NCBI GenBank assembly: GCA_001314545.1
Contig: LIHN01000004.1
Coordinates: 124,001-188,000 of the forward strand
From: Bacteroidetes bacterium HLUCCA01
GTDB taxonomy: Bacteria > Bacteroidota > Rhodothermia > Balneolales > HLUCCA01
Reading direction: 5' to 3'
DNA length: 64,000 nucleotides
How positions within the stretch are numbered: the stretch's first letter is position 1; each line of letters begins with the position of its first letter. Below the pieces are notes generated by a model. The model worked only from the letters and a program-made list of their open reading frames with translations, had not been told where the DNA came from and did no database searches. This document shows, piece after piece, positions 1 through 64,000 of this stretch. Made by a program: the position numbers and the translations under genes.

Positions 1-677
1 TTTAGTTTACCCTTGGCCGGTGCAAACGACTTAATCCGGTTTTCATTCCCCTCGATGAGGCGTTTGATGTTACCGTGATGCTTGACCACAATGGTGAGGG
101 CAATAACCGTACTGATAACCATCAGGCTTCCATCAATTTCAGTGTAACCAAAAGCATAGCGCAGGCTGATCAGGAAAATGGGGTAGCTGATGGACGCAAC
201 TATGGATGCCAGGGAAACATACCTGCTGCTGAACAATACAATAAGAAAGATGATTATGGCGAGGGATATGGAAATGGGTTCTATGCCGTACAGCATTCCG
301 GCTGCCGTTATTACACCTTTCCCGCCTTTGAACCCGGCATACAGCGGATACATGTGCCCGAGTACGGCCGAGAGCCCTGCCACTACACGGACCGATGCGT
401 CGATTTCCCAGACACCGAAGAGAACCTCCGGCATCTCACCCAGGGCAAATCCAAGCTGACTGATATAGAAAGCAGCCACAAAACCCTTCCCCAGATCAAC
501 CAGTGCAACAACGGATCCGGCCTTCCAGCCAAGAACACGAAACGTGTTGGTAGCCCCTGCATTTCCGCTTCCGTGGTCCCGTATATCAACGCCTTTGGTC
601 AGTTTTCCGATCCAGACCGACGAGGGTATGGATCCAATCAGATAACTTAAAACAATGATGACGATGAATGAGAGCAA
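1..677 (-). CDS. plsY: Acyl-phosphate:glycerol-3-phosphate acyltransferase PlsY (3' end cut by window edge)
   Basis: PlsY transfers an acyl group from acyl-phosphate to glycerol-3-phosphate in the inner membrane, the first step of phospholipid synthesis. Read on the minus strand, about 225 codons lie in the window. The N-terminal hydrophobic helix ends in GSIPSSVWIG, followed by the family motif GSGNAGATN and, later, GHMYPLYAGFKGGKG. The C-terminal part reads KHHGNIKRLIEGNENRIK, the usual PlsY tail, so only a few residues can be missing beyond position 1. No ATG fits. A TTG at 677 lies a few bases after AAAAGGA and is the likely start. The family is usually about 200 residues, so this copy has a slightly long basic tail. 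Identification is strong; the exact start is less sure. Confidence 0.9.
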   Translation of the reverse strand, partial: MLSFIVIIVLSYLIGSIPSSVWIGKLTKGVDIRDHGSGNAGATNTFRVLGWKAGSVVALVDLGKGFVAAFYISQLGFALGEMPEVLFGVWEIDASVRVVAGLSAVLGHMYPLYAGFKGGKGVITAAGMLYGIEPISISLAIIIFLIVLFSSRYVSLASIVASISYPIFLISLRYAFGYTEIDGSLMVISTVIALTIVVKHHGNIKRLIEGNENRIKSFAPAKGKL

Positions 678-788
678 AGCGGATCCTTTTCGTTCTACTG
701 ATGATGGTTTAAATGTGCAGTAAATTCTGTACCAATTATACGGAATTTTCCTGACATCCGTCAGTAGCCGGCAGGGCAGGTACTTGTG

Positions 789-1670
789 TTACAGGTGCCG
801 TTCGGCGTGGTAGGATGAGCGTACAAGCGGACCACTTTCCACATGCTCAATGCCCTTAGCTTCACCAATCCGCTTATATTCAGCAAAAACATCAGGATGA
901 ATCCACTCTTTAACGGGGAGGTGCATCTTGGTAGGCTGCATGTATTGTCCGATGGTGAGCACATCCACACCCGCTTCAACCACATCGTCCATCAGCTGGT
1001 ATACTTCGTCTCTGGTCTCACCCAGACCTACCATGATACCGGTTTTGGTTCGCAGGCCCTGGTCTTTGCATCGACGCAGAAGCTCCAGTGAACGATGGTA
1101 CTTGGCCTGTGGCCGTACAATGCGGTACAGGGACGGGACGGTTTCCAGGTTGTGATTCAGAACCTCCGGTCGGGCGTCTACAACAATCTGCAACGCTTCC
1201 CAGACTCCACGGAAATCAGGAATGAGTACTTCAATAGTTACTCCTTCAATTTCTTCACGCAATCGTTTCAGCGTTTCTGCAAATATGGGTGCTCCGCCGT
1301 CTTTTCGCTCATCACGGTTCACGGAGGTAATCACCACGTGCTTGAGATTCATAAGCCGGGCGGCCTTGGCCACACGGTTGGGCTCGTCCCAGTCAAGACC
1401 CTGTACCGGTCGACCCGTTTTAATGGCACAAAACCCGCATGAACGGGTACATACATCGCCCAGAATCATAAAAGTAGCCGTGCCGGCACCCCAGCACTCA
1501 CCCATATTCGGGCACCGGGCTTCACCGCAGACCGTATTAAGCTTGTAATCACGGATGATATCGGCCACCTCGCGAAAGGTTTTGCCGGTGGGAAGCTTGA
1601 CCCGCAGCCAGTCCGGCCGGCGGGATGTTTCTTTAGTTTGGGAGGGTATTACGTCGAGTTCTTTAATCAT
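789..1670 (-). CDS. lipA: Lipoyl synthase LipA
   Basis: LipA is a radical-SAM enzyme that inserts two sulfurs into the octanoyl chain on lipoyl domains. The product is 293 residues from the ATG at 1670; a TTG three codons upstream is possible but less likely. The auxiliary 4Fe-4S cluster motif CX4CX5C is at C48, C53 and C59. The radical-SAM motif CX3CX2C is at C74, C78 and C81 (CTRSCGFC). The C-terminal RSSYHAE holds the conserved serine ligand of the auxiliary cluster. It follows lipB after a 20 bp gap on the same strand, so the two probably form one transcript. lipB makes its substrate and lpdA, just upstream, belongs to the complexes that use lipoate. Confidence 0.97.
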
Positions 1671-1690
1671 AGTTAACAAATATACGGAAT

Positions 1691-2584
1691 TTAGTGGGAT
1701 GTGGGCAGGGCAGGCCGACCTTCTTTGCGAATGATAACCGCCCCGAAAAGGTCCTGGAAATGATGGAGGATGCGATCTTTGACTTCTTCTTCATCAACTG
1801 GACGACCAAGTTGCTCTGACAGACTCGTAACGGCCTTATCGGTAATACCACAGGGTACAATGTGGCCGAAATAGTCGAGGCTGGTATTTACGTTGAGCGC
1901 GAAACCGTGCATGGTGACCCAGCGGGAACAGCGTATCCCGAAGGCACAGATTTTGGCGTCACCCACCCAGACTCCGGTCAGTTTATCGATACGCCCCGCT
2001 TTTAGACCATAGTCTGCACAAACACGAATAATCGTTTCCTCGAGATAACGCAAGTATTTATGGATATCGGTGAAGTAACGATCCAGGTCGAGAATGGGGT
2101 ACCCGACAATCTGTCCCGGACCATGATAGGTGATATCGCCCCCACGGTCGATTTTCACATAGGTAGCCTGCAGCGACTCCAGCTCTTCATCGGTTTTGAG
2201 CAGATGAGAGGGATCTCCGCTCTTTCCCAGGGTGTACACATGCGGATGTTCAACCAGCAGCAACACGTCCGGGGAGGGTTCATTAGTCAATCCGGAAAGC
2301 AGGGGCTGTTCCTCTTGTGCAGATACCTTCAGCTTGCCTTCCGGTCGGGGCTGCAGGGTGGGTGTGGGCCCGACCATCGGTGAGGCCTGTTCCTGCACAT
2401 GAGGACGGGGTTCCGTTTCCAGCGCTGCAGTTGACGAATCGTGCTTCCGACCGTTGATATGCGCTTTTTTTTCTGCTGCGCGATGCAGTTTTTCCTCAAT
2501 GAGGCGCTGCTGAATGGCCGCCTGCAGGTCCCAGGTTTCGCGGTAGGGTGCCCGACCAAGATCATAACAGAAAATGGTATTCAT
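1691..2584 (-). CDS. lipB: Octanoyltransferase LipB with a large internal insertion
   Basis: LipB moves octanoate from acyl carrier protein to lipoyl domains. Recognisable parts are [32 protein letters not shown], the catalytic-lysine region [11 protein letters not shown] (K211) and the active-site cysteine C245 in [13 protein letters not shown]. At 297 residues it is longer than the usual 210-250. The extra length is one block, roughly residues 35-103 (positions 2276-2482), between the first helix and the first core strand. The block is rich in Pro, Gln, Glu and Ser and looks disordered. The reading frame is intact through it and all core motifs are present, so the enzyme should be active. 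The start ATG is clear. A terminator lies just upstream, so lipB-lipA need their own promoter. Confidence 0.95.
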
Positions 2585-2598
2585 GGCTCTGGCTGCAG

Positions 2599-2626
2599 AA
2601 AAAAAACGCCCGGCAGATGCCGGGCG
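2599..2626 (-). terminator. Rho-independent terminator of lpdA
   Basis: A perfect 8 bp GC stem (2607-2614 with 2619-2626) has a 4-base loop. On the minus strand it is followed by eight T (A-tract 2599-2606). It lies between the lpdA stop and the lipB start and separates the two transcripts. Confidence 0.9.
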
Positions 2627-2683
2627 ATGATAGTACGATATACCGGCGTGCCCCGTCGCTAAACGGTCTACGCTCTGAAACCC

Positions 2684-4105
2684 TTACTTTTTCTTGACGG
2701 GCGTGCCAAGGTGAACGCCTTCGTTGTAGGCTTCAGCCACTGCTTCCATAACCGCCTCGGAGAGTGTGGGATGAGGATGCACCGCTGCAATTATCTCATG
2801 ACCGGTGGTTTCCAGTTCACGGGCAACAACCGCCTCGGCAATCATATCCGTCACCGAGTGACCAATCATATGACAGCCCAGCCACTCCCCGTACTTGGCA
2901 TCAAAAACGACTTTTACAAAGCCTTCTGTGTGGCCGGCAGCCTGCGCCTTGCCGTTCGGCATGAAGGGAAACTTACCTACAATGATGTCATAGCCTGCTT
3001 CTTTTGCCGCTTTCTCCGTCATACCAACCGAAGCTACCTCGGGCTTACAGTAGGTACATCCGGGGATGTTATCGTATCGGACCGGCTTGGGATTATGGCC
3101 GGCCAGTTTTTCAATACAGCGAAGCGCTTCATGTGAGGCTTTGTGGGCCAGCCAGGGGGCGCCGGCAACATCACCGATGGCGTATATTCCCTTAACCGAA
3201 GTCTCATAGGTTACCTTGTCGGCTACAATAGCTCCTTTCTCGGTTTTAACGCCAATTTTTTCAAGTCCGAGGTTTTCAATATTGCCTACTACACCCACGG
3301 CGCTGAGTACTACATCGGTCTCAAGAGTCTCGGTTCCTTTTGGCGTCTTGACCGTCACAACAACGTTCTTGCCTTTCTTCTCCACCTTCTCAACGGTGCT
3401 CTCCAGCATGAGCTTATAACCGGCCCGCTTGTAGATTTTGCCAAGCTCCTTGCCAATTTCCTCGTCTTCAATGGGAACCAGAGTCTTCTGCATTTCAACG
3501 ATGGTTACCTCGGTACCCAGGGTCTTGTAGAAATAGGCAAACTCAACGCCAATGGCGCCGGCCCCAACAATGACCATGCGTTTGGGCTGATTTTCCAGCT
3601 TCATCGCACGTTCCGAATTAATGATAGTCTCACCGTCAAACTTAAGATTCGGGAGCTCCCGGCTTCGGGCACCGGTTGCAATGATGAAATGTTTGGCCTT
3701 GACGGTTTCAACGGTTTTACCATCGCCGTCTGTTACGGCAAGTTCTTTGGCTGATGTAAACGCACCATGACCCATGATCACATCGATCTTATTGGTCTTC
3801 ATCAGAAACTGAATACCCTTACTCTGCTTGTCGGCCACACCGCGACTTCGTTTGATGATTTTATCGAAATCGGCTTTGACCTCACTCACGGTAAAGCCAA
3901 ATTCCTCGGCATGCTTCAGGTTATCCAGTGTTTCGGCCGATTTAAGCAGGGCCTTGGTTGGAATACATCCGATGTTCAGACACACGCCACCCAGATCTCT
4001 TTTTTCAATAATTGCGGTTTTAAATCCTAATTGCGAGGCACGGATGGCGGCAACATAGCCACCAGGACCACTACCTATCACGCAAACATCAACTTCTTTA
4101 GCCAT
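2684..4105 (-). CDS. lpdA: Dihydrolipoyl dehydrogenase (E3)
   Basis: This FAD enzyme re-oxidises dihydrolipoamide in pyruvate, 2-oxoglutarate and branched-chain dehydrogenases and in the glycine cleavage system, reducing NAD+. It is 473 residues, the normal size. It has an N-terminal FAD-binding GSGPGG at about residues 11-16, the redox disulfide C42/C47 in GGVCLNIGCIPTK, an NAD-binding GAGAIGVEF, a second FAD motif AIGDV, and the C-terminal catalytic HPHPTLSEA (His-Glu pair). It is transcribed alone: its own terminator lies downstream and a 245 bp gap upstream. The two lipoate genes follow on the same strand. No E1 or E2 genes are nearby, so it may serve several complexes. Confidence 0.97.
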   Translation of the reverse strand: MAKEVDVCVIGSGPGGYVAAIRASQLGFKTAIIEKRDLGGVCLNIGCIPTKALLKSAETLDNLKHAEEFGFTVSEVKADFDKIIKRSRGVADKQSKGIQFLMKTNKIDVIMGHGAFTSAKELAVTDGDGKTVETVKAKHFIIATGARSRELPNLKFDGETIINSERAMKLENQPKRMVIVGAGAIGVEFAYFYKTLGTEVTIVEMQKTLVPIEDEEIGKELGKIYKRAGYKLMLESTVEKVEKKGKNVVVTVKTPKGTETLETDVVLSAVGVVGNIENLGLEKIGVKTEKGAIVADKVTYETSVKGIYAIGDVAGAPWLAHKASHEALRCIEKLAGHNPKPVRYDNIPGCTYCKPEVASVGMTEKAAKEAGYDIIVGKFPFMPNGKAQAAGHTEGFVKVVFDAKYGEWLGCHMIGHSVTDMIAEAVVARELETTGHEIIAAVHPHPTLSEAVMEAVAEAYNEGVHLGTPVKKK

Positions 4106-4285
4106 AATAATGATTTTGTAAGGGATTATACTGTTTTGTGGAGGAGGGAGGCTTCGCAGTTAAACGGTTAACGCAAAACATTCCTGAAAATAGTCTGGTC
4201 GAAAATACGGATTATCCGCCACTTTTTTAAATAACTGAACCCATGCGGCGATGGTGCTAACCTGCTGTTATTTTTTTGCCTACAC

Positions 4286-4316
4286 AAAAAAGCCCGGCTC
4301 CGGGACCAGGCTTTTT
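4286..4316 (-). terminator. Terminator of metK (T-tracts on both strands)
   Basis: A hairpin, GCCCGG paired with CCAGGC with one C/A mismatch, is flanked by six A and five T. It can work in both directions but lies 35 bp after the metK stop, so it most likely ends metK. Confidence 0.75.
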
Positions 4317-4350
4317 CAGGTTTTAATAGTCCGGTACCGACAAGGTCGGA

Positions 4351-5484
4351 TTACAGACGGGCCTTGAGGGTGTCTGCGTAATCGAGCTGCTCCCAGGGAA
4401 ATTCGGGTCGACCAAAATGGCCGTAGGCCGCGGTATTCCGGAAGATGGGTTTGCGCAGGTCGAAGCGCTTGATAATGGAAGCCGGCTTGCAGTCAAAAAC
4501 TTCGCTAACCAGTTCCGCCAGTTCAGCGTCAGATTTTGTACCGGTTCCGTAGGTATTCACGTTGACGGAAACGGGCTCAGCAACGCCGATGGCATAGGCC
4601 AGCTGCACCAGGGCACGCTCGGCCAGACCGGCAGCAACCAGGTTTTTGGCAATATGGCGGGCTGCATATGCCGCGCTGCGATCTACTTTAGTAGCATCTT
4701 TACCCGAAAAAGCTCCACCGCCATGAGCACCGTGTCCGCCATAGGTATCTACAATGATTTTTCGACCGGTCAGACCCGTATCACCGTGTGGACCACCAAT
4801 CACAAATTTTCCGGTAGGGTTAACGTGTACGATGGTTTTCTCATCCATCATTCCCTCAGGAACAACACGCGGGAAGAGATGTTTGACGATATCTTCCCTG
4901 ATTTTGTCCTGACTTACGCCATCATCGTGCTGGGTGGAAACCACGATGGTATGTACCCGGACCGGCTTGCCGTCCTCATCGTACTCAACCGTCACCTGGC
5001 TTTTGCTGTCCGGAGCCAGATAGGGCATCAGGTCGGTATTTTTCCGGATATTCGCCAGTTCACGGACAAGATCGTGCGAGAGCTGGATGCTCAGCGGCAT
5101 CAGGTTTTCCGTTTCGGTACACGCATAACCAAACATCATACCCTGGTCGCCGGCTCCTTCAACATCAACGCCCTGGGCAATATCAGGACTCTGTTGGTGG
5201 ATGGTAACCATTACCCCGCAGGAATCCGCATCAAAGCGGTAGGTAGATTTTGTGTAACCGATCTGACGGATAACATCCCGTACAATTTCCTGTACATCGA
5301 TGTAGGCATCGGTAGTAACTTCTCCGGAAACGACCGCAAGACCCGTTGTTACGAGTGTTTCAACGGCTACGCGGGATTTGGGATCCTTCTCGAGCAGGGC
5401 ATCCAGAATGGCATCGGATATTTGATCGGAGACTTTGTCGGGATGCCCTTCTGATACGGACTCGGAGGTAAACAGATGTTTCAT
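4351..5484 (-). CDS. metK: S-adenosylmethionine synthetase
   Basis: MetK makes S-adenosylmethionine from methionine and ATP. The 377 residues begin with the family N-terminus [20 protein letters not shown] (methionine- and metal-binding). They continue with [12 protein letters not shown], the P-loop-like [19 protein letters not shown], and the C-terminal [11 protein letters not shown]. Length and motifs are normal, perhaps slightly short of the usual 385-400. It stands 99 bp downstream of ruvB on the same strand and has its own terminator. I saw no SAM riboswitch in the short upstream gap. The product also feeds LipA, a SAM-dependent enzyme encoded nearby. Confidence 0.97.
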
Positions 5485-5583
5485 TAAGCACGCAGATGAT
5501 TAAGTGATAAATAAATTCAATTTTTAGCCTCGAAAAATACGCATTTTTTCTGATAATATCCTGATGTATGGCGTGGGTGAGAG

Positions 5584-6615
5584 CTAGTTGGGATCATCCG
5601 GCTCATCGAACAAACTGGTTGCGGTTCCCGGCATTTTAATCCCCAGATAACGGTAAGCTTTGGGTGCGGGAATGCGACCTTTCGGGGTTCGCTGCAGGAA
5701 GCCTTCCTGGATGAGGTAAGGTTCGTAGACCTCCTCGATAGTTCCCTTGTCTTCACCAACGGCCACAGCAAGGGTGCCCAGCCCCGTGGGTTTGCCGCCA
5801 AACGTGTTGACCAGAGCATGCAAAATTCGCTGATCCATGTCATCAAGGCCTTGATTATCTACATCCAGAGCATTCAGCGCCTTATCAGCTATACGGTCAT
5901 CAATGGCCTGAAGTCCCTCAACTTCGGCAAAATCGCGGGTTCGACGCAGCAACCGGTTCACGATTCGAGGTGTGCCCCGGCTGCGTCTGGCAATTTCGTA
6001 GGAGCCCCTGGTAGTAATGTCGAAGCCGAGGATGCCTGAGGTACGTTCGGCTATCTGCTGCAGGGTCTCGGTTTCGTAGTAATCCAGGCGCAGGTCAATT
6101 CCAAAGCGCGCACGAAGCGGAGCCGTAAGCAAGCCTTTACGGGTTGTGGCGCCAACCAGTGTAAATTTGCGGAGCTCTATTTGCACACTACGTGCATTCG
6201 GACCGGAATCGATGATGATGTCAAGCTTGTAATCCTCCATAGCGGAATACAGGTATTCCTCTACCACCGGATTCAGACGGTGAATTTCATCGATAAACAA
6301 GACATCGCCTTCATCCAGCGAAGTCAGCAATCCGGCAAGGTCGCCCGGTTTTTCGAGTACAGGACCGGTTGTGGCCTTGAAGCTTACTCCCATTTCATTG
6401 GCGATGATGGCGGCGAGGGTGGTTTTGCCCAGTCCCGGCGGACCGGATAGCAGTACATGGTCCAGCGCTTCACCGCGCATTCCGGCTGCTTTTATAAAGA
6501 TCTGCAGGTTGTCAACCAGCTTTCGCTGACCTACGAAATCGTCCAGGCGCAGCGGTCGTACAGTTTGCTCGAAAGCCTGTTCTTTATCAGATGGATTCAG
6601 TAACGGGTTGTTCAA
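5584..6615 (-). CDS. ruvB: Holliday junction branch-migration helicase RuvB
   Basis: RuvB is the hexameric AAA+ motor that, with RuvA, drives Holliday junction branch migration. The 343 residues have Walker [12 protein letters not shown], Walker B DEIH, sensor 1 in VGATTR, an arginine finger region RARFGIDL, and a C-terminal winged helix ending in [13 protein letters not shown]. Only a TTG at 6615 can start it: an in-frame stop lies five codons upstream and no ATG precedes the conserved NPLLNPSD block. ruvA and ruvC are not in the window. A divergent 234 bp region separates it from ppk1. Confidence 0.96.
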
Positions 6616-6849
6616 GGCAGTGCGGTTTTAGTGACGTTGTGTTCACATAGAATATACATATCAAGATGTGAGAAAACGTTATTACTTTGGTAATTCAGTC
6701 TTTTATATACTACAGTCAGCGGCAAGCCCTCCCCTCGCCGGGTGGTCCGTAGATTTTTGAATGGGCTTCTGCAAAAATCAGTGAAGAGCCTGTGGAGATT
6801 ATAAACCCGGGTATACAAAAACCATGAGAGCAACGTCAATAATACAACC

Positions 6850-9057
6850 ATGAGTACGCCAGAGAATGATGGATTTAACGAAGTTACCAAACGGGAAACC
6901 CGGGTTGGAGTACGAATGCTGCAGTCTTTTGATCCCCCACCCCGACCTGACCCTGACGCTGAACAGTTTGCCAATTATGAGCTGAGCTGGCTTAAGTTTA
7001 ACTGGCGGGTGCTGCACCAGGCAACCGATAGCCAAAACCCGTTGCTTGAACGGGTCAAATTTATCGGAATCGTGAAAAGTAATCTGGATGAATTCTTCCA
7101 GAAGCGTGTGGGCGGACTTAAACGACAGCTGGATGCTGATATCGGCAGTTTGTCTATGGACGGGATGATGCCCGCTGATCAGCTTGAAGCCATTCATGAA
7201 GAGGTGAAAAAAATGATTTCACGGGTTCGGGAAGTTTTCTTTGAAGAACTGGTTCCCGAAATGGAAACCCAGGGTATCCGGTTTTCATCCTATGAAGAGC
7301 TGACGGAGAAGCAAAAGACTAAAATGGACCGGTATTTCGATGAGCAGTTATACCCCATTCTGACGCCGTTGGTCATAGACCATGCCCATCCGTTTCCTTT
7401 TATCTCCAATAAGAGTCGGTCATTTGCCGTGGAGCTTCGAGACACCGAAACAGGCGAACCGGTTTTTGCACGGGTAAAAATTCCGGGTAATCGTCCGCGA
7501 TGGCTTACCGTCTCAAGGGGTAAAAAAGGCGTTACGCTGCTGCTCATTGACGACCTCCTTCGTGAAAAAATTCACCGGCTTTTCCCGGGTGCGCGTATTG
7601 TTTCGGCCCACGTTTTTCGTATTACCCGAAATGCCGATGTGGCACGCAATGAGGAAGAAGCTGACGACCTGCTCGAAATGATTGAAGAGGAGCTTCGGGA
7701 GCGGAAATTCGCGGCCGTTGTCAGGCTGGAGGCAGAGAGCTCAATGACCGACTCCATCCGTAAAATGCTCATGGAACGGCTGGGGGTAGGCAAAAATGAT
7801 ATCTATAAAGTTGAAGGGGCAATCGGACTGGCCGATGCGGTTGAACTTTACAAATTAAAGGGATTTGATCATCTCCGATTTTCTTCATGGGTTCCGGTGG
7901 TTCACCCGGAGCTTCGCAGGGATGTTGCCGGGGATGATATTTTTTCCACCATTCGCAAGCAGGACTTGCTGGTTCATCACCCTTATCACAGCTTTGCCAC
8001 CTCCGTACAGCGGTTTGTGGAAGAGGCCGCAGCCGATCCTTCGGTTCTGGCCATCAAGCAAACCCTGTACCGTACCTCCCGTGACTCCCCGCTGATGCAT
8101 GCGCTGATGCGGGCAGCCGAAGACGGAAAGCAGGTTGCCGTTCTAATCGAACTTAAAGCCCGGTTTGACGAGGAGCGGAATATGGAATGGGCTCAGCGAC
8201 TTGAGCAGGCCGGTGTGCACGTTGCTTATGGAATTGCCGGGCTGAAAATTCACAGCAAGATGACCATTGTTGTCCGGCAGGAAGGAACCAGGCTTCAGCG
8301 CTATGCGCATATCGGCACGGGAAATTACCACCCGGATACGGCTCAGTTATATGAAGACCTTGGTCTGTTTACTGCCAGGGAAGATCTCACGGCTGATGTG
8401 TCTGATCTCTTCAATTTTCTGACCGGATTCGCCCCGATGCAGTCGTACCGGAAGCTGTTGGTTGCACCACGCTACATGCGTAACCACATCACCGGGATGA
8501 TACAGTTCGAAGCGGCGCAGGCGCGCGACGGAAAACCCGCGCAGATAATCATGAAAATGAACAATCTTGAAGATCCGCTTATTATCAAAGAACTTTATGA
8601 AGCAGCTGATGCCGGGGTGGAAATCGACTGCATTGTCCGCAGTGTTTGCAGGTTGAAAACCTCCGGCAGACCCAATATCAGGGTACATTCGGTAATCGGT
8701 CGATTCCTGGAACACTCGCGGTTGTACTATTTTCATGCCGGAGGTGAAAACCGCTACTTCCTCGGATCCGCTGACATGATGCACCGAAATCTGGATGCCC
8801 GGGTTGAAGCACTCACCCCGGTTCTGCAGGAAGATATATGCCGTTACCTTCAGTTGGTGCTGGACAGTTACCTGAACTGCACCCTGCAGCGCTGGCAGCT
8901 GCAGGATGACGGAAGCTATATCGTTAATCCGGTACAAAGCGAAACCAAAGAGGATGTATCCGACAGTGATGTAGACGGCAAATCAGACAGTCGGGAAGTC
9001 GTCACCGCTGAAAAAATCCCCGTTCAGGAATTACTGATGCGATACCACACCCGATAA
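6850..9057 (+). CDS. ppk1: Polyphosphate kinase 1
   Basis: Ppk1 reversibly polymerises the gamma phosphate of ATP into polyphosphate. The 735 residues show the N-terminal domain (YELSWLKFNWRVL and VKSNLDEFFQKRVGGLKRQ), then the two phospholipase-D-like catalytic domains. The phosphorylated histidine is H468 in GLKIHSKM; the second conserved histidine is H622 in FLEHSRLYYF. GTGNYHPDTAQLYEDLGLFT is also typical. An acidic tail of about 45 residues after the core is not conserved in the family. The ATG at 6850 is preceded by no strong ribosome site, which is common in this group. It is a single-gene transcript convergent with the sigma factor downstream. Confidence 0.96.
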   Translation: MSTPENDGFNEVTKRETRVGVRMLQSFDPPPRPDPDAEQFANYELSWLKFNWRVLHQATDSQNPLLERVKFIGIVKSNLDEFFQKRVGGLKRQLDADIGSLSMDGMMPADQLEAIHEEVKKMISRVREVFFEELVPEMETQGIRFSSYEELTEKQKTKMDRYFDEQLYPILTPLVIDHAHPFPFISNKSRSFAVELRDTETGEPVFARVKIPGNRPRWLTVSRGKKGVTLLLIDDLLREKIHRLFPGARIVSAHVFRITRNADVARNEEEADDLLEMIEEELRERKFAAVVRLEAESSMTDSIRKMLMERLGVGKNDIYKVEGAIGLADAVELYKLKGFDHLRFSSWVPVVHPELRRDVAGDDIFSTIRKQDLLVHHPYHSFATSVQRFVEEAAADPSVLAIKQTLYRTSRDSPLMHALMRAAEDGKQVAVLIELKARFDEERNMEWAQRLEQAGVHVAYGIAGLKIHSKMTIVVRQEGTRLQRYAHIGTGNYHPDTAQLYEDLGLFTAREDLTADVSDLFNFLTGFAPMQSYRKLLVAPRYMRNHITGMIQFEAAQARDGKPAQIIMKMNNLEDPLIIKELYEAADAGVEIDCIVRSVCRLKTSGRPNIRVHSVIGRFLEHSRLYYFHAGGENRYFLGSADMMHRNLDARVEALTPVLQEDICRYLQLVLDSYLNCTLQRWQLQDDGSYIVNPVQSETKEDVSDSDVDGKSDSREVVTAEKIPVQELLMRYHTR

Positions 9058-9067
9058 ACCAGTACCA

Positions 9068-9628
9068 TTATGAATCACTAAAAATCCGATAGCGCCGATC
9101 TACACAGTTATAGACAAACTTTCGCAGACGAAATTTCCGGATTGAGATATTGTTCGGTTTTATTCCAAATCGGGCAGCTATCTCTTCGGACGACTTCTCC
9201 GGGTGTTCCACGGTATAACTCAAAAAATTATAGTTGAACTCACTCAGACAGCCCATGCACTCGGCAATTATACGTTGATATTCTTCCAGGTTAATATCGG
9301 ACAGCTGATTGGGTTCAGCCACCTGTGCAAAATAACTCTCATCAGGCTCACACACCTGACTGGACGCACGGAGCAACTTAAAACACTCGTGCCGCAGTAC
9401 GGTGTAAACATAAGCCACCGGATTTCGGGATGGTTTTAATTTGTTGTTTTTGCTTCGCTCAAACAGCACCAGCATGGTTTCCTGTACTGCATCATCTGCG
9501 TCATTTTCAGACACCTGATAGCGATACATCAGATACTGTTTGAGCTTTTTGTGTATGTCTGCGGCCGTTTCGGCTATAACCGGTTCATTACCCTCAATGA
9601 GTGACGCTATAAACCTTTCTATCAGCAT
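9068..9628 (-). CDS. ECF-type RNA polymerase sigma factor
   Basis: This 186-residue protein has sigma-70 region 2 (about residues 25-85: DADDAVQETMLVLFER is the -10-binding helix area, VAYVYTVLRHECFKLLR follows). After a linker it has a region-4 helix-turn-helix (about 150-175: SSEEIAARFGIKPNNISIRKFRLRKFV). The size and two-region layout fit the extracytoplasmic-function class. No anti-sigma gene adjoins it: the neighbours are ppk1 (convergent) and scpA (divergent, 350 bp away). Its signal and regulon cannot be read from this window. The start is a plain ATG about 100 bases behind a good promoter on the same strand. Confidence 0.88.
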   Translation of the reverse strand: MLIERFIASLIEGNEPVIAETAADIHKKLKQYLMYRYQVSENDADDAVQETMLVLFERSKNNKLKPSRNPVAYVYTVLRHECFKLLRASSQVCEPDESYFAQVAEPNQLSDINLEEYQRIIAECMGCLSEFNYNFLSYTVEHPEKSSEEIAARFGIKPNNISIRKFRLRKFVYNCVDRRYRIFSDS

Positions 9629-9654
9629 AGTCGTTATGTTTTTTGTTAATGACC

Positions 9655-9696
9655 TTGGTTGATTCCCCAGCTTAATTCCCCTGGTTGATTCCCCAG
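9655..9696. repeat. Direct repeat upstream of the ECF sigma gene
   Basis: Two near-identical 16-base units (TGGTTGATTCCCCAG core), at 9655-9670 and 9681-9696, are spaced 26 bases apart. They lie in the 5' leader of the sigma gene, between its promoter and start codon. They could be a repeated binding site or leader structure; the function is unknown. Confidence 0.6.
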
Positions 9697-9735
9697 TTTC
9701 ATTCTCCTTCGTCCCCCTTAATTACGAAAGCAGGA

Positions 9736-9766
9736 CTAAAGTAATGGTTGACCACAACTTTGTCAA
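9736..9766 (-). promoter_or_regulatory. Promoter of the ECF sigma gene
   Basis: On the minus strand TTGACA (9761-9766) is followed, 20 bases after its TTG, by TACTTTAG (9736-9743). This closely fits the Bacteroidota form TTG-N19-21-TAnnTTTG. It implies a leader of about 100 bases. The rest of 9629-9981 is AT-rich (especially 9770-9830) with no gene seen. Confidence 0.6.
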
Positions 9767-9981
9767 TACTATAAATTCAATAAATTCAATTATTTATAAA
9801 TATTTTTAAGCTTCACTTACTGTGAATTTTCTGCCGTCACAAAACGGATAAGAACCGAGTGGCAGATAGGGTTAAGTTCCGAAAAAACAGCCATATCAAA
9901 AAAATATTAGTGTTTCCGGAGACGCAGTCTCAACTGTGAAAGTTGTGATTAGTCGGTATATTCGGTAAACCAAAAAAAATC

Positions 9982-10737
9982 ATGTATCGCGTTCAGCTAC
10001 AGAACTTTGAAGGTCCGCTCGACTTACTGCTCTTCTTTATCCGAAGGGATGAGCTGGATATTTATGACATCCCCATATCGTACATAACCGACCAGTTTTT
10101 TGAGTATATGCACTTCATGGAAGAGCTGGATCTCGGTATTGCCAGTGAGTTTATTTTTATGGCCAGCACCCTGATGTCTATCAAAGCCAAAATGATGTTG
10201 CCCAGGGAAATAAACGATGAAGACGAGTTCGATGAAAATGATCCCCGGTATGAACTGGTTCAAAGTCTGCTGGAGTATAAACGGTACAAGGAAATGGGAG
10301 CCGAACTTACAGAAATGGAACAGGCTGCACGTACAGCCTATCGTCGCAGACACTTCCAGCCTGATATAGTAGAAGAACCGGATGACGAGGAGCCCCTGCG
10401 GGATGTAACGCTGTACGATCTTATTGCAGCATACAAAACCATCCTGAATAAGGTGGCGCGGGACGAGATTGTGCACCGTGTTGAGCTGGTTAAAACCAGC
10501 ATCGAGGAACAGAGCGGCTATATCGTTGAACAGCTGCGTTCACATGGAAAACAATCGTTCTGGGAGCTCTGCCAGCACGCCCCAACCCGTATGGTTGTCA
10601 TCGTCACGTTTCTGGCTATTCTTGAAATGGTTCGTGAACAGCGACTTGTGCTCCTGATTGATGAAGACGTTACCCGATTTGCCGTCGACCTCCCGGATGC
10701 CCGTACTTTTATTGCTTCGACTTCCCAAAACACCTGA
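9982..10737 (+). CDS. scpA: Segregation and condensation protein A
   Basis: ScpA is the kleisin that bridges SMC heads in the bacterial condensin and helps origin segregation. The 251 residues start with the hallmark YRVQLQNFEGPLDLLLFFI, followed by the helical N-domain (DIPISYITDQFFEYM and LMSIKAKMMLP). An acidic linker and a C-terminal winged helix (about 165-235, VVIVTFLAILEMVREQRL) complete it. The usual partner scpB is not adjacent; the next gene is a secreted peptidase 39 bp downstream. The gap of about 350 bp upstream and the divergent sigma gene suggest its own promoter. Confidence 0.93.
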   Translation: MYRVQLQNFEGPLDLLLFFIRRDELDIYDIPISYITDQFFEYMHFMEELDLGIASEFIFMASTLMSIKAKMMLPREINDEDEFDENDPRYELVQSLLEYKRYKEMGAELTEMEQAARTAYRRRHFQPDIVEEPDDEEPLRDVTLYDLIAAYKTILNKVARDEIVHRVELVKTSIEEQSGYIVEQLRSHGKQSFWELCQHAPTRMVVIVTFLAILEMVREQRLVLLIDEDVTRFAVDLPDARTFIASTSQNT

Positions 10738-10776
10738 TATTTCTGATAATCTCCATACTTCGTAACTGAACTGACC

Positions 10777-12471
10777 ATGTATTTACTCAAAAACTACCTT
10801 ACTGTAGCTATTATTTTAATCGCGGGGGCGTCTTGCAGCTCCACCAACGAGGCGGGTTCGGCCCGGGAGCAACCTTCCGATCCGCACAGCTTTGCCTCCC
10901 TTATCTCCGAGGACTTTCTGCGCGAGCAACTTTACACCTTCGCTGGTGACGCGTTCGAAGGAAGAGGTACCGGACAGGCCGGCATCGAAATCTCCGCAGA
11001 TTATGTGGCTGACTTTTATCGCGAGCATGGTGTTTTGCCCCTGGGGGATGAGGGCTCGTATTTTCAGCATTTTAATCTCGCTTCTTTTGTGACCAACTCC
11101 GTGACGGCAGAACTTACATCCACCGCTCAGGATGAACCCGTTACGGTGTATAGCGAATCCTTTTCTGCCGCATCAACCGCAACCGATTTTTACCGGCTGA
11201 GCGGAGGCGGACAAGATTTTGAGGGGAACGTGGTTTTTGCCGGTTTTGGCATCACCGATGAGTCCCGTTCGGTTGATCACCTTGGGGAAATGGATCTCAC
11301 AGACAAATGGGTAATGGTGTACTCGGATATTCCTTTTGTTGTAGACGGCGATACGCTAGTTAATCCCGATGCCGGAGGATGGCAGCGTGTCAGAGAGATT
11401 CTTTTCAACCGGGCTGCAGGTGGTTTGATTTTAATACGCAACCTGGATGAAGATTCGCACACACAGGATGTTGAAGATTTCGCCCGACTCATGGGTATTC
11501 CATCGGGGTTTTCCCTGCCGGGCAATCCACCCCGCGGACGTTTCTCTGTTCCCATAATGAGTATAAGTCCGCAGCGTGCAGCTTCCATGATTGGTGCAGA
11601 AAGCGGCCTGGAAGCACATTATGCATCACTGACGTCTTCCATCAACACTTTTGAGCCCGTTGTTCTGGATTATCGCCTGGCTGTCACTTCTGAAACAGTA
11701 CAGCAGGATACACCCGTCAAAAATATTGTGGGGCTTATCGAAGGAAGTCATCCTGAGCTGAAAAATGAGTACATCGTGATCAGTGCACATTATGACCACC
11801 TTGGTTTATCTACCCCGGATGCTGCCGGTGATTTTATTTATAACGGTGCCGATGACAACGGCAGCGGAAGTGTCAATTTGCTTGCCCAGGCCAGGGCGCT
11901 TATGGCAGCCAGGGAAGCCGGTGCAGGGCCTGATCGCAGTATTATTCTGCTTCATGTCACAGCAGAGGAAGTGGGACTGCTTGGATCCCGGTATTATTCC
12001 GATAATCCAACCGTGCCAATAGGGCAGATCATCGCCAACATCAATACCGACATGATTGGTCGCGTAGATGATACCATGGCTGCTGAGGGGGTTGAAGATT
12101 ATGTCTACATTATTGGCGCTGAAATAATCAGCTCCGACCTGAATGACAGGCTTATGGAGGCAAGTGAAATCCGTGGCAATGCACTGGATCTGAATATGCG
12201 GTTCAATGATCTGGATGACCGAAATCAGTTTTATCGTCGCAGCGACCACTGGAATTTCGGTCGGCTGGGTATTCCTTTCATCTTTTTCTTCTCGGGTGTG
12301 CATGCAGACTATCACCAACCTGGTGACAGTCCCGACAAAATCACCTACGGACCCTATACCAAGCGGGTGCAATTGATCTATTCAACGGTGATTCAACTGG
12401 CCAACCATCCCGAAGTGCCCGTAGTTGACAGTCAGGAGTTCATTCGCCGAACTGAGGTAAGCCCGCGTTGA
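10777..12471 (+). CDS. M28-family zinc aminopeptidase, lipoprotein
   Basis: This is a lipid-anchored metallopeptidase for periplasmic or surface peptide breakdown. The signal peptide (residues 1-19) ends in AGAS before C20, a plausible though not ideal lipobox. A protease-associated-like insert fills about residues 120-250. The M28 catalytic domain follows from about 310 with all metal and catalytic residues visible: SAHYDH, GADDNGSGS, HVTAEEVGLLGS, NTDMIGR and the C-terminal HADYHQPGD. At 564 residues it is typical of secreted M28 peptidases of this group. It starts 39 bp after scpA and may be cotranscribed with it and prfC, though no functional tie is apparent. The substrate is unknown. Confidence 0.92.
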   Translation: MYLLKNYLTVAIILIAGASCSSTNEAGSAREQPSDPHSFASLISEDFLREQLYTFAGDAFEGRGTGQAGIEISADYVADFYREHGVLPLGDEGSYFQHFNLASFVTNSVTAELTSTAQDEPVTVYSESFSAASTATDFYRLSGGGQDFEGNVVFAGFGITDESRSVDHLGEMDLTDKWVMVYSDIPFVVDGDTLVNPDAGGWQRVREILFNRAAGGLILIRNLDEDSHTQDVEDFARLMGIPSGFSLPGNPPRGRFSVPIMSISPQRAASMIGAESGLEAHYASLTSSINTFEPVVLDYRLAVTSETVQQDTPVKNIVGLIEGSHPELKNEYIVISAHYDHLGLSTPDAAGDFIYNGADDNGSGSVNLLAQARALMAAREAGAGPDRSIILLHVTAEEVGLLGSRYYSDNPTVPIGQIIANINTDMIGRVDDTMAAEGVEDYVYIIGAEIISSDLNDRLMEASEIRGNALDLNMRFNDLDDRNQFYRRSDHWNFGRLGIPFIFFFSGVHADYHQPGDSPDKITYGPYTKRVQLIYSTVIQLANHPEVPVVDSQEFIRRTEVSPR

Positions 12472-12524
12472 TTGGGTGATTTTATCCGTATCTTCGGTCT
12501 CGAAATTTTTCAAGATTATACTCC

Positions 12525-14138
12525 ATGACTGACGATACAACGTTGATTAAAAATCTGGACCAGGAAGTTAAAAGCCGACGAACGTTTGCAATCATTTCGC
12601 ATCCGGATGCCGGTAAAACCACGCTTACAGAGAAGTTGCTGCTGTATGGCGGAGCCATTCACGAGGCTGGGTCCATTAAACAGCGTAAGGCTGCCCGGCA
12701 CGCGGCATCAGACTGGATGGCCATCGAGCAGGAGCGGGGTATTTCGGTTACCTCCTCGGTACTTCGCTTCGAAAAAGATGGTATCAAGTACAATCTGCTT
12801 GACACTCCGGGTCACAAGGATTTCTCAGAAGACACCCTTCGGACGTTGGTTGCCGCCGATTGTGCCCTCATGGTCATAGATGTTGCCAAGGGCGTGGAGG
12901 AGCAGACCGAAAAACTGTATCAGGTCTGTAAACTTCGGAATATCCCTATCATTACATTTGTGAATAAGTGCGACCGTCCTGGTATGGAACCGCTGGAAGT
13001 TCTCAGTAACATCGAGCAGAAGCTGGGCCTGCCTCCAATCCCGGCGACCTGGCCGGTTGGCTACGGTCAGGATTTCCAGGGAGTGCACGATCTGATCGGC
13101 AAGGAACTTCACCTGTATGTAAAGTCAAAGCATGGAGCCCGAAAGGCTGACGCCGAAATTTTCCCTCTGGAAGCAGGGCTGGATGAAAGTACACTAACGG
13201 AGACCTCCAGGTCGGAAGTTCGCGAAATACTTGAACTCATTGGCGATGAAATCCACGAGATGGATCCGGACGACTTCGCCAACGGTCGTTGTACTCCGGT
13301 TTTCTTCGGGTCGGCACTGAATAACTTCGGGCTGGATTTGTTCCTGAAATATTTCGCCGATATGGCTCCCTCGCCCAAACCATATACAGCCGAGGACGAA
13401 CAGGTCCGTTCAATTGAAGCTCCCTTTTCAGGGTTTATTTTCAAAATGCAGGCGAACATGAATCCGGATCATCGCGATTGTACCGCCTTTGTTCGGGTGG
13501 CATCCGGGGTTTTTCGGCGGGGTATTGAAGTTACGTTGAGTAATACCGGCAAAAAGGTTCGAATGACTACACCGCACTCCCTGATGGGGGATGAACGAAA
13601 TCTGCTGGAAACCGCATATCCCGGTGATATTGTAGCGCTTTTTAACCCGGGCAACTTTCGTATTGGCAGCACCCTATACACTGACAAACCGGTAAATTTC
13701 AACGTAATTCCGCTTTTTTCTCCGGAACATTTCATGAAGGCTACATCCAAAGACCCCTTTAAACGAAAGCAGTTACGAGAAGGACTCAAACAGCTTTCTG
13801 AAGAGGGTGTGGTGCACGTTTTTGAAGTTCCGAACGGAGTTGGAAACGAGCTTCTGCTTGGTACTGTAGGGGTATTACAGTTCGATGTAGTCAAACACCG
13901 GATGGTTGCCGAGTACAAGGTTGAAATAACGATGAGCCCGGCACCGTTTTTCGCAGCACGATGGTTGCCCGATGATGAAAATGTGATTAAAAAACTGGGT
14001 ACCAGCTTTTCTACACACGTTACCCATGATATGGATGAAAACCCGATTGTACTGTTCGACTCTGCCTACGCACTTAGCCAGGCTGTTGAAGCGGTTGGTG
14101 AGGAAAATCTGTTTAAGTACAAAGGCGGAGAGCAGTAG
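12525..14138 (+). CDS. prfC: Peptide chain release factor 3
   Basis: RF3 is a translational GTPase that removes RF1/RF2 from the ribosome after termination. The 537 residues begin with RRTFAIISHPDAGKTTLTEK (G1 P-loop), followed by QERGISVTSS (switch I), DTPGHKDF (G3) and FVNKCDRP (G4, NKCD). The RF3-specific C-terminal domains follow (SPEHFMKATSKDPFKRKQL). Length is normal. The ATG at 12525 leaves 53 bp after the peptidase gene. After the stop there is a 10 bp inverted repeat but no clear T-tract terminator. Confidence 0.96.
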   Translation: MTDDTTLIKNLDQEVKSRRTFAIISHPDAGKTTLTEKLLLYGGAIHEAGSIKQRKAARHAASDWMAIEQERGISVTSSVLRFEKDGIKYNLLDTPGHKDFSEDTLRTLVAADCALMVIDVAKGVEEQTEKLYQVCKLRNIPIITFVNKCDRPGMEPLEVLSNIEQKLGLPPIPATWPVGYGQDFQGVHDLIGKELHLYVKSKHGARKADAEIFPLEAGLDESTLTETSRSEVREILELIGDEIHEMDPDDFANGRCTPVFFGSALNNFGLDLFLKYFADMAPSPKPYTAEDEQVRSIEAPFSGFIFKMQANMNPDHRDCTAFVRVASGVFRRGIEVTLSNTGKKVRMTTPHSLMGDERNLLETAYPGDIVALFNPGNFRIGSTLYTDKPVNFNVIPLFSPEHFMKATSKDPFKRKQLREGLKQLSEEGVVHVFEVPNGVGNELLLGTVGVLQFDVVKHRMVAEYKVEITMSPAPFFAARWLPDDENVIKKLGTSFSTHVTHDMDENPIVLFDSAYALSQAVEAVGEENLFKYKGGEQ

Positions 14139-14191
14139 CCGTTTACAGATTTATCTGTGATTACAACATAAGTGCTGTAATTCCACGCACC

Positions 14192-14231
14192 ATTCAGGCA
14201 GGAATGGCTTTGTTAGTCAGGCTGCCTGAAT
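14192..14231. repeat. 10 bp inverted repeat downstream of prfC
   Basis: ATTCAGGCAG (14192-14201) and CTGCCTGAAT (14222-14231) form a perfect stem with a 20-base loop. An outer CCAC/GTGG pair could extend it. No T-tract follows, so it is either a mRNA-stabilising or rho-dependent end structure, or an operator. Confidence 0.6.
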
Positions 14232-14328
14232 AAAGTGGCAGGAAAACCAACCTTCTGCCTGTCGACCTTTCCTGTTCTGATGAACTTTCCCTCCTCATCA
14301 CGACCAGTACACACGACTTTTAACAGGG

Positions 14329-14721
14329 TCAGCCTGTACATGGAGATTTATCGGGATCATGGTTTTTGTCTTTCTTTGAAGGTACTTCGGGATCCGTTAT
14401 AATTTCCAACCTCAAATCCGTTGGAGTTCGGTTACTGTGGTAACGCACATAATCGTACAGAGCTTTTTCATCTCTGAATCCTAAATCACAGGCAATTTCA
14501 TAGTTTTTAGCCTGTGGATTTTCTTTCATGAGCCTTGCTATATGCTTAAAGCGCTCTTGTTTGAGTGCATGTTTGGCTGTCTGCCCATGTATCCTCCGGT
14601 ATCTTCGGGAAAAGTCTGTTCTTTCCCAGCCCATTAAGTCGGCCCAGTCTCGGACCGTTCGAATACTGCTAATATAGGATGACATGACTAAGTTAGCATG
14701 TTCAATTCTTTGTTTACTCAT
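14329..14721 (-). CDS. Stand-alone AraC-type DNA-binding regulator
   Basis: The product is 130 residues from the ATG at 14721 (a GTG four codons upstream is possible). It consists almost only of an AraC-family DNA-binding domain with two helix-turn-helix units. The first is about residues 24-60 (TVRDWADLMGWERTDFSRRY). The second is about 78-105 (YEIACDLGFRDEKALYDYV), followed by the conserved RTPTDLR. There is no sensor domain, and a charged 25-residue tail ends the protein. It is divergent from the peptide-ABC operon that starts 427 bp away, which makes it a candidate regulator of that operon; this is inference from position only. Confidence 0.85.
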   Translation of the reverse strand: MSKQRIEHANLVMSSYISSIRTVRDWADLMGWERTDFSRRYRRIHGQTAKHALKQERFKHIARLMKENPQAKNYEIACDLGFRDEKALYDYVRYHSNRTPTDLRLEIITDPEVPSKKDKNHDPDKSPCTG

Positions 14722-15147
14722 ATGAATAATCACCAGTTAATTTTGGTAACCCTGAGGTTAGCTGTTAAAAGTTGACTATTGAACCAGGAATGCCGAACAA
14801 CCCTGACAGGACGTAATCAGCGATCTCCGGTAGTTGCATTTGACGGACAAAAGTTTTTTGTCACTTCTATATAGAGTCAGAAAAGCACGTTTTATTACAC
14901 TAAAAAAATCATTTTTTTGAAAAAACTTTATAAGTGATTGTTTTTTAGTTTTTTTCTTCGGGTGTCATATTGAAAAAAAATTTATCAAAAGTGGCCTTTT
15001 TATTTTTTCCCACAAATCTAACACACAAATTACGTAACGAAGCTTGTTGACTTGAGCTGCTATTATTTTTTATTGTTTGTTCGTCTGCAAAGACAGTGAT
15101 ACCGGCATTCAAACAATAACTAATATAAACTTTCATTGAGGTTCATT
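14722..15147. other. AT-rich divergent intergenic region
   Basis: This 426 bp stretch lies between the AraC-type gene and the peptide gene and holds no convincing gene. It is markedly richer in A and T than its surroundings, with long A and T runs at about 14900-15015 and 15061-15075. It should contain the promoters of both flanking transcripts and possible operator sites. Confidence 0.7.
15047..15079 (+). promoter_or_regulatory. Possible promoter of the peptide operon
   Basis: TTGACT at 15047-15052 is followed about 21 bases after its TTG by TATTGTTTG (15071-15079), one base longer than the TAnnTTTG form seen elsewhere in the window. It would give a leader of about 60 bases before the peptide start. 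Confidence 0.4.
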
Positions 15148-15390
15148 ATGAAATACATCAAGTCAACCCTTATTGCCGGTGCTTTGCTGGCCACGTTCTC
15201 ATTCACCGCTCAGGCTGAAGAGGCCCAGCAGCTTGGTCCATTAGAGTCCTACATCGTTTGTGCCGAAGGCTGTGTTAGCCGGACCCTGCCATGGTCATGG
15301 AGAAGAACAGCATGTGCCACAGACTGCTATCTGGAGTTTATTGGTGAGGTAGGTGCTACCGTTATCCAGATCTTCAACTCTAACAAGTAG
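15148..15390 (+). CDS. Small secreted peptide with CX3C-X13-CX3C cysteine pattern
   Basis: I do not recognise the family. The product is 80 residues from the ATG at 15148, which sits behind TGAGG at 15137-15141, a better ribosome site than most genes here have. A clear signal peptide (KYIKS, a hydrophobic core, then TAQA) should be cut before EEAQQL, leaving about 57 residues. The mature part has four cysteines, at mature positions 15, 19, 33 and 37: CAEGC and CATDC, separated by 13 residues that include LPWSWRR. This CX3C-Xn-CX3C spacing is that of disulfide-linked helical hairpins. A hydrophobic C-terminal segment (GATVIQIF) and a polar end follow. A terminator-like hairpin right after the stop would make its transcript more abundant than the genes behind it. 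It may be a secreted effector, signal or bacteriocin-like peptide. Confidence 0.82.
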   Translation: MKYIKSTLIAGALLATFSFTAQAEEAQQLGPLESYIVCAEGCVSRTLPWSWRRTACATDCYLEFIGEVGATVIQIFNSNK

Positions 15391-15399
15391 GAATGTATT

Positions 15400-15430
15400 C
15401 CGGGTCTGTCGGGGTACCCGGTATTTTTTT
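15400..15430 (+). terminator. Hairpin attenuator between the peptide and the propeller gene
   Basis: CCGGGT (15400-15405) pairs with ACCCGG (15416-15421) around a 10-base loop, followed within two bases by seven T (15424-15430). It lies 9 bp after the peptide stop and 13 bp before the next start. It probably terminates most transcripts while letting some read into the lipoprotein and ABC genes. Confidence 0.75.
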
Positions 15431-15443
15431 ATCTGATAAACCT

Positions 15444-16364
15444 ATGAAAAATTTGGTCTTAGTCATTGGTTTTATGTGGCTTGTCGCCTGTAATAACCAA
15501 ATAGAAACTGATTATGCTGTTGTAGAGCAGTCGGGTCAAACAACGAATCAGTATGACAACCTGCTCAACGATTACAGGCTGATTACTGAAATTGGCAGTT
15601 ATTTTTATGCCACCGATCTAACCTCTACCCGGCTCGTGAAAATGGATAACGAATATAATGTTGTTCTAGCCGAAGGCAGAGAAGGTCATGGTCCGGGAGA
15701 GTTCATGCGTATTGCGGGTCTGTTTGAAGTTGGCGATGAGTTATATGTCTTTGATGACAGAACGAGACGCGTAAGTGTTATGGACTTGAACCTTCAGTTG
15801 AAAAGAGTTTTCACCCTGGATGAACAGATTATTGACCTTGAATTTGTTGGAAACCGCGCCTTTGCCGTGCTATTTCAAATGGATAAATGGTCACTGATAG
15901 AATACGATGTAGCTTCATTTAAAAACCCTTCTTACCTGCATGTTGAAAATACCACGCATGCCGACCATGGAATTGGTTATTTGTACGCAAGAGAAGACCA
16001 CCTGATTACGAACCATATTTTCACAAACAAAAGTACACTTCTGGATATCCGTACAGGAGAAGTTAAAAAACTCGCTTTCAGTCACTTGCCGGAGCAAACG
16101 ACCTATTCAAATGCCGGTGGAAGGCGAGTACCCCTGAAACCCGTGTATTTCACGGCTATGCCTTACGGAGAGTCCATCATACAGCTGGCCGAAATCAATG
16201 ATAAAATGATGGTCTTCATCACAGACTTCAGCGGTAATGTACGGTATGCGGTTCATCTGACTGACAGCCTTACTGCGGCATCCTTATCGGAAAGAGGGGT
16301 ATATGGATTGAGTGACTCAGCAACGTATTTCTATCCACTAGATACACTTTTAAAAGATGATTGA
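15444..16364 (+). CDS. Six-bladed beta-propeller lipoprotein
   Basis: The product is 306 residues from the ATG at 15444. The signal peptide ends in the lipobox LVAC (lipidated C16). The hallmark GREGHGPGEF (about residues 78-87) is typical of the six-bladed propeller lipoproteins (BF3164/NHL-like) common in Bacteroidota. Repeated strand patterns follow, such as ELYVFDDRTRRVSVMD and HLITNHIFTNKSTLLDI, as expected for blades. No catalytic motif is seen; such proteins are thought to bind ligands or partners at the outer membrane or periplasm. It lies directly behind the secreted peptide and overlaps the ABC ATPase start by 8 bases, so translation is coupled. Its binding partner could be the peptide; this is inference. 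Confidence 0.8.
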   Translation: MKNLVLVIGFMWLVACNNQIETDYAVVEQSGQTTNQYDNLLNDYRLITEIGSYFYATDLTSTRLVKMDNEYNVVLAEGREGHGPGEFMRIAGLFEVGDELYVFDDRTRRVSVMDLNLQLKRVFTLDEQIIDLEFVGNRAFAVLFQMDKWSLIEYDVASFKNPSYLHVENTTHADHGIGYLYAREDHLITNHIFTNKSTLLDIRTGEVKKLAFSHLPEQTTYSNAGGRRVPLKPVYFTAMPYGESIIQLAEINDKMMVFITDFSGNVRYAVHLTDSLTAASLSERGVYGLSDSATYFYPLDTLLKDD

Positions 16365-17091
16365 ATTGCAGAATGTAACCAAAACGTACGGCAAAAGTCG
16401 GGACGGAATACCTGAACCAATCTCACTTTCTATTCAAAAAGGTGAATCTGTATGCCTGATTGGTCCGAATGGGTCGGGTAAAAGTACCTTAATTAAACTT
16501 GCAGCCCGACTCGCACTGCCCGAAAGCGGCTCTGTACGGTACTTACACAATAATATCCGTATCGGCTATATGCCCGAAATAATGAACCTGCCCCGTGGCA
16601 TAACCGGTAGTAGCCTTATGAAATTGATTACCCCGGTATCAACTAAGAATGCGGTACCTAATGAATTAATCGATTTGTTGGATATGGGTCCGGTAATGGA
16701 CAAACCGGTTTACAGGCAGTCTAAAGGAATGAAAAAGAAAACCGCTCTTTTGGCGGCTCTTTCCATGAACCCGACTTTGTTGATACTGGATGAGCCCTTT
16801 GAGGGTCTGGATACACTGGATCGGGAAAAGCTCATTGGTTTCCTGGCAACCAGAATAGATAAAGGACTCACAATCCTGATATCAACGCACATTTTATATG
16901 AGGTTAATCGTATCTGCTCACATGCTGTGTTTATGAGGAAAGGATATCCGGTGCTGAAAATAAACAAGTCCGACGCAGTACTATCTTCTCAACTTGAACC
17001 GGATATAGAATCAACCATCAGACAACAGATCCAGAATGAAATCAACTCACCATCATTGCTGTCAGATATCTATAAAACCATTTACGCATGA
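16357..17091 (+). CDS. ABC transporter ATP-binding protein
   Basis: This is the 244-residue nucleotide-binding subunit of an ABC-2-type exporter. Walker A is GPNGSGKST (K42). The signature region is QSKGMKKK, the degenerate form common in ABC-2 exporters. Walker B is LLILDEPFEGLD, and the H-loop histidine is in LISTHILYEV. It overlaps the propeller gene by 8 bases and the permease gene by 4 (ATGA), so the three are one translational unit. With the permease it would form a dimeric pump in the inner membrane. Cargo is unknown. The preceding peptide has a Sec-type signal, so the pump may export a processed product or serve immunity rather than primary secretion. Confidence 0.93.
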   Translation: MIELQNVTKTYGKSRDGIPEPISLSIQKGESVCLIGPNGSGKSTLIKLAARLALPESGSVRYLHNNIRIGYMPEIMNLPRGITGSSLMKLITPVSTKNAVPNELIDLLDMGPVMDKPVYRQSKGMKKKTALLAALSMNPTLLILDEPFEGLDTLDREKLIGFLATRIDKGLTILISTHILYEVNRICSHAVFMRKGYPVLKINKSDAVLSSQLEPDIESTIRQQIQNEINSPSLLSDIYKTIYA

Positions 17092-17861
17092 ATATCAGTA
17101 TCAATCTTTTCCGAATTAACCTGGCTGTACTTCGTAGTGCAAGAAGCGTATGGTTACTGGCAATAACGGGTATGCTGGTTATGTACGCTGTTTTCGCCGC
17201 TGAAATTTCAGGCGATGGTCCAACCGCAATTTTTGTACTTGGTACGGTCGCACTCCCTGTTTCCAGTATTGAGTCAACCATTAACCTGCCAGAGATTTTT
17301 ACAGGACTTCTGCTGATAATCACCGTCCTTTATCAGAGAAGCTATCTGCTGGAAGGGCAACTGGCCGGGATTTGGCTGGCAAACCATCAAAACCGAATAC
17401 CATACCTGCTGGCATTTTTTATAACAATGCTTCTCGCAATAATACTCGTAACCAGTGGATATTTATTTCTTTACCTGAAAGCGGGTTATTCCACAGCTGC
17501 AGCATTATACGCCTTCGCCGGTAAGCTTCTGATGTTTTTCAGTTTTGTGATTTTCCTCACATTGATTGTAAATATCAGGGGAACAGGTACGTTTGCTCTG
17601 ATTTATTTCCTGATTCTTGTGTTTGTCACCCCGGTTGCACTGCAAAGTTTGAAATCGGTGTTCACAAGCAGTTCATGGGTGCAAGATATTGCAGAATTTA
17701 TATCCTATGTACTTACACCCCAGTGGAAGCTGGAGGAATTCTCTCGACAAATCATAGCAACCCGATATATTCAATCCGATACCTTCTTATGGTCGTTATC
17801 ATCTTTGATTTTCTGGATTCTTATCAACATCTGGATATTCAACAAAAAGGATATAACATAA
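17088..17861 (+). CDS. ABC-2-type transporter permease
   Basis: The product is 257 residues with about six hydrophobic segments (near 20-40, 66-82, 105-130, 150-165, 175-192 and 232-250). This is the usual layout of an ABC-2-type permease subunit. I see no further conserved motif, and similarity to known subfamilies cannot be judged by eye. It starts inside the ATPase stop codon and ends 15 bp before the thioredoxin-fold lipoprotein. It is the expected membrane partner of that ATPase. Confidence 0.8.
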   Translation: MNISINLFRINLAVLRSARSVWLLAITGMLVMYAVFAAEISGDGPTAIFVLGTVALPVSSIESTINLPEIFTGLLLIITVLYQRSYLLEGQLAGIWLANHQNRIPYLLAFFITMLLAIILVTSGYLFLYLKAGYSTAAALYAFAGKLLMFFSFVIFLTLIVNIRGTGTFALIYFLILVFVTPVALQSLKSVFTSSSWVQDIAEFISYVLTPQWKLEEFSRQIIATRYIQSDTFLWSLSSLIFWILINIWIFNKKDIT

Positions 17862-17876
17862 ACCGTCTTGCTGCAT

Positions 17877-18506
17877 ATGATTAACGGAATAAAGACCACC
17901 GTACTTTATTTTGCTGCCGTACTATTGATAGTTTCCTGCTCTGGCAAAGGAAATCATATGCCCGGGGGTCAGCGGAGTTACGAAAACATTGCTTCCATTC
18001 TGAATCAGTTACCTGAAGTTTTGGCAACAGCAGTTGATAATACCGGCAAAATGTCCATCTCTGATTATGAGTCTTCTGAAGAACCTGATACCGCCTCAAT
18101 TCAGCTGGAGGTTGCCGATCTTGCAGAAAAACATGATCAAAGCAAAAATTATGGTACACTGGTACTGGTAACCCATATTACACACTGCAGGTTTTGTCTG
18201 GATGAACTTGATTTCTGGCAAGAATGGACTAATTCGGAAAATTCTAACCCTATGGGTGCACAAAAACCAACTGTTTTATTGGTTATTACAGGTGCAAACG
18301 ATGCAGATGCCGGATTATTTGTAAAAAACCATGGCTATACCTTCAAAACCCTCCTGGATACTGATGATCGTCTAGCCGGGTATGTACCTGATTTTGGTAC
18401 ACCCTTTAAACTATTCATCGACCATAACCATCATATAGAGGATATACGTCCGATCGGGACCAATGAAAATCTAAACAGGTATGTGAGCTCCGTTATTGGT
18501 ATTTAA
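17877..18506 (+). CDS. Thioredoxin-fold (TlpA-like) lipoprotein with CRFC motif
   Basis: The product is 209 residues from the ATG at 17877. The signal peptide ends in LIVSC, placing the lipidated cysteine at 21. The C-terminal half has the thioredoxin-like order: strand LVLVTHITH, the active-site motif C104-R-F-C107 at a helix start (LDELDFWQEW), then a cis-proline-like stretch (VPDFGTPFKLFID). The CXXC motif suggests a periplasmic disulfide reductase or isomerase. It is the last gene of the peptide operon, so a role in forming or reducing the disulfides of the four-cysteine peptide is attractive, but unproven. It could instead be a general redox lipoprotein. Confidence 0.75.
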   Translation: MINGIKTTVLYFAAVLLIVSCSGKGNHMPGGQRSYENIASILNQLPEVLATAVDNTGKMSISDYESSEEPDTASIQLEVADLAEKHDQSKNYGTLVLVTHITHCRFCLDELDFWQEWTNSENSNPMGAQKPTVLLVITGANDADAGLFVKNHGYTFKTLLDTDDRLAGYVPDFGTPFKLFIDHNHHIEDIRPIGTNENLNRYVSSVIGI

Positions 18507-18541
18507 GTTTACTCTTCTGAAAACAAACCCTATTTTAGGTT

Positions 18542-18883
18542 ATGAGTATATCTTTTGAAATCAGCGAAATTGACGTTGATACCGCTTCACAAACACTGAG
18601 TATTGTCTGGAACGACGGCGAAACCTCTTTTTTCCCTTTCGACGGGTTACGAAAGGTGTGCCCTTGTGTATTTTGCCGGGGTGGCCATGAATACATGGGG
18701 AAAAAGATGGACCCGGCTGAACTTGCCAAACCAGCACAGCGTGAATGGCGTATCCGATCCGTAAAACCAATGGGTAACTATGCTATTCAAATAGTTTGGA
18801 ATGACGGACATGATTCTGGTCTGTACCGCTTCGAAGCCCTGCGCCAACTTTGGGAAGAATTCAAGCTTCTGGAAAAAACTTGA
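18542..18883 (+). CDS. DUF971 protein (GBBH-like N-terminal domain)
   Basis: This is a 113-residue single-domain protein of the DUF971 family, related to the N-terminal domain of gamma-butyrobetaine hydroxylase. Visible marks are IVWNDGETSFFPFDGLR, then CPCVFCRGG with three cysteines, and the second half VWNDGHDSGLYRFEALRQLW. The cysteine cluster probably binds metal. Family members are linked to iron-sulfur or Mrp-type cofactor proteins in several genomes, but the role is not settled. It starts 35 bp after the peptide operon on the same strand and may receive read-through, yet it is a widespread housekeeping gene and probably independent. Confidence 0.88.
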   Translation: MSISFEISEIDVDTASQTLSIVWNDGETSFFPFDGLRKVCPCVFCRGGHEYMGKKMDPAELAKPAQREWRIRSVKPMGNYAIQIVWNDGHDSGLYRFEALRQLWEEFKLLEKT

Positions 18884-19055
18884 TAGAAATGAGGGTTTTG
18901 GTCCGGAGACTCAAACCCTCATTCAATAGTTTATTCTTCACCCGTTGTACAGTATTTCATTTGACCGGAAATACATTTACTGTTTCCTGCAGCAATTAAT
19001 TTCTATCTGTTTGCTGTCGGTATACCGGGAAAAACAGCCAGACCTATCGATCAAC

Positions 19056-21695
19056 TTACCGCTGGGTTGCCTGTCCGTTTATGGTATGACCAAAGAATAT
19101 TCCATTTGCCAGAAGCTTGTTGGTTCCGAACCAGAATCCCCTGAAAGAGGTATTATGAGGTTGGATTATGATACGACCCGAGCCCATTGCTCCTACTATG
19201 AGTCCGGCAGTACCCTTGATTCTTTCCTGGTTTTCAGATGAAATGTACCCACTGGCTAATGGAGTTGTCTCGTGGTAGCGTGCCGGCATGGCATATCGGT
19301 TTTCAGGTTGCTCCAACATCAGTGTATTATTTCTGAATACCGTAAGCTTATTTCGCTGGTACCCATAAAAAAGCGGGTGTTGTGTGTCGATATCAAGATT
19401 AAATATTGATCCACCGATGACCTGAGCACCCCGTTCACCAGAAACATCCGTGTATGAAGCCAGAAAGCTGCGGTCTGTATCAATATCTGAACTGCTGAAA
19501 TCTACATTAATGAGCCCGGCACGACTCGCCCAACTTACCGCTCCGCGTTGCAGAATTAAGGTTCCCCCATCCGAAACCCATCGTTTTAGTTTGTCAACCG
19601 CCGGGTCTGATATATCACCGTAGCTGCCATTAACCATTACTATTGTATTGTAACGGCTCAGTGAAATGGAATTAAACCTTGGTATTTCCACTATGCTCAG
19701 TTGCATGTCATAGCGACGATCCAGCAAATGCCATACTTCACCCACATCATTAGGTGTAACACCTGAACCACCCAAAATCATGACCTCCGGCTTACGCAGC
19801 AGATTAAAATTTCTGCTGCCTATATCTATTCCGGTACTGCTCAAACCCGATTCAAGCGCGTACACAGTAACAGCATCTTCATCGGCAATCTGCTGAATCA
19901 GCTCATTAATTTCGTCAAATTTATCCGGATGCTGAACACCCATCGGAACCACTATTGTACCGTAGTCAAATTCAACGGTACCTGATGCTGTAGCAGCTTC
20001 AAACGGTCGTGAAGCAACCTGAACTACCACACCCTCGCTGAGTAACCGATTGGCTGCACGTGGAGCATAGTAGCTGTCCCAGGTAAACGCATAAGCGTAC
20101 GTCTGTCCTTCACCGGCGGCAATCAGCTCACCATGCGGAAAATCGGGATAACGAGCAACCTGCTCACCCAGTAGATTAGAACTCCATGTTCTTCCACGTA
20201 CTTCAGCGTAGGGAAGGTCAAAGGCGAACGGCAGATTCCAGGTTGATACATCGTAAAAGAGACTGTCTTCAAAAGCCGTTCGCACCTCAAACAACGAAGT
20301 AAGAAAACGATATTGAATTTGGCCCGCAGGAACCACAAACGCCTTCCCGGCCTCAAAAGTCGTACCGTCTACCGTCATAGTCCGGTTCAGTGCATACACA
20401 TCAACCTGATGATGACCTAAAATATCGAGTAAATGCCAGACCCTGGCCGGATCTGCTGGTTCGGAAAATACATAGCCCTTCACGTCCGATCTGCCGGCTT
20501 CTTCCAATGCCGATCTGAAAAATTCACGCTGATGCTCCAGAAGATCCTCCCTGAGTGCCACCCCGGCGCGCATCGTGGAAATTGTAGTAATAAACTGATT
20601 CCTGATCGTGAAAGGAAACGTCAGCAGTCCATAATCACTATCCTGAGCATGCCCGCGTGAACTGCCCTGCTCGTAAAGTATCCCGATAGATCCGTTAATA
20701 TCCGGATAGGTACTTCCTTTACCAATATAAAAATCATCAAAGGTCTCACGGGTCCAGTACAAACTGCCCACTTCATCCAGGGCATCCGCATGAAACCGCG
20801 CAATCTGTTCCGTCAGCTCAAATGTCCTCTCCGGGGTCAGCGGATTATTCCGACTCGGTACACCCGGCTGAAAAAAGTACGGTGAATTAGTGCCCATTTC
20901 ATGGTAATCATTCAAAATAGTAGGCTTCCAATTGTGGTATTGAACGATGCGGCCACGGGACTCGGGGTGCTGCACCGGCATCCAGTCACGATTCGGATCA
21001 AACCAGTAGTGGTTTGTCCTTCCTCCCGGCCAAACCTCCAGGTGCTCACGGTGACTGGGATCAGAGACCGCATTCATACCAACATGCATATTGGCCCAGT
21101 GCGTAAAACGATCGTGGCCGTCAGGATTCAGAATAGGATCAATAATCGTAACACTCTCCCGAAGTATCTCCTCCACCTCCGGACCCTGAGCTGCAGCAAG
21201 AAAATAAGCCAGTAAAATGGATGAATTCGCCGCACTTGGTTCATTTCCATGCACACTGAATCCCTGCCAAATAATGGCCGGCATCGAGGAAAGGTCCAGC
21301 GAACCCGAAACAGAAGGATCGGCCAGCTGAAGATGTTGGGTACGAATCTCCTCCAGCCTGTTCATATTTTCCGGAGCACTGATCATCACCAGATTCAATG
21401 GTCTGAATCCGTACGAAGTAGCGTACTGCTGTATTTCAACACGGTCCGATGCCTCCGCCAGTGCATGCATATACGCCATAATCTGCTCGGAACGGGCATG
21501 CCTGAATCCCACTTCAAAGCCTAATACCTCAGAGGGAAGTGGAACATCAGGATCAAATGTAACTCCCCCGGGCAGGTAGTAATCCAACGTTACCGAATTA
21601 ATATCGGGCGCAGTGTGAATATTGCTGCTCACCTGAGCAACTCCCTGCACACTCAATCCCAATCCTATCAAACATACTGTCAATAACCTTTTCAT
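19056..21695 (-). CDS. Secreted M14-family zinc carboxypeptidase
   Basis: The product is 879 residues from the ATG at 21695. The signal peptide is KRLLTVCLIGLGLSVQGVAQ, cut near VSS. The M14 domain is N-terminal: zinc ligands H149 and E152 in GFSVHGNEPSA, the substrate area NPDGHDRFTHWANMH, NPNRDWMPVQHPESRG, and the later NDYHEMG and GSIGILYEQG. A long C-terminal part (about 440-879) contains a glutamine-amidotransferase-like Rossmann fold (VMILGGSGVTPNDVGEVWHL and TIVMVNGSYGDIS), as in other large M14 proteins of this group. It should degrade peptides outside the inner membrane. It is divergent from another metallopeptidase gene, 135 bp away, suggesting shared regulation. Confidence 0.9.
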   Translation of the reverse strand: MKRLLTVCLIGLGLSVQGVAQVSSNIHTAPDINSVTLDYYLPGGVTFDPDVPLPSEVLGFEVGFRHARSEQIMAYMHALAEASDRVEIQQYATSYGFRPLNLVMISAPENMNRLEEIRTQHLQLADPSVSGSLDLSSMPAIIWQGFSVHGNEPSAANSSILLAYFLAAAQGPEVEEILRESVTIIDPILNPDGHDRFTHWANMHVGMNAVSDPSHREHLEVWPGGRTNHYWFDPNRDWMPVQHPESRGRIVQYHNWKPTILNDYHEMGTNSPYFFQPGVPSRNNPLTPERTFELTEQIARFHADALDEVGSLYWTRETFDDFYIGKGSTYPDINGSIGILYEQGSSRGHAQDSDYGLLTFPFTIRNQFITTISTMRAGVALREDLLEHQREFFRSALEEAGRSDVKGYVFSEPADPARVWHLLDILGHHQVDVYALNRTMTVDGTTFEAGKAFVVPAGQIQYRFLTSLFEVRTAFEDSLFYDVSTWNLPFAFDLPYAEVRGRTWSSNLLGEQVARYPDFPHGELIAAGEGQTYAYAFTWDSYYAPRAANRLLSEGVVVQVASRPFEAATASGTVEFDYGTIVVPMGVQHPDKFDEINELIQQIADEDAVTVYALESGLSSTGIDIGSRNFNLLRKPEVMILGGSGVTPNDVGEVWHLLDRRYDMQLSIVEIPRFNSISLSRYNTIVMVNGSYGDISDPAVDKLKRWVSDGGTLILQRGAVSWASRAGLINVDFSSSDIDTDRSFLASYTDVSGERGAQVIGGSIFNLDIDTQHPLFYGYQRNKLTVFRNNTLMLEQPENRYAMPARYHETTPLASGYISSENQERIKGTAGLIVGAMGSGRIIIQPHNTSFRGFWFGTNKLLANGIFFGHTINGQATQR

Positions 21696-21830
21696 ACGAT
21701 GAAGCTCTAATGTGTTTAATACCAGATACATAATCCATACTGTCAAACCAGACAGAAAAACGAAAATAATTCAATTACCCGGGATATGTATATTGCTTTG
21801 CAATGTATTACATCTCAAGCTCCCTCTCCC

Positions 21831-24707
21831 ATGCTTAAGCTGATCCTATTCCTCATCTTTACCTTCTTGACCCTGAACACGGTCAGCGGACAGTTCTATG
21901 ACACCGTACACCGACCCAATCTCAGCTGGTTCGAACACAATACTGAACACTTCCGCATAATTTTTCATGAAGGCAATGAGAAAACCGCCCTGCGTGCTGC
22001 CTATTTACTGGAAAATGATTATCAAAATATCCGACTACTCACCGGTGGCAGCCTTAAAAACTTTCCGGTTATTATCAACAGCTACAACGACCGGTCCAAC
22101 GGGTATGTCAGCTCGTTTAACTTCCGGATGGAAATTGAATCTCCTCCAATCGCCGGAAAAAGTCTGAATCCACGCACTGGCGGACATCTGGAAAATCTCA
22201 TGTCCCACGAACTGGTTCATGCACTTCAATTCAGCGTCAACGCAGGCTACAACCGGATGCTTTATGTATTCTCGCCGGATCTTGGCAGGTCGGTCCACGG
22301 TTTTGTTCCAACAGGCATCATAGAAGGGCTGGCCGTATATCGGGAAACCGAACTCTTTACAGACGGTGGAAGAGGTAATCATGCCCCCTTCATGCAGCAA
22401 TATTACGGGAATCTTTCCGCTAACCGGTCCTGGAACCTTGCAACCCACCTCACCCCGGCATCCTACTCAAGACCACTGTCAAGACACTACATAGGCGGAT
22501 ACGTATTCACCCGATGGTTTATCGATACCTACGGCATGGAACCTATGAGGAGATCCATCCGCTCCCATGCCCTATTTCCCTTCCTCGGCTACGCCACCAA
22601 CCTATGGTACACATCCGGTATATCCCCATGGAAACTTTCCAGTGAATTTGCAGCATTCACCGATGACCTTCACAACCAGACACTCGAAAGAAATACCCAA
22701 ACCCCTGTTGAAACTATTGACCTTGGCAGACTGAATGGACCGGATATACACCAACCCCAGTGGATCTCAACGGAAGAAATCATCTATTTCGGTCGATTTT
22801 ACAACGAAAGAAGCGGGTTCTGGCTATACAACACCACCCAAAACAGCCACCGGCTCATCGCTGAAACCACGATGCATGAGTCGTACGGATACCGTTATGA
22901 TCCGTTAACCAGCACCCTGCTATATGCCCGCTACCACATCCATCCCTACCATGAAAACCGATATACATCGGATATCCACCAGCTTAACCTCACCACTCTG
23001 AAAAACAGGCAGCTGACCCGTAATCATCGACTACACCATCCCAACATACACAACTATGGTTTACTTGCCTTACGACCATACGGTCACGAGTATCACCTCA
23101 CCCTGCTTCCGGACAGCACACAGGCAGATAGCCAACCCGATTTTGACTCACCTGTCCGTCTCACCGATAACCTCCCCGGCAGTATTACCGAAATACGTGT
23201 TCACCCGGCCGATGATAATTTGATTGCTGTAATTGCCAACCTTCAAGGTCAGCAGGCCCTGTGGCTGCTCCGCATCGAACGGAACAATCAGAATGAGTTT
23301 AATCTGGTAAAACCCGGTACTATTGCTCCCTTCTGGGAAACCCCACCGGATGTCTATTTTCCAGGAGGTATCATTTTTGATCCACGCTTTCATCCCAAAA
23401 AATCATCCCTGCTGCTCAGTGCGGAAATCGATCAACGCATGCAGCTTGTTGAGTATCATTATGACCACGACCAGCTCACCGTACTTACCGATAGTCCATT
23501 TGGAGTCATGGAAGCTTCCTACCATCCCGATGGCAACCGCATTGCGGCTATTGTTCAAGATCAGAATTATCGTAAACTCACTATACTGAACAGCCAGGAT
23601 CTTTTACATGATACCTTGTCCACGGACATCTGGAAGGCACCTTTAGAAGATATTACAGAGCCAGTCGTCACCGATGATATCGTGGCCATTCCGTACCAAA
23701 CGGGAATAAACTGGATCAGACCCAGAACATTGTTTCCCGTAAGCCGGGTTATGTCGGCGCGGGAGACCAACAGCCTGGGACTGGTTATGAGCAGTGCCGA
23801 TGTGCTGCGAAGAAATGCCTATAGTCTGGAAATTTCGCGCGGAAGCGGAAAAACTTTTTATGAATTCAGCTATACCTATGCGGGCTTTTTCCCTAAGATA
23901 AAAATTCAATCGGCACTCCTTCCATTTGCCCCTGGTGGTCAACCCGACGGCGGAACGGATTTGTTCGGTCAGGAACAGATACATGGGGCAGGTCTTCCAT
24001 TTAACTGGTACTTCGACGATCCCGCCGGTACAACGAAACTCAGTGTAAATCCGGAACTGCTGTATTTATCCAATCGCATACAGGTACAGGAAATTGAGTC
24101 CGCTGATGTGCTGGCTGCCAGTAACTGGAACACCTCGGCCCGGATACGCATCAACGCCAGCTATGCCCACAGACTACGTCAGAATCTGCGGGATATGCAG
24201 CCCAGATCGGGAATCAATTTCTACGCCCAAACCGATCTCGATTTCATGACATTCAACGATGCACGTACCTTCAACGGACTCCGGTTTGGAATACAGACCT
24301 GGTTGGCTCCACGGATGCGATCCAATGAATCCCTTCAGCTTGGCATTGAGCTCATCCGGCAAAATCGTTTCGGTTACAATCTTTTCAATCTTATACACGA
24401 TGGATTTGACCTGGCAAGTATGAGCTTCAACAGTCCTGACATTTCGGTATTCTCCGCCCGTTATACCATCCCCTTGTCCTTTCCGGAACGCGGCGGTTAT
24501 CTTTTACCTGTTTATCTGGAAAGTATTTATGCTGTCGCTTTTTCCGAAACTATAGCCAATAACGTTTTCCGCAACCCTACAACACTTATTGGAGGGGGAA
24601 TCCGGGCTCGTATCCGGCTGGTTTATAATATACCTGTTGACATCGGCATCGGACTTACCACCATACCGGGAACATCGGGAAGTACCGGTGTGTTATCCAA
24701 TTTCTGA
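21831..24707 (+). CDS. Secreted gluzincin metallopeptidase with propeller-like middle and barrel-like C-terminus
   Basis: The product is 958 residues from the ATG at 21831. The signal peptide ends TVSGQ. The zinc motif H126-E-L-V-H130 and the third ligand E165 in IIEGLAVYRE are those of gluzincin peptidases. The middle (about 280-620) has repeated strand patterns such as TSTLLYARYHIHPY, DNLIAVIANLQG and HPDGNRIAAIVQDQ, resembling PD40/TolB propeller blades. The last 300 residues alternate polar and hydrophobic strands with GGGIRARIRLVYNIP near the end. This resembles an outer-membrane beta-barrel, so the peptidase may be surface-exposed. Catalytic residues are complete. The start at 21831 rather than 21786 is chosen for the signal peptide. 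The domain order is my reading, not an alignment. Confidence 0.78.
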   Translation: MLKLILFLIFTFLTLNTVSGQFYDTVHRPNLSWFEHNTEHFRIIFHEGNEKTALRAAYLLENDYQNIRLLTGGSLKNFPVIINSYNDRSNGYVSSFNFRMEIESPPIAGKSLNPRTGGHLENLMSHELVHALQFSVNAGYNRMLYVFSPDLGRSVHGFVPTGIIEGLAVYRETELFTDGGRGNHAPFMQQYYGNLSANRSWNLATHLTPASYSRPLSRHYIGGYVFTRWFIDTYGMEPMRRSIRSHALFPFLGYATNLWYTSGISPWKLSSEFAAFTDDLHNQTLERNTQTPVETIDLGRLNGPDIHQPQWISTEEIIYFGRFYNERSGFWLYNTTQNSHRLIAETTMHESYGYRYDPLTSTLLYARYHIHPYHENRYTSDIHQLNLTTLKNRQLTRNHRLHHPNIHNYGLLALRPYGHEYHLTLLPDSTQADSQPDFDSPVRLTDNLPGSITEIRVHPADDNLIAVIANLQGQQALWLLRIERNNQNEFNLVKPGTIAPFWETPPDVYFPGGIIFDPRFHPKKSSLLLSAEIDQRMQLVEYHYDHDQLTVLTDSPFGVMEASYHPDGNRIAAIVQDQNYRKLTILNSQDLLHDTLSTDIWKAPLEDITEPVVTDDIVAIPYQTGINWIRPRTLFPVSRVMSARETNSLGLVMSSADVLRRNAYSLEISRGSGKTFYEFSYTYAGFFPKIKIQSALLPFAPGGQPDGGTDLFGQEQIHGAGLPFNWYFDDPAGTTKLSVNPELLYLSNRIQVQEIESADVLAASNWNTSARIRINASYAHRLRQNLRDMQPRSGINFYAQTDLDFMTFNDARTFNGLRFGIQTWLAPRMRSNESLQLGIELIRQNRFGYNLFNLIHDGFDLASMSFNSPDISVFSARYTIPLSFPERGGYLLPVYLESIYAVAFSETIANNVFRNPTTLIGGGIRARIRLVYNIPVDIGIGLTTIPGTSGSTGVLSNF

Positions 24708-24776
24708 TAACCTTGTATAAATGACTGAAAAAACTGTGATTACCACAGGATCAACCAACCACCAACCCAGCCAGCC

Positions 24777-25316
24777 ATGAAATATTTAACCACTTTGCTA
24801 TCAACCTTGCTTGTAAGTCTGTTCGCTTTCAGCACCACCATCGCCCAGGAAGTTCCAAACCCCCGGGTCAGTCCTACCATGATTTCAGCTATAACCGTTA
24901 ATGATACCTACGTGAAGGTTGTTTACGGAATGCCCTTCAAAAATGACCGTGAAATATTCGGGCAACTCGTCCCCTTCAACGAAGTCTGGCGAACAGGTGC
25001 CAATGAAGCCACTGAAATTACCCTTACAGGCGATGTAGACTTCGGCGGGTCATCTGTACCAGCCGGACACTATGCGCTCTTTACTATTCCTGGACCGCAG
25101 GAATGGACTATTATTCTGAATAACGGTTTGGGTCAATGGGGTGCTTTCCGCTACAATCAGGAACTGGATGTTGCACGTGTAACCGTACCTGTGGAAAATC
25201 TTGAAGAAGTATGGGAGGCCTTCCGGATTCAGTTGGAGGATGTAGATGGTGTTATACATATGATGTTGCGATGGGATCAGACCGGCGTCAGGGTACCCAT
25301 AACACCTTTGCCATAA
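24777..25316 (+). CDS. DUF2911 secreted protein
   Basis: This is a 179-residue protein of unknown function of the DUF2911 family. A signal peptide (KYLTTLLSTLLVSLFAFSTT, then IAQ) is followed by the family core: SPTMISAITVNDTYVKVVYG, then GQLVPFNEVWRTGANEATEI and SVPAGHYALFTIPG, ending in MMLRWDQTGVRVPI. These motifs are clear. Proteins of this family are common in Bacteroidota and related phyla and have no assigned reaction. It lies 70 bp after the metallopeptidase and may be cotranscribed with it. Confidence 0.93.
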   Translation: MKYLTTLLSTLLVSLFAFSTTIAQEVPNPRVSPTMISAITVNDTYVKVVYGMPFKNDREIFGQLVPFNEVWRTGANEATEITLTGDVDFGGSSVPAGHYALFTIPGPQEWTIILNNGLGQWGAFRYNQELDVARVTVPVENLEEVWEAFRIQLEDVDGVIHMMLRWDQTGVRVPITPLP

Positions 25317-25331
25317 CATAAGAACGGAGAC

Positions 25332-25392
25332 ACTGCAGGTTGATTTGAACGAACGCTGAAAAGAACTCATCGTTACCTTATCAACCTGTAGT
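25332..25392. repeat. 13 bp inverted repeat between convergent genes
   Basis: ACTGCAGGTTGAT (25332-25344) and ATCAACCTGTAGT (25380-25392) match at 12 of 13 positions as an inverted repeat around a 35-base loop. It fills the gap between the DUF2911 and DUF1648 stops and may protect both 3' ends. Confidence 0.65.
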
Positions 25393-25394
25393 AC

Positions 25395-25889
25395 TTACTT
25401 ATTTCGGTAGGAATCGATCAGATAAAAGCCGATAATTGCAAAAATAGTCCCCATCATGGCAAACATTATAGCCGGGTTCAGTCCGGATTGTTCGCCCAAA
25501 GCCGTTTGAATTGAACTGTAGGTGATATACAGGAATACATACACCAGTACAGCATTAAGTACCCGGATCATGCGGGACCCTTTCAGGTAAAGTCGGGGTG
25601 CATTTTCTTCCGTCACAGTAACCGGATAGTTATAAATGTGCGGGTAACGGCTCAGGAAAAATAATTTCACAAACATAATTGACCCAATGATGGGCATAAT
25701 CCAGATAAAACCTTTACCTGACCATGCCGTGGGACTTCCATCCGGACCAAAATGACGGGGTACCTCGTCAGGAAGGTCTCCAAAATACCAGGCAGGTATA
25801 AATATGAGGAGTGCCAGTGCCAGCCAACCAGCACGTTCAACGGCGTTATCGAACGGTTCTTTCTTAACAACGATAACCGGATTAGCCAT
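25395..25889 (-). CDS. DUF1648 membrane protein
   Basis: This 164-residue membrane protein has four hydrophobic segments (near 20-36, 64-76, 111-126 and 138-157). Between the first two is the DUF1648 signature LPDEVPRHFGPDGSPTAWSGK. DUF1648 occurs alone or fused to SdpI-type immunity proteins and extracytoplasmic regulators; here it stands alone. The function is unknown. It is downstream of the AtuA-like gene by 27 bp and probably ends the purM transcript. Confidence 0.82.
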   Translation of the reverse strand: MANPVIVVKKEPFDNAVERAGWLALALLIFIPAWYFGDLPDEVPRHFGPDGSPTAWSGKGFIWIMPIIGSIMFVKLFFLSRYPHIYNYPVTVTEENAPRLYLKGSRMIRVLNAVLVYVFLYITYSSIQTALGEQSGLNPAIMFAMMGTIFAIIGFYLIDSYRNK

Positions 25890-25916
25890 AATTTTTACAG
25901 GATATCAGGGTTCAAG

Positions 25917-26288
25917 TTACTCGAACTCAGTACCCGGAACCGGTAAAGCCTTTACTTTCAGGAGCAGTTCCTCAGGTACCTCAACATCCATACGTAAAAC
26001 TTGCGATGCATGTGTCTTTCCCTGAGCATCCAGTTTTAAAGAAACCGTGCCACCACCTCCAAGGCTATCGTGCAGCAGAAAATTAAGTGCTCCGATATTT
26101 TGAAGTTCGAAGCGCTCCACCTCACCCTTGCACACATTTTTCATGTGCTTTTTGACGCGTTCGGTTGTGAGTAGGTCGCACAAGAAAGGATACACATCGG
26201 GATGTCGGGCAATGATACCCACATTACTGGCATTACCTTTATCACCACTGCGACCGTACGCTATTTCCAAAAGTTTGACAACGGGCAT
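25917..26288 (-). CDS. AtuA-like small subunit (ferredoxin-fold domain)
   Basis: This 123-residue protein matches the C-terminal domain of the AtuA/DUF1446 family: LLEIAYGRSGDKGNASNVGI at the start and NFLLHDSLGGGGTVSL in the middle are hallmarks. In acyclic terpene utilisation the family is linked to AtuA, normally as the tail of, or partner to, a larger acyclase-like protein. That large subunit is not in this window. The start codon overlaps the purM stop by one base (TAATG), so it is translationally coupled to purine synthesis, an unexpected partner. The function here is open. Confidence 0.85.
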   Translation of the reverse strand: MPVVKLLEIAYGRSGDKGNASNVGIIARHPDVYPFLCDLLTTERVKKHMKNVCKGEVERFELQNIGALNFLLHDSLGGGGTVSLKLDAQGKTHASQVLRMDVEVPEELLLKVKALPVPGTEFE

Positions 26289-27292
26289 TATACAACTTCT
26301 CCGATTATATACAGGGGAGTCTGACGGTTACTGGCCCACTCTGCCAGATCGGTAATCTTATCCGATGCAGCTACAATGACCAGACCAACCCCAAGGTTAA
26401 ACGATAAACGCATATCTTCTTCCGGGACATTACCCGTTTTTTGAATCAAATCAAAAATTGCGGGTCTATTCCAGGAGGTGTAGTCAACAGCCAGTTCACA
26501 GCCTTCCGGCAGCACTCGTTTCGTATTCCCCTCGATACCGCCGCCCGTTATGTGTGAAAAAGCATGAACCCCATCCATCGACCGCAGCTCACGAATTTCA
26601 GAAAGATATGATTTATGGACCTGGAGCAGTGATTCTGCGACCGACATACCGTTCAATGCCTCAGGTTTGTCATGGATGTCATATTCGCTGAAAAGTACCT
26701 TTCTGGCCAACGAATACCCGTTGGTATGCAATCCGGTACTGGGTAAACCAAAAAGCAGATCCCCTTTCTGTACTTTTGATCCATCGATGAGGTGTTCACG
26801 GTCTACTACACCCACAATAGTGCCGGCAAGGTCAAACTCACCTTCTTTATAGATATCCGGCATTTCCGCAGTTTCCCCTCCGATGAGCGCACAACCGTTT
26901 TCACGGCATGCTATGGTAAAACCTTTGATTACATCATAGGCAATTGACTGATTCAATTTACCTGTGGAAAAGTAATCCAGAAAGAAAAGTGGTTCAGCTC
27001 CACATACAGCAATATCATTAACGCAGTGATTAACGAGATCCTGACCTACTGTATCATATTGTCCGGCTTTAAATGCTACAACCAGCTTGGTACCTACGCC
27101 GTCAACACTACTGACCAATACCGGATCACGCATAGTAGAAAAGTCAGGACGAAAGAGTCCTCCAAATCCACCGATATCACTCAAGACAGACACATTATGT
27201 GTTTCTCTGACGATGGTTTTAATGGATTTCACCAGCTCCTCGCCGGCTTTTACATCAACGCCTGAATCCTTGTAGGTTATACTTTTTTTCAT
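26288..27292 (-). CDS. purM: Phosphoribosylformylglycinamidine cyclo-ligase
   Basis: PurM (AIR synthetase) closes the imidazole ring in purine synthesis using ATP. The 334 residues start with ITYKDSGVDVKAGEELV. They then show the glycine-rich GGFGGLF, SVDGVGTKL, HCVNDIAVCGAEPLFFLDY and GGETAEMPDIY (ATP-grasp-like PurM core), GLPSTGLHTNGYSLAR and the C-terminal HITGGGIEGN. Length is typical. No other pur gene is near. It reads away from the DnaA-box region, whose far side starts dtd. A short upstream gap to 27415 should hold its promoter. Confidence 0.97.
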   Translation of the reverse strand: MKKSITYKDSGVDVKAGEELVKSIKTIVRETHNVSVLSDIGGFGGLFRPDFSTMRDPVLVSSVDGVGTKLVVAFKAGQYDTVGQDLVNHCVNDIAVCGAEPLFFLDYFSTGKLNQSIAYDVIKGFTIACRENGCALIGGETAEMPDIYKEGEFDLAGTIVGVVDREHLIDGSKVQKGDLLFGLPSTGLHTNGYSLARKVLFSEYDIHDKPEALNGMSVAESLLQVHKSYLSEIRELRSMDGVHAFSHITGGGIEGNTKRVLPEGCELAVDYTSWNRPAIFDLIQKTGNVPEEDMRLSFNLGVGLVIVAASDKITDLAEWASNRQTPLYIIGEVV

Positions 27293-27414
27293 GAAGAACG
27301 GTCGCTAAGTACGGTATTTCGTGTTCAAAAAAATACAACATCCCATCCCAACTTACTATTCTCATTCATAACCCTCCGGACAATTAATCGGGATAACGAT
27401 CCTTTTTTACCGAC

Positions 27415-27791
27415 TTTTCCACACGTAGAGATAACAAAAGTAAAATTTTTAAAGGTTTTCTTCTTCTTTGTAGAGGGTGTGGATATGTGCATAACCTGGT
27501 TATCAGGATACTGCTGCTGCTGTGTTGAAAGAATGTGCATGGAGGTGTGGATAACTACCCTTTGTGGTAATAAAGACTTAGGTATACGTAGGTACGACTT
27601 ATCCACAGTGTCACATATAACACATATTCAGCAGCCATGCAGATATCCACAAATTAACTTATCCCGAACGCGCGTTGATAACAGCGGGTTTTATGTGGAT
27701 GAGATTGTATAACTAAATTTGCATTTTAAGTATTCTTCTTTCCCACAGGTTCCCCACAATCATTATCCACTTATACACATAGTTATCTACA
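27415..27791. other. Candidate chromosomal origin: DnaA-box cluster (oriC)
   Basis: The gap between purM and dtd (27293-27790) has no gene but is crowded with DnaA boxes. Perfect TTATCCACA: 27546-27554 (minus) and 27599-27607 (plus). Matches to TTWTNCACA: 27415-27423, 27486-27494 (minus) and 27771-27779. One mismatch: 27478-27486 (minus), 27643-27651, 27694-27702 (minus), 27739-27747, 27763-27771 and 27783-27791. Two AT-rich stretches, 27431-27470 and 27703-27738, could be unwinding elements. Such density is typical of oriC. mnmG-rsmG, two parS sites and gyrA-gyrB lie within 31 kb. dnaA itself is absent from the window, so a secondary DnaA-titration locus is an alternative. Confidence 0.72.
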
Positions 27792-28231
27792 TGCGAGCAG
27801 TTGTTCAACGCGTATCACAGGCCAGTGTAAACGTCAATAATAAAGTAGTTGGACGTATAGGCCATGGGCTGTTGGTACTTGTCGGATTTCATACTTCGGA
27901 TACCCCTGAGCAGGTTCAGTGGATCAGTGATAAAGTATTAAAATTGCGGATTTTTAACGATGAAGACGGGAAAATGAACCGATCTGTGCTGGATGTCAGG
28001 GGCTCTGTACTCATTGTTTCTCAGTTTACATTGTATGGTGATGCCCGGAAAGGAACCCGACCCAGTTTTATTGAGTCGGCCCGTCCTGAAGTTGCTGTTC
28101 CCCTGTATGAATACATGTTGCAATACCTCTCAAAAACAGGAAATATACCAGTTGAATCTGGTGAATTTGGTGCTATGATGGACGTGGCTTTGGTTAATGA
28201 TGGCCCGGTAACCATTATTCTGGAGCGTTGA
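27791..28231 (+). CDS. dtd: D-aminoacyl-tRNA deacylase
   Basis: Dtd hydrolyses D-aminoacyl-tRNAs (and Gly-tRNA-Ala) to keep D-amino acids out of proteins. The 146 residues start MRAVVQRVSQASV, the standard N-terminus. They contain GHGLLVLVGFH, SVLIVSQFTLYGDARKGTRPSF (the catalytic SQFTL block) and NDGPVTIILE, with the family FGAMMDV (FGAxM) motif. An in-frame start 24 codons upstream is rejected because it adds non-family residues and runs through the DnaA boxes. The last DnaA-like box overlaps the first base of the start codon. Confidence 0.96.
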   Translation: MRAVVQRVSQASVNVNNKVVGRIGHGLLVLVGFHTSDTPEQVQWISDKVLKLRIFNDEDGKMNRSVLDVRGSVLIVSQFTLYGDARKGTRPSFIESARPEVAVPLYEYMLQYLSKTGNIPVESGEFGAMMDVALVNDGPVTIILER

Positions 28232-29235
28232 TGAGTGTTCTATTCTTATTCATAGACGGTATCGGGTTGGCGGACGCATCCGAGTTTAATCCATTTTCTG
28301 AGCGCTATTTTCCCGGTTTTAACCGGTTGACAAGCGGCAGAAAGGTACTCAAAGATGGTCCGGCTCAACCAACACCAGACACAGAAATAACCAGCAGTTT
28401 TGCGAGTAGTCCCGCAGCAGAAACCATAGCTGACAAGTCACAGAGCACAAGTGTTCAATCCTCTGCCCCGGTCCTGTTCAAATCCATAGATGCATTACTC
28501 GGGGTAGATGGATTACCACAAAGCGGTACCGGACAGGCCAGTCTGTTCTCCGGGGAAAATGCCGCATCGTTGATTGGCAGGCATTTTGGTCCTTTCCCTC
28601 ATTCGGGTACCAAAGTTTTACTGCAGGAACGAAGCCTTTTTCATAAGGCTGCATCGGTCGGACTCAAACCACATTTTATCAATGCTTTTCCCGATGTTTT
28701 TTTCCAGCGCGCTGAGAAGAGGAATCGCTGGAGTTGTGCTACACTGATGACCCGAAGTGCCGGTTTACATATCAATTCATTGGAGGAAGTACGGCAGGGA
28801 AGTGCCGTAACCGCTGAAATCCTTCAGGATTACTGGCAATCGTTGCTGAACGTGGATATACCTTCCATAACGTATGGTGATGCAGCCCGCCGCGTAGTTG
28901 CATCGCTGAACAAGTACGATATCGTTCTGATGGAGTACTATCTTACCGACAAGGCCGGTCATTCCCGGAATATGGTTGACGCGGTGCGCTCAATTGAACG
29001 AATAGATGGATTTATCACCGCATTACTCGATGAACTGCAGGCTGGTAACAACCATACGTTAGTTGTAACCAGTGATCATGGGAACGTAGAAGATCTGAGC
29101 GTAAAAACACATACCTATAATCCGGTGCCCCTCATTGTAAGCGGTCCGCATGCCGCACAGTTTAATGAAATTACAGATCTCACCGGTGTAACACCGGCCA
29201 TTTTATCCTGTTTCCAGTATACCGGCAACTATTAG
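28231..29235 (+). CDS. Metalloenzyme of the phosphoglycerate-mutase/alkaline-phosphatase superfamily
   Basis: This 334-residue protein starts at the ATG overlapping the dtd stop (TGATG). Visible metal-site motifs are FLFIDGIGLAD at the N-terminus, GQASLFSGENAA, KAGHSRN, TSDHGNVED and HTYNPVPLIV. The last three are close to cofactor-independent phosphoglycerate mutase, but the protein is about 180 residues shorter and lacks the large insert. It is therefore a stand-alone member of the metalloenzyme superfamily. The substrate is unknown; phosphotransfer or phosphate-ester hydrolysis is the family expectation. It is translationally coupled to dtd, and its stop overlaps the convergent adk stop. 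Confidence 0.82.
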   Translation: MSVLFLFIDGIGLADASEFNPFSERYFPGFNRLTSGRKVLKDGPAQPTPDTEITSSFASSPAAETIADKSQSTSVQSSAPVLFKSIDALLGVDGLPQSGTGQASLFSGENAASLIGRHFGPFPHSGTKVLLQERSLFHKAASVGLKPHFINAFPDVFFQRAEKRNRWSCATLMTRSAGLHINSLEEVRQGSAVTAEILQDYWQSLLNVDIPSITYGDAARRVVASLNKYDIVLMEYYLTDKAGHSRNMVDAVRSIERIDGFITALLDELQAGNNHTLVVTSDHGNVEDLSVKTHTYNPVPLIVSGPHAAQFNEITDLTGVTPAILSCFQYTGNY

Positions 29236-29789
29236 TTATTAACGGCATCCAGAATACGCTGCTGGATATCCTCTACGCTTCCCAGGCCGTCGATAATTTT
29301 AGCCTGATTTTTAGCCTTGTAATATGCCAGAACAGGTGCGGTTTCCTGTTTGTACACACCCAGACGAACCTTAATCTTATCGGGCGTATCGTCTTCACGA
29401 CCTTGTCCGCGGTTTGTCAGGCGGCTGATTAGCTCTTCATCCGGTACTTCGAGAGCAATAAATGCATCTACTTTTTCGCCTCGTTGTGCAAGCAGGGCAT
29501 CAAAGGCTTCGGCCTGGGCAACTGTTCTGGGAAAACCATCCAGGATGTAGCCGTTTGCAAATTGGGATTTAGCGATGGTTTCAGCAACCAATGCAACCAC
29601 AACATCATCGCCCACCAGCTTACCGGAGTCCATAATAGCCTTTACTTTGACTCCCAGCGGTGTTTGGTTTTTAATAGCACTGCGGAATATATCGCCTGTG
29701 GATAATTGAGGAACACCGAGTTCCGTTTCCAATAATTTAGCCTGAGTACCTTTACCTGCCCCCGGCGGTCCAAATAAAATGAGTCGCAT
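29232..29789 (-). CDS. adk: Adenylate kinase (short form)
   Basis: Adk interconverts ATP and AMP with two ADP. The 185 residues start MRLILFGPPGAGKGTQAKLL (P-loop). They show QLSTGDIFRSAI (AMP site), GYILDGFPRTVAQAEAF, and the LID region SRLTNRGQGREDDTPDKIKVRL, which is the short type without a zinc finger. A TTG four codons upstream is possible but the ATG at 29789 fits the family. It ends in a 4-base overlap with the metalloenzyme stop on the other strand. Confidence 0.97.
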   Translation of the reverse strand: MRLILFGPPGAGKGTQAKLLETELGVPQLSTGDIFRSAIKNQTPLGVKVKAIMDSGKLVGDDVVVALVAETIAKSQFANGYILDGFPRTVAQAEAFDALLAQRGEKVDAFIALEVPDEELISRLTNRGQGREDDTPDKIKVRLGVYKQETAPVLAYYKAKNQAKIIDGLGSVEDIQQRILDAVNN

Positions 29790-29992
29790 ATAATTTTCCA
29801 ATAATTTTGAATGATAACCGGGGATAAATATAGGGTCACATCCCCATAAATAAAATGCAGATTTCCGGCATTCGTAATTGAGTCCAAATTTGGGTAAAAT
29901 GCATCACCTCTACACGATATAACCGCATACTCATTTACAAGATAACCGCTCCTTCCGTAAATATCCTGTAAATACAAATCACAACTTACCCC

Positions 29993-30967
29993 ATGTTAAC
30001 TCAAGACGCGCCCCAGGATACCACCGCTGTCACGATGGATGATACAACTAATATTGCCGATCAAATTGGTCAGAGGGTTGATACTTTTGATTCGGGTGTA
30101 CTCGAGCAAATCCACAATTTTTTAGCTATTCAGCTTTTTAATCTGCAGAATACCCCCGTTACGCTGTATTCATTGATTCTTTTTGTAATCTTTATCAGCG
30201 TTTTTTCGGTGGGTGGAAAGGTTATCAGCAGGCTTCTCTTTAAACGGGTACTTGGCAGGGTTGAGATGGATGAGGGGATCAGGTACACTCTCATTCGCTT
30301 TACCAACTACTTCGTGATTTTCATAGGGGTTGTAATCTCTTTTCAGTTCATTGGTATTGACCTGAGTGGACTGGCTGTAATATTCGGGTTGCTTTCGGTG
30401 GGTATTGGCTTTGGATTGCAAAACGTTACATCCAATTTTATTGCCGGTCTCATCCTTCTGATTGAACGACCCATCAAGGTAGGTGACCGCATTATTGTCA
30501 ATGATATGGAAGGGGATGTACGCGAGATAAATATGCGATCTACCACCATTCAGAGCCTGCAGAATATATCTATCATTGTACCCAATGCGGATTTTATTTC
30601 CGGTAACGTAGTGAATTACTCCTTTGGCGGGGATAATAGAATACGGGTAAGGGTGGATGTGGGAGTATCGTACGGAAGCGATCTGGACCTGGTGATACGA
30701 TCGCTGCGCGAGGCAGCCCTGCAGCATCCGGAAGTTATAAGGGAGCCGGAACCTACTGTATTATTCCGTAATTTCGGTGATTCATCCTGGGATCTTTCTG
30801 TCATTTCGTGGATAGATGATGCCAAACGACACTTTATTGTAGCCTCCGAAATACGGATGAACATCGTCAGAATATTCCGTCAACATGATATTGAAATTCC
30901 CTTTCCGCAACGTGACATCAACTTCCGCAACCTTATTGAGATTAAAAAAGATGAGAAATCGGGGTAA
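29993..30967 (+). CDS. MscS-family small-conductance mechanosensitive channel
   Basis: This 324-residue inner-membrane channel opens on membrane tension during hypo-osmotic shock. After a polar N-terminal 45 residues come about three membrane helices. The third is the pore-lining helix in SVGIGFGLQNVTSNFIAGL, followed by the beta domain ERPIKVGDRIIVNDMEGDVREINMRST, the best-conserved MscS stretch. The C-terminal alpha/beta domain ends near IEIPFPQRDI. The motifs are clear and length is usual for the short MscS class. It stands alone, and its own terminator is not obvious; the T-rich hairpin at 31253 is 285 bp away behind another promoter. Confidence 0.93.
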   Translation: MLTQDAPQDTTAVTMDDTTNIADQIGQRVDTFDSGVLEQIHNFLAIQLFNLQNTPVTLYSLILFVIFISVFSVGGKVISRLLFKRVLGRVEMDEGIRYTLIRFTNYFVIFIGVVISFQFIGIDLSGLAVIFGLLSVGIGFGLQNVTSNFIAGLILLIERPIKVGDRIIVNDMEGDVREINMRSTTIQSLQNISIIVPNADFISGNVVNYSFGGDNRIRVRVDVGVSYGSDLDLVIRSLREAALQHPEVIREPEPTVLFRNFGDSSWDLSVISWIDDAKRHFIVASEIRMNIVRIFRQHDIEIPFPQRDINFRNLIEIKKDEKSG

Positions 30968-31146
30968 AGGCACTATTTAGTGCACATAACTGTAAAGGAT
31001 GAACAATATTCGGTAAAGCACGCCGTTACTATACTTGTACACCATTAACTGTACAAAAAATATGCCGATTTAGATGTAAAACCCCGATAAATTCGTAAAG
31101 CAGGGTAAAAAAATAGCAAATTTTCATCAATAACATACTTATGCGA

Positions 31147-31177
31147 TTGATGCTGGCGTTAAAACCCCGTAACTTTG
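31147..31177 (+). promoter_or_regulatory. Promoter of a candidate small RNA
   Basis: TTG at 31147-31149, exactly 20 bases, then TAACTTTG at 31170-31177: a full match to TTG-N20-TAnnTTTG. It lies in a 465 bp region without a convincing gene and points at a terminator about 75 bases further on. Confidence 0.65.
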
Positions 31178-31183
31178 AACTTG

Positions 31184-31287
31184 ATTGAGGATAAAAGGAC
31201 TAGACCTCCATTACCTTCAAATCACATACATCTATTGACGACTAAGACCCAGGGCTCCACTTGTAGAAGGGTGGAGCCTTCTTTTTT
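31184..31287 (+). ncRNA. Candidate orphan small RNA (about 105 nt)
   Basis: A transcript starting about 7 bases after the promoter at 31147-31177 and ending at the terminator at 31253-31287 would be roughly 105 nt. It has no good start codon, and the open frame across it begins inside the promoter. It contains an exposed CCTCC (near 31206), complementary to the purine-rich GGAGG type of site, and ends in a perfect terminator stem. I do not recognise it as 6S RNA, SRP RNA, tmRNA or RNase P RNA. Boundaries are estimates. Confidence 0.5.
31253..31287 (+). terminator. Rho-independent terminator
   Basis: GGCTCCAC (31253-31260) and GTGGAGCC (31271-31278) form a perfect 8 bp stem with a 10-base loop, followed by TTCTTTTTT. 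It ends the candidate small RNA. It could also stop read-through from the MscS-family gene. Confidence 0.88.
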
Positions 31288-31432
31288 GCCCGAAAATCGC
31301 TTATCAACGGGAAAAAAGCAACCTATTCATTCCGGCATAACACTGAAAGCAGCAAGTTAACCTTAACTACCTGTATAAGCTTAACTTCGGTTAAAACTAC
31401 TTCCTGTGAGGGGACAATATAACAAAAAAAAG

Positions 31433-32830
31433 TTATGGGAAAATACCCAGTTGGCTATATGCCCGACCAATTTTTTCAATTGCACTCACAAAAGCTGCGG
31501 TACGAAGGTCAATACCGTGACGATCACGTATCTCTTTGATTTCGTTGTACGCTGTCACCATGGTGTCTTCCAGGCCTGAATCTACAATATCGCGTTCATC
31601 GGCTCCATGAACAATACTTTTGTATTGAACATCCGTAAGCTTTCTGCCCACCAGTGATTCAACCCCTTCTACAATTTTACGGAAAGCGTTTTCTTCAAAA
31701 CGTCTATCCATCCGGCCAAATCGAACGTGTGAAAGGTTCTTAAGCCATTCGAAGTAGGAAACAGTAACCCCACCGGCATTGAGGTAGTTGTCTGGTATAA
31801 TCAGAGCTCCGCGGTTCTTGATAATATCGTGTGCCTCCGGACTGGTGGGTCCGTTAGCGCCCTCACCAATGATTTTTGCACTGATTCGCGGGGCATTCTC
31901 AGCGGTAATCTGATTTTCCAGAGCAGCGGGTATCAGGATATCGCACTCCACTTCCAGCGCTGCGCGGCTGTCCATGTTTTGTGCTCCGGGAAAATCCAGA
32001 ATACTTCCTGTTTCGGTACGATGTGCAACCACACGGTCCAGATCCAGGCCTTTGGCACTGTAAATGGCACCTTCGTACTCAATCAGACAGGTAAGCAGAG
32101 CACCGGCTTCCTGAAAGTTTTTTGCCGCATGATAGCCAACTTTACCCAGTCCCTGAACGGCAACACGTTTACCTTCAATACCGGGTTTCAGACCCAGTTT
32201 TTTCATATCGTCGGCCATGGCACAGGCTTCACGTATTCCGAAAAAAACGCCTCTGCCGGTGGCTTCGGCTCTGCCACGGATACCTGCCTGATGAACGGGC
32301 TTACCGGTTACACAGGCCATAGCATCAATGGACGGAGCGAGTGAGCTGTAGGTATCAGCAATCCATGCCATTTCTTGTTCTCCGGTTCCGTAATCGGGTG
32401 CAGGAACGTCAATACCGGGACCTATAAAGTTTTTTTTCCACAGCTCATAGGTATACCGACGGGTGATACGTTCCAGTTCGTGTCTGGAATAATCACTCCG
32501 CTCAATCTTGATACCCCCTTTAGCCCCTCCAAAAGGTACATCTACGACGGCACACTTATAGGTCATCAGCGCTGCCAGGGCGGTAACTTCGTCTTCATTG
32601 ACCAGGGCACTGTAGCGAATCCCGCCTTTGGTAGGAGTACGATGCTGGCTGTGTTCGGCCCTCCAGGCGTGAATAGTGACCACCTCGCCATTATCGCGTT
32701 CAAGTGGAAAAGTTACGTGATAGACGCTGTTGCAGGTTTTAATCTGGTTTAAAATGCCCTTAGGCAGGTCAACATAGGCAGCGGCCCGGTCAAAGTTTTG
32801 ATTGACCTGCTCAAAAAATTTCTGCGACAT
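31433..32830 (-). CDS. gdhA: Glu/Leu/Phe/Val-family dehydrogenase (glutamate dehydrogenase)
   Basis: The enzyme reversibly converts glutamate to 2-oxoglutarate and ammonia with NAD(P). The 465 residues carry the substrate-binding [10 protein letters not shown] and the catalytic-lysine block [16 protein letters not shown]. Further on are [17 protein letters not shown], the Rossmann region [17 protein letters not shown], and [12 protein letters not shown]. Cofactor preference cannot be told safely by eye. It is a single gene, convergent with the small-RNA region and followed upstream by ftsY on the same strand after 73 bp. Confidence 0.95.
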
Positions 32831-32903
32831 AGGTGATTTATCCTCTGCTTAGTGATTTAAACTGCTGGTTTTCATAGTTCCGGCAAGGAAACCACAGCTG
32901 GTT

Positions 32904-33857
32904 TTATCCTTTGAATAATGCTTCTACAAACGCTACACGATCGAACAGCTGGAGATCCTCTATTTTCTCACCAACACCAATATACTTAACGGGTACGTCC
33001 AGCTCTGAGGATATCCCGATGGCAATGCCTCCTTTTGCCGTTCCGTCCAGCTTAGTCAGTGCCAGGCCGGTTATATCAACGGCCTGGGTAAATGCCTTGG
33101 CTTGCTGCATCGCGTTTTGTCCGGTAGAGGCGTCCAATACCAGAATAACCTCGTGTGGTGCACCCTCAACAACCTTATTCATCACCCGTTTAATTTTTGA
33201 AAGCTCATCCATCAGCGCTGTTTTATTGTGCAGCCTTCCTGCGGTATCAATCAGGGCAATGTCGGCTCCGCGTTTTAAGGCAGCGGCAACGGTATCATAG
33301 GCCACTGCGGCCGGGTCTGCGTTCTGACCCTGCTGTACGATGGGGACGCCGGCACGTTCACTCCAGATGGTAAGCTGTTGAACAGCTGCAGCACGAAAAG
33401 TATCAGCCGCACCGAGAATTACCGATTTTCCTGCCAGTTTGTGCAGGTGCGCGAGCTTCCCTATTGTTGTTGTTTTGCCTACACCGTTCACCCCTACAAT
33501 CAAAACCACATGGGGCTTATTGGGTAACTCTGCGTCAAAGTCGGCTGGTTTGTCCTGATCATTTTCCCTGAGCAAGCCTATTATTTCCTCCCGCAGAATA
33601 CGCTGAAGGTCCTGGCTTCCCAGGTATTTATCACGGGCTACCCGCTCCTCAATTCGTCGTATAATTTTCAGGGTAGTAGGCACGCCCACATCCGAGCGGA
33701 TGAGTACCTCTTCAAGCTCATCAAGGACTTCATCGTCTACTTTATCCTTACCTGCTATGGCCTTGGTAAGTTTGCCGAGTATGCCCTCCCGACTTTTTTC
33801 AAGGCCTTCATCGAGGCGTTCCTGTTTTTTGAATCCCAGTTTTTCCAGAAAACCCAT
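32904..33857 (-). CDS. ftsY: Signal recognition particle receptor FtsY
   Basis: FtsY docks SRP-ribosome complexes at the membrane through a GTPase heterodimer with Ffh. The 317 residues have a short N-terminal charged stretch, the N helical domain (about 30-100), then the G domain. GTPase motifs are GVNGVGKTTTIGKLAHL (P-loop), DTFRAAAVQQL, DTAGRLHNK and TKLDGTAKGG. The acidic A domain of E. coli FtsY is missing, as in many bacteria outside the Proteobacteria. The gene follows pgsA on the same strand after a 108 bp gap that holds a tandem repeat. Confidence 0.97.
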   Translation of the reverse strand: MGFLEKLGFKKQERLDEGLEKSREGILGKLTKAIAGKDKVDDEVLDELEEVLIRSDVGVPTTLKIIRRIEERVARDKYLGSQDLQRILREEIIGLLRENDQDKPADFDAELPNKPHVVLIVGVNGVGKTTTIGKLAHLHKLAGKSVILGAADTFRAAAVQQLTIWSERAGVPIVQQGQNADPAAVAYDTVAAALKRGADIALIDTAGRLHNKTALMDELSKIKRVMNKVVEGAPHEVILVLDASTGQNAMQQAKAFTQAVDITGLALTKLDGTAKGGIAIGISSELDVPVKYIGVGEKIEDLQLFDRVAFVEALFKG

Positions 33858-33939
33858 GCGAGTCTGCTTATGTATTGGCTTCGGTTCCGGCGTTAAGACC
33901 GGTTGGATGCGGATGAATGATGTATCGCCTGCCTGTCTC

Positions 33940-33972
33940 GTAGTCAGTTAGTAGTCAGTTAGTAGTCAGTTA
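33940..33972. repeat. Three perfect 11 bp tandem repeats at the pgsA 3' end
   Basis: GTAGTCAGTTA occurs three times head to tail (33940-33950, 33951-33961, 33962-33972). The pgsA stop codon (33966-33968) lies in the copy nearest the gene. Because the unit is 11 bp, a change in copy number would not alter the protein as long as the first copy keeps the stop. Confidence 0.9.
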
Positions 33973-34553
33973 TAGGAGGCACCGCGTAAAATACGTACAA
34001 ATCGGTAGAGATAATCGCCGAATGAATAGACCATCAGCACGGTGGTTCCTGTCAGAAAAAACTGTACAACACTGACATTTTCCGGAAAATACATGGCTGC
34101 AATCCAGTACATGGCCAGTGCATTGACAAATACCTTGCCTGACATGACGGACATGGCCACTTTACCACGGCTGACTCTCAGGTATATTGAACCAGCCAGT
34201 ATGAGCGCATCACGGCTCAGCGATACCACCAGAAACCAAAGCGGAATCTTACCCAGGTACACGGCAAAAATGAATAATATCCCGGCCATGATTTTATCAG
34301 CTATAGGGTCGATCACTTTGCCCAGTTCTGATATTTCATCATGTTTGCGTGCCGCCCAGCCATCCAGATAATCACTGATGATTCCGTAAAAAATTAGCGC
34401 GGTAAAAATCCACGTAATTCCTCCATAGTACTGGTAGATCCAGATCAGTGGTACGGAAACCACAATACGGGAGACCGAGAACATATTAGCCAGGGTAAAA
34501 ACCTTATTGGTTACCCTAACAGGCTTGTCGTCAGCATGGTCTGCAGCCATCAT
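33966..34553 (-). CDS. pgsA: CDP-diacylglycerol-glycerol-3-phosphate 3-phosphatidyltransferase
   Basis: PgsA makes phosphatidylglycerol phosphate from CDP-diacylglycerol in the inner membrane. The 195 residues contain the CDP-alcohol phosphotransferase signature DG-x2-AR-x8-G-x3-D-x3-D as DYLDGWAARKHDEISELGKV followed by IDPIAD. About five hydrophobic helices surround it, and TLANMFSVSRI is the usual N-terminal motif. Two ATGs (34553 and 34550) are equally good starts. It shares the phospholipid pathway with plsY at the window's left edge, though far from it. Confidence 0.94.
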   Translation of the reverse strand: MMAADHADDKPVRVTNKVFTLANMFSVSRIVVSVPLIWIYQYYGGITWIFTALIFYGIISDYLDGWAARKHDEISELGKVIDPIADKIMAGILFIFAVYLGKIPLWFLVVSLSRDALILAGSIYLRVSRGKVAMSVMSGKVFVNALAMYWIAAMYFPENVSVVQFFLTGTTVLMVYSFGDYLYRFVRILRGASYN

Positions 34554-34792
34554 GGAGGAATCGGTTGAGGTTGATGTTCAGGTTTTCGAAAGCATGGAAG
34601 ATTACGTTGCCATGCTGGAAAACGAGGAGTCAGTTGAGCTTGGTGTTCTGGTTTTGGCAGGAGCAGCTTATATATTCTGCGTACCTTTCAACGCTGTTGT
34701 CCCAGACGGGTTCGGCACGCATTGGTTTCTGGTTTCTACAGAATTTATCCAAAATTTGACTGGAATATAAACTTTTTGACGGTTTCGGGACT

Positions 34793-35344
34793 ATGAAGAA
34801 TAATAACAGACTGGTTGAATCCACCCACTCATCAGAGCAGGTTTTCTCAGGTGTTTTGCTTAATGTCAACCGCGACTATGCCCGATTGCCCAATGGAGAG
34901 CTGTCGGTCAGGGAGTGGATCCGCCACCCGGGTGCCTGCGCAGTAGTACCTCTTTTTGAAAACGGTGATGTAATGTTACTCAAGCAGTTTCGCTATCCCG
35001 TTAAAACCATGTTCTGGGAAGTTCCGGCCGGCAAAATTGATCAGGGTGAAAATCAGGATGTTACTGCGTATCGTGAACTCCTGGAAGAAACCGGCATCAA
35101 GGCAGGATTGCTGCATTATATCGGCCATTTTTATCCGTGTATCGGTTATTCAAACGAGGTAATTCATATTTACATCGCTACCGACCTTCAACTTACCGAC
35201 CTTCAGACGGATGAGGATGAATTTGTTGAACCCGAACGCATTTCATTCAATGAGGCACTGGAAATGGTGCACTCCGGCGCCATAAACGACGGAAAAACCG
35301 TTACCTGTCTGCTTCGGGCAGAACAATGGATTAAATCACAATAA
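34793..35344 (+). CDS. Nudix hydrolase, ADP-ribose pyrophosphatase-like
   Basis: This 183-residue protein has a full Nudix box, GX5EX7REUXEEXGU, as GKIDQGE then seven residues then RELLEETGI, giving the metal-binding helix. The motif is preceded by FWEVPAG, typical of ADP-sugar pyrophosphatases, and followed by FYPCIGYSNEVIHIY. It probably hydrolyses ADP-ribose or a related nucleoside diphosphate sugar. It starts 44 bp before dinB's gap on the same strand and may share a transcript with it. Substrate assignment is from family resemblance only. Confidence 0.9.
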   Translation: MKNNNRLVESTHSSEQVFSGVLLNVNRDYARLPNGELSVREWIRHPGACAVVPLFENGDVMLLKQFRYPVKTMFWEVPAGKIDQGENQDVTAYRELLEETGIKAGLLHYIGHFYPCIGYSNEVIHIYIATDLQLTDLQTDEDEFVEPERISFNEALEMVHSGAINDGKTVTCLLRAEQWIKSQ

Positions 35345-35388
35345 ATATGTGTATTATATGTGCATCCTGAAATAACGGAAGGTTCGGT

Positions 35389-36453
35389 ATGCGCAAAATT
35401 ATACATATTGACATGGATGCCTTCTACGCCTCGGTAGAACAGCGCGACAATCCTGAGTTTCGCGGAAAACCGGTCATTGTGGGTGGCTCACCCCAGAGCC
35501 GGGGCGTGGTAGCCACCTGCAGCTACGAGGCACGTGCTTATGGTGTACATTCCGCCATGCCCACATCCCAGGCCTACAGGCTTTGTCCGGATGGAATTTT
35601 TGTTAAGCCCCGCTTCGATGTATACAAAGAGGTATCTCTGCTGATCAGGGGCATCTTTTTTGATTATACCGATAAGGTAGAGCCTTTATCGCTCGACGAA
35701 GCCTACCTTGATGTGACCGAAAACAAAACCGGGAACCCGTCGGCTACGCTGATTGCACGCGAAATTAAGAAACGGGTCCTCAACGAGGTGGGCCTCACCT
35801 GTTCTGCCGGGATTTCCAACAACAAATTTCTGGCGAAGGTGGCTTCCGGTTATCAGAAACCCTCCGGAATTACGGTTATTCCACCTGAAGAGGTTGAAGA
35901 CTTCATCGCCCGGTTACCCATCGGAAAATTTTATGGCGTGGGCGCAGCTACGGAGAAAAAAATGCAGGAGCTGGGTATTACGAACGGAGCTGACCTTCGG
36001 AAGGTATCGGAAGTTGATCTGGTTCGTCATTTTGGTAAGTCAGGACATTTCTATTATCGTATTGCCCGCGGCGTTGATGAACGGGAGGTTGACGCAAACA
36101 GGGTGAGGAAGTCGGTAGGTGCTGAAAATACGTATGCGGAAGACCTCGACAGTCTGGAGGCCATGCAGGACAAGCTGAAAGAAATTTCAGCTAAGGTGGA
36201 GGAGCGCCTGCGCAGGGCCGATACGGCCGGTAAAACGATCACCCTGAAGGTACGGTATGATAACTTCGAAATAGCTACGCGCAGTATGACCATGGCCGAT
36301 GATGTACGTGAGGCGGAGGTGCTCTATGCAACGGCGTGTTCACTGCTGCCGCTGACTGAGGCGGGAAACCGAAACGTTCGACTGCTGGGTATATCGGTAT
36401 CCAATCTTGATCTGGGCAGGGAGGGGTCGCGTCAGTTGAAGCTGGACATCTAG
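35389..36453 (+). CDS. dinB: DNA polymerase IV (Y family)
   Basis: DinB is the error-prone lesion-bypass polymerase. The 354 residues start RKIIHIDMDAFYASVEQRDN with the first catalytic aspartates. The second acidic pair is in EPLSLDEAYLDVT. CSAGISNNKFLAKVASGYQKPSGI is the Y-family palm motif. A helix-hairpin-helix region at about 180-200 and the little-finger domain at 240-350 complete the protein. The beta-clamp-binding tail is not obvious by eye. The ATG at 35389 is chosen for the family N-terminus. Confidence 0.96.
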   Translation: MRKIIHIDMDAFYASVEQRDNPEFRGKPVIVGGSPQSRGVVATCSYEARAYGVHSAMPTSQAYRLCPDGIFVKPRFDVYKEVSLLIRGIFFDYTDKVEPLSLDEAYLDVTENKTGNPSATLIAREIKKRVLNEVGLTCSAGISNNKFLAKVASGYQKPSGITVIPPEEVEDFIARLPIGKFYGVGAATEKKMQELGITNGADLRKVSEVDLVRHFGKSGHFYYRIARGVDEREVDANRVRKSVGAENTYAEDLDSLEAMQDKLKEISAKVEERLRRADTAGKTITLKVRYDNFEIATRSMTMADDVREAEVLYATACSLLPLTEAGNRNVRLLGISVSNLDLGREGSRQLKLDI

Positions 36454-36470
36454 GTGAGATTAAAAATGAA

Positions 36471-37109
36471 TTATCCGGGCAGTCCGTTAAAGTCCAGATG
36501 CGGTCCGTCCATTGCTGATTTTAGCATGGTCAGGTACGCTTTTTCTGATATCTCACGGCAGCCGAACTGGCCCAGGAATGGGTTGAAAAACTGCACATCC
36601 CATAGTGTGTACTGCTTTTGCAACAGATGCTGATGACAGAAATGCAGGGCGATTTTCATGCACTCCGGTTCATTCTGAAAAACCGATTCTGCAAAAAATC
36701 CGGTTCCGATGGCCAGTCCATACAGTCCACCACAGAGCTTGTCTTCACGCCAGACTTCAACGGAGTGGGCATATCCCTGCAGATGGAGGTGGGCGAAGGT
36801 GTTATGGATGGTGGTGTTGATCCAGGTTGAATTGCGGTCGGCACATCCCTCCAAAACACCGGTAAAGTTGTGGTTTATGCGGAGGTGATAGTTTTTGGAA
36901 CGGATTCTGCGCAGGACACGCCGTGGAATGTGAACCTCATCCAGCGGCATAATTCCTCTTTTTCGGGCGCCGTACCACTCAATTTCCGTTTCGCTTCCGT
37001 GCTTGCCCATGGGGAAGTATCCTTCGGCATAGGCTTCCATAATGAGTTCGGGTGCAATGATTTCCACCTGCTGCCTGCTACACGCTTCGCTTGATTTGCT
37101 GTGCATCAT
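36471..37109 (-). CDS. aat: Leucyl/phenylalanyl-tRNA-protein transferase
   Basis: Aat adds Leu or Phe to proteins with N-terminal Arg or Lys, marking them for ClpAP degradation (N-degron pathway). The product is 212 residues from the ATG at 37109, with another ATG at 37106. Visible motifs are AYAEGYFPMG near the N-terminus, EWYGARKRGIMPLDEVHIPR, TWINTTIHNTFAHLHLQGYAHSVE, GGLYGLAIGTGFFAESVFQ and WDVQFFNPFLGQFG. These define the family. The first 32 bases overlap the end of the symporter gene, so it is translationally linked to it. No clpA or clpS is in the window. Confidence 0.93.
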   Translation of the reverse strand: MMHSKSSEACSRQQVEIIAPELIMEAYAEGYFPMGKHGSETEIEWYGARKRGIMPLDEVHIPRRVLRRIRSKNYHLRINHNFTGVLEGCADRNSTWINTTIHNTFAHLHLQGYAHSVEVWREDKLCGGLYGLAIGTGFFAESVFQNEPECMKIALHFCHQHLLQKQYTLWDVQFFNPFLGQFGCREISEKAYLTMLKSAMDGPHLDFNGLPG

Positions 37110-38490
37110 ATCGCGCAAAGTAGTCTTTGGCTGCGTCGCGCACTTTGGGGGCGAGAATGAGTGCCGATACCATCGTAGGTATGGCCATCATCGCAAACAT
37201 ACCGTCAATCAGGTTGATTACGGCATCAATACTGGCTACAGCGCCGAACCAGATGGTAAACACGTAGAAGTAGTTGTAGTAGTGCTGCTTTTCTGCCCCA
37301 AGCAAATAGCCCAGACACTTCGTTCCGTAGTAGGAGTAGGTGAACATGGTAGTCATACTGAATATAAGTACACAAATTACCAGAATCACTACACCTACCT
37401 TACCGGCACCGGATGAGAACGCCATAGCAGTTAACGTCACTCCATCAACACCGGTTTCGGTCCATACGCCCGTCATGAGGATGGCCAGCGCAGTCATGGT
37501 ACATACAATGATGGTGTCAATCACAGGCTCCAGCATGGCAACAAGCCCTTCGCGTACCGGTTCTTTGGTCCGTGCAGCTCCGTGGGCCATGGCTTCGGTA
37601 CCGATACCGGCTTCATTGGAAAAGGCAGCCCGACGAATACCGGTCCGGATGACCTCGCCAACCGCGCCGCCGGCCACGGCCTGACCGGTGAAGGCATCGG
37701 TCAAGATGAGACTGAAGTAGTAGGGCACATCGGCGAAATTGGCCAGAATGATATATAGTACTGTAAAGCTGTACAGCACTACCATCATGGGTACCAGGCT
37801 TGATGCTACCGTGCCGATGCGCTTGATTCCACCGAAAATTACCAGGGAAACCATCCCCACTATGATGAGACCAACGATGGAGTCGAACATGAAGGTGGAT
37901 TCCGCCCCGGCAGGTACGATGGAGGTCGGTACCAAAACCATATCACGCACAATTTGTGTCAGCTGGTTCGACTGAAACATCGGGGCGCAGCCGATAAGTC
38001 CGCATATCGCAAAGAAGGCAGCCAGCGGTTTCCATTTTTCACCCAACCCTTCCCGGATGACATACATCGGGCCGCCTTGAATTTTACCGGCACTGTCTTT
38101 GCCACGAAACATCACGGCCAGGGTACAGGTGTAGAATTTGGTCATCATCCCTACAACGGCACTTACCCACATCCAGAAAATGGCTCCGGGACCGCCAACC
38201 GTTATGGCGATGGCCACCCCGCTGATGTTACCCATTCCAACCGTTGCAGCCAGAGCTGTGGAGAGCGCCTGAAAATGGTTGATGTCGCCCGGTGTATTCG
38301 GATCATCGTATTTACCGGTCAATATACCTATTGAATGGGCGATGTAACGGTAAGGACGGAATTTGGAGAAGAATACGAAGTAGGTACCGCCTCCTACCAA
38401 GAGCACCAATAGGGGTGTTCCCCAGGCATAATTGGCAAAAACGGTAAATATATGTTCGAGCGAGTCGAGCAGGCTGTTGATAAACTCCAT
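37078..38490 (-). CDS. Sodium:alanine symporter family protein
   Basis: This 470-residue inner-membrane protein of the alanine/glycine:cation symporter family has about ten to eleven hydrophobic helices. Typical stretches are STALAATVGMGNISGVAIA with the small-residue sodium site, GGPMYVIREGLG, and GTEAMAHGAARTKEPVREG. It imports alanine or glycine with sodium. The gene precedes aat with a short overlap. A perfect 17-base palindrome lies 170 bp upstream of its start. With the Mrp operon nearby it hints at sodium-coupled transport. Confidence 0.93.
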   Translation of the reverse strand: MEFINSLLDSLEHIFTVFANYAWGTPLLVLLVGGGTYFVFFSKFRPYRYIAHSIGILTGKYDDPNTPGDINHFQALSTALAATVGMGNISGVAIAITVGGPGAIFWMWVSAVVGMMTKFYTCTLAVMFRGKDSAGKIQGGPMYVIREGLGEKWKPLAAFFAICGLIGCAPMFQSNQLTQIVRDMVLVPTSIVPAGAESTFMFDSIVGLIIVGMVSLVIFGGIKRIGTVASSLVPMMVVLYSFTVLYIILANFADVPYYFSLILTDAFTGQAVAGGAVGEVIRTGIRRAAFSNEAGIGTEAMAHGAARTKEPVREGLVAMLEPVIDTIIVCTMTALAILMTGVWTETGVDGVTLTAMAFSSGAGKVGVVILVICVLIFSMTTMFTYSYYGTKCLGYLLGAEKQHYYNYFYVFTIWFGAVASIDAVINLIDGMFAMMAIPTMVSALILAPKVRDAAKDYFARYDAQQIKRSV

Positions 38491-38789
38491 AATCTATTGG
38501 CGTTACTTCGTAGTGGGTGACCAGTGGTTATTCGGTGTACCTTTCGCTGACCAACGGGGTACATTCACAGTGCAATGTGTCTGGCCGTACGATGCATGTT
38601 TGCGATGCAGGTATGGAACAGGCTATGATGTGATGCGCCAATATAGATAAAAAAATGCGGTTTAAATCATTTAAACATGAAAAAGCGTTTTCGGTGGCCC
38701 TTCCCTTTTATGGCTAGTTTGAGGGTATGCTGTTCTGCAGAGCACATGGCAGGCGACCACCATGGGTGTAATGCGATTCAACTAGTCGC
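38491..38789. other. Intergenic region upstream of the symporter gene
   Basis: These 299 bp between the marC stop and the symporter start have no gene that I can support. The only structure seen is the palindrome at 38660-38676. The symporter/aat promoter should lie here. Confidence 0.6.
38660..38676. promoter_or_regulatory. Perfect palindrome, operator-like
   Basis: GTTTAAAT and ATTTAAAC flank a single C, giving a 17-base perfect inverted repeat in the region upstream of the symporter/aat transcript. It has the form of a dimeric repressor site. The regulator is not known. Confidence 0.5.
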
Positions 38790-39431
38790 TTAGTTGGCCG
38801 CCAGGATGGGCGTAATGCCGTTGATGATAAACTGTACACCGATGGCCAGTGCGATGAAACCCATCATTCGGGCGAAGCCTGCCATGCCGCTTTTCCCGAG
38901 GAATTTGCTGATCTGTGGGGCAATACGAAGTGCTACAAATGCGCCGAGTGCGCAGAAAAAGATGGCCACCGTGATCATGATGTAGTTGGTTACGGTCAGG
39001 TCCTGGGATGCAAAGCCAATGACTACGGCTATGGAACCGGGACCGGATAACAGGGGCATCGCCATGGGTGAAAACGAAATGTCGGCTTTGTCACGGGCGT
39101 CGTCTTCATCTTCCTGACTCAGTTTTCTGCCGCCGGTTTCCGGATTGAGCAATGAAAATGCCCACGACATGATCATCAGCCCGCCGGCTATACGGATTCC
39201 CTCCAGACTCAACCCGAAAAAGTTAATGATATATGTCCCCCCGTACAGGAAGGCGATGAGGATGAAAAAAGCGTACATACTGGCTTTATTCGCCATTTTA
39301 CGCCGGTGCTCTTCGGTATTGTTGTCGGTCAGAACCAGGAACACCGGCACGGCCATAATGGGATTCATGATCGCAAATATGGCGATGAAGTAACCGAAGG
39401 TGAGCGATAGTATGTAAATGGTGGTTTCCAT
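38790..39431 (-). CDS. MarC-family integral membrane protein
   Basis: This 213-residue protein has six hydrophobic helices and the MarC-family marks FAIMNPIMAVPVFLVLT at the first helix, GLSLEGIRIAGGLMIM, and PMAMPLLSGPGSIAVVIG (PLLxGPG). MarC was once linked to antibiotic resistance, but that link has been withdrawn, and the function is unknown. A charged loop of about 20 residues, GRKLSQEDEDDARDKAD, is typical. It lies 7 bp after uvrA on the same strand and may be cotranscribed with it. Confidence 0.93.
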   Translation of the reverse strand: METTIYILSLTFGYFIAIFAIMNPIMAVPVFLVLTDNNTEEHRRKMANKASMYAFFILIAFLYGGTYIINFFGLSLEGIRIAGGLMIMSWAFSLLNPETGGRKLSQEDEDDARDKADISFSPMAMPLLSGPGSIAVVIGFASQDLTVTNYIMITVAIFFCALGAFVALRIAPQISKFLGKSGMAGFARMMGFIALAIGVQFIINGITPILAAN

Positions 39432-39438
39432 GTATATG

Positions 39439-42240
39439 TCAGCGTAATTCCGATAAATACCGGCCGGTGTAGGAGGCTGGAACGCGTGCTATGTCTTCGG
39501 GGGTACCGGTTGCAACAATGGTGCCGCCGCCATAGCCTCCTTCCGGACCTACATCAATGACCCAATCGGCCGATTTTATGATATCCAGGTTGTGTTCAAT
39601 GATGATTACCGAGTGGCCTTTGTCGATGAGCCTGTTGAAACTGGTCAGTAGTCGTGCGGTGTCTTCAAAATGGAGACCGGTTGTGGGTTCATCGAAAAAG
39701 TACAGGGTATTTTGACCGTCATCACGGGCAAGGAAACGGGCCAGTTTGACACGCTGTGCCTCACCGCCGGAAAGCGTAGTTCCGCTTTGACCCAGACGCA
39801 GGTAGCCCAGACCCACATCTTCCATCACCTGGAGACGGGAGGTAATATTGGCATGCCCTTCGAAAAATCCAAGTGCGTCGGAAATCGACATTTCCAGCAC
39901 ATCGAAGATATTTTGTCCCTGGTATTTTATTCCCAGCACATCTTTTTTGTAGCGCATCCCACCGCAAGCTTCACAGGGGAGTTCAATGTCGGCCAGAAAC
40001 TGCATTTCAATGGTTTGCACGCCTTCGCCCTGACAGGTTTCGCATCGACCGCCCGGAACGTTGAAGGAAAAGTGACCTGCTCCATACCCCATAATTTTGG
40101 ACTGCCGGGTTCCTGCAAAAAGCTCCCGTATTCCATCAAAGGCCTTGGTGTAGGTGGCAGGGTTGGATCGCGAGGAACGACCGATGGGGGTCTGATCTAC
40201 CATTTCAACGCCTTCGATGTGAACCAGTCCGCTGATTTTTTTGTGCCGACCCACCTTGCCCGACCAGTTTCCTGTTTCTTTCATGATGGCTCCGTAGAGG
40301 GTGTCATGAACCAGGGTAGATTTCCCCGATCCGCTGACCCCGGTTACCACGGTGAGCATGCCCAGCGGGAAGTCGGCATCGATGTGTTTAAGGTTGTGCT
40401 CGGATGCACCCCGAAGCTGGATGCTGTGTCCGTTGCCTTTCCTGCGTTTTTGGGGTATTTCAATGCGCTTGCGACCGCTCATGTATTTGCCGGTGAGCGA
40501 GTCGGCCTTTAACAGCTCCTCATAGGAACCTGAAAACACCACTTCGCCTCCGTATCGGCCTGCGAATGGACCGATGTCAATAATGTTATCGGATGCGGCA
40601 ATCATCTCGGGATCATGTTCTACCACCAGAACGGTGTTGCCGATATCGCGGAGTGATTGCAGAATGCGGATGAGTCGGTCATTATCTCTGGGGTGCAGAC
40701 CAATAGTGGGTTCATCCAGCACATACAGACTTCCGATCAGCGAACTTCCCAGGGCGTTGGCCAGATTAATGCGTTGTGCTTCTCCGCCAGACAGGGTGTT
40801 GGTGAGGCGGTCGAGGGTCAGATAATCCAGTCCGACCTCATCCAGGTATTTGAGTCGTTTCCTGATTTCATAGAGTATCTGCGAGGCGACTGATTTTTCA
40901 AATTCCGACAGTTCCAGACCATCAAACCACTCCCGGGCATGGCCTATGGTCATCTCGCTCACCTGACCAATATGCAATCCGCCAACCTGCACGTACAGGG
41001 CGTCTTTTCGGACCCGGTGTCCGTCACACTCCGGACATCGCGAGTAGCCCCGATACCGCGCATAAAAGATGCGCATGTGTACTTTGTAGAACTCGGACTT
41101 CACGTTTTCAAAAAAGGCATGAACTCCCTCGTACTCATCTTTTCCTTTCCAGATGACATCACGCACCTCCCTGGTTAGCTGACGGTAGGGTGTGTCTATG
41201 GAGTATCCGTATCGTGCGCAGACCTTGATCAGATCACGCAGCCAGCTGCTGTTCTTCGGACCGTTATACGGGGCGATGGTGCCACTGCGAATGGTAAGAT
41301 CCGGGTCGGGGATTACCTTATCTTCATCAATTCCGGCCACCCTGCCGAAGCCCTCACAATGTGTACAGGCTCCGAAGGGGTTGTTGAAAGAAAACATTTG
41401 TGGCGTGGGCTCCGTGAACTCCATACCATCCATTTCAAAACGTTCGCTGAAATCTTTTTCAGCCCCGTTGCGCTGTTTGACAAAACATCGCCCCATACCT
41501 TCACGGAAGGCGGTTTCCAGAGAGTCTGCAAACCGGGTTCGGGACGCATCGTCATCTTTGCTTAGTACCAACCGGTCTACCAGTACCCTGTGCGACTCCG
41601 ATTTAATGCTTTTAACCGGTGCATCATCTTCGTTCAGGTCAATAATGGACTCATCCGGCGCCAGAATACGCGTAAAACCCCGCTCCACCAGAACCTGCAG
41701 TTCTTCCTTCAGTTTTTTCCGACCATGCAGCGGAAGGGGGAAGTTTATATAAAACCGCGTTCCGTCTTCCCAATCACGTGTAATATCGTCGATTACCGTT
41801 TTTGGGGTGTCTTTTCGGACGGTTTTGCCGCTGACCGGGGATATGGTCTTACCGATGCGCGCAAACATGAGGCGCATATAGTCATAGATTTCGGTGGTGG
41901 TACCAACAGTTGAACGTGGATTGGAGGTCGTGTTTTTCTGCTGGATAGCCATGGCGGGGGAGATACCCTGCATGAAATCCACATCCGGTTTATCCATACG
42001 TTCCAGAAACTGCCGGGCATAACTGGAGAGACTTTCCACGTATCGGCGTTGTCCCTCAGCGTAGATAGTATCAAATGCCAGGCTCGATTTTCCCGAACCG
42101 GAGACGCCTGTTATAACCGTCAGTTTATTACGGGGGATGGTTACGCTGATGTTTTTCAGGTTGTGAACACGGGCCCCTTTGATAATAAGAGGTCTTTCCT
42201 GAGCGGCGCGGGATGCAACGGTAGTATCGGGTTGATCCAT
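39439..42240 (-). CDS. uvrA: Excinuclease ABC subunit A
   Basis: UvrA is the damage-sensing ATPase of nucleotide excision repair. The 933 residues have two ABC modules. Walker A motifs are [14 protein letters not shown] (N-terminal) and [14 protein letters not shown] (C-terminal). Signature motifs are [12 protein letters not shown] and [12 protein letters not shown]. Zinc fingers are seen at CPECDGHR and, in the second module, CETCQGEG with CEACGG. The family-specific [17 protein letters not shown] is also present. Length is normal. The start ATG at 42240 is followed by a short non-family extension of about 15 residues. uvrB and uvrC are not in the window. Confidence 0.97.
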
Positions 42241-42411
42241 GGTAATTGGAACGTGAAATTGAGTGAACCTTAAAGGTAACGCTATTTCAAACCGAAGTAC
42301 ACTACGAAAAGGTTCAGGCGGGTCACGCCTTTCTGTCTGCCCTGAAAAAGATGGCAGGGTCAGGTACGAGAAGGGACTCCGCGGAAGGTGGGCATTTAGT
42401 AGAGCGGGGCC

Positions 42412-42897
42412 TTACCGACCAAAAGTTGTGATCACTTTTTGTTCCATGCCGTTTTTCAGCTCCCGCCTGACACTTTCTACATCGCCGTTGTCAATGTACA
42501 TGGCGTGGATGAAAAGTTTGGATCGGTCTTCCGACACGTCCAGGCTCAGGGTTCCGGGCGTAAGCGATATCATATTGGCCAGGAATGTGATGGCAAAATC
42601 TGATTTGACTTCCAGAGGCAGGGCTACAATACCGGATTTCATTTTAAATTCACCGGGTGTCAGCACATCTTTGGCGACTCTCAGACTGGAGATGAACAAT
42701 TCTTTCAGGAAGTAGAAGATGAGGGCCACAATGAGCCACAGCTTGCGATGGTAGTCATCATGGTCAATAACCGGACTCGCAATCCAGATAATAATGTAGC
42801 CCAGCAGGAAACCGATTAAAACCGAGGCAATACTGAAGGTTCCGTTGATGGCGGCCCAGATGAAGGCCAGTACGATGTTCAAAAGGAATAATGTCAT
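42412..42897 (-). CDS. mrpE: Mrp Na+/H+ antiporter subunit E
   Basis: MrpE is a 161-residue subunit with N-terminal membrane helices (about residues 1-70), of which LIGFLLGYIIIW and LWLIVALIFYFLKELFISSLRVA stand out. A soluble part containing GIVALPLEVKSDFAITFLAN and TLSLDVSEDRSKLFIHAMYID follows; this order is typical of MrpE. It is the last gene of the seven-gene operon, coupled to mrpD by an ATGA overlap. It contributes to assembly of the complex; antiport itself is attributed mainly to A and D. Confidence 0.92.
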   Translation of the reverse strand: MTLFLLNIVLAFIWAAINGTFSIASVLIGFLLGYIIIWIASPVIDHDDYHRKLWLIVALIFYFLKELFISSLRVAKDVLTPGEFKMKSGIVALPLEVKSDFAITFLANMISLTPGTLSLDVSEDRSKLFIHAMYIDNGDVESVRRELKNGMEQKVITTFGR

Positions 42898-44408
42898 GGT
42901 TGTAATACGGTTTCAATGTATTCGGTACGTCCCATCAGTTGCTCTGCAGCCCGCTCGCTAACCGCATAGAGGTATTCCGGGAAGACGCCAATGACAACGG
43001 TAAGCAGAGCGAGAAATACAACCGGAGCTGCCAGCAGGATCAGGTCGCGGGTGGAGATGCGTTTTTGGTAGTCACGTGTATCGGCCGGGTGCCCCTCGGG
43101 CAAGGCTTTCCAGAAAGCAAAAGCCCATATTTTTACCATGGAAAACAAGGTAAGCAGGCTTACGCCCAGCGCTACACCTACAATGACCCAGGCCTGTATC
43201 TCCAGACCGGCATAGACCAGGGTGAATTTTGCCCAAAAGCCCGAAAGCGGTGGAAATCCAGCCAGGGAGAAGGCGGAAATCAGGAATAGTACACCCAGCC
43301 AGAGGTAGTTCTTGTACAGGCCGCCCAGTTCCTTGAGCTCAAACGATCCTCCCAGCCGGTTGGCGATGCCGGATATGAGGAAAAGGTTCATTTTCACGAA
43401 GATCTGGTTCACTACGAAGAAAACCGTACCGAGCAGTGCCATGGGTGTAAACAGTGCAATTCCCATAATCATGTAGCCAATCTGCGAAACAATATGAATC
43501 GACAGAATTTTACGGAATTCGTATTGCGCTGCGGCACCCAGTACGCCAATGACCATGGTCAGTCCGCCAATCCACAGCAGAATAGTGTGGGTATAGCCTA
43601 CATCCTGCACGAAAATCAGGGTGTAATAGCGGGCCAGTACGTAAATGGCAACCTTGGTGAGTATACCCGCAAAGAACGCAGAAATGGCAACGGGAGGCGT
43701 ATGATAGGAAGATGGGAGCCAGAAGAAGAGCGGAAAAACAGCCGCTTTAAGTCCGAAAGATACCATGAAAAGCACGGAGATGGTGGTAATCAGTCCCGTA
43801 TTTTCATATGATTCCAGCTTAACGGCTACATCAGCCATGTTCAGGGATCCCACAATACCATACAGCAACCCTACCGCCAGCAGGAAAAGAGCCGATGAAA
43901 ACAAGTTGATGATGACATACTTGATCGTGCCTTCAAGCTGTTGCCGTGTGTTACCGATCGACAGGAGCACGAATGCAGAGATAAGAGTGAGCTCAAACCA
44001 GACAAACATATTGAAGATATCACCGGTGAGCAGGGTGCCGTTTACCGCCATTACCAGCAGGTTGAGTGCCGGATAGTAGCCGTAATGTTCACGCTTTTTA
44101 TCGATGTCGGCCAGGGAGTAGATAAATATGGCGAGGGATGTTACTGCCACCGTAAGTACCATGATACCGGAGAAGGTATCTCCAACCAAACTGATTCCGA
44201 ACGGAGCCGGCCAGTTGCCCATTTGAGCGGCAATAATTCCTTCCTCCCAGATTCTTCGGAATAATAAAACCGTTACTGCCACCTGAGCTGCTGAACCGAT
44301 GATGGCGGTTGTCCGCTGGGCTGTGCGCGACTTGTACAGGATCATGCCGAGGGCAGCAAACAGCAGCGGCGTGAGTATGGGTAGTATCAGTAAAAGGTGG
44401 TTCTCCAT
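42894..44408 (-). CDS. mrpD: Mrp Na+/H+ antiporter subunit D
   Basis: MrpD is a 504-residue, about 14-helix proton-pumping-type subunit related to NuoL/M/N of respiratory complex I. Marks are FVWFELTLISAFVLLS (the conserved glutamate of the fifth helix), FGLKAAVFPLFFWLPSSYHTPP (key lysine and loop histidine) and GFPPLSGFWAKFTL. The start overlaps the mrpC stop by one base (TAATG) and its stop overlaps the mrpE start by four. It works with MrpA in sodium/proton exchange, supporting alkali or salt tolerance. Confidence 0.95.
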   Translation of the reverse strand: MENHLLLILPILTPLLFAALGMILYKSRTAQRTTAIIGSAAQVAVTVLLFRRIWEEGIIAAQMGNWPAPFGISLVGDTFSGIMVLTVAVTSLAIFIYSLADIDKKREHYGYYPALNLLVMAVNGTLLTGDIFNMFVWFELTLISAFVLLSIGNTRQQLEGTIKYVIINLFSSALFLLAVGLLYGIVGSLNMADVAVKLESYENTGLITTISVLFMVSFGLKAAVFPLFFWLPSSYHTPPVAISAFFAGILTKVAIYVLARYYTLIFVQDVGYTHTILLWIGGLTMVIGVLGAAAQYEFRKILSIHIVSQIGYMIMGIALFTPMALLGTVFFVVNQIFVKMNLFLISGIANRLGGSFELKELGGLYKNYLWLGVLFLISAFSLAGFPPLSGFWAKFTLVYAGLEIQAWVIVGVALGVSLLTLFSMVKIWAFAFWKALPEGHPADTRDYQKRISTRDLILLAAPVVFLALLTVVIGVFPEYLYAVSERAAEQLMGRTEYIETVLQP

Positions 44409-44797
44409 TATTTGCCCTCCTTTTTACCGAAGGAAAATGGGTGTGGAACGGGTGTTTCACTGTCGTTCATGGCGTCAGAGCGCAAATTTTTGGTAGTCAG
44501 GTAGTAGCGGTAGATGATGGCCAGGGTAAAGGCAAACAACCCAAAACCAATTACAATGGCTGTGAGGATGAGCGCCTGAGGGAGCGCGTTGGCTATTCCG
44601 GCACCTGCCGTATAGGCGTCCGGTTCAATCAAGGGGGGCGCTCCTCGTGTTAATCGACCCATCGTGAAGATGACCAGATTGACCGCATTGCTTAAGATCA
44701 GGATGCCGATGATAACCCGGATCAGACTCCGTTTGAGTATGAGGTACAAGCTGGCTGAAAAAAGTATACCGACAGTAATAGCGAGCAGAATTTCCAT
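44408..44797 (-). CDS. mrpC: Mrp Na+/H+ antiporter subunit C
   Basis: MrpC is the 129-residue NuoK-like subunit with three membrane helices: residues 3-20, LIRVIIGILILSNAVNLVIF, and NALPQALILTAIVIGFGLFAF. The NALPQALILTAIVI stretch is highly conserved, with the functional proline and glutamine. It is immediately downstream of mrpB with no spacer and coupled to mrpD. A charged 30-residue C-terminal tail is longer than usual. Confidence 0.95.
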   Translation of the reverse strand: MEILLAITVGILFSASLYLILKRSLIRVIIGILILSNAVNLVIFTMGRLTRGAPPLIEPDAYTAGAGIANALPQALILTAIVIGFGLFAFTLAIIYRYYLTTKNLRSDAMNDSETPVPHPFSFGKKEGK

Positions 44798-45214
44798 TTA
44801 CTTCTCTTCCTCCAGTGAAAATATGACACCCAGTGTAAAGCCCACCACCACCAGATAAACACCAATATCAAAGATTATGGGCGTTCCCAGATGAAGTACT
44901 GAGCCACCTACTTCCGGCATAACCCAGGCGCCGGTCATGAAAGGCGTACCAAGCAGTATGGAAATGATGCCACTGATTGCAGCGAATAAGATCCCTAAGC
45001 CAATCAATACCTGTGGATCCAGTTTGAGAATTTCCCGCGATTTTGCCGGTCCGTACGCAATGGCAAACAGGGCAAATGACGTTGCCCCTACCAGACCGCC
45101 GATGAAACCTCCACCGGGTTCATTGTGACCCCTCAAAAAAAGGAAAACAGAGAAAATGAGCAGCAGGCCAAACAACAACTTGGTCGCCGTGCGCAGGATA
45201 ATGGAGTTCATCAT
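44798..45214 (-). CDS. mrpB: Mrp Na+/H+ antiporter subunit B
   Basis: MrpB is 138 residues with four helices. It carries [22 protein letters not shown], the defining MrpB motif, and [20 protein letters not shown] near the end. Its start overlaps the mrpA stop by four bases, so it is translationally coupled. The usual small partner region (DUF4040) is fused to the end of MrpA here, as in most Mrp systems of this type. Confidence 0.95.
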
Positions 45215-47529
45215 GGTTGCTGCTCCTCTTTTTTGTCGTTCATATACAGCTTGATTAATGAAATGATCCCGAATGCGGCAACACCGAGGACAATGATTTC
45301 TCCGAGGGTATCAAAGGCGCGGAAGTCGACCAAAATGACGTTAACGATGTTTTTACCATGTGCTACCACATAGCTGTTCTCGCCAAAATATTCGGTCAGT
45401 TCCAGGTTCAGCTCTCCCTGCAGAATGATCAGCATAAGAACAGTGACCAAAGCTCCGCCGCTGAGTGCGATGAAACCATCACGCAGTTTGGTCCCCATCG
45501 AGTCAACCACGTCGGGGATGGGAAGCTTGACCAGAACCAATGCGGCTAGTATAACAGTCAGCGTTTCTACCAAAATTTGTGTTATGGCCAGATCCGGCGC
45601 ACTGAACTGTATGTAGATTAAAGCTATTGCGAAGCCGATTAGACCAAGCGCCGTAATGGATTTGAGTGCCGACTTCGACACAACGGCCGCTACGGCCGCA
45701 ACAATCATGAGTATGAGAATGGTTACTTCAAAAAAGCTTACGGAATCATGATACTCCGGCCATACTATATCGGCACGAAGGAACAGGGTTATGGCCGCTC
45801 CGAAGACGGTAACCCCGATTACGGTGCTCATGTAGCGATGCAGGTAACCGCTCTGGAACACATCAATCTGAAATCGTGCAAACTTTAAGGTACCGTTCAG
45901 CAGGGACTCATAAATGGACTTTGGTGTATCCCCCAGCGCAATTCCGTAGCCCTGCATGGCTTTAGTTTCGCGGAGGCTGTTCCAAAATTTAAATACGGTC
46001 AGACCGCCCGCGAGGGTAATAATGCTGAGTATCAGAGGCAGGTTGATTCCATGCCACAGGGAAAGATAGTAGGAGGTTTCAACGCCGCTTATTGCGGATG
46101 TGGATGCACTGAACAGGGACCGGTCTGCCAGTGACGGGAAAACGCCCAGCAAGAGCCCCATCGTACCCAGTATCATCGGACCCAGCCACATAGAGGCTGG
46201 AGCCTCGTGAGCGTGCTTCGGAGTTTTCTTCTCTTCGCCGTAGAATGGGGTAATTGCAACAATGGCCGAGGAAGCCACAACAGCGATGTTGGCAAGAACG
46301 GCCATGCTGATGAGAACCAGTGAAAAGGTACCAGCATTCAGGGCCGTTTCGTAGACAAGTTCCTTGCCGATGAATCCAAGCATGGGTGGAATGCCGCCCA
46401 TAGACAATGCTGCAATAGCAGCTGTGGCTGCAGTTACGGGCATAAGTTTACGCAGGCCGCCAAGCAGCTTAACATCACGGGTACCGGCTTCATGGTCGAT
46501 GGAACCAGCTACCATAAACAAGGCACCTTTGTACAGCGAGTGGGCCACAATGAATACGGCTGCTGTTTTGAGGGCATAATCGGTTCCGATGCCAATCAGC
46601 ATGGTTATGGTTCCCAGTGCCATAACGGTTGAGTATGCCAGTACCCGCTTGAGATCGGTATAGACCAGGGCCAGCCAGGCTCCGGTAAGCATCGTCACGG
46701 CCCCGAAGCCCGTTACCAGGTAAAACCATGCCTCCGTACTACCCATGGCTGGATTGAGACGGGCCAACAGGTACACACCCGCCTTGACCATAGTAGCCGA
46801 ATGCAGGTAGGCACTTACGGGAGTTGGAGCGGCCATAGCGCCGGGTAACCAGAAGTGAACCGGAAATTGAGCCGATTTGGTAAAAGCCCCCATCAGCACT
46901 AAAATCAGGATTCCCATGTAGTAAGGATGATCCCGGATAATGTCGCCGCTGTTCAGAATTTCGGAGATGTTCATGGTTCCTGCAGCAAGCCCCATGATGA
47001 CCAGACCACCAAGAAGAGCAAGACCACCGAGTCCGGTAATAAGGAGCGCTTGCAGGGCTGAGCTGCGCGACTCCTCTTTTTCATTATTGAAACCGATCAG
47101 CAGGTACGATGTTACGCTGGTTAATTCCCAGAATATGAACAGGCCGATGAGGTTATCGCTGAGTACAACTCCGAGCATGGATGCCATGAACAGCATCAGA
47201 ATAAGCAGGAAGCGGTCCAGGTAGCGATGACCTTTCATATAACCGCCGGCATAGATGGTCACCAGCGTTCCGATACCGGTAATGAGCAGGGCGAAGGTAA
47301 GGCTCAGGCCGTCAAGCAGAAAAGCCAGCTCCACATCCATTCCACTGAGCCAGACCGTGGTTTCGCGGATGGTTTCACCACGACCAACCTCGCCGTAGTT
47401 AATCATGAAGTATGTAAAAAGTCCGGCCGGCAAAATGGATAGTACCCAACCGGAGTAGTCCTTCGCAACGCGAACGATGAGTGGAGCGAGGAAGGCGATT
47501 ATGAAAGCGACTAGAATGGCGGTTAACAT
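45211..47529 (-). CDS. mrpA: Mrp Na+/H+ antiporter subunit A
   Basis: MrpA is the largest subunit, 772 residues. The first 500 are a NuoL-like proton/sodium translocation module ([47 protein letters not shown] with the conserved histidines, and [15 protein letters not shown]). The last 250 include the DUF4040 region, [23 protein letters not shown], and a final helix set as in NuoJ-like parts. It starts 50 bp after mrpG, a wider gap than elsewhere in the operon, so a second promoter there is possible. Confidence 0.95.
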
Positions 47530-47579
47530 GCCTGTAGCGGATTAAGGAGTAGAGTAAATTTCATGATGATGCCGGAGCA

Positions 47580-47924
47580 TTACTTTTTACTTTTGTCGAT
47601 GTGATCTTGAAGCTCATCGACGATGGTGTTTTTCCAGAGTTTGTTACCATTTTGATATGATGCCCTGCCAATCAGATGGGCAGCAACGGGTGCGGTTACC
47701 ACCAGAAAAAGGATGGTTGCAATGGCTCGTGTTATTACCCCGAAGTCCGGGGTGGTCACTGCAACGGCCAGCAAAATAAAACCGGTACCCAGTGTTCCGG
47801 CTTTGGTGGATGCATGCATGCGCATCAGGATGTCCGGCAAACGTACAACACCGATGGCAGCAACGAGCGTAAAGAATGCGCCGGCTATCAGCGCTACGGA
47901 GGCAATAATATGAGAGATTGGCAT
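47580..47924 (-). CDS. mrpG: Mrp Na+/H+ antiporter subunit G
   Basis: MrpG is a 114-residue subunit with three helices. Marks are GVVRLPDILMRMHASTKAGTLGTG, the family signature, and TILFLVVTAPVAAHLIGRASY. It lies 3 bp after mrpF. Subunits F and G are small and needed for the complex. Having F-G at the front of the operon rather than the end is unlike Bacillus and Pseudomonas Mrp operons. Confidence 0.95.
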   Translation of the reverse strand: MPISHIIASVALIAGAFFTLVAAIGVVRLPDILMRMHASTKAGTLGTGFILLAVAVTTPDFGVITRAIATILFLVVTAPVAAHLIGRASYQNGNKLWKNTIVDELQDHIDKSKK

Positions 47925-47927
47925 GGT

Positions 47928-48227
47928 TTAATCCTTCGTTGACTCTTTACGGGCATTTTGTATGTAACGGGCGAAAGCGGTAGTGCCCAGAAACGCGACC
48001 AGGGCAAGTACGGTGGCAGCATCCATTAGGGCATGTTTGCCGCTGTAAATTGCAAAAGTGGCTATAAAACCCACGGTTATGAATGCAATAAGGTCAAGGG
48101 CAATAACCCGGTCGCTCAGGCTTGGACCGCGGATTAATCGTACAGTTGCTATGGCAAGAGACAGGCTCAAAATGATCAGAACCCCGTAGCTTACCCACCC
48201 TAATATGTCGTTCTCAGCTAGAATCAT
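47928..48227 (-). CDS. mrpF: Mrp Na+/H+ antiporter subunit F
   Basis: MrpF is a 99-residue, three-helix subunit with VRLIRGPSLSDRVIALDLIAF as the conserved core between the first two helices and ALVAFLGTTAFARYI in the third. It is the first gene of the operon. Upstream is a 357 bp gap divergent to the proline dehydrogenase gene, where the operon promoter should lie. Confidence 0.94.
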   Translation of the reverse strand: MILAENDILGWVSYGVLIILSLSLAIATVRLIRGPSLSDRVIALDLIAFITVGFIATFAIYSGKHALMDAATVLALVAFLGTTAFARYIQNARKESTKD

Positions 48228-48584
48228 CCGTCTGTTCTTATGCGGTTAGAATTGCCTGTGGTAAATACTCCAGCGACCGACACCAGGCAATTTAATTATA
48301 GAGGTGTTTCAGGTAGATGCGGTAAATGAATCAACGTATTCAGACGAAATCACAATGTCTATTTAGATTTCGTTTTAATATCGGTTCAATATACCAATAC
48401 CCTAAAGTATCGACAAGAATAACCGTTCTTATTAGCGACCGCGGCGTTCGATTTTAGGCAAATTTACAATTCCCTTTACAATCGAATTATTTGTTATGAA
48501 ACCGCTTTTCTTGGTTGATGAGGCATAATAATCAGAACAAATAGTGGTAAATTTGGCCTTTTCCAATCCATATATTGTAAAACC
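48228..48584. other. Divergent intergenic region between mrpF and proline dehydrogenase
   Basis: Nothing coding is supported in these 357 bp. Near the right end TAAATTTG (48548-48555) matches the TAnnTTTG element on the plus strand, 30 bases before the proline dehydrogenase start, but there is no TTG at the right spacing. The region is AT-rich from about 48340. Confidence 0.5.
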
Positions 48585-49436
48585 ATGAGACTTCCGTTTG
48601 CATTGGCCCGGCGATTTGTTGCCGGGGAGGTTTTTGAGGAGGCCGTTTCGGCAGTAGCGTCATTGAATAACAAGGGTATAGCCGTCAGCCTGGATTTATT
48701 GGGCGAAAATGTCAAAGACCGGAAACTTGCCGATCAGACTGTAGATGATTATATAAATCTGGTCAGGGGTATAGCGGAAAGGAGCCTCAACAGCGGTATA
48801 TCCATCAAGCTTACCATGTTGGGACTGGATATTGACTACCAGTATACGATTGACAATCTGCACAAATTACTTGAGGTATCGAAAGAACATGATGTATTTG
48901 TTCGAATTGATATGGAAGGGAGTCCGTATACCCGGCAGACGGTATCTATTTTCGAGAATGCACTGAAAACCTATGGCAATGATGTTGGACTGGTACTTCA
49001 GGCTTATCTGAAACGGACGGCTGAGGATATCAGTAACCTCGCAGCCAGAAATGCTGATATCCGGCTTTGCAAGGGTGCCTACAGTGAGTCGCAGGATATT
49101 GCCATCAGGAAGATGCCGGAAATCAGAACCGCATATAAGAAGTACGCTGAAACGTTACTGGAGAAAACGAAGTATCCCAGATTTGCTACCCATGACGATG
49201 AACTCATTAATTGGGTCAAGAATTACACGACCGAAAATAACGTAGCCAAGAGTGCCTTCGAATTTCAGATGCTCTACGGCCTTCGCCAGGATACCTGTGA
49301 ACAACTGGTGCAGGAGGGTTATAACGTCCGCGTGTATGTTCCCTACGGTACCATGTGGGTACCCTATTTTACCCGCAGGTTGAAGGAGCGAAAGGAAAAC
49401 GTTTTTTTTGTACTGTCTACCATGTTCAAGAAATAG
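48585..49436 (+). CDS. Proline dehydrogenase
   Basis: Proline dehydrogenase is an FAD enzyme that oxidises proline to pyrroline-5-carboxylate, feeding electrons to quinone. The 283 residues form a single beta/alpha barrel domain as in short stand-alone enzymes. Visible are FVRIDMEGSPYT, RLCKGAYSE, RFATHDDELI, AFEFQMLYGLR and VRVYVPYGTMWVPYFTRRLKER, which hold the FAD and substrate residues. The pyrroline-5-carboxylate dehydrogenase partner is not in the window. Proline turnover fits osmolyte use in a saline habitat, but that is inference. Confidence 0.93.
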   Translation: MRLPFALARRFVAGEVFEEAVSAVASLNNKGIAVSLDLLGENVKDRKLADQTVDDYINLVRGIAERSLNSGISIKLTMLGLDIDYQYTIDNLHKLLEVSKEHDVFVRIDMEGSPYTRQTVSIFENALKTYGNDVGLVLQAYLKRTAEDISNLAARNADIRLCKGAYSESQDIAIRKMPEIRTAYKKYAETLLEKTKYPRFATHDDELINWVKNYTTENNVAKSAFEFQMLYGLRQDTCEQLVQEGYNVRVYVPYGTMWVPYFTRRLKERKENVFFVLSTMFKK

Positions 49437-49655
49437 CATAGACTGATCGGTGGGGGCAACATCGTTCTGTTCCATGAATAGCCGTGGTCTGGTTTGTGAA
49501 ATAGCTTAACATGTTCGCAAAATTCATTGATTGCAAAATGAATAGTTTATAAGACGTAGCCGGCATCACGCGGCACGTAGTACATCGGCAGGGTCCAGTC
49601 AGCCGGTGTGTGTTATCAGCATGGACCACCTGCATGTGGCGATCGTATTTAGATA

Positions 49656-49685
49656 TTGACATAAGGGTAAAAAAGGGCGTATATT
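49656..49685 (+). promoter_or_regulatory. Promoter of the tRNA-Asp gene
   Basis: TTGACA at 49656-49661 and TATATT at 49680-49685, 21 bases after the TTG, lie about 28 bases before the tRNA. A short inverted repeat (TCTACAT with ATGTAGA, 49691-49709) sits in the 5' leader. Confidence 0.5.
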
Positions 49686-49712
49686 ACCAATCTACATTTC
49701 ACATGTAGAAAC

Positions 49713-49786
49713 GGTCCGGTAGTTCAGTTGGTTAGAACGCCTGCCTGTCACGCAGGAGGTCGAGGGTTCGAGTCCCTTCCGGATCG
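49713..49786 (+). tRNA. tRNA-Asp (GTC)
   Basis: The cloverleaf folds fully. Acceptor GGTCCGG pairs with CCGGATC (one G-T). The D-loop contains AGTTCAGTTGGTTAGA. The anticodon stem CCTGC/GCAGG carries anticodon GTC at 49747-49749. The T-arm GAGGGTTCGAGTCCCTT is standard. The discriminator is G86, as expected for Asp; CCA is not encoded. It stands alone with its own promoter and terminator. Confidence 0.97.
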
Positions 49787-49791
49787 CTGTC

Positions 49792-49828
49792 AAAGCCACC
49801 TACCCAAGCGGTATGTGGCTTTTTTTTT
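49792..49828 (+). terminator. Terminator of tRNA-Asp
   Basis: AAAGCCAC (49792-49799) pairs with GTGGCTTT (49815-49822) around a 15-base loop, leading into a run of nine T. It lies 5 bases after the tRNA and before mnmG. Confidence 0.85.
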
Positions 49829-49907
49829 GCTTCTCATTGAAAAGCGCAGGCCGACCAACATTTGCCTGAATACAAAATTCCATCAAGTATAATAAAAACA
49901 AATAATT

Positions 49908-51794
49908 ATGGAATCACTATACCCGGAATTTGATGTTATTGTTGTAGGGGGTGGACATGCCGGAAGTGAGGCAGCCGGAGCCGCCGCCCAGATGGGCTCC
50001 AAAACACTGTTGATCAGTATGAACCTGAACAGCATTGCCCAAATGTCTTGCAATCCTGCGATGGGGGGTGTTGCCAAGGGACAGCTTGTCCGCGAAATTG
50101 ATGCCCTGGGCGGTCTCTCCGGACTGGTTACCGATTCGTCTGGGGTTCAGTTTCGTATGCTGAACCTTTCAAAGGGACCAGCCATGTGGAGTCCCCGTGC
50201 CCAAAGTGATCGGATGCTGTATGCCACCCATATGCGTGAACAGCTCGAGAAGAAGGAGCATCTGTACTTTCGACAGGACAACGTAGTAACCATCCTTATA
50301 AATGATAGCAAGGAAGCCTATGGTGTAGTTACTCAAACGGGTCAGACAATTTTATCCAAAACAGTCATCGTAACCAGTGGAACCTTTCTTAACGGACTGA
50401 TTCATATCGGCGAGAAAAATTACGGCGGCGGTCGCTCTGGTGAGCGTGCTTCTAAGGGGATAACCGAATGTTTGGTTGATGAAGGGTTTGAGTTTGGTCG
50501 ACTAAAAACGGGAACGCCGCCCCGCCTCGACGGACGCAGTGTAAATTATGATAAACTGGAAATCCAGTATGGTGACGAAAAGCCCGTTCCGTTCTCCTTC
50601 ATGAACGATACGGTTCTTGAAGGAAAAGAGCAGTTAACATGTTGGATTGGGTATACCAATCAGGATGTACATGACATGCTGAAAACAGGCTTTGATCGCA
50701 GTCCGATGTTCAACGGCAGTATCAAATCAACCGGACCGCGCTACTGTCCTAGTATAGAAGACAAAATAAATCGTTTCGCAGATCGTGACCGGCATCAGCT
50801 ATTCCTCGAGCCGGAAGGCTGGAACACCTATGAAATGTACCTAAACGGTTTCTCTACGAGTCTGCCTGAAGATGTGCAGTATAAAGCTTTGCGAACTATC
50901 CCCGGCTTTGAAGAAGCTGTTATGCTACGACCTGGCTATGCCATAGAGTATGATTTTTTCCCGCCCCATCAAATTTACCGTTCGATGGAAACCAAAATCA
51001 TAGCAAATCTATTCTTTGCCGGACAAATAAATGGAACAACCGGGTACGAGGAAGCAGCTTGTCAGGGACTGATGGCCGGAATCAATGCATCCCTCAAAGT
51101 GAAAGGGGATGAGCCCCTGATACTAAAACGCAGCGATGCGTATATCGGGGTATTAATCGACGATCTGGTTGGCAAGGGCACTGATGAACCCTACCGTATG
51201 TTTACATCCAGAGCCGAGCATCGCATTGTTTTGAGGCAGGATAATGCGGACTTACGACTTACGGAAATTGGCAGAACAATAGGGTTGGTTGATGACGACC
51301 GCTATAATCGGTTTCTGACTAAGAAAGAGCACGTTGATGCGCTGCATTCCCTGGTCTCAGACTATTCCGTCCGTGCCGACAAGCTCAATAGTTATCTCGA
51401 ATCTGTCGGAACAAGTCCGCTTAAACAAACTGTGAAACTCATTAGTGTTGTAACCCGACCTCAGGTTTCCCTCGAGGGTATTATTGAATCGGATAATGAT
51501 CTCAAAGAAAGTGTCTCGGCTATAACGAGTGATCCAAAGGTTATAGAACAAGTTGAAATACAACTTAAGTATGCCGGCTATATTGAGAAGGAGAACGAGA
51601 TGGTTCTCGAAATGAATAGACAGGAGAACATGGTAATTCCGAAGAAAATCAACTATGGCTCTATAAAGAGTCTGTCAGCTGAAGGAGTTTCCAAGCTTGA
51701 GAAGGTAAGACCCGAAACTATCGGACAAGCCAGTCGGATCAGCGGTGTAACGCCGAGCGATGTAGCGGTGCTTATGGTGTATCTGAAAAATTAA
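49908..51794 (+). CDS. mnmG: tRNA uridine-5-carboxymethylaminomethyl modification enzyme MnmG (GidA)
   Basis: MnmG with MnmE installs carboxymethylaminomethyl on the wobble uridine of several tRNAs, using FAD. The 628 residues have the FAD motif VVGGGHAGSEAAGAAAQMG, CNPAMGGVAKGQLVREIDALGG, GTFLNGLIHIG, GRLKTGTPPRLDGRS, FAGQINGTTGYEEAACQG and FTSRAEHRIVLRQDNADLRLT, all family marks. Length is normal. It precedes rsmG (GidB) by 375 bp, an arrangement often found near replication origins. The partner mnmE is not in the window. Confidence 0.97.
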   Translation: MESLYPEFDVIVVGGGHAGSEAAGAAAQMGSKTLLISMNLNSIAQMSCNPAMGGVAKGQLVREIDALGGLSGLVTDSSGVQFRMLNLSKGPAMWSPRAQSDRMLYATHMREQLEKKEHLYFRQDNVVTILINDSKEAYGVVTQTGQTILSKTVIVTSGTFLNGLIHIGEKNYGGGRSGERASKGITECLVDEGFEFGRLKTGTPPRLDGRSVNYDKLEIQYGDEKPVPFSFMNDTVLEGKEQLTCWIGYTNQDVHDMLKTGFDRSPMFNGSIKSTGPRYCPSIEDKINRFADRDRHQLFLEPEGWNTYEMYLNGFSTSLPEDVQYKALRTIPGFEEAVMLRPGYAIEYDFFPPHQIYRSMETKIIANLFFAGQINGTTGYEEAACQGLMAGINASLKVKGDEPLILKRSDAYIGVLIDDLVGKGTDEPYRMFTSRAEHRIVLRQDNADLRLTEIGRTIGLVDDDRYNRFLTKKEHVDALHSLVSDYSVRADKLNSYLESVGTSPLKQTVKLISVVTRPQVSLEGIIESDNDLKESVSAITSDPKVIEQVEIQLKYAGYIEKENEMVLEMNRQENMVIPKKINYGSIKSLSAEGVSKLEKVRPETIGQASRISGVTPSDVAVLMVYLKN

Positions 51795-52169
51795 TTTGTA
51801 ATTTTTGAAGCGTGTGCCAGTTTCTGTAAATCAAATTGAAGAGCTGGCATACACCAATGTTTCACGTGAAACATGAGAACTTTTGCCGAAATGAACTTCA
51901 GTTTAAGTGCGGTGATTCATGTTTTCTGAAGTCGCCTCGCGCCATTATTTGTTGTAGGTGCTTTACTGCTTTGGCGGCAATCCAATTATGAACTGCGAAT
52001 TCAGAGTGTGTATACCGTTGGGTGCCAGTGAAAATATTGCGTTGAATCAGGTATTATGTATTGGAATGAATATTTGTTTACAAAAGAGGTTGGCGGACGG
52101 AATCAGTATAATTGTTGGGAGTTTGAATATTCGGTAAATAAGGTGAAGTGCTAAAAAGTTTTATGTTCA
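51795..52169. other. Intergenic region between mnmG and rsmG
   Basis: 375 bp with no convincing gene. It contains one perfect parS site (51858-51873). The rest is AT-rich and shows no terminator that I could find. The promoter for rsmG must be here or upstream. Confidence 0.7.
51858..51873. other. parS site (ParB binding), perfect
   Basis: TGTTTCACGTGAAACA is the exact 16-base palindromic parS consensus known from Bacillus subtilis and many other bacteria. It lies just after mnmG, the classical place near the origin. Confidence 0.92.
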
Positions 52170-52814
52170 ATGAATAAATCGATAGCGATACAGAGCTCGG
52201 AGGTTTCACGTGAAACATTGGATATAATTCACGCACTGATCCTTGAGCATGAAACTAAAATCAACTGCTATGCAGAAAGGTTGAAATGGTGGAATGCCAG
52301 GATAAACCTGTTAAGCAGAAATGTAGGGTTGGATGAAATCCATCAGCACATACGGCATTCTTTGTACCTCCATACCTATCTGAAATTCGAGAAAAACGTG
52401 GTAGATGCGGGTAGTGGGGGAGGGTTGCCGGGAATACCCATTGCCATGGCCGACGAAAATAAATCGGTTACCCTGGTAGATATAGTGGGAAAAAAAATGC
52501 TGGCCTGCGAATCGATGGCCATACAGTGCGGATTAAAGAATGTTCGGACAGTGAAACAATCAATTGGAGACTATGAACCGGTTCCGGATAGTGTATTGGT
52601 TTCAAAGCACGCCTTTAAAATTCCCGAACTGTTAAAAATGATTGAGGGTAAGTCGTACAGTAAAATTATCATGCTAAAGGGCGACGATTACCGTGAAGAA
52701 TTGAAAACTTGCGGTACGGATCTTCACGTGGATGTGCATACTATCGACGCCATAGAGCCAGCCCCATTTTTTAAAGGGAAGTGTATTGTAACGATAAAGT
52801 TGAACAGCGCATGA
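52170..52814 (+). CDS. rsmG: 16S rRNA (guanine-527-N7)-methyltransferase RsmG (GidB)
   Basis: RsmG methylates G527 in the 16S rRNA 530 loop (streptomycin resistance arises on its loss). The 214 residues include RLKWWNARINLLSR, the SAM-binding VDAGSGGGLPGIPIAM, SVTLVDIVGKKMLACESMA and KHAFKIPELLKM. The N-terminal SEVSRETLDI is encoded by a second parS site, so the DNA site constrains the protein. The last codons overlap the WYL regulator start by four bases (ATGA). Confidence 0.93.
   Translation: MNKSIAIQSSEVSRETLDIIHALILEHETKINCYAERLKWWNARINLLSRNVGLDEIHQHIRHSLYLHTYLKFEKNVVDAGSGGGLPGIPIAMADENKSVTLVDIVGKKMLACESMAIQCGLKNVRTVKQSIGDYEPVPDSVLVSKHAFKIPELLKMIEGKSYSKIIMLKGDDYREELKTCGTDLHVDVHTIDAIEPAPFFKGKCIVTIKLNSA
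52202..52217. other. Second parS site, inside rsmG
   Basis: GGTTTCACGTGAAACA differs from the parS consensus only in its first base. The 14-base core GTTTCACGTGAAAC is perfect. It lies in the 5' coding part of rsmG, 344 bp from the first parS. Two sites this close are unlikely by chance. Confidence 0.9.
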
Positions 52815-53731
52815 AAAGTCAGGAACGCAGGATGAAGATCCTTCTTTTGCTGCAGTCAAGGACCAGAAACATTACCATTGACTATCTGGCTGAATATTTT
52901 GACGTAAGCAGGAGGACCATATTCAGAGACCTTCGGTTACTCCAGAACACCGAAGTTCCACTCACCTACGAGGAGGGAATCGGTTATGGTATTATGAAGG
53001 GTTACAATATACCTCCATTGATGTTCAATCCAAGAGAGGTAGCAACGGTTATGGTGGGTTTGAACTTCGTAAAAAGCCAGATTGACAAGGAAATGGTAGA
53101 CGATGCCAGAGCGGTAGAATTGAAGATAAAATCCGTTGTGCCAGTTGAAATTAAACAACTGATGGATGTGCTCAGCGAAAAGGTAATCCTTGATCCCTAC
53201 ACGCGTTCTATAGCAGTAAGCAAATCATCCGGGAACTGGTATACACTGGCCAATGCCATAGCGCAGCATAAAACAGTGACATTTACGTACGAAAACAAAG
53301 AACGAATACTCAAGCCCCTGATTGTGGTGTACTATTCGGATCACTGGAATGTAATTGGATATTCCGGCAAAGACGATGCTGTACGCAGTTTCAGGCTGGA
53401 AAAGATAGTCGACTTGGAAATACCGCTGGGACCAGGATTAAGTCTAGAAAAAACATATACTAACGACGAATTGATATACCGCAATGACAGCGTAGGAACG
53501 CAAATAAAACTTCATCTTGCGGCAGAAAAATGGAATGAATTCCGGAAGAGCTGTCCTGCTATTATATTGAGCCACAATACGATAGACAATAGAATAGTAG
53601 TTACGATGGAGTTTGATAACCTGGACTACCTGAATGAGTGGCTCCTTCGGTTTGGAACGGCCATAGAAATCACAGAACCAGAAGATCTGAAAGACATGCG
53701 AAATCGTTTACTCGAAAAAATGAGAGCTTAA
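52811..53731 (+). CDS. WYL-domain transcriptional regulator
   Basis: The product is 306 residues from the ATG at 52811, which overlaps the rsmG stop (ATGA). An N-terminal winged helix-turn-helix of the DeoR/HTH_11 kind occupies about residues 8-60 (TIDYLAEYFDVSRRTIFRDLRLLQ). The middle contains PLMFNPREVATVMVGLN. The C-terminal WYL-type ligand-binding domain (about 150-300) shows ILKPLIVVYYSDHWNVIGYSG, where the family tripeptide is WNV rather than WYL. Members often sense nucleic acids or small ligands. A bidirectional terminator follows. The target is unknown. Confidence 0.88.
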   Translation: MKSQERRMKILLLLQSRTRNITIDYLAEYFDVSRRTIFRDLRLLQNTEVPLTYEEGIGYGIMKGYNIPPLMFNPREVATVMVGLNFVKSQIDKEMVDDARAVELKIKSVVPVEIKQLMDVLSEKVILDPYTRSIAVSKSSGNWYTLANAIAQHKTVTFTYENKERILKPLIVVYYSDHWNVIGYSGKDDAVRSFRLEKIVDLEIPLGPGLSLEKTYTNDELIYRNDSVGTQIKLHLAAEKWNEFRKSCPAIILSHNTIDNRIVVTMEFDNLDYLNEWLLRFGTAIEITEPEDLKDMRNRLLEKMRA

Positions 53732-53812
53732 TTATAGGGATTGGTTAAGAACCCCTAGCTCAGGTCATTAGTAATTCAAGCGTAAACGTAAAAAACGACC
53801 GTATCATACAAG

Positions 53813-53849
53813 AAAAAAAGCCGGACTGTAACACAGTCCGGCTTTTTTT
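53813..53849. terminator. Bidirectional terminator between the WYL regulator gene and gyrA
   Basis: GCCGGACTG (53820-53828) and its perfect reverse complement CAGTCCGGC (53834-53842) flank TAACA. Runs of seven A and seven T frame the stem on either side. It ends both convergent transcripts. Confidence 0.95.
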
Positions 53850-53873
53850 AACATCGGAATAGCGAGAGGAGGG

Positions 53874-56423
53874 TTACTCCTCACCAAGATCCAGCTGGCT
53901 TTGTTCCCCGCCGGAACCGCTATCGGGTTCAATCGGATTGTTAGGATTGTTGTCGAGCTGCTCGAGGGTTTCATCCTCGTCATCCTCTTTAACAACACGG
54001 GTAACTCCGCCAATCTTGTCGTCACTCGTAAGTCGAATGATACGTACACCTTGCGTATTTCGACCCATAGACCGGATATCCTTACAGTGCATTCGGATAA
54101 TCTTACCTTTCTTCGTAATGACCATAAGATCATCGTGGTCAGAAACCTCTTTAAGCGCAATCAAATTGCCGGTTTTGGAGGTAATCTTCATCGTAATTAC
54201 ACCTTTTCCGCCACGCGATTGCTCCCGGTAATCCTGTACCTGTGAACGTTTTCCGTATCCATTTTCAGAAATAGCCAGAACCGTTGCTTCATGAATATTC
54301 TTCACAACAACCATATCAACCATTTCGTCATCGGAGCTTTCATCCAGGTTAATACCACGCACTCCACGGGTGTTACGACCCATATCGCGAACGTCAGATT
54401 CCTGGAAACGAATCGCACGACCATTTTTGGCTCCCAGAATGATGGTACTGGTACCATCAGTGAGTCGGGCTTCAAGCAAATGATCGCCATCGTCAATGTT
54501 GATGGCAATTATACCATCTCTGCGAGGTCTGCTGTATGCTTCCAGGCTGGTTTTCTTAACGATACCTTTTTTGGTACCCATCATGATGAAGTGGTTCTTG
54601 ATATAGGCTTCATCTTCAAGTGTTTTAACCGGTACAAAGGTTTTCACATGGTCATCTTTGTCAATCTGAATCAAATTAACAATAGCCCTGCCTCTGCTAA
54701 GTCGGGTACCTTCCGGTATTTCATAGACCTTGAGCCAGTAACATTTACCTTTTTCAGTGAAGAAAAGGATGTAGTTGTGGTTGGTAGCAACAAAGAGGTG
54801 TTCAATATATTCCTCATCTTTGGTTGTAGCACCACGTGAGCCCGTTCCCCCTCGTTTTTGTCTTCGATAGCCGCTGACTGGTGTTCGCTTGATATAGCCG
54901 GTGTTGGAAATGGTAACCACCACATCCTCATCGGCAATCATATCTTCAATACTGAAATCCTCGGCTGAATAAACAATCTGTGTACGACGTTTATCACCGT
55001 AGCGGTCACGAAGATCAATCAGCTCCTCTTTGATAATAAGCAATTGCGCATCGCGACTACCCAAAATGCGACGATACTCCGCAATCTGATCAAGAATATC
55101 ACGGTATTCAAGGTCTATTTTGTCACGCTCCAGTGCTGTAAGCTTCTGCAGACGCATATCCAGGATGGCTTTAGCCTGAATATCGGTCAGACCATATTTC
55201 CGACGGAGTGAATCATTGGCTTCAGGAACGTTTTTGGATGCACGAATGGTCTTGATGACCTCATCCAGATTATCAATCGCAATTTTGAGTCCCTCCAGGA
55301 TATGGGCACGTGCCTCAGCCTGGTCCAGATCATAAAGTGTTCTCCGGATGATGACCTCGATGCGGTGATCTACGAAGTGCTTGATCAACTCTTTGATATG
55401 CATGACCTTAGGTCGACCTTTAACCAGGGCCAGGTTAATGATGCCAAAGGTGGTCTGCATTTGCGTGTACTTGTAAAGCTGATTCAGAACAACGCTCGGT
55501 ACAGCACCGCGCTTCAGAATAATTACAAGCCGCATGCCTTCCCGGTCAGACTCATCGCGAACATCAGCAATCTCCGTAAGCTTTTCCTGCTGAATGAGTT
55601 CTGCAATTTTGACAATAAGCATGGCCTTGTTGACCTGATAAGGAAGCTCCGTGACAACAATCTGTTCGCGGTTTCCACGCAGTTCTTCAACGGAAGCCAG
55701 CGCACGAAGTGTTACTTTACCACGACCGGTTGTATACGCGTCTTTTACGCCTTCATAACCGTAGATAATTCCGCCGGTTGGAAAGTCGGGAGCAGTGATA
55801 TACTTCATCAGCTCCGGTATTTCAATATCATTATCGTCGATGTAGGCATTGATTCCGTTAACAACCTCCACCAGGTTGTGCGGTGCCATATTGGTAGCCA
55901 TACCCACGGCTATACCCGAAGAGCCGTTAATCAGCAGATTAGGAACCATAGCCGGCAATACCGTCGGCTCCGTCAGCGTATCGTCAAAGTTAGGCTGAAA
56001 ATCTACCGTGTTTTTGTTCAGATCGGATAACAGCTCCTCTGAAATACGTTTCATGCGGACTTCTGTGTAACGCATTGCCGCTGCAGAATCCCCATCCACC
56101 GATCCAAAGTTTCCCTGTCCGTCAACCAGGGGATACCGAAGTGAAAATTCCTGCACCATTCTCACAATGGTATCATACACTGCAGTATCGCCGTGCGGGT
56201 GGTATTTGCCAAGGACTTCACCGACAATACGCGCACTCTTCTTGTAGGGTCGGTTGTGAAGCATGCCCAGTTCGCTCATGCCAAAGAGGGCACGACGGTG
56301 AACGGGTTTCAGGCCATCCCGAACGTCCGGCAGGGCTCGCGAAACGATAACAGACATCGAATAATCGATGTACGATGACTGCATTTCGCTTTCAATCGTA
56401 ATAGGTATAATCTTGTCAGACAT
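53874..56423 (-). CDS. gyrA: DNA gyrase subunit A
   Basis: GyrA is the DNA-breaking subunit of gyrase, which introduces negative supercoils. The 849 residues have the catalytic tyrosine Y119 in [10 protein letters not shown], the quinolone region [14 protein letters not shown] (threonine T80 in place of the E. coli Ser83), and the tower and coiled-coil regions. Six C-terminal pinwheel repeats follow ([12 protein letters not shown] and [14 protein letters not shown], for example). QSRGGKG in the C-terminal domain corresponds to the GyrA box, which separates gyrase from topoisomerase IV. It follows gyrB after 17 bp. The acidic tail is typical. Confidence 0.97.
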
Positions 56424-56440
56424 GTAAAATCCAGTGTGAG

Positions 56441-58384
<1,944 letters not shown>

Positions 58385-58553
58385 CTAGTAGTTCAGATTT
58401 GCTCGTAAACGCACCTCTTGCTTTCGTAAACAATCCAAATTCACCAAAGGGAGGTTGTGATGTGCCTTGAGCTGATTTGCAGGCAGACAGGGGAAAATAA
58501 CAGTATTTGTGGTAATTAGCAGATTATTCTTCAAAAAAAGGGAGCTGCGGCGG

Positions 58554-58562
58554 TGTGGATAA
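58554..58562 (-). promoter_or_regulatory. Single perfect DnaA box upstream of gyrB and rpmB
   Basis: TGTGGATAA (reverse complement of TTATCCACA) lies in the 277 bp divergent gap. It sits 14 bp before the rpmB -35 element, where bound DnaA could affect either promoter. Otherwise the gap holds nothing I can support. Confidence 0.6.
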
Positions 58563-58575
58563 CATGTATAAAATT

Positions 58576-58606
58576 TTGTGTAAATAGCTGATTAGCCGTA
58601 TATTTG
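58576..58606 (+). promoter_or_regulatory. Promoter of the rpmB-rpmG-DUF4295 operon
   Basis: TTG at 58576-58578, exactly 20 bases, then TATATTTG at 58599-58606: a full TTG-N20-TAnnTTTG match. The start codon of rpmB is 40 bases downstream. Confidence 0.7.
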
Positions 58607-58646
58607 AAGTCTTTCGTAAAACACATACAATTTACAACCGAACACA

Positions 58647-58895
58647 ATGGCACGCAGAGACGATTTAACGGGAGCCAAGGCGTTGAACGGCTACCGATCT
58701 TCACATGCTAACAACAAGACGAAGCATCGTTTTCACCTGAATCTTCAGAAGAAGCGTTTTTATATTCCTGAAGAAGACCGGTGGGTGACGCTCAAGGTAA
58801 CGGCCAAGACGCTTCGCACGATTAACAAGAATGGTATTTCTGCGGTTATTAAGGAAGCAGAAGCTGCCGGAACGATCAGAAAAGGAGTAATCTGA
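58647..58895 (+). CDS. rpmB: 50S ribosomal protein L28
   Basis: L28 (bL28) is a structural protein of the large ribosomal subunit. The 82 residues contain [31 protein letters not shown]-type residues (positions 6-36) and [19 protein letters not shown], both clear L28 marks. Length is normal. It is followed after one base by rpmG. Confidence 0.96.
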
Positions 58896-58896
58896 T

Positions 58897-59067
58897 ATGG
58901 CAAAGGCTAAAGGCGTCCGCATTCAGGTTATCCTGGAGTGCACCGAAAAACCGGGTACATCCCGCTATGTAACGATGAAGAATCGTAGAAACACCACCAG
59001 CCGGTTAGAGCTTCGCAAGTACAATCCGGTACTTCGCAAGCATACGGTTCACAAAGAAATTAAATAA
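58897..59067 (+). CDS. rpmG: 50S ribosomal protein L33
   Basis: L33 (bL33) is a 56-residue large-subunit protein. Its start at 58897 follows the rpmB stop by one base. It reads [20 protein letters not shown] and then [18 protein letters not shown], the usual L33 body. Only one cysteine (in LECTE) is present, so this is the zinc-independent C-minus form. Confidence 0.94.
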
Positions 59068-59080
59068 AGCAGGTTAAATC

Positions 59081-59248
59081 ATGGCTAAGAAGCAGACATT
59101 TGGTGATAAAGTACTTGCCGCCAAGCTGGCTCAGCGAAAAATGGCAAAAGTGATTGTCTCGGAGAAGTCGCCCAAAGGTACCATTACCTACCGTGAGGCT
59201 ACTATTGACGTTGACAAAGTGAACGATTTTATCAGCGCCAATAAATAA
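59081..59248 (+). CDS. DUF4295 ribosome-associated protein
   Basis: This 55-residue basic protein starts MAKKQTFGDKVLAAK and contains VIVSEKSPKGTITYREATI and VNDFISANK. It matches the DUF4295 family that follows rpmG in Bacteroidota. As far as I recall, this family was found as an extra large-subunit protein (bL38) in Flavobacterium ribosomes; I am moderately sure. It lies 13 bp after rpmG and before a strong terminator, so it is the third gene of the operon. Its presence is a good taxonomic marker. Confidence 0.88.
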   Translation: MAKKQTFGDKVLAAKLAQRKMAKVIVSEKSPKGTITYREATIDVDKVNDFISANK

Positions 59249-59296
59249 ACCGTGCGCTCTGACATATCGCTTTGCGTAGCGTAATTTGTTATGTAG

Positions 59297-59326
59297 AAGG
59301 TCGCACTTGGTGCGACCTTTTTTTTT
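59297..59326 (+). terminator. Terminator of the rpmB operon
   Basis: AAGGTCGCAC and GTGCGACCTT form a perfect 10 bp stem with a 3-base loop (59307-59309), followed by a run of T to 59326. It lies 48 bp after the DUF4295 stop. Confidence 0.93.
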
Positions 59327-59366
59327 GCCCTCAACCCGGAAGTTCAACACGTTAAAAAATCTGATT

Positions 59367-59825
59367 ATGAGTACATACCAACAAGTTCTGAACGACCTCA
59401 CCAGCGCAATGAAGTCGCGCGATGCCGATAAAGCCACCGTACTGCGATCCCTGAAGGCAAATTTTCAGGAAAAGGAAATCAGCATGCGAACCGGCGGTGG
59501 TGCCGTTGAACTCAAGGAAGAAGAGGTGGTTCAGGTGCTTATGAAAGCGGCAAAACAGCGTCGCGACTCCCTCGATCAATATGAAAAGGCCGGCAGGGAA
59601 GACCTCGCAGCTACCGAACGCTATGAACTGCAGATCATTGAGTCGTACTTGCCTAAAATGATGGATGAAAACGAAATTAAAGATCTTGTGCAACAAACGG
59701 CGGTCTCGGTAGGTGCTTCATCGCCTTCCGATATGGGTAAATTGATGGGTGCACTCATGCCAAAAGTAAAAGGTAAGGCCGATGGCGCCCTTGTAAATCG
59801 TATTGTTCGTGAATTTTTGTCCTGA
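59367..59825 (+). CDS. GatB/YqeY domain protein
   Basis: This 152-residue protein of the YqeY family resembles the tail domain of the GatB amidotransferase subunit. The ATG at 59367 is chosen because 27 earlier in-frame codons overlap the preceding terminator. Visible family marks: MKSRDADKATVLRSLKANF, KQRRDSLDQYEKAGREDLA, LQIIESYLPKMMDENEI and GKLMGALMPKVKGKADGALV. It may bind tRNA; its role is not settled. It is followed by cvpA after 89 bp. Confidence 0.93.
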   Translation: MSTYQQVLNDLTSAMKSRDADKATVLRSLKANFQEKEISMRTGGGAVELKEEEVVQVLMKAAKQRRDSLDQYEKAGREDLAATERYELQIIESYLPKMMDENEIKDLVQQTAVSVGASSPSDMGKLMGALMPKVKGKADGALVNRIVREFLS

Positions 59826-59914
59826 TAATTTACAGCAGGATAAATCATACCGATAAACTGATATCGAAAAGAAGAATCCTTCCGTTTTACCCTTAATCCT
59901 AAATCCCGTCTGCC

Positions 59915-60469
59915 ATGCCGTTTAATTTGGTCGACCTGATCGTTGCAGTTCCCCTTGCTGCCATGTTCATCAAGGGCATGAAAAATGGTTTCGCACACGA
60001 AATCATATCCCTCGTCGGGCAAATAGCAGCCATATTTCTGGCTTTTACGTACATGGAGCAATTGGGGCAGGCCATATCAAATTATTTCAGCTGGCATGGA
60101 CCGGGCGTTCCCCTCGTCGCATTTCTGATTATTTATCTGATTTTTGTCCTGTTGGTCCAGCTGATCATTAAAGTGGTGAACTCCATTATAAAAGTAGCCT
60201 TTCTGTCAACGTTTAATATGCTGGCCGGAGCAGCATTCAGTACGTTTAAGGGTACCCTGGTTTTTTCTGTGATTTTCGTGCTTCTTGCCGGATTTAATTT
60301 ACCTGATCAACAAACCCGCGACGATTCCTTTCTTTATAGTATTGTGCTCCCTGTAGCACCGGCCACATACAATGCCATTGCGGTAGTTTATCCGGGTGTG
60401 GATGACTTTGCCGATCAGGCAGGCCAATTTCTAGAAAAATTTAAACCCTTTACAGAATCGGAAGAATAA
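59915..60469 (+). CDS. CvpA-family membrane protein
   Basis: This 184-residue protein of the CvpA family (colicin V production in E. coli, exact role unclear) has a short N-terminal helix (PFNLVDLIVAVPLAAMFIKG), then HEIISLVGQIAAIFLAFTYM and two more helices (VAFLIIYLIFVLLVQLIIKV and LAGAAFSTFKGTLVFSVIFVL). Family marks are the GMKNGFAHEI stretch and the small-residue stretch NMLAGAAFSTFKG. It ends 6 bp before tyrS and probably shares its transcript. Confidence 0.85.
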   Translation: MPFNLVDLIVAVPLAAMFIKGMKNGFAHEIISLVGQIAAIFLAFTYMEQLGQAISNYFSWHGPGVPLVAFLIIYLIFVLLVQLIIKVVNSIIKVAFLSTFNMLAGAAFSTFKGTLVFSVIFVLLAGFNLPDQQTRDDSFLYSIVLPVAPATYNAIAVVYPGVDDFADQAGQFLEKFKPFTESEE

Positions 60470-60475
60470 GTATTT

Positions 60476-61690
60476 ATGGCGTTTTTACCCGTCCAGGAAC
60501 AACTGGAAATTATCAAGCGTGGAACCGTTGAAATAGTCCCTGAAGAAGAGCTTGTACAGAAGCTGGAGCGCTCATTCAAGACCAACACCCCATTGCGGAT
60601 TAAATTGGGATGTGACCCTACCCGACCCGACCTTCACCTGGGGCATTCCGTTATACTGCGCAAAATGCGTCAGTTTCAGGATCTGGGGCACCATTGCATT
60701 CTTATTATCGGCGACTTCACCGGTATGATCGGCGACCCGTCCGGGGCCAACAAGACCCGTCCCTCCCTGACCAAAGAAGAAGTGCGCGAGAACGGGAAAA
60801 CCTACTTTGAGCAGGCCTCCAAAATATTGGATGCTGCTAAAACTGAAATCGTTTACAACGCCGACTGGCTGGGTACGATGAAATTTGAAGATGTGATTCG
60901 TCTCGCATCCAAATTCACCGTTGCCCGCATGATTGAGCGCGATGATTTCACCAAACGCTACGAAAGTAACGAGCCTATCTCCCTGCATGAATTTCTGTAT
61001 CCACTGGCTCAGGGCCAGGACTCGGTCTATCTCAGATCCGACGTTGAACTGGGCGGATCCGACCAGAAATTCAATTTGCTGGTAGGCAGGCAACTGCAAC
61101 GAGAAGACGGGCAGGAGCCCCAGGTCTGCCTGATGATGCCCCTGCTGGTTGGCACCGACGGCACCAACAAAATGAGCAAATCGTACGATAACTATATCGG
61201 TCTGGACGAGGATGCGAACAACATGTACGGAAAATCCCTCTCCATACCTGACCATCTCATTTACGACTACTTTGAACTGGTAACAGACGCACCTCTTGAC
61301 ACGTTGCCAGCCGTTAAACAAAAGGCGGAAACCGATCCCCGCAATGCCAAACATGATCTCGCCCTGGCCATAACAGCACTATATTACGGTCGCGAAGCCG
61401 CCCTGAAAGCACGAGATCACTTCGAACAAACCGTCATCAAGAAGGAGATACCGGATGATATCCCTGAGTTCACCTTTTCTACAGGTGAAACCATCCGCCT
61501 CATCCAGTTGATTTCATCCATCAAATTCGCACCAAGCAACGGAGAAGCCCGCCGGTTGATTCAACAGGGTGGCGTTTCAATGGATGGAGATACGGTTGAA
61601 GATATTAACACGGAAATAACCATACAGCCGGGTACCGACTTCGTGCTGAAAGTGGGCAAGCGAAAATTTGCCCGTATAAAGGGGTCCTGA
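60476..61690 (+). CDS. tyrS: Tyrosyl-tRNA synthetase
   Basis: TyrS charges tRNA-Tyr. The 404 residues have the HIGH-like HLGHS in RPDLHLGHSVILRKM, FTGMIGDPSGANKTRP, and the tyrosine-binding LYPLAQGQDSVYLRSDVELGGSDQKFN. The KMSKS signature is in GTNKMSKSYDNYIGL, and the C-terminal S4 RNA-binding domain is at about 340-404. It is the TyrRS class common outside Bacillus and E. coli types. The ATG at 60476 is clear. Confidence 0.96.
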   Translation: MAFLPVQEQLEIIKRGTVEIVPEEELVQKLERSFKTNTPLRIKLGCDPTRPDLHLGHSVILRKMRQFQDLGHHCILIIGDFTGMIGDPSGANKTRPSLTKEEVRENGKTYFEQASKILDAAKTEIVYNADWLGTMKFEDVIRLASKFTVARMIERDDFTKRYESNEPISLHEFLYPLAQGQDSVYLRSDVELGGSDQKFNLLVGRQLQREDGQEPQVCLMMPLLVGTDGTNKMSKSYDNYIGLDEDANNMYGKSLSIPDHLIYDYFELVTDAPLDTLPAVKQKAETDPRNAKHDLALAITALYYGREAALKARDHFEQTVIKKEIPDDIPEFTFSTGETIRLIQLISSIKFAPSNGEARRLIQQGGVSMDGDTVEDINTEITIQPGTDFVLKVGKRKFARIKGS

Positions 61691-61693
61691 GGC

Positions 61694-62488
61694 ATGCATT
61701 TACGCGTGGTACCTGTTCTGCTGCTCTGCCTGTTTGCTTCCCCGGCTGTCAGTGCTCAACCAGCCCCCGGGGAAGACCCTGTTGACACCTTCTTTCGTCT
61801 ATCCGGGCTCGAACAGCAAGTACGTGATCTGCCGGAAATCATAGCCCAGCAATTCACAGATGAACAAGATTTGCTGGATGAACGCTACCACGAGGCGGTA
61901 TATGCTGAAATTCGCAACACCTTTCTGGCAGACAGCCTGGTGCAAAACGCCCGAATCTACCTTATTGAGCATGCCGATGGGGATTACATCACTGAAATCA
62001 ATGCCTGGCTCAACTCAGAGCTTACCCGGCGGATGAATGATCTGGAAACCGAGTCGAATGACGAAAGCACCTTTCAGGAGCGAGAGGCTTATTTTCAAAG
62101 CTTGCAGGAAAACATGCCTGATGAACGCAGGCTCCAACTGGTTGAACGGCTTGAATCCAGCACCTCAGCTACCTACTACCTGGTCTCGGTCATAACCGAT
62201 ATGTACTTGTCGCTCATCGGGATAATGTCAGAATACATGGACGAAGAAAATAAAATTAAGGACGAACGCATGCCGGCTATCCGTACCAGTATCATGAATG
62301 AACTTCTGCCTGTTTATTCCAATATCACCCTCGCAGTGAACCTGTACACCTACCGTGATGTTTCCGATGAAGACCTTGAAGCCTATGTATCGTTTTATGA
62401 GTCGGATGCAGGCACCTGGTTTGCCGACATCTCCTACGAGGTTATTGATCATGTTTTGAACCAGGCAACATCCAAAATCAGTAACTGA
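61694..62488 (+). CDS. DUF2059-like secreted protein
   Basis: This 264-residue protein has a signal peptide (LRVVPVLLLCLFASPAVSAQ, cut before PAPGED) and an all-helical body. Near the C-terminus, DEDLEAYVSFYESDAGTWFAD resembles the DUF2059 motif of an aromatic residue followed by a Ser/Gly-rich turn. The rest has acidic helices, a long middle helix pair and no catalytic motif. The function is unknown, and assignment to DUF2059 is by eye. It follows tyrS after 3 bp and precedes xth by 1 bp, so it is embedded in one transcript. Confidence 0.6.
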   Translation: MHLRVVPVLLLCLFASPAVSAQPAPGEDPVDTFFRLSGLEQQVRDLPEIIAQQFTDEQDLLDERYHEAVYAEIRNTFLADSLVQNARIYLIEHADGDYITEINAWLNSELTRRMNDLETESNDESTFQEREAYFQSLQENMPDERRLQLVERLESSTSATYYLVSVITDMYLSLIGIMSEYMDEENKIKDERMPAIRTSIMNELLPVYSNITLAVNLYTYRDVSDEDLEAYVSFYESDAGTWFADISYEVIDHVLNQATSKISN

Positions 62489-62489
62489 A

Positions 62490-63260
62490 TTGCTAAAAAT
62501 TTCAAGCTATAACGTAAACGGTATACGGGCTGCCCAACGAAAGGGGCTGGCAGACTGGATTTTAGCTAGTCAACCGGATGTAATCTGTCTGCAGGAGATT
62601 AAAGCCGATGAATCCCAGATTCCCGAAGAAATTAGCCACCTCGGGTACCACCAGATTTACCATCCGGCACAGAAAAAAGGTTATTCCGGAGTAGCCATTT
62701 TAAGTAAAGCGGAACCGGAAGAAGTACACGTTGGCATGGGTTCGGAATGGGTTGATGCCGAAGGGCGTGTTGTAAGGGCCCGTATCAAAGGGGTGGATGT
62801 GTTTTCCATTTATGCTCCCAGCGGTACGACGGGTGATGTCCGACAATCCCTGAAAATGCAGTTTCTCGAAGAATTTACGGCCTTTGTACAGGTGGCACAT
62901 TCAACCGGGAAGCCGTTTGTTTTTTGCGGCGATTTCAATATTGCGCACACCGAAATCGATATTCATAATCCGGTGGCCAATAAGAAAACCTCCGGTTTTT
63001 TACCCGAGGAGCGAGCCTGGGTAAGTTTGATGCTTGATCAGCACGGACTTCGTGATGTTTATCGTGAGCACCATCCCGGAGTGGCTGATTTATATAGCTG
63101 GTGGACGTACAGAGCCGGAGCCAAGGGTAACAATAAGGGATGGCGTATTGATTACCACCTTGCCAATGATGCCCTCGCAGATGCGCGGATTGAAGCGGTT
63201 ATTGAGCGGGAGCTGAACTTGTCAGACCACGCGCCGGTAACCGTTACCTACGATATTTGA
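62490..63260 (+). CDS. xth: Exodeoxyribonuclease III
   Basis: Exonuclease III (AP endonuclease) cuts at abasic sites and trims 3' blocked ends in base-excision repair. The 256 residues contain ISSYNVNGIRAAQRKGL at the start, CLQEIKADESQIP (the metal-binding glutamate), FSIYAPSG, FCGDFNIAHTEID and LNLSDHAPVTVTY (catalytic aspartate-histidine). Only a TTG at 62490 can start it with the conserved N-terminus; the stop of the previous gene is one base upstream. Confidence 0.95.
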   Translation: MLKISSYNVNGIRAAQRKGLADWILASQPDVICLQEIKADESQIPEEISHLGYHQIYHPAQKKGYSGVAILSKAEPEEVHVGMGSEWVDAEGRVVRARIKGVDVFSIYAPSGTTGDVRQSLKMQFLEEFTAFVQVAHSTGKPFVFCGDFNIAHTEIDIHNPVANKKTSGFLPEERAWVSLMLDQHGLRDVYREHHPGVADLYSWWTYRAGAKGNNKGWRIDYHLANDALADARIEAVIERELNLSDHAPVTVTYDI

Positions 63261-63270
63261 GGTACGGTAT

Positions 63271-63300
63271 GAAACCCGCCCCGCAGGCTGTGTGGGTTTC
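63271..63300 (+). terminator. Hairpin after xth, without T-tract
   Basis: GAAACCC (63271-63277) pairs with GGGTTTC (63294-63300), extended by two more pairs, with a 12-base loop. No T-run follows, so it may be a stabilising or rho-dependent end structure. Confidence 0.35.
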
Positions 63301-63424
63301 CCGAAACGTTTCCCGAATCGTGGAAGGTACGTGCTGTCTGCTCAGAATGAAACCATGGCAACTTTTGGCATTGTGGTACGGCCTGTACCCGTTGCATCAG
63401 TAGCGTAGCCTGGCTGCTGTTTGC

Positions 63425-64000
63425 TTACGCGAAGCGGTCGGCCAGGCGGTTGATAAGATAGCTGCTTTCTTCCAGCGCCGTTTCGGCAAACTCACCGAAA
63501 AATCCGGTGATGTTTTCGAACTCTTCCACGAAGGCTTTTTTGTCGCCCTTCCGAACCATGTCGGCTAATCTGCTGTGGTGATCCATAAATTGGAGCAGCA
63601 GTTGACGCCGTTCTTCGTTGGCAAAAACAATATCAGCGTAGAGCTCCGCATCCTGGGCAAAGATTCGACCGGTCATCATGAGCTCTGCCCGGTAAATCGG
63701 TGAAGAAAAATGCAGGATTTCCTCCGGTTTAAGATCGAAATCTTTCATAAATGAGCCGTGGAGGAGGGCAACAAAGTGACGAAGACCCTGAACCATGTGC
63801 ATTACGCGGTCGTGCCGGTCGGGATCAACCTGAAGCAGGCGCATGCCCCATAGCTGAAATTGGTTGAGTACCCAGGTGCAGGCATCTTCATCGCGGCCGT
63901 GTGAGTAGATCATCAACTGCTTGGAGAGGTTCTGAAGGTCGGGGCCGTGCATGGGGTGAAGTCCTACAACCGGACCGGGGTGTGCATCTACCATCGCCCG
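63425..64000 (-). CDS. tyrA: T-protein / prephenate dehydrogenase, C-terminal part
   Basis: About 190 residues of the C-terminal domain of a TyrA of the E. coli T-protein type are present. Matches to that protein are VVGLHPMHGPDLQNLSKQ, LRLLQVDPDRHDRVMHMVQG (with small changes) and LRHFVALLHGSFMKD. The strongest is SSPIYRAELMMTGRIFAQDAELYADI, residues that bind prephenate and NAD. The start lies beyond the right edge: the frame is open up to 64000. Whether an N-terminal chorismate mutase is fused cannot be seen. Tyrosine synthesis is the expected role. Confidence 0.9.
   Translation of the reverse strand, partial: RAMVDAHPGPVVGLHPMHGPDLQNLSKQLMIYSHGRDEDACTWVLNQFQLWGMRLLQVDPDRHDRVMHMVQGLRHFVALLHGSFMKDFDLKPEEILHFSSPIYRAELMMTGRIFAQDAELYADIVFANEERRQLLLQFMDHHSRLADMVRKGDKKAFVEEFENITGFFGEFAETALEESSYLINRLADRFA

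Follow-up and report, generated by a model that had tools for sequence, protein, structure and literature searches.

The locus examined here raises the question of what a small, cysteine-rich secreted peptide does at the head of an operon that also encodes a lipid-anchored propeller and an ABC transporter. It lies within the window, a stretch of 64,000 nucleotides of Bacteroidetes bacterium HLUCCA01. The five open reading frames of the original prediction, encoding the peptide, a propeller lipoprotein, an ABC ATPase, a permease and a CXXC lipoprotein, are all present at the positions in Table 1, but it had missed a divergent helix-turn-helix (HTH) regulator, a hairpin between the peptide and propeller genes and the wide distribution of the cassette. 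The downstream genes are tightly coupled: the ATPase start overlaps the end of the propeller gene by 8 bp, the permease start overlaps the ATPase end as ATGA and the CXXC lipoprotein gene begins 15 bp past the permease, while a gap of 53 bp separates the peptide gene from the propeller gene. The upstream element in Table 1, a candidate promoter or operator, is conserved in sequence and position amid DNA that is otherwise poorly alignable among the window, G001 and G004. Of the window cassette, PADLOC profiles matched only the ABC ATPase, and only through generic ATPase models; no known anti-phage defence system was recognised.

Table 1 Features of the peptide cassette and its upstream region in the window
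Feature	Position	Strand	Description
Divergent short AraC-type HTH regulator	14332..14721	-	HTH_18 only, 130 aa, no sensor domain; PF12833 E=4e-11
Conserved upstream element ATACCGGCA...CAATAA, candidate promoter/operator	15099..15119	+	Letters and position kept in window, G001 and G004
Secreted four-cysteine peptide precursor, 80 aa	15148..15390	+	Signal ~15148-15216, mature ~15217-15387; CX3C-x13-CX3C
Terminator-like hairpin with T-run, probable partial terminator	15395..15430	+	Between peptide gene and downstream operon
Six-bladed beta-propeller lipoprotein, DUF5128-like	15444..16364	+	PF17170 E=8e-4 (below cut-off); AlphaFold2 model, Foldseek; lipobox LVAC
ABC transporter ATPase	16357..17091	+	PF00005 E=4.6e-21; Walker A and signature intact in alignment
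Six-span permease of the ABC pair	17088..17861	+	Six predicted hydrophobic spans; no Pfam hit
Thioredoxin-like lipoprotein, CRFC motif, accessory, family-specific	17877..18506	+	StoA/ResA matches E=0.015-0.1

Other genomes of the family confirm that the operon is real, with full synteny found again in G001 and G003 and likewise, minus the thioredoxin-like gene, in G004. Searches with the permease and the peptide over five genomes of the family matched both in G001 and G004 and missed both in G002 and G003. Direct reading of G003 revealed a diverged full copy consisting of HTH, peptide, propeller, ATPase, permease and a thioredoxin-like lipoprotein with a CGAC motif. In G002 the HTH gene adjoins prfC and the cassette is absent at that place; the next open reading frame is the start of a DUF4297/LmuA-like defence gene near the contig end. 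The window, G001 and G004 copies all lie downstream of prfC and share their flanking genes. The cassette diverges much faster than these flanks: its identity to G001 is 31-49% (peptide 49%, propeller 33%, permease 31%, HTH 47%), compared with 92% for prfC and 68-71% for the other flanking genes.

The peptide carries a Sec-like leader (MKYIKSTLIAGALLATFSFTAQA, cleaved ahead of EE) and a mature part of approximately 57 residues. Its cysteines 38, 42, 56 and 60 are invariant, which gives the pattern XnCX3CXnCX3CXn, and the two-helix form comes from a model of the mature peptide, a helical hairpin with pLDDT 81.6 built from four sequences only. The peptide is thus probably disulfide-stapled. Six-cysteine relatives widen the framework symmetrically, as CX6CX3C...CX3CX6C. 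Foldseek matches to the model were not significant (E>=1.7), the top three being two vicilin-leader hairpins and Tim9, a protein that bears twin CX3C motifs. Each of the 14 mature peptides examined has a negative net charge (-2 to -9), unlike typical membrane-lytic peptides. In two close pairs the peptide gave dN/dS values of 0.37 and 0.28, somewhat higher than those of the ATPase (0.18 and 0.10), and it is therefore a real, working protein gene constrained by purifying selection; positive selection on the peptide was sought in close pairs and none was seen. Small NVEALA peptides of Bacteroides often lie beside BF3164-type propeller lipoproteins. The original caution that this peptide lacks the NVEALA motif was right: it has no match to the NVEALA profile (PF14055) up to E=10, and the profile matched in none of 12 genomes of the set studied here although it did so in a Bacteroides ihuae control.

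We searched a seven-peptide CX3C profile (four sequences from the window's family, one from G040 and two from G096) over 235 genomes of the class and obtained nine loci beyond the training set at E<1e-3. Eight of these (G071, G050, G014 twice, G172, G170, G169 and G069) encode peptide, propeller, ABC ATPase and permease in the same order, and at the ninth (G077), which has an AraC-type HTH upstream, the contig ends 387 bp past the peptide; the new loci span two orders. When the search was extended to the phylum (394 genomes) with a 14-member profile, it yielded one more complete cassette, which belongs to another class (G247) and has an inserted MauE protein, and also a peptide with a propeller fragment at a contig end (G427). 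The peptide had been predicted to co-occur with the propeller, ATPase and permease, and these loci bear that out; the contrary outcome, homologues lying mostly without the other genes, did not arise. Weaker matches in G147, G008 and G257 were rejected as noise, being either unlinked or interrupted by stops, and the neighbourhoods of the first two were read and have no linkage to cassette genes. A model from three genomes recovered family members only, so that the seven-member model was needed, and a search of genome contigs with the peptide alone returned only signal-peptide look-alikes in Marinomonas. The cassette, which is undescribed, is therefore far wider than the window operon and carries very different peptides in distant relatives, a recurrence that probably marks a dedicated bacterial peptide system.

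The peptide might never act outside the cell and could instead be a small envelope subunit, bound to the propeller and the ABC transporter, through which the transport of a lipid or another substrate is adjusted. Linkage with the propeller and pump is invariable among the cassettes, one locus (L088) has peptide and propeller read as a single open reading frame, and the purifying selection described above, together with the absence of an encoded outer-membrane exit route, is consistent with such a partner. However, two tandem peptides share one propeller and one pump in G096, and at four loci (L038, L039, L042 and L055) peptides are linked to propellers while the ABC pair is absent. Moreover, the terminator-like hairpin behind the peptide gene implies that peptide and partners are made in unequal amounts. 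That hairpin is modest in energy in the window (z -0.8) and is followed by seven T; across the cassettes, hairpins with z<-2 follow the peptide gene in 9 of 14, whereas 11 of 66 gaps taken as controls have one (p=6e-5, Mann-Whitney test). A hairpin after the peptide gene is a layout common in bacteriocin operons. We consider the envelope subunit unlikely overall, if still a serious candidate.

The propeller model (AlphaFold2, pLDDT 88.6) has strands consistent with six four-stranded blades, and its best Foldseek matches are NHL, BamB and BtuG-type propellers, so that the predicted fold holds. The window protein scores 19.1 bits against PF17170 (DUF5128), for which the gathering score is 22.9, and a relative (L044) scores 39 bits, above the cut-off. 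The window and L044 propellers form rows of one alignment (A7). DUF5128-like propellers are numerous, with up to 60 matches detected in a single relative's genome. A literature search, with most subscription papers outside its reach, found no paper on DUF5128 or NVEALA.

For the ATPase, the sequence supports assignment to the general ABC fold alone; against the curated lantibiotic protection model it scores 94 bits, below the cut-off of 310. The permease has relatives in G001 and G004, and its six hydrophobic segments are equally spaced in several cassettes, yet profile comparison detected no homology between permeases of the window's family and those of the G040 and G096 cassettes, which leaves a shared ancestry of the pump's membrane part in the different families unsupported. 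One role for the pair would be to export the peptide, with the propeller as a periplasmic or surface adaptor, and the ATPase does resemble, among many ABC ATPases, the phenol-soluble modulin (PSM) exporter subunit PmtC. That score is 96 bits against a cut-off of 375, however, and the cassette lacks a double-glycine leader as well as genes for a peptidase C39, an adaptor or a TolC-type protein. Furthermore, the Sec leader means that the ABC pair is not needed for crossing the inner membrane. Export by the pump would be redundant, which makes retrieval or immunity the economical role, and we regard the exporter as very improbable. The earlier suggestion of immunity or export parts is thus narrowed: export is its weaker half and a pump for immunity or retrieval is likelier.

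The thioredoxin-like lipoprotein aligns its CRFC motif with the StoA active site (E=0.015), a weak match that agrees with the fold first proposed for it. It is kept in G001 and, in its CGAC version, in G003, giving three of the four family copies, and is absent in G004; no cassette beyond the family has it, and those cassettes have other disulfide-type genes or none. The predicted co-occurrence therefore fails for this gene. Its absence from G004 and all non-family cassettes rules it out as a core partner and it is a local addition.

A divergent HTH gene adjoins all four same-family cassettes, and it belongs to a family of short HTHs whose members are common in the order. We counted 47 short HTHs in 26 genomes; a propeller lies no more than 3 kb from 21 of them (expected 1.7), and after removal of the loci that had trained the propeller profile the figure is 9 of 35 (expected 1.3, p ~2e-6), the expectation being a Poisson estimate over genomes that are not independent. 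Small leader-bearing peptides with 3-8 cysteines, the leader being called by a simple script rather than SignalP, occur at a distance of up to 3 kb from 22 of 45 HTHs, compared with 2 of 37 control sites (p=1.7e-5, Fisher test); both control matches are one open reading frame, itself beside a propeller (L062). Short HTHs thus adjoin propellers and small secreted cysteine peptides far above chance. Elsewhere, members of the family neighbour MauE and a signal peptidase together with another type of peptide, C39-type ABC exporters with their double-glycine peptides, or contractile-sheath genes, and some short HTHs lie beside housekeeping genes.

The cassette could also be a signalling circuit, in which the stapled peptide would be a pheromone, the surface propeller its receptor or carrier, the ABC pair an aid to its release or clearance and the short HTH the response regulator. 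The dedicated HTH at all family copies and several others, the anionic, non-lytic-looking peptides and the rapid joint divergence of peptide and partners are in keeping with this. On the other hand, the HTH is cytoplasmic and has no sensor domain, the cassette encodes no importer or kinase, and no HTH of this short family adjoins the cassettes in G169, G170, G172, G247 and the two G014 loci. We therefore think signalling rather unlikely.

Our preferred reading, to which we give a probability of about 0.45, is that the cassette makes a secreted, disulfide-stapled and probably antagonistic peptide, with the propeller and ABC pump providing self-protection in a manner like, but not belonging to, LanI plus BcrAB/LanFEG. 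The short HTH protein would control the cassette, and the partial terminator would leave the peptide gene the most expressed in the operon. Sec would export the peptide to the periplasm, where, judging from the leader, the CX3C...CX3C motif and the model, two disulfides would staple a two-helix hairpin, probably aided in the window's family by the lipid-anchored thioredoxin-fold protein. The peptide would exit the cell and act on neighbouring cells, while the lipid-anchored propeller would bind it and the ABC pair would clear it from the producer's inner membrane. What gives antagonism its lead is the bacteriocin self-immunity layout combined with the existence of disulfide-bonded helical-hairpin bacteriocins. 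It is also favoured by the Sec leader, which frees the pump from a role in export, the recovery of the four-gene order with the peptide profile alone, the hairpin 3' of the peptide gene, the tandem peptides of G096, and the same-family HTHs that neighbour contractile-sheath genes and C39-exported double-glycine peptides, two kinds of gene that are typical of competition. The fast divergence of the cassette around a constrained peptide gene points the same way, but it fits signalling or relaxed constraint as well. Against antagonism stand the HTHs beside housekeeping genes, the negative charge of every mature peptide and the lack of an encoded outer-membrane exit; the last two keep the signalling and envelope-subunit readings alive.

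Comparison with described systems places these parts in general terms. A lipoprotein with an ABC-2 pump is known as self-immunity, as LanI with LanFEG, and BcrAB has one permease (PMC4239024). The cassette resembles these in that a lipid-anchored protein and an ABC ATPase and permease are encoded next to the peptide, the permease being single and 200-260 aa long, as it is in BcrAB. It differs in having no lanthionine or C39 machinery, in its Sec leader and Gram-negative-type host, in a propeller that replaces LanI and in an ATPase far below the lantibiotic-protection cut-off. Gallocin A, a helical-hairpin bacteriocin with disulfide stapling, requires a thioredoxin-like protein (PMC10100652). 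With it and related class IIb bacteriocins the cassette shares a disulfide-stapled helical hairpin and a thioredoxin-like surface protein (both predicted here), few charged residues and, in one relative, tandem peptides. The twin CX3C motif, Sec leader, propeller and ABC genes set it apart, and no sequence relation has emerged. Plant alpha-hairpinins (PMC7191063) have the same CX3C...CX3C helix-loop-helix framework, and the weak PDB matches (E=1.7-3.9, not significant) include EcAMP1 and the vicilin leaders that resemble alpha-hairpinins. The best PDB profile match of a member of that group (2l2r, E=3.5) and the Foldseek values gave no homology, and the likeness to these plant peptides, which have other loop lengths, is of framework only. 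The NVEALA/BF3164-type pairs likewise have a small leader-bearing peptide adjoining a six-bladed propeller lipoprotein, but the cassette adds the twin CX3C motif and the ABC pair. Judged by sequence, the cassette is assembled from parts of known general kinds (a peptide, a dedicated lipoprotein and an ABC pump) and is a member of no named family.

These observations may reflect a broader, undescribed class spanning this Gram-negative phylum, an idea that we hold tentatively and at somewhat less than even odds. Short HTHs would control Sec-exported, disulfide-stapled anionic peptides, the propeller lipoproteins that universally accompany them would be peptide-specific receptors or immunity proteins, and interchangeable modules (the ABC pair, MauE plus signal peptidase, or thioredoxin) would vary with the peptide type. 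If antagonism is true, Gram-negative-type bacteria would have in the cassette a new pair of peptide weapon and immunity, and there would be a clear handle for finding many more; if the peptide instead serves as a signal or envelope partner, a function would be gained for DUF5128-like propellers. Either way, the twin CX3C profile together with the propeller-ABC neighbourhood can be used directly as a key for searches.

The conserved element upstream of the peptide gene possibly serves as an operator for the short HTH, the AraC-type regulator that lacks a sensor domain, or as part of the promoter. At the cassette site in G002, a genome of the same family, the HTH is retained and is followed by the start of a DUF4297/LmuA-like gene.

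Features at the window cassette and at loci (L) of related genomes
Locus	Feature	Position	Remark
Window	ATACCGGCA...CAATAA	15099-15119	upstream of peptide gene; conserved in three genomes
L036 (G002)	DUF4297/LmuA-like defence gene, start	8139-8414	close to contig end
L053	short HTH	7536-7955	
L053	contractile-tail sheath gene	4156-5697	
L081	two different six-Cys peptides	8365-8841	in tandem
L088	single ORF	8220-9572	leader and Cys peptide running directly into propeller
L092	short HTH	7794-8201	
L092	contractile-tail sheath gene	10044-11618	

The two peptides at L081 share a single propeller and ABC pair (ATPase and permease), resembling a two-peptide system. The L088 ORF, whose propeller portion keeps its own lipobox-like segment, represents either a natural fusion or a lost stop or assembly error. 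DUF5128-like propeller matches number 33 to 60 per genome in G096, G014 and G016, and many stand in tandem runs.

A second cassette type with the short HTH was observed at L042, L043, L055, L075, L076, L080 and L082. Its leader peptide has the form ...YAGPCxxxGC...C...C, its further members at these seven loci are a propeller and a signal peptidase-like (S26) protein, and most also encode a MauE-like protein; no ABC pair lies directly within these cassettes. Small peptides of the double-glycine type, ABC exporters with a C39 peptidase, or both occur at L040, L041, L046, L054, L076, L086, L087, L091 and L135; most of these loci are centred on the same HTH family, and some also carry a VKOR-thioredoxin fusion. 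Members of this family also directly adjoin the sheath genes at L053 and L092, which possibly encode an extracellular injection system.
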